DNA from: Sphingobacteriaceae bacterium
GTDB lineage: Bacteria; Bacteroidota; Bacteroidia; B-17B0; Aurantibacillaceae
Assembly: GCA_947453445.1 (NCBI GenBank)
Contig: CANGGP010000037.1
Span: 1-32,368, forward strand
Direction of reading: 5' to 3'
Length of the DNA: 32,368 nucleotides
The notes beneath the pieces are model-generated. The model saw only the letters and a program-made list of their open reading frames with translations, was not told where the DNA came from and did not search any database. Positions 1 to 32,368 of the stretch are shown piece after piece. Both the position numbers and the translations under genes were made by a program. The first letter of the stretch is position 1. The number at the start of each line of letters is the position of its first letter.

Positions 1-1802
1 GCTGATAGTGTTATGTTTAACTTTTTATCACCACTGTTATCGGTATGACCACTGATTTCAATTTTGATGGATGCATTTTTTTGCAAAAAAGCTTGCAATT
101 TTTTTAATTCCGCAATACTCTCTGCTTTTAAATCCGATTTATTCACATCAAAAAAGATATTCTTCAACTCCACAATTCTGCCTGTATCAATAGGCTCAAG
201 CGGGATATCCAATAAAAATGGTTTATTAAAATCAGTCACCTTACCTTTTAAACTAAAATTATCTGAGTAAAATAAAAACCCCTCTTTGTTTACATTCACC
301 AAATAATTTTTGTTACTGTTCAGCGTTAAGAAAAACTCTCCATTTTGTTGAGAATAAGATTTGGTCAATAAAGTTTGACTGTCTAAATCATACAATTCAA
401 AATTCGCTTCCAAAGGATCTTTGCTGCGGGCATTGTAAACTTTGCCTTTGACATAGGTGATTTTTTCGGGACGCAATTCTTCAGGCAATTCAAACTGATA
501 AACATCCAAACCACCGAATCCACCTTTCCTATCACTTGAAAAAAATGCTAAACGACCACTAGGTTCAACCAGTAAACTATTATCATCAACACTGCTGTTT
601 ATAGGATATCCCAAATTAACAGGCTCGCCCCATTCACCCGTTGGTGTTCGTTTACTTACAAAAATATCCAAACCGCCTAATCCGGGATGCCCATCGCTAC
701 TAAAGTATAGCGTTTGATTATCGGGGTGGATAAAAACAGATTCTTCTTTCATTGCTGAATTAACAGGTCCAGGTACCTTTTGTGCTGGCGTAAACCGACC
801 ATCTTCACCAATGGTACTAAAATAAATATCTTGGTCCTTTACACCACCACGCCCTCTCAATCCGCGGATAAAATACAAAGTCTTGCCATCACTGCTAAAA
901 CTGGGTTGTGTTTCCCAATGGTTGGTGTTAATTGCCGGACCCGCATTACGAGGCTTGGTCCACCTGCCGTTTATTTTCTGAGAATAAAAAATATCACAGC
1001 TGCCATATCCCTTGCGATCGGCTGAACCATAATCACCCATATCATCTGCGCAGGAAGCAAAAAACATAATGTTTCCGTCAACCGACAAGGCCGGTGCACC
1101 TTCGTTGCCCATACTGTTTACTTCGCGAATAGGCACTGCTGTTTGCCACACACCGTTTCGTTTTTGACTGATAAAAAAGTCTTCATTGATGATGTCTTTG
1201 TGATCAGGATGATGCAATTCTCGCGTAAATAAAAACTGATTACCATCACCGGTAATCGCCGGAAAATACTCATTCGATTCGGTATTAATACCTTCACCTA
1301 CATTCACCGGATTATAAGGCTTTGGATTTTTCACTGCATTGGCCGCAAAAATCGCATTCTTGAGCAAACGCTCAGCCTCCTCTTTTGTATTTGGATTGAT
1401 GCGCTCAAATTTTAAATAACTTTCGAGTGCCGTTTTCGAGTCCTCATAATTTGCCAATACAAAGTACGACTGAGCGAGAAAAAAATATGATGCCGGAAAA
1501 AATCTCGGATTAATTTCAATGGCTTTTTTAAAATAGGTCACTGCCTCATTTTGACGATTGGTCACTTGGTATAAATTCGCCAAACCCAAGGCCGCTTCCA
1601 CAAAATTTTTATCTTCCTCCAAAGCTTTCAAAAAATATTTTTCCGATTGCTCATCCATTTTATTCTCAAATGCACGGCGACCCTCTTCCAGATTTTTTAT
1701 CGCCCTTTTATTCGTACTCGTGTATTGCCCTGGCGGCAAGCTTTGTGCAATAAACACAACTTGCAACAATAAAAAAATAGATAAAAGAAAATTGCGTTTC
1801 AT
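1..1802 (-). CDS. PorE-like TPR/PD40/OmpA envelope protein, 3' end truncated by window
   Basis: The reading frame runs open from the ATG at 1802-1800 to the window edge, about 600 residues without a stop. It starts with a signal peptide (MKRNFLLSIFLLLQ..., cleavage near AQS) that has no lipobox. TPR-like helices follow (about residues 35-125, for example 'AVTYFKKAIEINPRFFPASY'). Then come several PD40/WD40-like propeller blades (about 145-400) with repeated motifs such as 'TLYFSSDGHPGLGGLDIF' and 'LAFFSSDRKGGFGGLDVY', and a carboxypeptidase-regulatory-like beta domain (about 425-495). It ends in an OmpA peptidoglycan-binding domain with the GHTDNSG motif just before the cut. This domain order matches PorE of the type IX secretion system, which anchors the apparatus to peptidoglycan, but Bacteroidota carry several paralogues with this architecture. 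PorE proper is a lipoprotein and this one is not obviously so. Domains are confident; the exact role is inferred. Confidence 0.85.
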   Translation of the reverse strand, partial: MKRNFLLSIFLLLQVVFIAQSLPPGQYTSTNKRAIKNLEEGRRAFENKMDEQSEKYFLKALEEDKNFVEAALGLANLYQVTNRQNEAVTYFKKAIEINPRFFPASYFFLAQSYFVLANYEDSKTALESYLKFERINPNTKEEAERLLKNAIFAANAVKNPKPYNPVNVGEGINTESNEYFPAITGDGNQFLFTRELHHPDHKDIINEDFFISQKRNGVWQTAVPIREVNSMGNEGAPALSVDGNIMFFASCADDMGDYGSADRKGYGSCDIFYSQKINGRWTKPRNAGPAINTNHWETQPSFSSDGKTLYFIRGLRGRGGVKDQDIYFSTIGEDGRFTPAQKVPGPVNSAMKEESVFIHPDNQTLYFSSDGHPGLGGLDIFVSKRTPTGEWGEPVNLGYPINSSVDDNSLLVEPSGRLAFFSSDRKGGFGGLDVYQFELPEELRPEKITYVKGKVYNARSKDPLEANFELYDLDSQTLLTKSYSQQNGEFFLTLNSNKNYLVNVNKEGFLFYSDNFSLKGKVTDFNKPFLLDIPLEPIDTGRIVELKNIFFDVNKSDLKAESIAELKKLQAFLQKNASIKIEISGHTDNSGDKKLNITLS

Positions 1803-1815
1803 TCTGAATTGATTT

Positions 1816-3678
1816 CTAAGCATTGGTCCAACGTCGTAATGTGAGTTTTTGTAAATCCGTTAAATCTTTCATCAAAGTAATTTGATTTTTGCGTACCACC
1901 GACACCTTTTTGGCATTGGCTTTTAGTATTTTTAATTTATAATGTCCTTTAAAAAATTTCGGACGGTATACAGCCACCGCTACCTCATCCCCTTCTCTTA
2001 AATTGTTATAATAGTTTGAAATAACTTCTCTGATTTTATCTGTGGTTAATTCTACCCCATTAATGGCAAACAATTCATCTTGCTTTTTAAATCCAAGCAT
2101 CTTACCAAACTCATCCAAGCCCTTAATATCATCTATTACCAAGCGTTGCGTTTTTGCATTAAAACTCAAATCAGGATTACCCAATGAAAACTCTTGGGTA
2201 AAACTTTCTTTTGTAAAAGCAATGCCAACCTTTGCAAATATGGACTGCAATGGCAATGGCTCATGGCCACCCACATAACGACGTAAAAACTCTCCCACTT
2301 CAGGATAAGTAAATTTTTCAATGTCGTTAAACAAATCCTTGTCGTTAAACGAAACATGCTTACCATACTTGCTGGCCAAATCCTTCATCAAATTTTGTGT
2401 ACCATATTCGCCCTTACTTTTTTCGCGCAACAAAATATCCAAACACATGCCAATCACCGCACCTTTCTCATAAACATTGGTATACTGCGTATGAATTTTT
2501 TCCTCCAATACATGCTTGCTCATGTAAGTAAAACTCATGGTATCATTGTAACTCTCTAAACTGTTTTGATACTTTTGCATCATGGTATTCAAAAACTGTT
2601 CCAAGTTAATGATGCCGCCTTTTAATTGGGCATGATGTGCGGCATACTCTGTCATGCCTTCATACAGCCATAAGTGCTCACTCATTTGCGGACGGTTAAA
2701 ATCAAACTCACCAATTTCTTTTGCATGAATGTTGAGCGGCGTGATGATGTGAAAAAACTCATGCGCTGTGACATCCCGCAAGGTTTGCTCCAAACTTAAA
2801 CTATCATATTCCGGCAACACATAAAACGATGAATACGAATGCTCCAATGCGCCGCTTGCACCCGATTGCGTTGGTTTATCACTAAAATAAAATAAAAATG
2901 CATACTTACTCACAGGCAAGTCACCGCCCAAATAATCTTTTTGCGCATTCAACATGGTGTTTAATGTACGGGCAATAAAGCCTGAATTAATTAATTTGTT
3001 TGGTGAATAACACGACACCAAAACTTTGGTATTGGCCACTTGTATGGTGGCAGTATCGGGTTTAAAATACATGATGGGTGCATCTGCCAAATCGTGGTAT
3101 CCGCTCACCTTAATTACATCTTGCGCTTCACCAAGCGTTATATCCGACAAGCCTGTTGAAGGATAAAAGCCCGCTGCCTTTTGAAAGGTTAATTCAAAAT
3201 TTTGATTCATGTAACCACTAAAATAACCGAACATGCTGTGCGAATTCATGGCAAAATTTTTACCGACTTCAAAATTGCTACCACCCGGCTCAAAAATGAT
3301 GTTCTCCTTGGTCTTCGGTAAATCACATTTATCAAAGGTATCATCCACCTGATATTGTATCGATTCAATTTGATTGGCCGGCGATAAATGATAAGTGTTT
3401 ACATCGGTTTTGCTCACTTTAATTTCAACTCCATTTTTACCGCTCACTTTTAAGTTCGACACAAAACGACCAAAATCATACACCGCATAGGTACCTGGCA
3501 CCATGGCCGGAAAACGAAAATCAATTTCATTTTCTTTGATATCAGGTGGATTTAAAACCACTGTTACTTTATCATTCACCACATTCACCAAATCGATGCG
3601 GTAGCGGTAAGGCGCATCTGCCATTGCCAACATCGATGCCAGCACCAAAAACAAAGTGATTCTATTTTTTTTCATCAT
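1816..3678 (-). CDS. M61 family metallopeptidase (glycyl aminopeptidase-like) with C-terminal PDZ domain
   Basis: 620 residues with an N-terminal signal peptide (hydrophobic residues 7-20, ending AMADAP), so a periplasmic or surface zinc peptidase. The zinc-binding HEFFH motif is at residues 306-310 and the downstream glutamate lies in 'LWLYEGMTEYAA' (around 340-344), the classical M61 arrangement. The N-terminal part is the beta-rich M61 domain ('FRFPAMVPGTYAVYDFGRF'). Residues about 500-590 resemble the PDZ domain that closes most M61 proteins ('DEFGKMLGFKKQDELFAING'). Two ATG codons are adjacent (3678 and 3675). The first overlaps the stop codon of the upstream CPBP gene in a TAATG junction, which suggests translational coupling. 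Length and motifs are normal for the family; natural substrates are not predictable. Confidence 0.9.
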   Translation of the reverse strand: MMKKNRITLFLVLASMLAMADAPYRYRIDLVNVVNDKVTVVLNPPDIKENEIDFRFPAMVPGTYAVYDFGRFVSNLKVSGKNGVEIKVSKTDVNTYHLSPANQIESIQYQVDDTFDKCDLPKTKENIIFEPGGSNFEVGKNFAMNSHSMFGYFSGYMNQNFELTFQKAAGFYPSTGLSDITLGEAQDVIKVSGYHDLADAPIMYFKPDTATIQVANTKVLVSCYSPNKLINSGFIARTLNTMLNAQKDYLGGDLPVSKYAFLFYFSDKPTQSGASGALEHSYSSFYVLPEYDSLSLEQTLRDVTAHEFFHIITPLNIHAKEIGEFDFNRPQMSEHLWLYEGMTEYAAHHAQLKGGIINLEQFLNTMMQKYQNSLESYNDTMSFTYMSKHVLEEKIHTQYTNVYEKGAVIGMCLDILLREKSKGEYGTQNLMKDLASKYGKHVSFNDKDLFNDIEKFTYPEVGEFLRRYVGGHEPLPLQSIFAKVGIAFTKESFTQEFSLGNPDLSFNAKTQRLVIDDIKGLDEFGKMLGFKKQDELFAINGVELTTDKIREVISNYYNNLREGDEVAVAVYRPKFFKGHYKLKILKANAKKVSVVRKNQITLMKDLTDLQKLTLRRWTNA

Positions 3679-4652
3679 TATCGTAATATTAAATTAAAAT
3701 TTTTCCAGGCGTATTTCTTTTTGAAAATCAAAAAAACCAAAGTGGCAAATATCAACCAAATCAATAACTCAAATGTTGGCTCACCTTTCGACTCAGTAAA
3801 AATTGAATACGTTTTAATCACCGAATGATCCGAACAAACCATTACACTGGCCATCATGTTATTCGCCAAATGTATGCCCATGGCCAATTCTAAGCCTTCA
3901 TCCAACAAAGTCATGCCGCCCATAAACAAAGCAAATAAAACATAATACGTCAACATCATGGGCCAACCATACTCGCCAACTTCCGGATTACTCATGTGTG
4001 CCATGCCAAAAAGTATTGAGGTAATGATCAATGCCATCCATCCATTCTTAAACCACAAAGCAAAACCTTGCATCAAATAACCCCTAAACACTGCTTCCTC
4101 AAAGCCCGATTGTATAGGCATGAAAATCAACATGAGTAAAACCGACAACAATAATCCCTTCATATCCAAACTCAAAGTGTATTGATTCGGATATATAATA
4201 TAAGTAATGATGGTGGTTACAACAATTACAAGCGCCCAAACAAAAAACGCAAAGAAAAACCGCTTGTAACGAAATGTATCGTAAGCCGTAATCACACTTA
4301 ACAAAGTTTTTTGTTGAAATTTCCGCAAGGCAAAACGAAAGCCCAATAATGCCACCACAAAAATACCGAACAAAGCAATCAAAATTAAATTCCTGTCAAC
4401 GCCCAACCAATGATAATCATATAACAAATTGGGATTTTCCTTTATTGCCTCTAAACTTAAATTCTTACGAATGGCTGCCAGTATCAAATGAATCGAAGTA
4501 ATAGACGGTGCCAGTAAATAACACAATACCGTAAACGAAAGTGTACTCAAATACATGTACCATTTATTTTCGCCGTTTACAAACCCTGCATTTAAAAACA
4601 AATTATTAAAAGGGAGCTGCTTTGTTGGTACTTCGCTGTTTTCAGAATCCAT
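3678..4652 (-). CDS. CPBP family intramembrane metalloprotease
   Basis: 324-residue polytopic membrane protein with about eight hydrophobic segments. The three CPBP (type II CAAX protease/Abi) motifs are intact: EExxxR at 185-190 ('FEEAVFRGYLMQGF'), FxxxH at 215-219 ('FGMAH'), and HxxxN at 261-265 ('HLANN'). Members are glutamate-type intramembrane proteases; eukaryotic relatives cleave prenylated CaaX proteins, while bacterial roles range from peptide processing to unknown. The C terminus is basic and probably cytoplasmic. The stop codon overlaps the start of the M61 peptidase gene by one base, so the two proteases are probably made from one transcript. The upstream gap (4653-4756) is shared with the divergent cytochrome peroxidase gene, and I could not pick a convincing promoter there. 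Confidence 0.88.
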   Translation of the reverse strand: MDSENSEVPTKQLPFNNLFLNAGFVNGENKWYMYLSTLSFTVLCYLLAPSITSIHLILAAIRKNLSLEAIKENPNLLYDYHWLGVDRNLILIALFGIFVVALLGFRFALRKFQQKTLLSVITAYDTFRYKRFFFAFFVWALVIVVTTIITYIIYPNQYTLSLDMKGLLLSVLLMLIFMPIQSGFEEAVFRGYLMQGFALWFKNGWMALIITSILFGMAHMSNPEVGEYGWPMMLTYYVLFALFMGGMTLLDEGLELAMGIHLANNMMASVMVCSDHSVIKTYSIFTESKGEPTFELLIWLIFATLVFLIFKKKYAWKNFNLILR

Positions 4653-4756
4653 AGATGGATGAATATTTGGGCTATTTTTGCTAATTTAGTCTTTTATAAA
4701 TGTATACTTTTTTACCAAAATACTTTCTTACAATTCATTAAAAAAATAAAAATGAT

Positions 4757-5737
4757 ATGAACGCCCTTCAACACAGTAACAAAATATTGTTCTATAGCGC
4801 AACAGCCTTGGTTACCTTGCTCCTTGCCCTTCAATCGTGCGGTACCGAACCCGAAAAAATTGTTTACTCAGATGTACAACTGGGTGAAAAACTTTTCTTC
4901 GATCCCATTCTTTCGCGCGACAGCACCGTAAGTTGCGCCTCTTGCCACAAACCCGAGTTTGCATTTGCCGATAATTCACCAACCAGCAAAGGCGTTAAAA
5001 ACCGTTTGGGCGGTCGCAACACACCAAGTGCCATGAACCAAGTTGACCGCAATTTTTATTTTTGGGATGGTCGTGCCGAAAGTCTCGAAGATCAAGCCCT
5101 TGGCCCAATCGAAAATCCGGTTGAAATGGATTTACCAATCTCAATCGCCATCCGCCGTTTAAAACAAAATAGCTTTTACCAAAAATCTTTCGTTGCTGTT
5201 TACGGCCAACAAATCAATCAAAATCTTTTGGCACAAGCCATCTCCGCTTACGAACGAAGCCTCGAAACCAGCAACACACCCTTCGATGATTATGTGAGCG
5301 GAAAAGACACCGGCAGCATGAGCGCCTCCGCCAAACGTGGCCTCACCATTTTTAATAACAAAGGCAAATGCTTCGACTGCCACTTTGGTCCTGATTTTAC
5401 CGGCAACGACAAGTTTCGCAACATCGGCATCTATAACGGAAAAGATTTAAACGATGTAGGCCGTTATCAAGTAACACACAACACAAAAGATTTGGGCGCC
5501 TTTAAAATTCCGGGCTTACGCAACATTGCACAAACCGCACCATACATGCACAACGGCATGCACAAAACATTGCGCCAAGTAATCGATTATTACAACGAAC
5601 CCGATAAATTTATTCCCAACAGCATCAACCGCGATTCACTCCTCAAAAAACCTTTGGGTTTAACTGAAGACGAGAAAAAAGACCTCGAAAATTTCTTGTT
5701 GAGTTTAAGCGATCGACGTTTTACAAAAACCAATTAA
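4757..5737 (+). CDS. Di-heme cytochrome c peroxidase (CcpA/MauG family), lipoprotein
   Basis: 326 residues. A lipobox (LALQSC, Cys28) predicts a lipid-anchored periplasmic or outer-membrane protein. Two c-type heme motifs are visible: CASCH at 60-64 and CFDCH at 205-209. The C-terminal 'APYMHNGMHKTL' (Met264 region) is where bacterial di-heme peroxidases place the distal methionine ligand of the electron-transfer heme. The N-terminal 'LGEKLFFDPILSRD' and 'GGRNTPSAMN...YFWDGRAESLEDQALGPI' are family signatures. The expected reaction is reduction of hydrogen peroxide to water using electrons from small cytochromes or quinol. Length is normal. It is monocistronic: a divergent protease lies upstream, and downstream are a palindromic region and a convergent gene. 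Confidence 0.93.
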   Translation: MNALQHSNKILFYSATALVTLLLALQSCGTEPEKIVYSDVQLGEKLFFDPILSRDSTVSCASCHKPEFAFADNSPTSKGVKNRLGGRNTPSAMNQVDRNFYFWDGRAESLEDQALGPIENPVEMDLPISIAIRRLKQNSFYQKSFVAVYGQQINQNLLAQAISAYERSLETSNTPFDDYVSGKDTGSMSASAKRGLTIFNNKGKCFDCHFGPDFTGNDKFRNIGIYNGKDLNDVGRYQVTHNTKDLGAFKIPGLRNIAQTAPYMHNGMHKTLRQVIDYYNEPDKFIPNSINRDSLLKKPLGLTEDEKKDLENFLLSLSDRRFTKTN

Positions 5738-5768
5738 TCCTTTCAAATTACGATTTTTTTTGGGCGCA

Positions 5769-5816
5769 TCAGTTTCCACAAAACCTAAAACACCACCTGT
5801 GTTTTGTGGAAACTGA
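5769..5816. terminator. Perfect 16-bp inverted repeat, possible bidirectional terminator
   Basis: The arms TCAGTTTCCACAAAAC (5769-5784) and GTTTTGTGGAAACTGA (5801-5816) are exact reverse complements with a 16-base loop. The hairpin lies 31 bases after the stop of the cytochrome peroxidase gene, in a convergent gap, where a terminator is expected. It lacks a run of T directly after either arm, so it is not a textbook intrinsic terminator. It could equally be the boundary of the GC-rich element that follows. Confidence 0.5.
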
Positions 5817-5832
5817 ACGGGCTTTCCGTGCC

Positions 5833-5931
5833 GGCAGGCTTGTCTTTGTCTTTGCCTGTAAGGCTGCGGGGTCTGCGCATGGCTTTGCAGCCTCCTCGCC
5901 CAACAGGCATTACGCCAAGCCGTCGCCTGCC
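5833..5931. repeat. Nested inverted-repeat, GC-rich element
   Basis: Three pairs of arms are nested in order. GGCAGGC (5833-5839) pairs with GCCTGCC (5925-5931). TGCCTGT (5853-5859) pairs with ACAGGCA (5903-5909). AGGCTGC (5861-5867) pairs with GCAGCCT (5887-5893). An alternative outer pairing, GGCTTG (5837-5842) with CAAGCC (5916-5921), is also possible. Together they would give one long branched stem with internal loops on either strand. There is also a short direct repeat of TCTTTG near 5843-5854. Such elements in Bacteroidota are often dispersed intergenic repeats; copy number cannot be judged from one window. Confidence 0.55.
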
Positions 5932-6051
5932 TCCACTGCAATCCCTTGCGCAAATAGGCTCTTAATTTCAGCGAACACAAAGTATTTAAAATACCATCGC
6001 CGTTTGCCACATCAAAAAAAATTGTGACCTGAAAATTTTACATTTTTTTAA

Positions 6052-6804
6052 TTAAAATGCCTTGTATAATATAGGCTTACTCGGACTCGCATCATTTTCA
6101 AAGGCGGCAATTTGCAAATTCAATAAATATGTACCGTCGTTAATCTCATTCGGTACATAAATCATTTCAGTAATTGTTTTGTCAAACTGAGTATCGTTAG
6201 GATATTGCCAAAAAGCATGGTGGGCTTCCAACTTGCCGCCATCCACTTCTTTATCAATGCTGGGCATATCAATCAACAAATGCCGCACACCAAGTGTATT
6301 TAAATAATCGATGGCTTCCTTTAAAATATACGGTGGATTAGTATTACTATACTGCTGATGCATTTTCGCCGCACTATTACCCAAAGTACGAATCACAATG
6401 GCCTCGGTATTTTCGGCATCTTGCAAACACATTTGCAATTGTTTTTTAGTGATCACAAAATCACCCGACTCTAACTGTTGCGGCAGTACCGACACCACTT
6501 CAGCAATAAACAAAAAACGCTTCAAATGCTGATTAATGGTTTCAAATTCTTTACTGATATGTCCCACACATTCAGTATGCGTGCCATTACCATGCGGATT
6601 AAAAGTCACCGTTCTAAAATTCACGCTGCCGCCCTGGTTTATATCACCCACCCAATCACCCATTCTTACAGGTGCCAATTGCATTGGCGCCACATACCAT
6701 GCGCTCACGCATTGCGCTGAGGCACTTAAAGGAATTGAAATATCAATGGGCTTAAAAAAATCTACCTTGTATTCTTTGCCGGCATGAAATATTGTTGCAA
6801 TCAT
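6052..6804 (-). CDS. Cyclase family protein (kynurenine formamidase-like metal hydrolase)
   Basis: 250 residues, no signal peptide. The family's metal-binding motif appears as 'NPHGNGTHTECVGHI' (His71, His76, Glu78, His82), a variant of the HGTHxDxPxH signature of PF04199 cyclases and bacterial KynB. Further conserved text is 'LLIDMPSIDKEVDGGKLEAHHAFW', which in this family contributes a second set of metal and substrate ligands. Known members hydrolyse N-formylkynurenine or cyclic amides and imides, usually with zinc or manganese. A tryptophan 2,3-dioxygenase is encoded in the same window (24118-25113), which makes formylkynurenine a reasonable substrate, but the two genes are not adjacent. 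The start is one base downstream of the thymidylate synthase stop, so the two are cotranscribed. Confidence 0.8.
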   Translation of the reverse strand: MIATIFHAGKEYKVDFFKPIDISIPLSASAQCVSAWYVAPMQLAPVRMGDWVGDINQGGSVNFRTVTFNPHGNGTHTECVGHISKEFETINQHLKRFLFIAEVVSVLPQQLESGDFVITKKQLQMCLQDAENTEAIVIRTLGNSAAKMHQQYSNTNPPYILKEAIDYLNTLGVRHLLIDMPSIDKEVDGGKLEAHHAFWQYPNDTQFDKTITEMIYVPNEINDGTYLLNLQIAAFENDASPSKPILYKAF

Positions 6805-6805
6805 A

Positions 6806-7600
6806 TTATACGGCCACAGGGGCTTTTATGTGTGGATGCGGATCGTAATTCACCAATTCAAAATCACTGAACTTAAAATCAAAAATCGATTTTACATCTG
6901 GATTAATTTTCATTTGCGGTAGGGGCCTAAATTCTCTACTCAATTGTAAATTGGCTTGTTCAATGTGATTACTGTATAAATGGGCATCACCCAAAGTGTG
7001 CACAAATTCACCGGGTTTTAATCCGCATACCTGCGCCACCATATAAGTCAACAAAGCATAAGAGGCAATGTTGAATGGAACCCCCAAAAATATGTCAGCA
7101 CTGCGCTGATACAGCTGACAACTTAATTTTCCGTCGGCAACATAAAATTGAAAAAAGGCATGACATGGCGGCAACTTCATTTGATTAATATCAGCCACAT
7201 TCCATGCACTAACAATCAATCGTCTTGAATCAGGATTTTTCTTGATCATCTCAATCACCTGGGTAATTTGATCAATGTGCTCACCACTTGCTGTTGGCCA
7301 GCTGCGCCATTGGTAGCCGTAAACCGGACCCAAATTACCATTGGCATCAGCCCATTCATCCCAAATACTTACGCCGTTTTCTTTCAAATAAGCAATATTG
7401 GTTTCGCCTTTTAAAAACCACAACAATTCATGAATAATACTTTTTGTGTGTAGTTTTTTTGTCGTTAACAAGGGAAATCCTTCATTTAAATCAAATCGCA
7501 TTTGATAACCAAATACACTCACTGTGCCCGTGCCGGTTCTGTCTGTTTTTTTGGCACCGTGTTCAAGCACATGCTTCATCAAATCATGATACTGCTTCAT
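6806..7600 (-). CDS. thyA: Thymidylate synthase
   Basis: 264 residues, the same length as the E. coli enzyme. It methylates dUMP to dTMP using methylenetetrahydrofolate. The catalytic cysteine is Cys146 in '[12 protein letters not shown]'. The phosphate-binding arginine motif 'DRTGTGT' (about 20-26), '[17 protein letters not shown]' and '[12 protein letters not shown]' are all intact, and the protein ends in the usual ...APVAV. The first gene of a two-gene unit with the cyclase-family hydrolase one base downstream. Upstream, on the same strand, the terminator of the surface-protein gene ends about 25 bases before the start codon, leaving little room for a separate promoter. Confidence 0.97.
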
Positions 7601-7625
7601 TCATTTTTGTTTTAGATTGGCCTAA

Positions 7626-7660
7626 AATAAAAAATCCCTTCCAAGCTTTGAAAGGGATTT
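7626..7660 (-). terminator. Rho-independent terminator of the Ig-repeat surface protein gene
   Basis: Arms AAATCCCTT (7632-7640) and AAGGGATTT (7652-7660) form a 9-bp stem, with three more pairs inside after one mismatch. Read on the minus strand, the stem is followed by a T-rich tract (7626-7635). It lies about 20 bases after the stop codon at 7679-7681. The orientation fits termination of the minus-strand surface protein gene; thyA starts only about 25 bases further on. Confidence 0.85.
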
Positions 7661-7678
7661 ATTAAAAGTTATTTGCTT

Positions 7679-10618
7679 TTATTTCATCAGGGTTACATGG
7701 CCCACAAATTCTTTTCGGCCTTCACCATTCATACCCACTGCCCTTATTCGGTATATATAATTACCCAGTTCAGCATTTAAACCGTTCACGCGACCATCCC
7801 ATCCTGCTGTAATATCTGCGCTGCTATAAACAGTGTTACCCCAACGGTCTTTTATCTCCATCGAAAAACCTTCTGTTTTCATACCACTGCCTTTCACCAA
7901 AAATAAATCATTCAAGCCATCTCCGTTCGGCGTAAAGCTATTCGGAATGTAAACCTTAAAATCATCGGTCACAGTCATATATCTGGCAATGGTATCAATA
8001 CAACCCACTTCGGTTTGTTGTATCAACATAATCGGGTATTTACCAATTTCATTGTATTTACGAACTGGATTCATCACGTTACTGGTATCGGTACCCGGAC
8101 CAATTTTAATTGAAGTATCCGTTTCTGCAGGTGCACCGCCCGAAAACATCCAAAAACGTTTAACAATTGGACCGTTTAAATAAGAAGGATAAAAGGTAAT
8201 CTGATCATTTGTGGTTGGTGCTTCCGGATTCCAAGAAATATCCGAACCCGGTTTTGGATCTACAACAATAGGATACGGATACTGATAAACACCGGTACAT
8301 CCACCCAATTCCTTTTTACCTTTTGAATAAACAGTTAAGGTATAAATACCTGCTTCAGTCAAAGGAATCACCAATTTACCGGTCGTATCATTTGTTTGGT
8401 ATTTCTTTAAGCCACCAAAGTCAAAAGTTGTTACAAAGGCTTCATTTTTAGTTTGTGGATCATACATCTGAATCAAAGGCTGACAAGCCCTGGTATTGGC
8501 CAATTCCAACTTTGGCTTAGGTGGCTGATTCACATTTAATGAAAAAGATGTTAGAATAGTGTAATTAGGGCAAGCAATGTCGTATGCAGTAATGTTATAA
8601 TAAATGGTGCTGCTTGGGATGATGGTCTTCTTAGGTCCTCTTTGATCATCTGTAAAATAAATCGAAGGATTCCAATCGTAAGCGTAATTTTGACTGCCAC
8701 CTGTGATACCAACCTCAGCATAAGTGGTATCACCACTACAAACAGTTCTGCTTAAAGGATTTAAAGTATATGCAATTGGGGTTAAAATATCAATGGTCGT
8801 ACTGCCGGAAGTAATACAAGGACCCAAATTGACATTTAAGGTGTAAGTTCCAGAATTTTTTGGTTGAATCGAGGCAAAATAAATGTCCTTGGTATTGGCC
8901 ATAAAACCGTTCGAACTGGTCCATGTATATGAAGTAGCGCCAACCGGACCGGTAATGGTGAGTGAAGTATTATAACAAGCTTGTTGTCTTGGATTTAAAC
9001 TAAAGGTTAAAATTGGATTTACAGTCAATGACACCACATTGGTATTCGTGCAAATAATATTGCCACCACTAAAATAAGCTGTTACTGTATAATTTCCTGA
9101 AGCACTCGGTGTAGGATAATACACAATGGGATTTGAAGCAGGTGAACTAAAATTATTCGGACCTACCCAAGAATATTGATATGCACCGATTGCACTAGCT
9201 TGCAAATAACCGTTGCCCGGCATACAAACAGGTGCAGGTGGAATGACAGATACACTATTAACAGGAACCACGTTCAACTGAACAGAATTGGAAGCTGAAC
9301 ATATATAAGGACTAAAACCAAATTTAGCAGTAACATAATAAACACCTGCCGCATTGGGTTGTGGATTAGGAACACAACTAGCTTGCGCTGCAGTTGAATA
9401 GTTGTTCGGTCCTGTCCACATCCATGTATTAGCACCCGCAGCCGATGCGCTAAAACAAGCTGCAGCACCTTGACAAACACTGTTAGGCATTGTGATTGCA
9501 GGCTGATTCACCGCAATAACCGTTACATTCACATTGGTACTCGTATTACAAGTAATCACATTGTTTGTGAAATATGCCGTCACAATATATTGTCCGGTAT
9601 TACTCGGCTTTGCCGGATTAATCACCGGATTGGCAACTGAAGAAGAAAAACTATTCGGCCCAGACCACGACCAGCCAAAAGCACCGGAAGCACCCGCATT
9701 AAAATTAATTTTATCGTTTTCACAAACAATACCGGCTGGTGAGGCAGTGGCTGAAATAGGACTTGTAACTACAACACTTACACTTGTAACACCAACTCTT
9801 GGGCATGTTGTACCTGTACCCGGACCAGCCGTAAAAGGTTCTTCAACAGTTACTGAATAAGTGCCATTGTCGGTTGCTTGGGCCGATGCAAGTGTTGCTG
9901 AAGGCGCAGTTGCATACTGAAAACCCAAAGGATGATACCATTGATAATTTTGCCCGTTTGGAATGTTGGCGGTTAAATTCACCACGGCACCACGGCAAAC
10001 ATTGCTCGGCGAATTAATCGTAACCGGCGTGTTTGGCGCAATGTTCAAAGAATAGGTCCCCCTCGAAGTACAAGTACCAATTGAAGTAACAAGATAGGTA
10101 CCATTGTGAACGGAAGATAAATTACAAATGGTGATTATATTACTGGTGAAAACTTGGTTAAAACCATTTGAACTGCTCACTGCATATGAAAAGGCACCAG
10201 GTGTTGCAACCATGGTGGCACATGAGCCCGCGCAATAATCGTATTGCGGATTGGCAAAAGACACATTGGGAGGTGGATTGATGACAAGATTTACCAAAAC
10301 ACTACCGGTGGTTGGTCCGCTTCCCGCTGTACCACTAGCATATAAAGTATAAGTAACCGTAACTGCCGTAGGACTTGGATGTGCCATTGTAAAAGTATTC
10401 ACCGGCCCTAAAGAACCAGAGGCCGGAAGACCTCCGTTTGGTGAAGCCAAGGTCATTGAATTGATTGTTACATTCGGCCAAGTAGCAGTAACAGTAACCG
10501 CCTGATTCGGACAAGCCGTATAAGAAGGATTAACAGTCAGTTGAGAGAATGCCCCAAAACCCAAAAAAACCAAGAGCGTTGAAAGAAGCCCCTTATATAA
10601 GTTCATATTCAATTTCAT
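7679..10618 (-). CDS. Large secreted Ig-repeat surface protein with T9SS type B (CHU_C) sorting domain
   Basis: I place the start at 10618 (MKLNMNLYKGLLSTLLVFLG..., cleavage near AFSQ) because this gives a clean signal peptide and 979 residues. The frame is open to an ATG at 10711, which would add 31 residues that do not look like a signal sequence. The body is a chain of Ig-like/PKD-like beta domains rich in Thr, Ser, Asn and Pro, each with a cysteine pair. Three consecutive domains are close copies, marked by W-x-GPNxxSS at an exact 83-residue spacing (nucleotides about 9017-9748). The C-terminal ~90 residues hold 'YIPNSFTPNGDGLNDLF' and end in 'GRKEFVGHVTLMK', the gliding-motility C-terminal domain used for export and attachment by the type IX system. 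Ligand unknown; an adhesin or matrix role is plausible. Confidence 0.9.
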   Translation of the reverse strand: MKLNMNLYKGLLSTLLVFLGFGAFSQLTVNPSYTACPNQAVTVTATWPNVTINSMTLASPNGGLPASGSLGPVNTFTMAHPSPTAVTVTYTLYASGTAGSGPTTGSVLVNLVINPPPNVSFANPQYDYCAGSCATMVATPGAFSYAVSSSNGFNQVFTSNIITICNLSSVHNGTYLVTSIGTCTSRGTYSLNIAPNTPVTINSPSNVCRGAVVNLTANIPNGQNYQWYHPLGFQYATAPSATLASAQATDNGTYSVTVEEPFTAGPGTGTTCPRVGVTSVSVVVTSPISATASPAGIVCENDKINFNAGASGAFGWSWSGPNSFSSSVANPVINPAKPSNTGQYIVTAYFTNNVITCNTSTNVNVTVIAVNQPAITMPNSVCQGAAACFSASAAGANTWMWTGPNNYSTAAQASCVPNPQPNAAGVYYVTAKFGFSPYICSASNSVQLNVVPVNSVSVIPPAPVCMPGNGYLQASAIGAYQYSWVGPNNFSSPASNPIVYYPTPSASGNYTVTAYFSGGNIICTNTNVVSLTVNPILTFSLNPRQQACYNTSLTITGPVGATSYTWTSSNGFMANTKDIYFASIQPKNSGTYTLNVNLGPCITSGSTTIDILTPIAYTLNPLSRTVCSGDTTYAEVGITGGSQNYAYDWNPSIYFTDDQRGPKKTIIPSSTIYYNITAYDIACPNYTILTSFSLNVNQPPKPKLELANTRACQPLIQMYDPQTKNEAFVTTFDFGGLKKYQTNDTTGKLVIPLTEAGIYTLTVYSKGKKELGGCTGVYQYPYPIVVDPKPGSDISWNPEAPTTNDQITFYPSYLNGPIVKRFWMFSGGAPAETDTSIKIGPGTDTSNVMNPVRKYNEIGKYPIMLIQQTEVGCIDTIARYMTVTDDFKVYIPNSFTPNGDGLNDLFLVKGSGMKTEGFSMEIKDRWGNTVYSSADITAGWDGRVNGLNAELGNYIYRIRAVGMNGEGRKEFVGHVTLMK
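9017..9748 (-). repeat. Three tandem 83-residue Ig-like repeats inside the surface protein
   Basis: The motifs WSWSGPNSFSS, WMWTGPNNYST and YSWVGPNNFSS have their tryptophan codons at 9667, 9418 and 9169, exactly 249 bases apart each time. Each unit also has a cysteine near its start ('GIVCEND', 'SVCQGAA', 'PVCMPGN') and a second near its end ('VITCNTS', 'YICSASN', 'IICTNTN'), plus a conserved 'Y-V-T-A-Y/K-F' strand. This indicates in-frame duplication of one domain. Confidence 0.85.
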
Positions 10619-10771
10619 CCAATAAGTCGATTCATTTTTGGCAGCCCTTAAAGCAATGGCCTTTAAATGAATAGCGGTAAATATAGGATTATTTTTAGAT
10701 ATTTTAAACATATAATGCCCTAAGTTTTAAAGTTTTAATTGTGAAATAAAATGCAATTAAATCTCCTTTTA

Positions 10772-10800
10772 CAAAAATATCAATTCCATTGCGAATCCAA
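10772..10800 (-). promoter_or_regulatory. Bacteroidota-type promoter for the surface protein gene
   Basis: On the minus strand the -7 element is TATTTTTG (10779-10772), a full match to TAnnTTTG. A TTG (-33 element) lies at 10800-10798, separated by 18 bases. Transcription would start near 10765, giving a leader of about 150 bases to the preferred start at 10618 or about 54 bases to the upstream ATG at 10711. Confidence 0.5.
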
Positions 10801-11009
10801 GCCTTTTTTAATCATTGAACTTCCCCTTCTACTCAATATTTGAGGTATTCCTTCATAAATCGAAGCTGATTTGTTTAAAAACATCTTTTTCAGTTAAAAA
10901 TTTCGAAATTAATCACGTTTATAATCTGAGGTAATCTGGAAAGGAATCTAAAGCTCATAAAAATTAAATCCGCCGGTAATTCAATACAGCCATCACTATA
11001 ATATTATCC

Positions 11010-11040
11010 GGTGAAACCAACTTAATTTTTAGCTTTCACC
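11010..11040. repeat. Inverted repeat GGTGAAA-N17-TTTCACC upstream of rfbA
   Basis: Perfect 7-base arms (11010-11016 and 11034-11040) with a 17-base spacer, placed directly upstream of the putative -7 element of rfbA. Possibly an operator half-site pair; a chance palindrome is also possible at this length. Confidence 0.3.
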
Positions 11041-11094
11041 ATAAATTACCCATATTTGCATCACAATTATTTTACAAAAGCTACACCCAAACAC

Positions 11095-11961
11095 ATGAAA
11101 GGAATAATTTTAGCCGGCGGTTCCGGCACCCGCCTACACCCGCTTACACTTGCCATGAGCAAGCAAATGATGCCAATTTACGATAAGCCCATGATTTATT
11201 ATCCTCTATCAGTGTTAATGATGGCAGGCATTAAAGAAATTTTGATTATTTCAACACCACAAGATTTACCCAATTTTGAAAAACTTTTGGGTAATGGCGA
11301 AAGTTTGGGTTGTAAGTTCGAATATGCAGTGCAAGAAGTGCCCAATGGTTTAGCCCAAGCTTTTGTAATCGGCGAAAAATTTATTGGCAACGATAAAGTG
11401 GCCTTAATTTTGGGTGATAATATTTTTTATGGTGTTGGTCTTGGATCTGCCCTTAAAACCATTAACGATCCGAATGGCGGTGTGGTTTTTGCGTATCATG
11501 TGAGTGACCCTGAGCGTTATGGTGTGGTTGAGTTCGATGACCACCACAATGTATTATCCATCGAAGAGAAACCAAAACAACCCAAATCAAATTACGCTGT
11601 ACCCGGCTTATATTTTTACGACAACAATGTAGTAAACATTGCCAAAAATTTAAAGCCGAGTCCCCGCGGTGAATACGAAATTACAGATGTAAACAAAGAA
11701 TATTTAAAACAAGGCAAGTTAAAAGTGTCCATTATGGATCGCGGCACCGCTTGGTTAGATACAGGTACACATGCCTCTTTGATGCAAGCCGGCCAATTTG
11801 TTCAAGTAATTGAAGAACGTCAAGGCTTAAAAATTGGATGCATCGAAGAAGTGGCCTTTAATATGGGTTACATCAATAAAGACCAGTTGATTAAAATTGC
11901 CCAACCACTCACCAAAAGCGGATATGGGAATTATTTATTAGAGCTCGCTGCCAACGCTTAA
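11095..11961 (+). CDS. rfbA: Glucose-1-phosphate thymidylyltransferase
   Basis: 288 residues from the ATG at 11095 ([18 protein letters not shown]), the normal start and length for RmlA/RfbA. A longer frame from 11056 would add 13 residues with no family support. The nucleotide-binding signature [11 protein letters not shown] is at the N terminus. '[20 protein letters not shown]', '[10 protein letters not shown]', 'PGLYFYDN' and '[15 protein letters not shown]' are all typical. The enzyme makes dTDP-glucose from dTTP and glucose-1-phosphate, the first step toward dTDP-rhamnose and related deoxysugars for surface polysaccharide. The other rml genes are not in this window. It heads a tight three-gene run: the polyprenyl synthetase begins 11 bases after its stop. 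Confidence 0.95.
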
Positions 11962-11972
11962 AACATAATTTC

Positions 11973-12956
11973 GTGCAAGATTACTCGCCATTTTTAAATC
12001 TGTTTTCAAAACATTTAGAAGACTATTCTCGTGCATTAAACAAAGCCGAACCAAAAGAATTATACCAACCGGGTGCATACATACTATCATTGGGCGGCAA
12101 AAGGGTTCGACCTTTATTGGCTTTAATTGCGGCTGATTTGTTGGAACAAAATCCGCAAAAGGCATTACCTGCTGCATTGGCAGTGGAGTTATTTCATAAC
12201 TTTTCTTTGATTCACGACGATATTTTAGACAATGCACCAAAACGTCGCAACAAAGCAACAGTGCACATAAAATGGTCGAATAACATCGCCATTTTATCGG
12301 GTGATATTTTATTGGTAAAGGCCATTCAGGCTTTGCAACAAGGCAATCATAAATTAGAACAAGCACAACTGGATGTATTTTTGCGCACTGCCGCCAAAGT
12401 TTGCGAAGGTCAACAAATGGACATGAACTTCGAAACCCAAAAAAAAGTAACAGTTGAGGATTACATCCATATGATTACTCTAAAAACAGCTGTACTTTTG
12501 GCCTGCAGTTTACAAATGGGTGCCATTGCCGCGAAAGCAAACAAATCGGTGCAACAAAATTTATATGCATTCGGTAAACATTTGGGCATTGCCTTTCAAT
12601 TAATGGATGATTACTTGGATGTGTACGCTTTAAAAAACCAAGCTTTCGGAAAACAAATTGGCGGCGACATCCTATCTAATAAAAAAACATTTTTGTTATT
12701 ACGTGCTTTTGAATTGGCCGACAAAAAAGGCAAACAACGTTTGAACGCTGCATTAAAAATGAATGATCAGCCGAAAGAAAAAATAAAAATTGTAAAATCA
12801 ATTTATTCTGAATTAAAAATCGATCAACTTTGCATCACTGAAGCTGATAAGCACACACAAATTGCACTTAAAAGTTTACAAAACATTAAAGCCGATAATG
12901 CAAAAAAAGAAGTGCTAAAAAACTTCGCTCTGCAATTATTGTCTCGCACAAAATGA
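11973..12956 (+). CDS. Polyprenyl synthetase (trans-isoprenyl diphosphate synthase)
   Basis: 327 residues, GTG start at 11973 (no in-frame ATG nearby). Both aspartate-rich motifs are present: 'LIHDDILDNAPKRR' (DDxxD at 82-86) and 'QLMDDYLD' (DDxxD at 212-216). The substrate-binding 'LGGKRVRPLL' (Lys43, Arg44, Arg46) precedes them. These enzymes condense isopentenyl diphosphate with allylic diphosphates to give octaprenyl- or similar chains for menaquinone or lipid carriers. The RR pair after the first motif is followed by Asn rather than the common Gly, a mild variation. Product chain length cannot be read reliably. The last four bases overlap the start of the thioesterase gene (ATGA). Confidence 0.92.
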   Translation: MQDYSPFLNLFSKHLEDYSRALNKAEPKELYQPGAYILSLGGKRVRPLLALIAADLLEQNPQKALPAALAVELFHNFSLIHDDILDNAPKRRNKATVHIKWSNNIAILSGDILLVKAIQALQQGNHKLEQAQLDVFLRTAAKVCEGQQMDMNFETQKKVTVEDYIHMITLKTAVLLACSLQMGAIAAKANKSVQQNLYAFGKHLGIAFQLMDDYLDVYALKNQAFGKQIGGDILSNKKTFLLLRAFELADKKGKQRLNAALKMNDQPKEKIKIVKSIYSELKIDQLCITEADKHTQIALKSLQNIKADNAKKEVLKNFALQLLSRTK

Positions 12957-13390
12957 GTGAACTAATTAAATACAATCACCAAATTCCTATTCAAATTCGC
13001 TTTGTGGATGTTGATCGATTAAACCACGTGAACAATTCGTGTTACTTAAGTTATTTTGAATTGGCGCGCGTTTGTTATTTTAATGACGTTTTTAAAGGTA
13101 TCATTGAATGGGATAAAAAAGGTTTCGTCTTGGCACGCACCGAAATTGATCACTTGATTCCCATTTATTTAAACGATGAAATTCACTGTTTCACCAAGGT
13201 AATTAAACTTGGTAATAAAAGTTTAACCATCGAAAACAGCCTCATTAAAAAAACGAATGGCGCTGAATTGCTATGTGCAAAAGGCATTGGTGTACTCGTT
13301 GCCTTTGATTATGTTTCACAAGGCAGCATTGACATACCTGATGTTTGGAGAAAAAGAATAAGCGATTTCGAATCGAGCTCAAGGGTGTAA
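12953..13390 (+). CDS. Acyl-CoA thioesterase, 4-hydroxybenzoyl-CoA thioesterase family
   Basis: 145-residue hotdog-fold protein. The family signature 'IRFVDVDRLNHVNNSCYLSYFELAR' (residues about 15-39) contains the active-site aspartate and the HVNN motif. The usual reaction is hydrolysis of acyl-CoA or acyl-ACP thioesters; the exact substrate is not predictable. It is translationally coupled to the polyprenyl synthetase gene by an ATGA overlap. Its 3' end overlaps the 3' end of the convergent GT39-like gene by 12 bases. Confidence 0.88.
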   Translation: MSELIKYNHQIPIQIRFVDVDRLNHVNNSCYLSYFELARVCYFNDVFKGIIEWDKKGFVLARTEIDHLIPIYLNDEIHCFTKVIKLGNKSLTIENSLIKKTNGAELLCAKGIGVLVAFDYVSQGSIDIPDVWRKRISDFESSSRV

Positions 13391-14920
13391 TTGATAAATT
13401 GCATTAATGGTATTGTTATCCGCTACCACTTCATGTATTAAAGTATATGCTTGATAATCTTCGGGATGACCTCTGAAATTGGTGATAAAGTACTTTGCTT
13501 CTTCTTTCTTAACCAAGCGTATTCGTTGCTTTTCATTTTGCGTTAATAAATTGGTATTAAAGGCGCAAGGATCATTTTCGTAAGCTATAAATAACAGTTC
13601 TGATTTGTCGTAGCGCAAAAGGTATTGCAATGATTGTAGGTACGACAAACCCCAATAATCCATTTCATAATTTTTACGGATGTAATTTTTTTCCTTTTTA
13701 CGCACGAGGGCATTAAAATATACATTTTCGAAAGGATGCAGCTGAACCATACGCATGGTGATGTAGATAAAAAACACCACTACAATCACCCAAATTGTTT
13801 TACCAAATTTGCTGTTGATTAAAGTGTTTAAAGCATAAATAAATAGCATGATAAATGGCGCATAAATGAAATACACATGTCGCCAGGTGTCGTATAAAAC
13901 AGAATGAAAATAAACAACCGCAATTAAGGGGAGAAAAAAGCAAGCAAGAAAAATGAAGTTGTTTCTTATGAGTGGCTCCTTTAACGTTTTAATCGGATGG
14001 ATGATTGCCGTTACCATGATCAAAACAATACCAATAGCCCCCAATACCAAATACAACAATGGCACTGTAATAACGAACCATTTAGGGATATAAGTCCATG
14101 GCAGCTCATTTGATGGGATTTGAACACCATCCAATAAATTATTGCCAATCCATCTGAACTTCGACATGTTTGTGAATGCCTTCACAAAATTTTCGACAGG
14201 ATTCATCCACAAGTATGGCCAAGCCACAAAGGTTGTGCATATCACCAAGCCTACTAAAGCCAATATTTTTAGCATGTTTATTTTTATTCGCTTGTGAATA
14301 ATGATATCCATGGTGATAAAACCTATACTAACGGCCAGCAACATCACACCCATAATTCTCAGCGCAATTAATAATCCCAAACTAATACCAAAATAAACGG
14401 TCCTTTTTATTTGATCACTTTCTAAGGCATTCACCATGTAATAAAAACAAACAAAAAACATACCCATGAAGGGAATATCCTTGGTGTTTACAAATGACTC
14501 TTCATACATTCTTGGATTTAACATTAGCAACAAAAAGCCACAAAGGGCCAGGCCTTTGTTTTTGTATAATTTTAAAATGAGCTTATAACAATATAAAGCG
14601 GTGATGAGAAAAAACAAATGCGTTAAAAAATGCCGTAATAAAAATTTCTCTCGGCTATTTTCAAAGTCAAACAACCTATCAATGATTACCAAGGGAAGTT
14701 CAATCACTACACCATAATCTTTTCCAAAAAAATCTTGAATACCCTTGTCGTTTAAAAAAACATAATTGTAACTCACTTCGCCAATTCTTATTTGGGCATC
14801 TTCATCCCAAGCTATACCAAATTGAAAAAGGTTATAAGTGCCCAAAAGCAGAAATACCGCAAAAAGTAAGGTGCCTAAATGCTTTAAAATGAAGGTTTGT
14901 ATTTTAAAAATTTTGCTCAT
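13379..14920 (-). CDS. Polytopic membrane glycosyltransferase-like protein (GT39/ArnT-like)
   Basis: 513 residues with about a dozen hydrophobic segments and a soluble C-terminal tail. The acidic motif after the first membrane helix, 'FGIAWDEDAQIR' (Asp39, Glu40), is where GT39/GT-C enzymes keep the catalytic acid. 'LLLMLNPRMYEESFVNTKDIPF' resembles the second periplasmic loop of the same class. Such enzymes transfer sugars from a polyprenyl-phosphate donor to protein or lipid on the periplasmic side. Donor and acceptor are unknown. Convergent with the thioesterase gene (12-base overlap) and 45 bases downstream of the deoxyhypusine-synthase-like gene. Confidence 0.7.
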   Translation of the reverse strand: MSKIFKIQTFILKHLGTLLFAVFLLLGTYNLFQFGIAWDEDAQIRIGEVSYNYVFLNDKGIQDFFGKDYGVVIELPLVIIDRLFDFENSREKFLLRHFLTHLFFLITALYCYKLILKLYKNKGLALCGFLLLMLNPRMYEESFVNTKDIPFMGMFFVCFYYMVNALESDQIKRTVYFGISLGLLIALRIMGVMLLAVSIGFITMDIIIHKRIKINMLKILALVGLVICTTFVAWPYLWMNPVENFVKAFTNMSKFRWIGNNLLDGVQIPSNELPWTYIPKWFVITVPLLYLVLGAIGIVLIMVTAIIHPIKTLKEPLIRNNFIFLACFFLPLIAVVYFHSVLYDTWRHVYFIYAPFIMLFIYALNTLINSKFGKTIWVIVVVFFIYITMRMVQLHPFENVYFNALVRKKEKNYIRKNYEMDYWGLSYLQSLQYLLRYDKSELLFIAYENDPCAFNTNLLTQNEKQRIRLVKKEEAKYFITNFRGHPEDYQAYTLIHEVVADNNTINAIYQLHP

Positions 14921-14943
14921 TTTAAAGGAAGGTTTATGTCCTG

Positions 14944-14966
14944 AAATTAATTCAAAGAATTAATCT
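14944..14966 (-). terminator. AT-rich hairpin after the deoxyhypusine-synthase-like gene
   Basis: Arms ATTAATTC (14946-14953) and GAATTAAT (14957-14964) with a 3-base loop sit directly after the stop codon of the gene at 14966. The stem is AT-only at its base and is not followed by a T run, so termination is likely to be weak or absent; the GT39-like gene downstream may be cotranscribed. Confidence 0.3.
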
Positions 14967-15958
14967 TACCAACCTAAAATCCAAGCGAAAATAAGCGGCG
15001 CAACAATGGTTGCATCACTTTCTACAATAAATTTAGGTGTATGAATGTCTAATTTGCCCCAAGTAATTTTTTCGTTTGGCACAGCCCCTGAATAAGAACC
15101 ATATGAGGTGGTAGAATCTGATATCTGACAGAAATATGACCAAAATGGAATGTTCTCCATTTCCATATCTTGGTACAACATTGGCACAACACAAATTGGA
15201 AAATCGCCGGCAATACCGCCGCCAATTTGGAAAAAACCTAGGCCTTTTCCTTCGCTGTTTTTCACGTACCAGTCAGCCAACCAAGCCATATATTCAATAC
15301 CACTTTTCATGGTACTTGCCTTAATTTGTCCTTTAATAACATAAGAGGCAAAAATATTCCCCATGGTGCTGTCTTCCCATCCCGGCACAACAATCGGCAA
15401 ATTGCGTTCTGCAGCAGCCAACATCCAACTGTCTTTTGGGTCTATTTCATAGTATTGTTGTAATTCACCACTCAATAATATCTTGTACATGTATTCATGC
15501 GGAAAATAGCGTTCACCTGCAGTATCGGCATCTTTCCATATTTTATGAATGTGTTTTTGTAAACGTCTAAAAGCTTCCTCTTCAGGAATACAAGTATCTG
15601 TTACACGGTTGTAATGGTTTTCTAATAAATCCCATTCATCTTGGGGCGATAAATCACGGTAATTTGGCACACGTTTGTAATGACTGTGGGCCACCAAATT
15701 CATAATGTCTTCTTCTAAGTTGGCACCTGTACATGAAATAATATCAATTTTACCGGCTCTAATCATTTCTGCCAACGATTTTCCCAATTCTGCAGTACTC
15801 ATGGCACCTGCCAATGTCAACATCATTTTACCACCCTCAGTTAAATGGGTTTCGTATCCTTTTGCCGCATCAACCAAAGCTGCTGCATTAAAATGTTTAT
15901 AATGGTTTAAAATAAAATTTGAAATTGGGCCTTTTTGAATGCTCTCAATGTTTGACAT
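14966..15958 (-). CDS. Deoxyhypusine synthase-like protein
   Basis: 330 residues with the Rossmann-like deoxyhypusine synthase fold. Landmarks are 'KMMLTLAGAMSTAELG', 'DIISCTGANLEEDIMN' (NAD-contacting acidic pair), 'LGFFQIGGG' (about 239-248) and 'NEKITWGKL', which carries the lysine (Lys302) equivalent to the catalytic Lys329 of the human enzyme. Where human DHS has KHHIANANL after the GGG, this protein has 'IAGDFPICVV', so the histidine that contacts spermidine (His288) is absent. Bacteria lack eIF5A, the DHS substrate, so the reaction must differ; homospermidine synthase activity or another polyamine aminobutyl transfer is a reasonable guess. About 40 N-terminal residues of eukaryotic DHS are missing. 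The start ATG at 15958 is preceded by a good -7 element. Confidence 0.85.
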   Translation of the reverse strand: MSNIESIQKGPISNFILNHYKHFNAAALVDAAKGYETHLTEGGKMMLTLAGAMSTAELGKSLAEMIRAGKIDIISCTGANLEEDIMNLVAHSHYKRVPNYRDLSPQDEWDLLENHYNRVTDTCIPEEEAFRRLQKHIHKIWKDADTAGERYFPHEYMYKILLSGELQQYYEIDPKDSWMLAAAERNLPIVVPGWEDSTMGNIFASYVIKGQIKASTMKSGIEYMAWLADWYVKNSEGKGLGFFQIGGGIAGDFPICVVPMLYQDMEMENIPFWSYFCQISDSTTSYGSYSGAVPNEKITWGKLDIHTPKFIVESDATIVAPLIFAWILGW

Positions 15959-15977
15959 GCTCGTTTTTTTTGGTCTG

Positions 15978-15985
15978 CAAATATA
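15978..15985 (-). promoter_or_regulatory. -7 promoter element of the deoxyhypusine-synthase-like gene
   Basis: The minus strand reads TATATTTG, a full TAnnTTTG match, 20 bases before the start codon. No TTG lies 17-23 bases upstream (the nearest is 26 away), so the assignment rests on the -7 element alone. Confidence 0.4.
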
Positions 15986-16016
15986 GAGTTTTTTGCTATT
16001 TACAGCTTATTCAATA

Positions 16017-16742
16017 TTAAGCCTTCTTTAATTTTTGCATGGCCTTTCTGTATTTAGGCCTTTGAAATCCATAAAATTTGGTATCACGCAGCACTTGGCG
16101 AAAGTCAAGCCATACACCAATTGAATAATACATCCCGTTAAAATTTAACCCTCTTTCATTTTCCTGAACAAATCGATAACCTGTTAAGAAAGTCACCCCT
16201 ACCCATTTAATGGGCTTAAAAATCGCTTGCAAACCAGCCCCTAAAGGAAAAATTGTCAAGTCTCGATTGGCAATTAATTCTCCGCTCAAGGCGTCTTGCA
16301 TCAAAACGTTTGCTTTTCCAAAACCAAATTCTACCGGCAAATCAATTTCAAAAAATCTTTTATCCAAAAGCATGTATTGGTAAAAAACGGTGCCATAATT
16401 TAGGGTGAGTTTTTCGTTGATCTGCCGACTGTTTAAATCCCTTCTGCGAATTGCCCTGCTCGAACTTTGTGTTATTCTGTATCCGCCAAATCCCACTGTA
16501 TGCTTGTCTTTATAACTCACACCCAATTGCATACCATAAAAATTAACGGGTTCGTTTTTAATAAAAGAATTTCTACTGTCGTATGCCACAATCAGCCTAA
16601 AGTTTTTTGGTCGGTATGTATGCGACGAATCTTTTTGGAACTTTTTGCGCAATGAATCCATTCCGTGATTTTCAGTATCTAAATGCTGGGCATTCAAAGA
16701 ATAGTAAAAAACAGAGAGCAGTAAAATTAAAATGAAGCGCAT
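16017..16742 (-). CDS. Secreted protein of unknown function, probable outer-membrane beta-barrel
   Basis: I do not recognise the family. 241 residues; signal peptide MRFILILLLSVFYYSLNAQ with a likely cut after NAQ. A short Lys/Arg/Ser-rich linker (about 20-45) is followed by strands with alternating polar and hydrophobic/aromatic residues ('VNFYGMQLGVSYKD', 'TVGFGGYRIT', 'GTVFYQYMLLDKRFFEIDLPVEFGFG', 'YYSIGVWLDF'), the pattern of an 8- to 10-strand outer-membrane barrel. The C terminus is basic and lacks a terminal aromatic residue. It lies between the low-Mr phosphatase and the deoxyhypusine-synthase-like gene, with 205 bases of apparently empty sequence upstream. The barrel assignment is an inference from strand pattern only. 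Confidence 0.7.
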   Translation of the reverse strand: MRFILILLLSVFYYSLNAQHLDTENHGMDSLRKKFQKDSSHTYRPKNFRLIVAYDSRNSFIKNEPVNFYGMQLGVSYKDKHTVGFGGYRITQSSSRAIRRRDLNSRQINEKLTLNYGTVFYQYMLLDKRFFEIDLPVEFGFGKANVLMQDALSGELIANRDLTIFPLGAGLQAIFKPIKWVGVTFLTGYRFVQENERGLNFNGMYYSIGVWLDFRQVLRDTKFYGFQRPKYRKAMQKLKKA

Positions 16743-16947
16743 AAAAATTAAAATTAGACAAGAATTTTTGCGCAGAGTTTAATCCCTCGATCAAACAAGT
16801 TAGGTTTGATACTCACTTTTACTTTGCCCTTAAGCATTTTACAAAAATTTATTTTCAAACATTGCAAAGTATCAGTCATATCATAAACATGGGTGCTAAA
16901 TTACTAAACAACTGCATGGCAATAGCAGCTTATCGGCATCCGGCAGA

Positions 16948-17421
16948 TTAAATGCGGTGAGATTTGATTAATTCACACAAATTTTCACAAGCCTTTAAAG
17001 TTAATTGAAAAACATTCTCAAAATGGGCTTCAGCCCCATAATAAGGATCGGGCATTTCATGTTCACTTGTATTACCGGTGAATTCAAGAAATAAGTGCAC
17101 TTTTTCTGCTTGTTGTTTACCTTCTGCCAGGCGCATTAAATCGCGGTAATTGTTTTTATCCATCACAAAAATCATGTCAAATTGATCAAAATCTTTTATG
17201 TCAAACTGCCGCGCACGCAAAGCACTTAAATCGAATCCGTGTTTTTTTGCGTTTTTTACAGTTCGCGCATCCGGTGCCTCACCCACATGATAGTTAGCGG
17301 TTCCTGCCGAATCAACAAAAACATCCAATCCATTTTCACGTACCAAACGCAACATCAATCCTTCAGCCAAAGGCGAACGACAAATATTACCCAAACAAAC
17401 AAATAGTATACGCTTTGCCAT
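16948..17421 (-). CDS. Low molecular weight protein tyrosine phosphatase
   Basis: 157 residues. The P-loop C(X)5R is at the N terminus: 'FVCLGNICRSPLAEG' with Cys9 and Arg15. The general-acid aspartate is in 'MPDPYYG' (Asp125). This is the Wzb/Etp/PtpA family, which dephosphorylates tyrosine on bacterial kinases and other proteins and often acts in polysaccharide export. No matching tyrosine kinase is in the window. The start codon directly follows the T-run of the upstream htrA terminator, so the leader available for ribosome binding consists of a hairpin. The start itself is firm because the family always begins a few residues before this P-loop. Confidence 0.95.
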   Translation of the reverse strand: MAKRILFVCLGNICRSPLAEGLMLRLVRENGLDVFVDSAGTANYHVGEAPDARTVKNAKKHGFDLSALRARQFDIKDFDQFDMIFVMDKNNYRDLMRLAEGKQQAEKVHLFLEFTGNTSEHEMPDPYYGAEAHFENVFQLTLKACENLCELIKSHRI

Positions 17422-17450
17422 AAAAAAAGGCGAACCAAATGATTCGCCTT
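17422..17450 (-). terminator. Intrinsic terminator of htrA, abutting the phosphatase start codon
   Basis: Arms AAGGCGAA (17427-17434) and TTCGCCTT (17443-17450) form an 8-bp stem with an 8-base loop. On the minus strand the stem is followed at once by a run of T (17428-17422), and the ATG of the phosphatase gene begins at 17421 with no gap. Stem and T-run fit a rho-independent terminator for htrA, whose stop codon is about 20 bases upstream. Confidence 0.8.
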
Positions 17451-17471
17451 CAAAGAAACAAAATTTATCGA

Positions 17472-18920
17472 TTACAAAGGAAAACTATAAGAGGCCCGCA
17501 TGCCATTTGGATAAACCCCTTCAATCAGCACAATACCGCTTTTACTCTCCAACATACTTTTTACATCTTGTATGCTGTTTACTTTTTTCTTATCAATTTG
17601 TGTAATGATAAACCCGGCTTGTAATCCCACTTGCGACAATTTACCTGAATTTAATTTTGCAATTTTTACACCATTGCTTAGGTTTAAACCCGAAAGTTGT
17701 GAATCATCTACAGCTGTGAATTCTGCCCCTAATACTTTCACACTTAAATTGGCCATATCACTTTTTTTAACCAAACGTGTTGAGTTATCGAAAGTTTTTA
17801 AAACCACGGCAATGTTATTCTCTTTGTTTTTTCTATTCACGGTAACAATTACCTTGTCACCCGGTCTGTAGCGACTAATTTGCTCTTGTAATTCACTCAT
17901 TGATGTTACATCAACATCTTGAATTTTTGTAATCACATCACCTTCTTCAATACCTGCATCTTGTGCACTACCCCCTTGTGTGAGACCATTTACATAAACA
18001 CCTTTTAATTGCTTGATATTTTTCTCGGCTGCGAATTTTGCATCAATGTCTTGAATACTAACACCGATGTATGCGCGTTGTACTGCACCAAATTCAATCA
18101 AATCACTCACAACTTTTTTTACAATATTTACCGGCACAGCAAATGAGTAACCTTGAAAGGCACCATTATTGGATGCAATGGCGGTGTTAATGCCGATCAA
18201 TTCACCATTTGTGTTTACCAAGGCACCGCCACTGTTTCCGGGATTAACCGCGGCATCAGTTTGAATAAATGATTCAATGGGTTTGTTATTGGTGTTTAAA
18301 ATATTGTTTCTCCCCTTTGCACTAATAATGCCTGCAGTTACGGTACTGTTTAAGTTAAAAGGATTACCCACTGCCAATGCCCATTCGCCAATTTTCACAA
18401 AATCGCTGTTACCATAATTTAGGAAACTCAAGCCTTTTTCATTAATTTTTATCAAGGCTAAATCAGTGCTTGCATCTGTACCAATTACTTCAGCTTCATA
18501 GGTTCTTTTGTCGTTTAACACCACTTCAATTTTATTCGATCCATTCACCACATGGTTGTTGGTAACAATATAACCTTCTTCACTGATGATCACACCACTA
18601 CCACTACCCTGCTGAATAAAACTTTGTTGTTTTTGATGCCCAAAAAATAACTCTGCAAATGGATCATAACTAAGGTTGTTGACCTGTTCGCTGGTAGTTT
18701 TAATATGCACCACTGCTTGAAGGGACTTTTCTGCGGCATAAGTAAAGTCCATATTACCTGCTGATTCACTTTTTGAATTAACCATTCGAATCGGTAAATT
18801 TTTACTTTCTGCACCAAGCAATTGATTGTTTTTGCTTGAAGAATAAAAATAATGCATGCCTGCCATCGCACTCAAGCCGCCTAAAGCAGCAATAAACACA
18901 TTCGAAATTAACTTTTTCAT
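17472..18920 (-). CDS. htrA: HtrA/DegP-type periplasmic serine protease with two PDZ domains
   Basis: 482 residues. An N-terminal uncleaved anchor or signal (about 7-26) directs it to the periplasm. The catalytic triad is readable: His123 in 'IVTNNHVVNGS', Asp153 in 'DASTDLALIKI', Ser230 in 'NPGNSGGALVNTNGE'. The first PDZ domain (about 280-375) holds 'AYIGVSIQDID' and 'GSAQDAGIEEGDVITKIQD'; the second (about 385-480) holds 'GLQAGFIITQIDKKKVNSI'. The Gln/Ser-rich LA loop before the protease core ('FFGHQKQQSFIQQGSGSG') is DegP-like. The protein degrades or refolds damaged envelope proteins. A strong promoter motif lies directly upstream and an intrinsic terminator directly downstream, so it is probably transcribed on its own. 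Confidence 0.95.
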   Translation of the reverse strand: MKKLISNVFIAALGGLSAMAGMHYFYSSSKNNQLLGAESKNLPIRMVNSKSESAGNMDFTYAAEKSLQAVVHIKTTSEQVNNLSYDPFAELFFGHQKQQSFIQQGSGSGVIISEEGYIVTNNHVVNGSNKIEVVLNDKRTYEAEVIGTDASTDLALIKINEKGLSFLNYGNSDFVKIGEWALAVGNPFNLNSTVTAGIISAKGRNNILNTNNKPIESFIQTDAAVNPGNSGGALVNTNGELIGINTAIASNNGAFQGYSFAVPVNIVKKVVSDLIEFGAVQRAYIGVSIQDIDAKFAAEKNIKQLKGVYVNGLTQGGSAQDAGIEEGDVITKIQDVDVTSMSELQEQISRYRPGDKVIVTVNRKNKENNIAVVLKTFDNSTRLVKKSDMANLSVKVLGAEFTAVDDSQLSGLNLSNGVKIAKLNSGKLSQVGLQAGFIITQIDKKKVNSIQDVKSMLESKSGIVLIEGVYPNGMRASYSFPL

Positions 18921-18944
18921 AGTCTGTTGTTTTTTTCTCTTTCA

Positions 18945-18973
18945 CAAAATTACAAAGCGGAAAAAAATTTCAA
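18945..18973 (-). promoter_or_regulatory. Bacteroidota-type promoter of htrA
   Basis: On the minus strand, TTG (18973-18971), an 18-base spacer and TAATTTTG (18952-18945) match the TTG-N17-23-TAnnTTTG consensus fully. Transcription would start near 18938, about 18 bases before the start codon. The spacing is identical to that of the surface-protein promoter at 10772-10800. Confidence 0.6.
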
Positions 18974-19073
18974 TTCCCTTTTAACAATACTTAACCGGCT
19001 TAAAAGGATGTTAAAAAGTCGAAAAACTTCAATTATTTTGCCTCATTAATTTGTTTAAATTTACCTCGCATTG

Positions 19074-19703
19074 ATGCAGTTTAGAAAAAAAATACCCACC
19101 TTCATTTTCGGTGTATCCATAGGTTTACTGGTTGGCGTTGCATTTTTTGTTTTTAAAATCAACGATGTTTTTAACCGCTTAAAAGATGCAACCAAAGAAC
19201 AAATCACTGTTATTGAACAACCAATAAAAAACGTTAATCCTGACGAAAACAAAAACAACAAAAACGATTCACGTTACAAAATCAATTTGGGTCAAACAAA
19301 AAAAATTAATTACAAAGAAGTTGATAGTTTAATCAAAGCCGACTCTGACATTAATATTGCCACCGATGAATTATTATCTGTAAAAAGCTTAAAAGTAATT
19401 CGTATCGGCCGACATGAAACCGCCGACACTTCTGCCCAAAATCTAGCCAACATCAACGAAAGCACCGGCGATTTGTATTTTATTGAATTTTGGAAAACAC
19501 CGCTTAATTCTAAAGGATATCGCTTTACCAAAAACAAAATTCTATTATACGGTTTTATGGATTTTAACAATGTATTATTGTATGAATTAGACAATTCATT
19601 TTATATCAAATCTGCCGATCAGGTTTACCGTATTTTTTATGATGCTGATTTTAAGCCGCTCGAACGTGTGATCGATAACGACCTTCTTGCAAAGATGAAC
19701 TAA
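19074..19703 (+). CDS. Membrane-anchored protein of unknown function
   Basis: I do not recognise the family. 209 residues from the ATG at 19074; a TTG one codon earlier is also possible. One transmembrane segment (about residues 9-28, 'TFIFGVSIGLLVGVAFFVF') is followed by an Asn/Lys/Asp-rich linker (about 55-70). A soluble domain follows, with the strand-rich text 'GDLYFIEFWKTPLNSKGYRFTKNKILLYGF' and 'DNSFYIKSADQVYRIFYDADFKPLERV'. This layout suggests an inner-membrane anchor with a periplasmic domain. The dapF start is two bases after its stop, so it is probably cotranscribed with dapF and may act in cell envelope work, but that is context only. Confidence 0.75.
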   Translation: MQFRKKIPTFIFGVSIGLLVGVAFFVFKINDVFNRLKDATKEQITVIEQPIKNVNPDENKNNKNDSRYKINLGQTKKINYKEVDSLIKADSDINIATDELLSVKSLKVIRIGRHETADTSAQNLANINESTGDLYFIEFWKTPLNSKGYRFTKNKILLYGFMDFNNVLLYELDNSFYIKSADQVYRIFYDADFKPLERVIDNDLLAKMN

Positions 19704-19705
19704 GC

Positions 19706-20503
19706 ATGACGCTTCCTTTTTTTAAATACCAAGGTACCGGCAACGATTTTATTTTAATCGATAACCGACACAACCAAATTTCATTACAAAGTGAACAAGT
19801 TGCTTACTTGTGTAACCGCCATTTTGGAATTGGTGCCGACGGCTTGATGTTACTGCAGCTTGAACCGGGTCTTGATTTTAAAATGGTTTATTTTAACAGC
19901 GATGGTAACGAAAGCAGCATGTGTGGCAACGGTGGCAGATGCATTACAGCCTTCGCAAAACAACTTGGCATCGTTAACGAATCAGCCAAGTTCATGGCCA
20001 TCGACGGTATCCATGAATCCATCATTCATGAAAACGGTGAAGTGTCATTAAAAATGAAAGATGTAAAAAGCATTGAACAAAACACCAATCATTTTTTTCT
20101 CGATACCGGCTCACCACACTATGTAACTTTGGTAGATGATGTTGAAAATTTTGATGTTTACCAAAATGGTCATGCCATCAGAAACAATGCCCGATTTGCA
20201 GAGCAAGGTACCAATGTGAATTTCATGGAGAAAAAAGACGATGGCATTTTTGTCAGAACATACGAAAGAGGCGTTGAAAACGAAACACTATCATGCGGCA
20301 CAGGCGTAACGGCAGCCGCCTTGGTTGCGGCTTTAATGGGTATTTCGAGTCACAAAAACCATTGCTGCATTCAAACAAAAGGCGGAAAACTGGAAGTGCG
20401 TTTCGAAAAAGTACTCGAAAATACCTTCTACAATATTTGGTTAAAAGGCGCCGCCAATATCGTGTTTGAAGGCAAGGTGCAATTGCCCCACGACTTACTT
20501 TAA
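19706..20503 (+). CDS. dapF: Diaminopimelate epimerase
   Basis: 265 residues. It converts LL- to meso-diaminopimelate for peptidoglycan and lysine. Both catalytic cysteines are present: Cys73 in 'NESSMCGNGGRC' and Cys197 in 'ETLSCGTGVTAAAL'. The N-terminal 'FFKYQGTGNDFILIDN' and 'GADGLMLL' are family hallmarks. The start ATG is two bases downstream of the preceding stop codon. The GNAT gene follows after 53 bases. Nothing unusual in length or motifs. Confidence 0.97.
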   Translation: MTLPFFKYQGTGNDFILIDNRHNQISLQSEQVAYLCNRHFGIGADGLMLLQLEPGLDFKMVYFNSDGNESSMCGNGGRCITAFAKQLGIVNESAKFMAIDGIHESIIHENGEVSLKMKDVKSIEQNTNHFFLDTGSPHYVTLVDDVENFDVYQNGHAIRNNARFAEQGTNVNFMEKKDDGIFVRTYERGVENETLSCGTGVTAAALVAALMGISSHKNHCCIQTKGGKLEVRFEKVLENTFYNIWLKGAANIVFEGKVQLPHDLL

Positions 20504-20556
20504 ACTTCTCGAAATCATTCTCTATATTAGCACAAACATTGTCAAACATTCATTAC

Positions 20557-21084
20557 ATGTTTATTAAAGGATCAGATATTGCCCTCAGAGCCATGGAACC
20601 AAATGATGCCTCTATCCTTTATGAATGGGAAAACAATACCGATTTATGGCCCGTTAGTAATTCACAAATTCCCTTTAGTCACTTTGTGCTCGAAGAATTT
20701 GTAAATGCCAGCCACCAAGATATTTACACCAATAAACAACTACGTTTAATGGTGACTAGTTTAGCCGATCAAAAAACAATTGGCGTAATTGATTTATACG
20801 AATTCGATCCCCAACATTCGCGCGCCGGTATCGGCATATACATTCAAGAAGGTTATAGAGGGAAAGGTTATGCCAAACAAAGCATCGAATTAATAAAAGA
20901 TTATGCTTTCAACTTTTTGCATTTAAAACAAATTTACACGCATGTGAATGAATCAAATGTAGCCAGCCTCACCTTATTTGATGCTTCAGGATTTGAAAAA
21001 AGCGGTCTGCTGAAACATTGGCATAAAACCGGATTAAATACTTTCGACAATGTTTGGTTTTTGCAGTGTTACAATGCCAACTAA
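20557..21084 (+). CDS. GNAT family N-acetyltransferase (RimJ/RimL-like)
   Basis: 175 residues from the ATG at 20557 (MFIKGSDIALRAMEP), chosen because the family begins with this strand. An upstream TTG at 20539 would add six residues. The acetyl-CoA binding loop is 'EGYRGKGYAKQSIELIKDYAF' (about residues 100-120). The C-terminal 'IYTHVNESNVASLTLFDASGFEKSG' is the usual RimJ/SpeG-type tail. The substrate (ribosomal protein, amine or peptide N terminus) cannot be read. The last 11 bases overlap the start of the multiheme cytochrome gene. Confidence 0.9.
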   Translation: MFIKGSDIALRAMEPNDASILYEWENNTDLWPVSNSQIPFSHFVLEEFVNASHQDIYTNKQLRLMVTSLADQKTIGVIDLYEFDPQHSRAGIGIYIQEGYRGKGYAKQSIELIKDYAFNFLHLKQIYTHVNESNVASLTLFDASGFEKSGLLKHWHKTGLNTFDNVWFLQCYNAN

Positions 21085-23074
21085 ATTTCCTCAAATAAAC
21101 CACCTTCTTTTTGTCCTCATTGTTTTGGGTTTATTGGCATGTGATTTCAACAACAAAAACACATCGGTAAGCACAGCAACAAACAGCTCAAAGTATTTAA
21201 ACCACCACGACTCTGCCAAGTATGTTGGTATTCAAACCTGCAAACTTTGCCACCAAAATATTTACAACACCTTTATTCAAACCGGTATGGGGCAATCGTT
21301 TGATTCTGCCACTTCATCAAAGTCAAAAGCCGTGTTTAATCACGATGTCATCTACGACAAAAACAACAACATGCATTATTCTGCAAGCTTTCAGAATAAT
21401 TTCATGTTTATCCATGAATTCAGACTTTCAAACAAAGACACGGTATATCAGCGTAACGAACAAGTAAATTATATCGTTGGATCAGGTCAACACACCAATT
21501 CGCACATTCAAAATGTGAACGGCTACCTGAACCAAATGCCAATGACCTTTTACACGCAAAAGAAAAAATGGGATTTACCCCCAGGTTTTGAAAACGGCAA
21601 TAATACACGCTTTAGCCGCAAAATTGGTTTAGAATGTATGTCATGCCACAATGCCTATCCGCAATTTGTGGAAGGTTCGGAAAATAAATACAAAGCCGTA
21701 CCGCATGGCATCGATTGTGAACGGTGTCATGGTCCGGGCAGTATTCACGTGGTACAAAAACAAAGCGGCCAAATTGTAGACACATCAAAATACATTGACT
21801 ATTCAATCGTTAATCCGGCCAAACTCAGCATTGATGCGCAATTTGATGTTTGTCAACGCTGCCATTTGCAAGGCAATACCATTTTAAAAGAAGGAAAATC
21901 TTTTTTTGATTTTAAGCCGGGTCAAAAATTAAGCGACTATATGTCGGTTTTCTTGCCTAAATACGCGAATGCCGACAAAGACTTTATCATGGCTTCGCAC
22001 GCCGACCGCTTAAAACAAAGCGCATGTTTTATCAAGTCGAGTAAAAATGCCGATTCAAAAAAACTAAAACCATATCAGGGTGCACTCACCTGCGTTACAT
22101 GTCATAATCCACATATCAGTGTTAGAGAAACCAATAAAAACGTGTTCAACAATGCTTGTTTAGATTGTCATCCTAACATTAGTTCGTCAGCAACACATAC
22201 ATCCAACAAAAACAAACAATTCGACAACTGTGTTTCATGTCACATGCCAACTTCAGGATCGATTGACATACCGCACGTTTCGGTGCACGATCATTACATT
22301 CGCAAACCAATTACAGAAAAAGAAAAATCACAAATCAAACAATTCTTAGGTTTGTTTTCGATAAACGAAAAAAATCCTAATGCAATTACAAAGGCTGCCG
22401 CCTACCTCAACCAATATGAAAAATTCGATGCTAAATTGTTTTACTTAGACTCGGCCGATCTCTTATTAAATAAATTAGATGGTGCCTCCGCGCTTTCGTT
22501 AAAAATTCAATTGTACTTTATCAAGAAAGATTTTTTAAAAGTATTGGTCGTGCTTGAAAAAGAAATTTCAAACTCATCCAACAAAGTATTGTTCAACCAA
22601 AAAAGCCTCGATAATCGCGATGCCTGGACATGTTATCGAATTGCGGAATCATTCACCTACTTGAACCAAACGAACAAAGCCCTCAATTGGATTGAACAAG
22701 CGGTTCAATTGGCACCCTACAATTTAGAGTTCAGAAATAAACTGGCCACTGTATATGCATCTGTTAATCAAGTTCAAAAAGCTGAAAAAGAATGGGAATT
22801 TATACTCAACGAAAACCCTAAATTTTTGGCTGCTTACACCAATTTGGGATATATAAAACTTCAAAAAAACCAAACAGCAGAGGCCTTACAATTATTTTCA
22901 AAAGGACTTCAACTCGACCCCGACAATGAAAGTCTTTTATTAAATTTGGTCTCCTATTATTTAAGCAACAATAACCGAAACATGGCCATTTTTTACCTAA
23001 AACAATTGCTAAGTTTACATCCCAACAACATAAAGGCCAAACAAGCGCTCATACAATTAAACCAACATGGCTAA
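21074..23074 (+). CDS. Seven-heme c-type cytochrome lipoprotein with C-terminal TPR domain
   Basis: 666 residues from the ATG at 21074, which gives a lipoprotein signal (LGLLAC, Cys near residue 22). Seven CxxCH heme sites are visible, at residues about 56, 188, 215, 260, 340, 362 and 386: CKLCH, CMSCH, CERCH, CQRCH, CVTCH, CLDCH, CVSCH. 'GIDCERCHGPGSIHV' and 'CVTCHNPH' are typical of the cytochrome c554/NrfA-like superfamily. 'HVSVHDHYIRKP' after the last heme may supply distal ligands. From about residue 480 the protein is helical, with TPR repeats ('ALNWIEQAVQLAPYNLEFRNKLATVY', 'AEALQLFSKGLQLDPDNESLLLNL'). An electron-transfer or oxidoreductase role at the envelope is expected; substrate unknown. 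Start and end overlap both neighbours. Confidence 0.9.
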   Translation: MPTKFPQINHLLFVLIVLGLLACDFNNKNTSVSTATNSSKYLNHHDSAKYVGIQTCKLCHQNIYNTFIQTGMGQSFDSATSSKSKAVFNHDVIYDKNNNMHYSASFQNNFMFIHEFRLSNKDTVYQRNEQVNYIVGSGQHTNSHIQNVNGYLNQMPMTFYTQKKKWDLPPGFENGNNTRFSRKIGLECMSCHNAYPQFVEGSENKYKAVPHGIDCERCHGPGSIHVVQKQSGQIVDTSKYIDYSIVNPAKLSIDAQFDVCQRCHLQGNTILKEGKSFFDFKPGQKLSDYMSVFLPKYANADKDFIMASHADRLKQSACFIKSSKNADSKKLKPYQGALTCVTCHNPHISVRETNKNVFNNACLDCHPNISSSATHTSNKNKQFDNCVSCHMPTSGSIDIPHVSVHDHYIRKPITEKEKSQIKQFLGLFSINEKNPNAITKAAAYLNQYEKFDAKLFYLDSADLLLNKLDGASALSLKIQLYFIKKDFLKVLVVLEKEISNSSNKVLFNQKSLDNRDAWTCYRIAESFTYLNQTNKALNWIEQAVQLAPYNLEFRNKLATVYASVNQVQKAEKEWEFILNENPKFLAAYTNLGYIKLQKNQTAEALQLFSKGLQLDPDNESLLLNLVSYYLSNNNRNMAIFYLKQLLSLHPNNIKAKQALIQLNQHG

Positions 23075-24113
23075 AAAAAAAGGCGGAATATATAAAATAT
23101 TTTGGCTGCTCATCTTTGTTGTGCTTGGCGCCATCGCTTTCGTTTACTTGAACAAGTTTGTATTTAAATCGCATTTAAAAGATAAAAACTACACCTATAT
23201 TTTTGTTTCATCCAATGACAGTTTCGACGATGTGATGCAAAACATTTCATCTGCCGAAATATTTTCAGAGCCCAAAGCCTTTGAATGGCTTGCAAAAAGT
23301 ATGGGTTTAAACAATAAAATTCAAGCAGGTAAGTACAAAATTTTAAATGGCATGAGCATGCGCCAAGTGGTGAATCTGTTTAAGTACAACAAGCAAGAAA
23401 AAGTAAAACTTGTATACAATTATCAAATTCACAATCTGGAAGAATTTATTGCCTATACCGATGATAAATTGGAAATAAGTGCCGATGAATTGGAAGACTT
23501 GGTAAGCGACGAAAAAGTACTGGCCGATAATTTTAATTTAGATCCTGACAATTGTTTTGGCATGATTGTTCCCGGAACCTACGAAGTTAGTTGGGCCATT
23601 TCCTTTAATGATTTTATAAAACTATTGAAAGAAAAATACCAAAGCGTATGGACAGATGCCAGAAAAAAACAAGCCCAAAAAATTGGACTAACGGTTCCCG
23701 ATGTCATTACCTTGGCATCTATTGTTCAATCTGAAAGCAGCATTGCCGCCGAACAAGAAAAAATTGCCGGGGTATATTTAAACCGCCTCAACCACAACAT
23801 GCCATTGCAGGCCGACCCAACACTGAAGTTCGCGAATAAAAATTTCGATGCCCAAAGGGTACTCAATGAAGATAAACGCATTGCATCACCATACAACACT
23901 TATAAAAATAAAGGATTGCCGCCCGGACCGATTTGTTTAGCCGGTGTGCAAGCCATTGATGCCACTTTAAATTATATGCGACACAAGTATTTGTTTTTTT
24001 GCGCCAAACCACAATTAAATGGTTATTCAGATTATTCGGTTACCTACGAGCAACACCGAAAATATGCCAACGCCTATCAACAAACACTCAGTAAAAAAGG
24101 GATCAACAGATAA
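23067..24113 (+). CDS. mltG: Endolytic murein transglycosylase MltG
   Basis: 348 residues. One transmembrane helix (about 11-29) anchors it in the inner membrane, followed by a LysM-like region ('AGKYKILNGMSMRQVVNLF', about 87-105). The YceG catalytic domain includes the conserved 'LASIVQSESSIAAEQEKIAGVYLNRL', with Glu223 as the likely catalytic residue, then 'MPLQADPTL' and 'YNTYKNKGLPPGPI'. MltG cuts nascent glycan strands and sets their length. The start overlaps the cytochrome stop by eight bases, and the tryptophan dioxygenase begins four bases after its stop. The gene run dapF-GNAT-(cytochrome)-mltG is consistent with a cell-wall cluster. Confidence 0.96.
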   Translation: MAKKKGGIYKIFWLLIFVVLGAIAFVYLNKFVFKSHLKDKNYTYIFVSSNDSFDDVMQNISSAEIFSEPKAFEWLAKSMGLNNKIQAGKYKILNGMSMRQVVNLFKYNKQEKVKLVYNYQIHNLEEFIAYTDDKLEISADELEDLVSDEKVLADNFNLDPDNCFGMIVPGTYEVSWAISFNDFIKLLKEKYQSVWTDARKKQAQKIGLTVPDVITLASIVQSESSIAAEQEKIAGVYLNRLNHNMPLQADPTLKFANKNFDAQRVLNEDKRIASPYNTYKNKGLPPGPICLAGVQAIDATLNYMRHKYLFFCAKPQLNGYSDYSVTYEQHRKYANAYQQTLSKKGINR

Positions 24114-24117
24114 AACC

Positions 24118-25113
24118 ATGGAAAAAACAATTGCAGAAAAAATACAACTGCTTGAAGATAAATACGCACAAACAGGACAAGATTTAAATGCTTATTTAGA
24201 AGGACTATTGCTTTCAAATTATTTAACCTATTGGGATTATACCAGGGTTGAAACCCTGTTAACGCTGCAAAATCCAAAAACAGATTATCCTGATGAAGTC
24301 ATCTTTATCATGTACCATCAAATCACCGAACTGTATTTTAAATTGGCCTTGCACGAATTTGAGCAAATTGCAAACAACGGTCTTAAAATTCAAAGCAACG
24401 GTAAAAAAGGAAATTGGAACGAACAAATTGAGGCTACTTTTTTAATTGAGAGGGTAAACCGCATCAACCGTTACTTTGAAGCATTAACCAAATCATTCGA
24501 AATTATGATTGATGGCATGGAAAAAGATCAATTCTTGAAGTACCGCATGGCATTGCTTCCTGCAAGTGGTTTTCAAAGTGCGCAATACCGAATGATTGAG
24601 ATTTGCAGTACCGATTTTATTCAATTGGTGGATAAAGACATGCGTGCCATGCATGCATCAAAAAACGCAAGTATCGAAGAAATGTTTGAACACATTTATT
24701 GGAACAAAGGCGCAACGGAATTGGCCAGCGGCAAAAAAACCTTAACACTCATTCAATTCGAAGAAAAGTATGGTAAAACCTTTTTGAACCTTGCCAATGA
24801 TTATAAACATAAAAACATTTGGCAAAAATACCTGTCATTGCCATTGGCTGATCAACAAAATCCTAAACTCATCAATGCCCTTAAACAATTGGATGTAAAC
24901 GTAAATGTGAATTGGCCATTGGTGCATTATAAAAGCGCCGTACGCTACCTACAACAAAACAGTGGCGATATTGCTGCCACCGGTGGTACAAACTGGCAAA
25001 AGTATTTACCCCCACGCTTCCAAAAACGCATTTTTTATCCCAAACTTTGGTCAACTGAAGAAATGGATAATTGGGGAAAAGCCTGGGTTGAGACCAATGT
25101 TTTTAAAATATAG
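24118..25113 (+). CDS. kynA: Tryptophan 2,3-dioxygenase
   Basis: 331 residues from the ATG at 24118. The frame is open further upstream, but that part overlaps mltG and has no family resemblance. 'FIMYHQITELYFKLALHE' (His67, Glu71) is the substrate-pocket helix of TDO. 'LPASGFQSAQYRMIE' is the next signature, and the heme-ligand histidine is probably His270 in 'WPLVHYKSAVRYL', followed by the 'AATGGTNWQKYL' loop (about 286-297). It opens the tryptophan ring to N-formylkynurenine using heme and oxygen. It is probably cotranscribed with mltG (four-base gap). A candidate formamidase is the cyclase-family gene at 6052-6804; no other kyn genes are in this window. Confidence 0.95.
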   Translation: MEKTIAEKIQLLEDKYAQTGQDLNAYLEGLLLSNYLTYWDYTRVETLLTLQNPKTDYPDEVIFIMYHQITELYFKLALHEFEQIANNGLKIQSNGKKGNWNEQIEATFLIERVNRINRYFEALTKSFEIMIDGMEKDQFLKYRMALLPASGFQSAQYRMIEICSTDFIQLVDKDMRAMHASKNASIEEMFEHIYWNKGATELASGKKTLTLIQFEEKYGKTFLNLANDYKHKNIWQKYLSLPLADQQNPKLINALKQLDVNVNVNWPLVHYKSAVRYLQQNSGDIAATGGTNWQKYLPPRFQKRIFYPKLWSTEEMDNWGKAWVETNVFKI

Positions 25114-25138
25114 CTAATAATTTATCTTACTTTCACAC

Positions 25139-26044
25139 ATGTCAATTATCGTTACAAATATTACTAAAAAATACGGTGAGCAATTGGCGCTCAACAATGT
25201 ATCGTTTGAGGTTGGCGACAATCAAATTGTTGGCTTTTTAGGTCCGAATGGCGCCGGTAAAAGTACAATGATGAAAATTCTCACTTGTTACCTTCCGCCT
25301 ACTGCCGGATCGGCAAGCGTTTGCGGATTCGACATCAGCCAAGATAGTCTTAAGGTGCGTCAACAAATTGGTTATTTGCCCGAACACAATCCGCTTTACC
25401 ACGACATGTATGTCAAAGAATTTTTAGCATTTGTGGCGGGTATTTATAAAATTAAAAACATCAATAGCCGTGTGAATGAAATGATTGATATCACCGGATT
25501 GCAAAAGGAACAATCGAAAAAAATTGGGGCACTCAGCAAAGGTTATCGACAAAGGGTTGGCTTGGCTCAGGCCATGATTCACGATCCAAAGGTTTTAATC
25601 ATGGATGAACCCACAACTGGTTTAGATCCAAATCAATTAGAAGAAATAAGAAACCTCATTAAAAATCTCGGCAAACACAAAACCGTGATGTTGAGCACCC
25701 ATATTATGCAAGAAGTAGAAGCCATTTGCGACAGGGTGATCATCATTAACAAAGGTGAAATTGTTGCCAACGACGAAACCAAAAACTTACAATCGAGCAG
25801 CACCAAACAAATTATCACCGTTGAATTCGATAAAGAAATCAGCATCGCCTTAATAAAACAAATTGCGCATGTTGATTCCGTTTTGGAAATTAGTCCGCTT
25901 AAATGGCACATTATTAGTTCATCACCCGACGACATCCGAAAGGCCATATTTGATTTTGCCATTGCCAATCAGTTAGGCGTATTAACCCTGCAAAAAGAGG
26001 AACAAAGCATGGAAACAGTGTTTAAATCCCTTACCAAAGGTTAA
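25139..26044 (+). CDS. gldA: ABC transporter ATP-binding protein, GldA-type
   Basis: 301 residues. Walker A is 'GPNGAGKST' (35-43), the signature is 'LSKGYRQRVGLAQAM', and Walker B is 'VLIMDEPTTGLDPNQLEEIR', followed by the H-loop 'LSTHIMQEVEAICDRVIIINKG'. 'IGYLPEHNPLYHDMYVKEFLAF' and the whole ATPase core closely follow the GldA subunit of the Flavobacterium gliding ABC transporter as I recall it. GldA works with the membrane proteins GldF and GldG, which are not here. The C-terminal ~80 residues are the regulatory extension common to this class. It starts 25 bases after the dioxygenase stop. The ABC function is certain; the gliding assignment is likely but not proven. Confidence 0.85.
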   Translation: MSIIVTNITKKYGEQLALNNVSFEVGDNQIVGFLGPNGAGKSTMMKILTCYLPPTAGSASVCGFDISQDSLKVRQQIGYLPEHNPLYHDMYVKEFLAFVAGIYKIKNINSRVNEMIDITGLQKEQSKKIGALSKGYRQRVGLAQAMIHDPKVLIMDEPTTGLDPNQLEEIRNLIKNLGKHKTVMLSTHIMQEVEAICDRVIIINKGEIVANDETKNLQSSSTKQIITVEFDKEISIALIKQIAHVDSVLEISPLKWHIISSSPDDIRKAIFDFAIANQLGVLTLQKEEQSMETVFKSLTKG

Positions 26045-26173
26045 TTCAATACAATCAAGAATTTTTTCTCGTTTTCGTAAAATTTGTTAAGTCTCAACAA
26101 ATGGAACAATTATTGGATTTAAGCGACTAACAAAACAAAATTGCGTTTAAAATCAAAAAAAATGCCCATAAAA

Positions 26174-26203
26174 TTTTGAATTTCAAATCAAATACTATCT
26201 TTG
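26174..26203 (+). promoter_or_regulatory. Bacteroidota-type promoter at the 5' end of the YfiR-like operon
   Basis: TTTTG (26174-26178), a 17-base spacer and TATCTTTG (26196-26203) match TTG-N17-23-TAnnTTTG. The motif lies inside the possible 5' coding region of the YfiR-like gene: the TTG at 26176 is both the -33 element and the most upstream candidate start codon, and the GTG at 26203 touches the -7 element. Promoter and start cannot both be as drawn. Confidence 0.45.
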
Positions 26204-26757
26204 TGAGATTAGTTAAACGTCTGAAGTCCCTTAACACATATCTATTACTCCTACTTTGCTTGATTTCCTTGCGTTTTCAGCAAGGCCCTTCAAGTTTTGA
26301 TGCGGTATCCAAAAACAAGGCCATATTTATTTATGGTTTTACCAAATACTTTGAATGGCCTGAAGATAAAAAAACGACCAACTTCATTATTTATGTTGTT
26401 GGAAAGAACGACAATTTAGTGGCTGAGTTAAAAAAATTGGCATCACTTAAAAAAGTGGGTGATCAGGAAATTGAAATCAAAAACACCACTTTAATCGACA
26501 ACAACATCAATCCCCACATTACAGTATTCACCCCTGAAAACGACATTAAAAACATCTCTGAAATGGCGGGTAAAATGAAATCAAAAGGTTCATTATTAAT
26601 TGCAGAAACGCCCGGAGCCTGCAAGGGCGGTGGTGCCGGCATTAATTTCTTATATATTGATTCTAAATTAAAATTTGAATACAAAGAAGATGCTGCTAAA
26701 AAGGCAGGTTTAAAAACAAAAGAAGATTTTAAAAAATTGGCCGTTGAAAATTATTGA
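26176..26757 (+). CDS. YfiR family protein (DUF4154), secreted
   Basis: 193 residues if started at the TTG at 26176. There is no in-frame ATG before the hydrophobic segment, and the GTG at 26203 is the alternative. A signal-type hydrophobic stretch ('TYLLLLLCLISL') is followed by the YfiR/DUF4154 domain. 'AIFIYGFTKYFEWPEDKKTTNFIIYVVG' is the family hallmark, and 'CKGGGAGINFLYIDSKLKFEYKEDAAKKAGL' closes it. In Pseudomonas, YfiR is a periplasmic repressor of the HAMP-diguanylate cyclase YfiN. Here it opens a tight operon with a secreted helical-repeat protein and a HAMP-SpoIIE phosphatase, which suggests it senses or restrains that phosphatase. The role is inferred from context. Confidence 0.8.
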   Translation: MNFKSNTIFVRLVKRLKSLNTYLLLLLCLISLRFQQGPSSFDAVSKNKAIFIYGFTKYFEWPEDKKTTNFIIYVVGKNDNLVAELKKLASLKKVGDQEIEIKNTTLIDNNINPHITVFTPENDIKNISEMAGKMKSKGSLLIAETPGACKGGGAGINFLYIDSKLKFEYKEDAAKKAGLKTKEDFKKLAVENY

Positions 26758-26777
26758 TTAATTTAACTTCGTATAAG

Positions 26778-27734
26778 ATGTGCAGGTTATGTAAAATATT
26801 AAAAAAACTACTTCTAAGTATCTCCATACTTATGAGTGCAACCATGCTTGCACAAGAAGATAAGTTAAGCAGAGCGCAGGGTTTAATGACCTCTGACCCT
26901 GCACAAGCTTTGCAGATAATGGATACGGTAATCCAACATCCGCAAACCAAAAACGACTTCTATACATGGACCATTCGCGCTTATATATACTATGAACTAT
27001 ACAAGAAAACTGAAAAGTTAAAATTACACTCTGCCATTCGTGATTCCATCCTTTCTTCAATGAAAACCTCAACAGAATTAAAACCCGATTCGGAGGCCGT
27101 GCAAAATATCAATCGCATGTATAAATCATTAGCGATAGGTTATAAAAAGATTGTAAAAGTGCTGTTGGAAGATTCTTTAAACTATGAAGGCAGCTTGGAA
27201 GCTTTTAATAATTACAAAAAACTATTACTTAAAATTGAACCAAAGCACAATTTTGAAGCCGACGATATCGAGTACAATTTAACAGTAGGAAGTTTCTTTT
27301 CTAACATCTTTAATGAAGACAATAAAAAGACCCGTGCCGGAGAAATTGCCAAAGTGGCTTTGTTAAAGGTTCTCGAATTGCAACCCACCAATTCAAGTGC
27401 CAACCTAAACTTGGGCCTCATGTACTATAACCAGGCAGCCAATTTGAGTAAGTCATTAGAATATGGCGCCGATTTCACCGAAATTGATGCCATTCAAGAC
27501 AACATGATTAAACTCGCTAAACAAAGTGAGAAACTAATCCGTACCGTTTACGATAATGACAATAAAAACACCAAATCTATTTTGGCACTGTATTATATTT
27601 ATCGCATGTTGGTCGACACACCTAAGTTTGAAGACTTTAAAAAGAAGTGTAAGGAAATGAATCTCGACATCGGCGAGAACAAACCTGCTGCTACTGAAGA
27701 AAATCAAAATAATCCGCAAAACAAAGACAAATGA
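26778..27734 (+). CDS. Secreted helical-repeat (TPR-like) protein of unknown function
   Basis: 318 residues from the ATG at 26778, which gives the signal peptide MCRLCKILKKLLLSISILMS... ending AQ. The frame is open upstream to a TTG at 26754 that overlaps the preceding gene's stop region. The mature part is alpha-helical with TPR-like pairs: 'AQGLMTSDPAQALQIMDTVIQ', 'FYTWTIRAYIYYELYKK', and 'SSANLNLGLMYYNQAANLSKSLEYG'. The tail is Asn/Gln/Glu-rich and disordered (about 295-318). I cannot name a family. Its last four bases overlap the ATG of the phosphatase gene, so the two products are probably made together and may interact in the periplasm. Confidence 0.8.
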   Translation: MCRLCKILKKLLLSISILMSATMLAQEDKLSRAQGLMTSDPAQALQIMDTVIQHPQTKNDFYTWTIRAYIYYELYKKTEKLKLHSAIRDSILSSMKTSTELKPDSEAVQNINRMYKSLAIGYKKIVKVLLEDSLNYEGSLEAFNNYKKLLLKIEPKHNFEADDIEYNLTVGSFFSNIFNEDNKKTRAGEIAKVALLKVLELQPTNSSANLNLGLMYYNQAANLSKSLEYGADFTEIDAIQDNMIKLAKQSEKLIRTVYDNDNKNTKSILALYYIYRMLVDTPKFEDFKKKCKEMNLDIGENKPAATEENQNNPQNKDK

Positions 27735-29512
27735 AAATCAGATTCACCATCGGAAGAAGAATTGGTTTAGGTTTTGCCACATTCATTATTTTAACTTCCA
27801 TCGCATTTATTTTAACGGTTGTAATTTCATCCGATAGTAAATCCAAAACCAGTGTAATGGTTGAAGAAGTTTCACCCAGCGTTGCTGAGTTGAAAGAGCT
27901 GAATTTAATGCTTCAGCGATCGCATACCGATATCGCCAAATGGTATTATAATCCAAGTTTTAATGATTTAGATTTTAGAAAAGAGTTGAAATCAATTATT
28001 AATGAGGAATATAAACTCAGAAAAAATCGCTTGTTGAAATATGCTTCTAAATGGGATAATAAAGAAGAAATTGACCAATTACATGTAATTTTTAATAGAA
28101 TTGAATCTTTGTTTAGAGTATACAAAGAAGAAATTATAGAACAATTAAATACACCTGAAGCATACGAGGATGCAAATATCAAAATTTTAGCCATCGACCC
28201 TTATGAGAGCTCTGAAAGCAACATCAAAATTATTTACAAAGACCTTGATAAGCTGATTAAATTAAAGGATGATTATGCCTTGAGTGTAAAGGACAATATG
28301 TTCGATTCATTGGATAATTTGATTCGAATCGTTATTTTATTGGGTATCATTTTAGCGGTAGGTGGAGTTGTGATTGGCGTGTTTACCACCCGATCAATTA
28401 CTGTACCAATACAAGTGCTCAAGAAAATGCTCTTATCAATGGGCTTGGGTATTCTCCCGAAAGAACGTGTGAGTGCCCGCGAGGATGAGGTTGGTGAAAT
28501 GGGCAATGCCTTAAACGATTTAATTCGTTCGATGGAACACACCACCGATTTTGCAAAAGAAACCGGTGCCGGAAATTTTGATGCCAAATACACACCTTTA
28601 AGTAAAGACGATACCCTCGGTTTGGCATTGATTAAAATGCGTGATGATTTGGCCGAAAACGAAAGATCACTCGAACAAAAAGTAATTGAAAGAACCGAAG
28701 AAGTGGTTCGCCAAAAGTCAGAAATTGAAAGTAAAAACGAAGAATTAGAAATACTCTATAAACAGGTAACCGATAGTATCCATTACGCCAAACGTATTCA
28801 AGATACCATTTTACCGGCTAACAGTAAAGTAAAAAACCTATTGCCTGATTCTTTTATTCTCTTCAAACCAAAAGACATTGTAAGTGGTGACTTTTATTGG
28901 ATTGAGAAGAAAGAAGATTTGGTTTACTTTGCTGCCGTTGATTGCACAGGACATGGCGTGCCGGGTGCGTTTATGAGCTTGGTGGGATACAATGTATTAA
29001 AAGACATTATTAAGAATAGCAAAGTCACAAAACCATCCGAAATATTAGATGCCATGCGTGAAGGTGTAATTAGCACCATGACCGTTGATGAATCGAAACA
29101 AGCCAAAGATGGTATGGACATGACCTTGTGTGCCATCAATTATGAAAAAATGGAATTACAATATGCCGCCGCATTTAATCCATTAATCATTGTTCGAAAT
29201 GGCGAATTAATCATGTACCAAGCCAATAAATTTCCAATTGGTGCATTTATCGGCGAAAAAACAAACTTCGACAACCATGTGATTCCACTTCAAAAAGGTG
29301 ATCAAATCTTTATCTTTAGTGATGGTTATGCCGATCAATTTGGCGGACCAAACGGTAAAAAATTCATGGTGGGTAACTTCAGGAAATTATTGGCCAATAT
29401 CGCCAGTCTATCGTCTCCGGCACAAAAGGAAAAACTGGATGAAACCTTGTTAACTTGGCAAGGTGGTCAAGAACAAGTAGACGACGTTTTAGTAATTGGG
29501 GTGAAGGTTTAA
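27731..29512 (+). CDS. Membrane HAMP-SpoIIE (PP2C-type) serine phosphatase
   Basis: 593 residues. TM1 is about 11-33 and TM2 about 198-219. Between them lies a ~165-residue helical periplasmic sensor resembling a four-helix-bundle chemoreceptor domain. A HAMP domain (about 219-275) and a coiled coil (about 305-350) follow, then the linker 'SIHYAKRIQDTILP' characteristic of Bacteroidota SpoIIE proteins. The PP2C/SpoIIE domain (about 365-590) keeps its metal aspartates in 'SGDFYW' (Asp387), 'DCTGHGVPGAF' (Asp404), 'GMDMT', 'FSDGYADQ' and 'VDDVLVIG'. Such phosphatases dephosphorylate anti-sigma-factor antagonists or other STAS-type proteins. No partner kinase or STAS protein is in the window. 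ATGA overlap with the preceding gene. Confidence 0.92.
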   Translation: MKIRFTIGRRIGLGFATFIILTSIAFILTVVISSDSKSKTSVMVEEVSPSVAELKELNLMLQRSHTDIAKWYYNPSFNDLDFRKELKSIINEEYKLRKNRLLKYASKWDNKEEIDQLHVIFNRIESLFRVYKEEIIEQLNTPEAYEDANIKILAIDPYESSESNIKIIYKDLDKLIKLKDDYALSVKDNMFDSLDNLIRIVILLGIILAVGGVVIGVFTTRSITVPIQVLKKMLLSMGLGILPKERVSAREDEVGEMGNALNDLIRSMEHTTDFAKETGAGNFDAKYTPLSKDDTLGLALIKMRDDLAENERSLEQKVIERTEEVVRQKSEIESKNEELEILYKQVTDSIHYAKRIQDTILPANSKVKNLLPDSFILFKPKDIVSGDFYWIEKKEDLVYFAAVDCTGHGVPGAFMSLVGYNVLKDIIKNSKVTKPSEILDAMREGVISTMTVDESKQAKDGMDMTLCAINYEKMELQYAAAFNPLIIVRNGELIMYQANKFPIGAFIGEKTNFDNHVIPLQKGDQIFIFSDGYADQFGGPNGKKFMVGNFRKLLANIASLSSPAQKEKLDETLLTWQGGQEQVDDVLVIGVKV

Positions 29513-29533
29513 AACCGAAATTTATGGATGAAA

Positions 29534-29884
29534 TTAAATGTGCAGGGCTGTTTTTTTAGCCAATAACTGCGCTTCAGTTTCAACATTGTCATCGTCCTTA
29601 ATACAACAATCTACCGGACAAACAGCAGCGCATTGTGGTTCATCGTGAAACCCAACGCATTCGGTACATTTATCGCTAACAATAAAATACACATCCATAT
29701 TTTTAGGCACTTGTGGTGCATCCACATCAACTTCAATACCGCTGTTATGCCCTTTAAAAACACCTTTTACGCCGGTACCATCCGAAAATCGCCATTCAGC
29801 GCCACCTTCGTAGATTGCATTGTTCGGACATTCAGGTTCACAAGCCCCACAATTGATGCACTCATCTGTAATTTTAATTGCCAT
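29534..29884 (-). CDS. Dicluster (2x[4Fe-4S]) ferredoxin
   Basis: 116 residues. The first cluster motif is CxxCxxCxxxCP at 9-20 ('[12 protein letters not shown]'). The second is formed by Cys73, Cys76, Cys85 and Cys89 ('[22 protein letters not shown]'), with an eight-residue insertion between the second and third cysteines as in many clostridial-type two-cluster ferredoxins. It is a small cytoplasmic electron carrier. The middle insert (about 30-68) is longer than in classical 55-residue ferredoxins but usual for the ~116-residue form seen in Bacteroidota. It is divergent from the acyl-CoA reductase gene across a 54-base gap and convergent with the phosphatase gene (21-base gap). Confidence 0.93.
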
Positions 29885-29919
29885 TTTTTTAACTTAGTTT
29901 TGTTCTCGAAAATAGTTTG

Positions 29920-29953
29920 CAAATATACGACCTAAATCATGATTTTAAAACAA
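29920..29953 (-). promoter_or_regulatory. Promoter of the ferredoxin gene
   Basis: The minus strand carries TATATTTG (29927-29920), a full match to TAnnTTTG, and TTG at 29953-29951 with a 23-base spacer, at the long end of the accepted range. The -33 element would fall inside the first codons of the divergent acyl-CoA reductase gene. The start codon of the ferredoxin is about 30 bases beyond the predicted transcription start. Confidence 0.45.
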
Positions 29954-30964
29954 CGAATTAACGGATTTGTTCAAATTGCCGCCTTCATTCACCGTCATCT
30001 TAACAAACAATACATTGCGTCTGAAACACCCCTGCACCAAGGATTAGACCAACTAATTGAAACGGCAGGGATTTATAATCATTGGTTTAATCGCCAAAAT
30101 ATTGAACTTTCACTTAAAAATTTAACAATTCTTCTTGAAAAAGAGGCCCTTGACGATTTTAGCGAAGAAATTAAAGAATGTCCTGAAAAAACCATTGCCC
30201 TTGTTTGTGCAGGCAATATCCCTTTGGTTTGTTTTCACGACGTATTGTGCTGCCTTCTTTGCGGCCATAAAGTGCTTTTAAAAATGTCATCCGACGACAA
30301 TGTTTTATTGCCATTTATGCTTAAACTTTTGGTGCATTATGAAAAAGATTTTGAATCAAAAATCTTATTTGCCGAAGGAAAATTGGCCAACTTTGACGCC
30401 ATCATAGCTACAGGCAGCAACAATACAGCCAATCATTTGCATTATTATTTCTCTAAATACCCAAACATCATTCGCAAAAGCAGAACCTCAATTGCCATTT
30501 TAAACGGCGATGAAAGCAGTGAAGACTTGAAAGCATTAGGACATGATTTATTTGACTACTTTGGCCTGGGCTGCCGCAACGTGAGTAAATTACTTGTACC
30601 GGAAAATTACAACTTTAATCATTTTTTTGAATCAATCGTCGATTTCGGTGAAGTGGTGAACAATAAAAAATATGGCAATAATTACGATTACAACCGCGCC
30701 ATTTATTTACTTGAAAGCGAAAAATTCCTCGACAACAATTTCCTAATAGTAAAAGAAAGTCAAGCTTTGTTTTCACCCGTTTCAGTGCTCTTTTACGAAA
30801 CCTATGGTGGGCAAACTGAAATTCAAAAATTTATTAAACAGCACGAAAACGAGATACAGTGCATAGTTGGTAAAAATCACATCCCTTTTGGTTATTCACA
30901 ATGCCCTGTTATTACTGAGTTCGCAGACAATATTAACACCCTTCATTTTTTGTTAAATTTATGA
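29939..30964 (+). CDS. Acyl-CoA reductase, LuxC family
   Basis: 341 residues, ATG at 29939. 'IALVCAGNIPLVCFHDVLCCLLCGHKVLLKMSSDD' (about 86-120) is the nucleotide-binding part of the aldehyde-dehydrogenase-like LuxC fold. 'IIATGSNNTANHLHYYF' follows, and the likely catalytic cysteine is Cys212 in 'FGLGCRNVSKLLVP'. The enzyme reduces fatty acyl-CoA or acyl-protein to aldehyde with NADPH. No luxD or luxE is here; in non-luminous Bacteroidota this protein usually sits beside a ferredoxin gene, as here, and its pathway is unclear. It is followed after four bases by a T9SS cargo gene. Confidence 0.88.
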   Translation: MILKQRINGFVQIAAFIHRHLNKQYIASETPLHQGLDQLIETAGIYNHWFNRQNIELSLKNLTILLEKEALDDFSEEIKECPEKTIALVCAGNIPLVCFHDVLCCLLCGHKVLLKMSSDDNVLLPFMLKLLVHYEKDFESKILFAEGKLANFDAIIATGSNNTANHLHYYFSKYPNIIRKSRTSIAILNGDESSEDLKALGHDLFDYFGLGCRNVSKLLVPENYNFNHFFESIVDFGEVVNNKKYGNNYDYNRAIYLLESEKFLDNNFLIVKESQALFSPVSVLFYETYGGQTEIQKFIKQHENEIQCIVGKNHIPFGYSQCPVITEFADNINTLHFLLNL

Positions 30965-30968
30965 CGAA

Positions 30969-31844
30969 TTGCGTAAACTCGTCGTCTTAAATATTTGGGT
31001 GCTCTGCCTATTGGCTACTTTTGCCGATGGGCAAAACTTTTTGACCGTAAAAATATTTCCCACAACTAAATACAATTGCATCAACACACCCATTTCTTTT
31101 GGTTCAATTGTAAACGACGCGCAACCCGGAACGCCTGAAACTTTATTTCCTACTACCTATACCTGGTCTGTGGTTTCATCAAACGGCATGAGTTTTATTT
31201 CAAACGTAAACAGTCCCACCATCAGCTTTTCTTTTTCAAGTGCCGTTACCTTTAGCTTGTTCTTAAAAGTAGATAAAGGCGAATCATCGGCCTTAACTTA
31301 CACTGTAATTTCGCTAGGAAACGTTCCAAAAGCATCATTCAACGCCACTTTTTTAAATGTTGGTTATCCAAATCAATTACAATTAACCAGTTTTTCAACC
31401 AATAGCTTGGTAAACCATTGGATGTATAGTGATACGCCTTTGATAGATTCTACAGCCAACACCATTAAATCTTACACAGCCAGTGGACAGTATTCTGTAA
31501 CATTGGTCACCATTGGTCGCACCGGCTGTCGTGATACCGCCAGATACCAATTTTATTTGGTTGATTCATCCGGTATTACCTTGCCAAATGTATTTACACC
31601 CAACGGTGATGGCGCCAACGATGTTTACAAACCAATTGCCAGAGGCATTAGTAAATTAAGCGCAAAAGTTTACAACCGATATGCGGTGTTAATACAAAGT
31701 TGGGATACCGTGAATGGCTTTTGGGATGGCTATACCAATAGCGGCGAGCCTGTTTCAGACGGTGAGTATTTTATTATTTTAAATGCCACAGGATTCGACG
31801 GAAAAACCTATCAAATGCAAAGTCACATCACTTTAATTCGATAA
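30969..31844 (+). CDS. Small secreted protein with T9SS type B (CHU_C) sorting domain
   Basis: 291 residues with a TTG start at 30969, four bases after the preceding stop; no in-frame ATG precedes the signal peptide (RKLVVLNIWVLCLLATFADGQ). A PKD/Ig-like region (about 40-110, then 'GNVPKASFNATFLNVGYPNQLQLTSFSTN') is followed by the C-terminal sorting domain: 'ITLPNVFTPNGDGANDVYKPI', 'KVYNRYAVLIQSW', 'FWDGYTNSGEPVSDGEYFIILNATG' and the closing 'SHITLIR'. The protein should pass Sec and then the type IX system to the cell surface or medium. Function unknown. The next frame opens directly at its stop codon. Confidence 0.88.
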   Translation: MRKLVVLNIWVLCLLATFADGQNFLTVKIFPTTKYNCINTPISFGSIVNDAQPGTPETLFPTTYTWSVVSSNGMSFISNVNSPTISFSFSSAVTFSLFLKVDKGESSALTYTVISLGNVPKASFNATFLNVGYPNQLQLTSFSTNSLVNHWMYSDTPLIDSTANTIKSYTASGQYSVTLVTIGRTGCRDTARYQFYLVDSSGITLPNVFTPNGDGANDVYKPIARGISKLSAKVYNRYAVLIQSWDTVNGFWDGYTNSGEPVSDGEYFIILNATGFDGKTYQMQSHITLIR

Positions 31845-32368
31845 ATTATCTTACAACTCAAAAACATATCTTTTAATTATCCCAATCAAAAAAATTTTAA
31901 AGGCCTTGTTCAACTCAACCTTAAATTAAAAGCCGGCGAAATATTGGCCCTCATTGGTAAAAGCGGGAGCGGAAAATCTACCTTGGTAAAATGTATTTAT
32001 GGCCTCGAAGACCTTCATGCAGGCGAAATTCTATTCAACAATGAACCGGTTTTAGGGCCGGCCTATAATTTAATTCCCGGTCATGCAGAAATGAATTTAG
32101 TGAGTCAGGAATTTTATGTGCTCGAAAACCATACGGTTGAAGAAAATATTTGGGATAAATTGATTGGCTATACCAACGAGGCCAAACAAAAAAGGAGCAA
32201 CACCCTTTTAAAACTTTTGGAACTTGAAAAACTTCGACACACAAGAACAAAAAATTTATCCAGCGGTCAAAAACAACGCGTGGCCATTGCCCGCTCTTTG
32301 GCCATTATTCCTAAATTGTTATTGTTGGATGAGCCTTTCAATAATCTCGACAGATTGCTCAGCGCCAA
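31845..32368 (+). CDS. ABC transporter ATP-binding protein, 3' end truncated by window
   Basis: About 174 residues are visible. Similarity to ABC ATPases begins at the first codons after the preceding stop ('LQLKNISFNY'). Walker A is GKSGSGKST (about 31954-31983), the Q-loop is 'LVSQEFYVL', the signature is 'LSSGQKQRVAIARSL', and Walker B is 'LLLLDEPFNNLD', after which the window ends. No ATG, GTG or TTG lies in frame before the conserved N terminus, so translation probably starts at the ATT (31845) or ATC (31848) next to the TAA of the T9SS cargo gene. The substrate and membrane partner are outside the window; the class resembles amino-acid or lipoprotein-export type importers/exporters. Confidence 0.88.
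   Translation, partial: MILQLKNISFNYPNQKNFKGLVQLNLKLKAGEILALIGKSGSGKSTLVKCIYGLEDLHAGEILFNNEPVLGPAYNLIPGHAEMNLVSQEFYVLENHTVEENIWDKLIGYTNEAKQKRSNTLLKLLELEKLRHTRTKNLSSGQKQRVAIARSLAIIPKLLLLDEPFNNLDRLLSA

Follow-up and report, generated by a model that had tools for sequence, protein, structure and literature searches.

A conserved gene triad of YfiR, a TPR-like protein and a HAMP-SpoIIE phosphatase that seems to form one signalling unit in uncultured Bacteroidota

The main finding of this work is that three adjoining genes, encoding a YfiR/DUF4154 protein, a secreted TPR-like protein and a two-TM HAMP-SpoIIE phosphatase, seem to constitute one signalling unit in a group of uncultured Bacteroidota. 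As predicted from sequence, the conserved operon encodes two proteins with export signals together with a HAMP-SpoIIE phosphatase whose acidic sites are intact. The tandem occupies 26174-29512 of the window, by which we mean the whole analysed stretch of 32,368 nucleotides (contig CANGGP010000037.1 of assembly GCA_947453445.1, 1-32,368, forward strand) from a Sphingobacteriaceae bacterium (Bacteroidota; Bacteroidia; B-17B0; Aurantibacillaceae). The initial annotation had described three near or overlapping genes of these kinds, and domain searches, ORFs and hydropathy confirmed that description; the TPR-like and phosphatase genes overlap by 4 bases (27731-27734). The features are collected in Table 1.

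Table 1. Features of the triad in the window
Feature	Position	Strand	Basis
Presumed Bacteroidota-type promoter, TTTG-17-TATCTTTG	26175..26203	+	sequence
yfiR, signal peptide and DUF4154/YfiR domain, 178 aa, probable CTG start 26221	26221..26757	+	PF13689
Secreted helical-repeat (TPR-like) protein, 318 aa; alternative start TTG 26754	26778..27734	+	ORF, domain search, model
HAMP-SpoIIE (PP2C/PPM) membrane phosphatase, 593 aa	27731..29512	+	PF07228, SiaA NCBIfam, 6k4e
Periplasmic helical-bundle sensor domain (modelled), residues about 36-196	27836..28318	+	model m7ee29261f778
HAMP domain, residues 218-268	28382..28534	+	PF00672 E 0.00019, 22.1 bits, cut-off 25
Probable coiled-coil linker, residues about 302-349	28634..28777	+	alignment, by eye; inferred
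SpoIIE/PP2C catalytic domain, residues 397-592	28919..29506	+	PF07228; acidic sites

The gene order yfiR-tpr-phosphatase was kept in 76 of the 88 loci examined, 10 of which had been chosen for carrying the triad genes. It was found in 67 of the 78 loci from the window's taxonomic order, nine of the remaining 11 stopping at a contig edge, and in nine of the 10 further loci, the tenth (L198) stopping inside the phosphatase gene. Outside the window's family the triad occurs in L225, from another family of the class, and in L214, from a Cytophagaceae MAG, so that co-conservation beyond close relatives, the check proposed in the initial annotation, was borne out. The order persists at identities to the window proteins as low as 30% (YfiR), 22% (TPR-like) and 51% (phosphatase), and the gaps between the genes are short (medians of 10 and 6 bases in our own ORF calls). 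The neighbours upstream of the triad sort into 14 clusters, the largest of them itself conserved (51/74), and those downstream into 32, the largest comprising 24/75. Since the order is kept across these loci while the flanking genes vary, the grouping goes beyond chance. At the scale of the phylum the triad is rare: a sample of 395 genomes showed it in two. Five genomes of this sample have close homologues of the sensor, and in two of them (G135 and G272) no YfiR adjoins it. SpoIIE directly adjoined DUF4154 in none of the 34 loci opened outside the window's taxonomic order, L258 having SpoIIE two genes away.

The alignment of yfiR suggests a conserved CUG codon as the start of translation. In the genus, 30 of the 35 aligned rows have CTG where the start aligns; nine other conserved Leu columns show mixed codons. 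TANNTTTG lies 21-42 bases 5' of the aligned start in all 35 rows of the genus, window included. A TTG start at 26176 is probably wrong; the more probable start is the CTG at 26221, which sits behind what we take to be a Bacteroidota-type promoter motif. The conserved non-AUG start may keep the supply of YfiR low. The DUF4154 match of the window protein is clear (E 6.4e-22, 78.6 bits against a cut-off of 24.9); its signal peptide was called by eye only, from the short stretch LLLLLCLISL, which a 19-residue hydropathy scan did not flag. One Cys follows the signal peptide, no Cys column exceeds 10 of 28 aligned sequences, and the PDB structures of YfiR match the alignment profile weakly (E 0.16).

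The TPR-like protein begins with a hydrophobic stretch ending in ...MLAQ and is otherwise all helix, and Pfam TPR models match it below their cut-offs only. Its AlphaFold model (mbf52f3cfa369, built on the window protein and 67 of the 78 homologues selected; pLDDT 92.2) has mostly TPR proteins as its nearest solved folds, with low TM-scores (0.22-0.36 over the 20 best rows, normalised by query length), the best E of 1.3e-4 going with a TM of only 0.24. A phylum-wide search with this protein was rejected as evidence of co-occurrence, since nearly all the matches listed in 168 genomes were partial and lay in longer frames; among the matches listed, G131 held the only near-full one besides G000.

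In the phosphatase, hydropathy places the two TM stretches around residues 14 and 200, the SpoIIE match reaches E 2.2e-19, and D387, D404, D531 and D585, presumably the metal ligands, do not vary among the 31 sequences aligned, that of the window being one of them. The NCBIfam SiaA model NF038263 matches at E 1.7e-55 across residues 265-592, scoring 188.8 bits where the cut-off is 700, and the solved phosphatase 6k4e matches at E 1.6e-53. By these matches, the protein is related to SiaA in its catalytic part and is not SiaA itself. The sensor, modelled on the window protein together with 71 of the 78 homologues selected, is all helix (pLDDT 87.6). Foldseek returned no match to this model under E 0.001; among the matches listed in the fold comparison, the closest are helical domains by which chemoreceptors and kinases bind ligands, including direct binders of nitrate, citrate and amino acids. 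The model superposes on the XylFII-LytS sensor with Z 15.2 (1.8 A, 122) and on TorS-TorT with Z 13.4 (3.1 A, 124), values near 13 being common among helical bundles.

In Pseudomonas, YfiR is a periplasmic brake on a second-messenger enzyme. As described in PMC3375315, the YfiBNR system of Pseudomonas aeruginosa, or YfiR-YfiN[PAS] module, resembles the triad in placing a YfiR-family periplasmic protein beside a two-TM HAMP signalling protein and in having modular outputs. The outputs of YfiR modules named there are GGDEF, HK, GGDEF-EAL, HPT and MCP, whereas here the output is a SpoIIE phosphatase; varied outputs are already known (Malone 2012), and our literature search found no report of a YfiR module with a phosphatase output. 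A receptor of the YfiN type, PAS/CHASE8, was rejected, as the domain search listed neither CHASE8 nor GGDEF in the phosphatase up to E 1 and the model is all helix. With a receptor predicted to be a helical bundle, the triad is not YfiBNR. The second partner differs as well, YfiB being an OmpA/Pal-like outer-membrane lipoprotein and its counterpart here a TPR-like protein; no YfiB-like gene was found in the operon, and the second gene gave no OmpA/Pal match. The two conserved Cys pairs of YfiR described in PMC4655355 are missing from the window YfiR. On these three counts, receptor, YfiB and Cys pairs, the label 'YfiBNR-like' used initially survives as a working analogy and not as an identity.

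Other systems share parts of this architecture. The HAMP-PP2C phosphatase of SiaABCD from P. aeruginosa (PMC7647112 and PMC8457831) is the nearest in sequence, and SiaB and SiaC lie beside the triad of L214 and at other places in the genomes. The SiaA family match leaves out everything before residue 265, therefore the sensor differs from that of SiaA; two secreted partner proteins are a further difference. GGDEF gave no match in 10 of 11 genomes tested, including all eight of the window's family, so that no SiaD was detected in those eight. TorT-TorS and XylFII-LytS likewise combine an SBP-like periplasmic protein with a helical-bundle membrane sensor (PMC6381276), and YfiR resembles half an SBP (PMC4655355); their outputs are histidine kinases, in contrast to the phosphatase here, and binding of YfiR to the sensor is putative.

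Within Bacteroidota, the same YfiR family also adjoins or is fused to other membrane signalling proteins. A CHASE8-labelled protein adjoins the YfiR gene in 16 of 34 loci outside the window's taxonomic order. YfiR-CHASE8-HAMP-histidine kinase loci include L111, L232 and L239, and YfiR-HK fusions occur at L226-L230; these differ from the triad in their kinase output, in a CHASE8 receptor or direct fusion, and often in having a TonB-receptor-like gene. At L204, L205 and L249, Pfam listed no output domain other than GAF and PAS. YfiR-TM-SpoIIE fusions were found at 15 loci in 12 genomes, the same genomes as the triad; the fusion at L115, with two DUF4154 copies, was confirmed by Pfam. In the tree, the YfiR domains fused to SpoIIE and to HK lie within one clade (99/89, midpoint root), and therefore outputs have been exchanged behind a related input. 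The proposal that YfiR-type sensing is wired to dephosphorylation gains from the co-conservation and more strongly from these natural fusions; the rarity of the triad in the phylum sample counts against it.

As to the target, the triad of L214 is followed directly by SiaB (PF19788, 1.4e-39) and SiaC (PF09345, 1.7e-42), which makes a SiaC-type phosphoprotein the likeliest one. Among the complete triads, L214 alone showed SiaB or SiaC in its fetched stretch, and neither was found beside the triad of the window. SiaC is present in 85 of 87 genomes of the taxonomic order, with five copies in the window's genome, where a search with the SiaB of L214 placed SiaB-like genes next to SiaC on C19 and C4. 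The idea that C19 holds an orphan pair free for this phosphatase lost ground on comparison with relatives: of the 20 opened, 10 carry a separate SpoIIE gene at the equivalent locus, which is the core SiaB-SiaC locus of the family. These SpoIIE genes, together with the many SpoIIE genes per SiaC gene (5 to 1 in G007, 26 to 1 in G059 and 34 to 1 in G078), mean that SiaC need not be the target.

We consider it fairly probable that the triad is an envelope-to-cytoplasm switch, in which YfiR, with the TPR-like protein, acts on the sensor bundle and thereby, through PP2C, on the dephosphorylation of a SiaC-type protein. The TPR-like protein, a possible adaptor as the initial annotation had it, would help or gate YfiR in contacting the periplasmic helical bundle of the phosphatase, for which SBP-like TorT and XylFII on the bundles of their kinases may serve as a model. 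From TM2 the signal would run by way of HAMP and the coiled coil and so set the dimer state of PP2C; the PP2C domains may then strip phosphate from a SiaC-type (STAS-like) protein previously phosphorylated by a SiaB-type kinase.

The cytoplasmic end of this path could differ, with the input side unchanged, if the target were a classical RsbV-type STAS protein in an RsbV/RsbW partner switch. RsbU-kind SpoIIE phosphatases act on such proteins, and the window's genome has frames for a STAS protein (C107, 118 aa) and for an RsbW-like ATPase (C2, 139 aa); yet we think this unlikely, the catalytic domain being nearest to SiaA and SiaB and SiaC lying directly 3' of the L214 triad. At the input end, YfiR and the TPR-like protein might sense or transport on their own, merely co-transcribed with a phosphatase whose helical sensor binds its own ligand, as its fold neighbours that bind small ligands directly and the sensors of G135 and G272 without YfiR beside them would allow. 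The YfiR-SpoIIE and YfiR-HK fusions, and the position of YfiR genes beside membrane sensors such as CHASE8-labelled proteins, point instead to direct control and leave this separate sensing a rather small chance. That the triad is kept by shared descent in one clade alone, without a common function, is very improbable: most examples do come from one family, the phylum sample yielded few, and the upstream neighbour is often conserved too, but order conservation at low identity, changing downstream genes, occurrence in other families (L214, L225) and the fusions disfavour it.

A wider version of the envelope-to-cytoplasm switch can be put forward tentatively, and we hold it to be rather less probable than the switch itself: YfiR would be a general periplasmic input that, in genomes without detectable GGDEF genes, was newly paired with a TPR partner and a receptor of helical-bundle type and so came to drive protein dephosphorylation in a SiaC partner switch; it was also fused directly to the phosphatase, and the CUG start would set its dosage. 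We know of no identified signal for the SpoIIE-SiaC systems of Bacteroidota, and the triad is a candidate for their periplasmic input. If this is true, one periplasmic input family would control second-messenger synthesis, histidine kinases and protein dephosphorylation, and the coiled-coil mechanism that RsbU-type phosphatases are proposed to share (PMC12143880) suggests such a common input.

The initial annotation described a YfiR gene, a gene for a secreted TPR-like protein and a HAMP-SpoIIE phosphatase gene in tandem, and this arrangement, on contig C37 of a 3.7 Mb draft genome (G000), was confirmed.

Genes of the triad and the evidence for each
Gene	Coordinates	Strand	Product	Evidence
1 (yfiR)	26221..26757	+	YfiR/DUF4154 protein	PF13689, E 6.4e-22
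2 (TPR-like)	26778..27734	+	Secreted protein	TPR matches, all sub-threshold
3 (phosphatase)	27731..29512	+	593 aa, HAMP and SpoIIE domains, two TM stretches	Domain search; hydropathy scan

The catalytic part of the phosphatase is nearest to SiaA of P. aeruginosa (NCBIfam SiaA, E 1.7e-55, under the family cut-off), and among solved structures it matches 6k4e, a 'putative serine phosphatase' (E 1.6e-53), which we take to be SiaA. Four acidic sites are invariant across 31 aligned sequences, the window counted in. The annotation had also proposed a YfiBNR-like switch with a phosphatase output; this outline was right, although its details were in part wrong and in part tentative.

A protein search with YfiR gave matches in 83 of the 87 genomes of the window's order, and the surroundings of 78 matches (E up to 2.3e-19; 76 genomes, G000 left out) were fetched. 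The triad is intact in 67 of these 78 loci, a count leaving out weaker rows of the search (fusions and other YfiR genes), with the TPR-like gene and then the HAMP-SpoIIE gene following yfiR on the same strand. Among the other 11, nine stop at a contig edge, L106 has a split phosphatase frame, and L111 has a different neighbour, a CHASE8 hybrid kinase adjoining YfiR. Ten extra loci were picked from further searches because they carried triad genes; nine are complete under the same rule, including L225, from a different family of the class, and the Cytophagaceae locus L214. Co-conservation past close relatives, set beforehand as a test of the proposal, was thus observed. Intergenic gaps are short (medians of 10 and 6 bases, by our own ORF calls), and the flanks vary, upstream neighbours falling into 14 clusters and downstream ones into 32; since single clusters account for 51/74 upstream and 24/75 downstream neighbours, the surroundings are partly conserved too. 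Judged by this gene order, the three genes form one unit. Triads are rarely met beyond the order: in a phylum sample of 395 genomes, 39 have a DUF4154 gene, five a full-length match to the sensor (the periplasmic helical bundle of the phosphatase, residues about 36-196), and two were seen to carry the triad, namely the window's own and G131. The divergent neighbour of yfiR in the 51 triads (L212 and L213 among them) is a gene of about 195 aa (e.g., L144:5333-5956); the single member scanned encodes an ECF sigma factor. A gene of 350-470 aa, anti-sigma-factor-like on visual inspection, often comes next. In the window this slot beside yfiR is taken by an ABC transporter ATPase gene. Downstream of its triad, L086 (genome G075, placed in another genus) carries the same genes as the window (ferredoxin, LuxC-like).

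As for the start of yfiR, 26 of 35 rows from the window's genus lack an in-frame ATG, GTG or TTG at or 5' of the site aligned to the window's CTG at 26221. This site reads CTG in 30/35 rows, ATT in two and ATA in one, and the remaining two have another codon with an in-frame TTG upstream. Other genera have TTG at this site in 12/12 (g10), 8/8 (g7), 3/4 (g3) and 1/1 (g5) rows, and in none of seven rows of g2, g4, g8 and g9. In a second alignment (34 rows), 31 rows have leucine at the start column, encoded by CTG in 30 of them; codons are mixed at nine other conserved leucine columns (top share 24/33). In 35/35 genus rows a TANNTTTG promoter precedes the aligned start by 21-42 bases. These sequence comparisons suggest that CUG at 26221-26223 is probably a conserved non-AUG start codon in the genus. 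By our own ORF calls, ATG starts the phosphatase gene in 64/67 cases and the tpr gene in 43/74. A conserved weak start would suit a protein that has to be kept scarce.

The phosphatase up to its HAMP domain, modelled from 72 sequences, is all helix (pLDDT 87.6, pTM 0.67). Foldseek gave no match for the sensor under E 0.001 (best, NarQ, 1.6e-3); in a second structure comparison most of the nearest folds were helical domains with which chemoreceptors and sensor kinases bind ligands. Two of these are the LytS domain in the XylFII complex, with Z 15.2 (1.8 A over 122), and TorS in the TorT complex, with Z 13.4 (3.1 A over 124); Z values near 13 are common among helical bundles and prove nothing. 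LytS and TorS bind XylFII and TorT, which resemble periplasmic binding proteins (table in PMC6381276), and the YfiR fold has been likened to one half of such a protein (passage in PMC4655355). Since these helical bundles bind proteins of this kind, direct contact of YfiR with the modelled bundle of the phosphatase would be plausible.

Fusions support an exchange of outputs. G000 carries two further DUF4154 genes, both fused to SpoIIE in a single chain. Such fusions consist of an export signal, one or two YfiR domains, a charged stretch that by eye is probably a coiled coil, one TM segment and SpoIIE; the hydropathy scan placed the TM segment between the parts in all 15 examined (12 genomes). 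Elsewhere, in families other than the window's, the fusion partner of YfiR is a histidine kinase (L226-L230; Pfam confirms L226 and L230). A tree built from 96 YfiR domains places all 23 fused ones, whether joined to kinase or to phosphatase, in one clade (99/89), so the output behind fused YfiR has been exchanged. Operon YfiR rows are separate from this clade and not monophyletic (at least 2 changes forced), and support for where L225 and L214 branch deep in the tree is weak. The operon phosphatases of L039, L040 and L086 combine the usual sensor with a different catalytic SpoIIE domain. In L039/L040 this domain shares 65-67% identity with that of the YfiR-SpoIIE fusion L126 and about 45% with those of the nearest other operon phosphatases; L086, which belongs to another genus, has a domain 87-88% identical to theirs. 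This pattern points to domain exchange, perhaps to transfer.

Outside the order, 34 DUF4154 loci (L226-L259) were opened; the phylum search gave 62 rows (four from G000 and one from G131 among these). CHASE8 is the periplasmic domain of YfiN, and a CHASE8-labelled protein adjoins YfiR in 16/34 loci, 14 of them also kinase-labelled; kinase fusions make up 5/34, and various or unclear neighbours 13/34. The CHASE8 label comes from a single-sequence search and is retained by 13/16 in a larger one; Pfam CHASE8 is above cut-off in L232 and L239 and below it in L240, L256 and L257. SpoIIE directly neighbours YfiR in 0/34, and lies two genes off in L258. A protein with the window-type sensor plus GAF and PAS accompanies YfiR in L249 (next gene) and in L204 and L210 (next but one), the L210 assignment resting on likeness to L204. 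The proteins of L204, L205, L210 and L249 have this sensor and HAMP, then GAF and PAS, with no known output domain listed (Pfam; L210 by likeness to L204). Genomes G135 and G272 have a window-type sensor protein without adjoining YfiR, which argues against a fixed YfiR-sensor pairing. L114, L133 and L134 show another arrangement, in which the HAMP-SpoIIE protein is encoded divergently from a TonB plug-domain gene (Pfam match in L114) plus YfiR.

Malone et al. (2012; PMC3375315) have put forward a modular core, YfiR-YfiN[PAS], whose outputs are HK, GGDEF-EAL, HPT and MCP; in the main text of that paper, the word phosphatase occurs solely in a reference title. The general idea of sensors exchangeable among phosphatases, kinases and cyclases is already published (PMC12143880). 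In the literature searched, with many subscription papers beyond reach, DUF4154 is named in one paper and no report of YfiR together with PP2C or with SpoIIE was found; modular YfiR outputs are known, and a phosphatase output went unreported in those sources. A c-di-GMP output made by GGDEF enzymes, as in Pseudomonas, does not seem available here, since GGDEF had no match in 8/8 family genomes tested, nor in 10/11 genomes overall.

The target of the phosphatase may belong to a partner switch like SiaABC of P. aeruginosa, in which the kinase SiaB and the phosphatase SiaA share the target SiaC. In L214, SiaB (DUF6272) and SiaC genes lie directly 3' of the triad. SiaC is present in 85/87 genomes of the order, with five copies in G000, two of which adjoin SiaB-like genes (contigs C19 and C4); beside the C4 pair, a SpoIIE gene runs on the opposite strand. 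At the locus equivalent to that on C19, opened in 20 relatives, SiaB occurs in 19/20 and a SpoIIE gene in 10/20. The core locus begins with a sensor-SpoIIE protein of ~1,070-1,100 aa; as a rule a gene of ~250-320 aa comes next, then SiaB and SiaC, followed in most cases by two further conserved genes (L263, L264, L268, L270-L273, L277 and L278; shorter in L261). SiaC and SpoIIE genes number 1 and 5 in G007, 1 and 26 in G059, and 1 and 34 in G078; with one SiaC for many SpoIIE genes, the phosphatases must share SiaC or act on other proteins, and STAS and RsbW-like matches are present in G000. As a target of the phosphatase, SiaC is the strongest candidate but has rivals.
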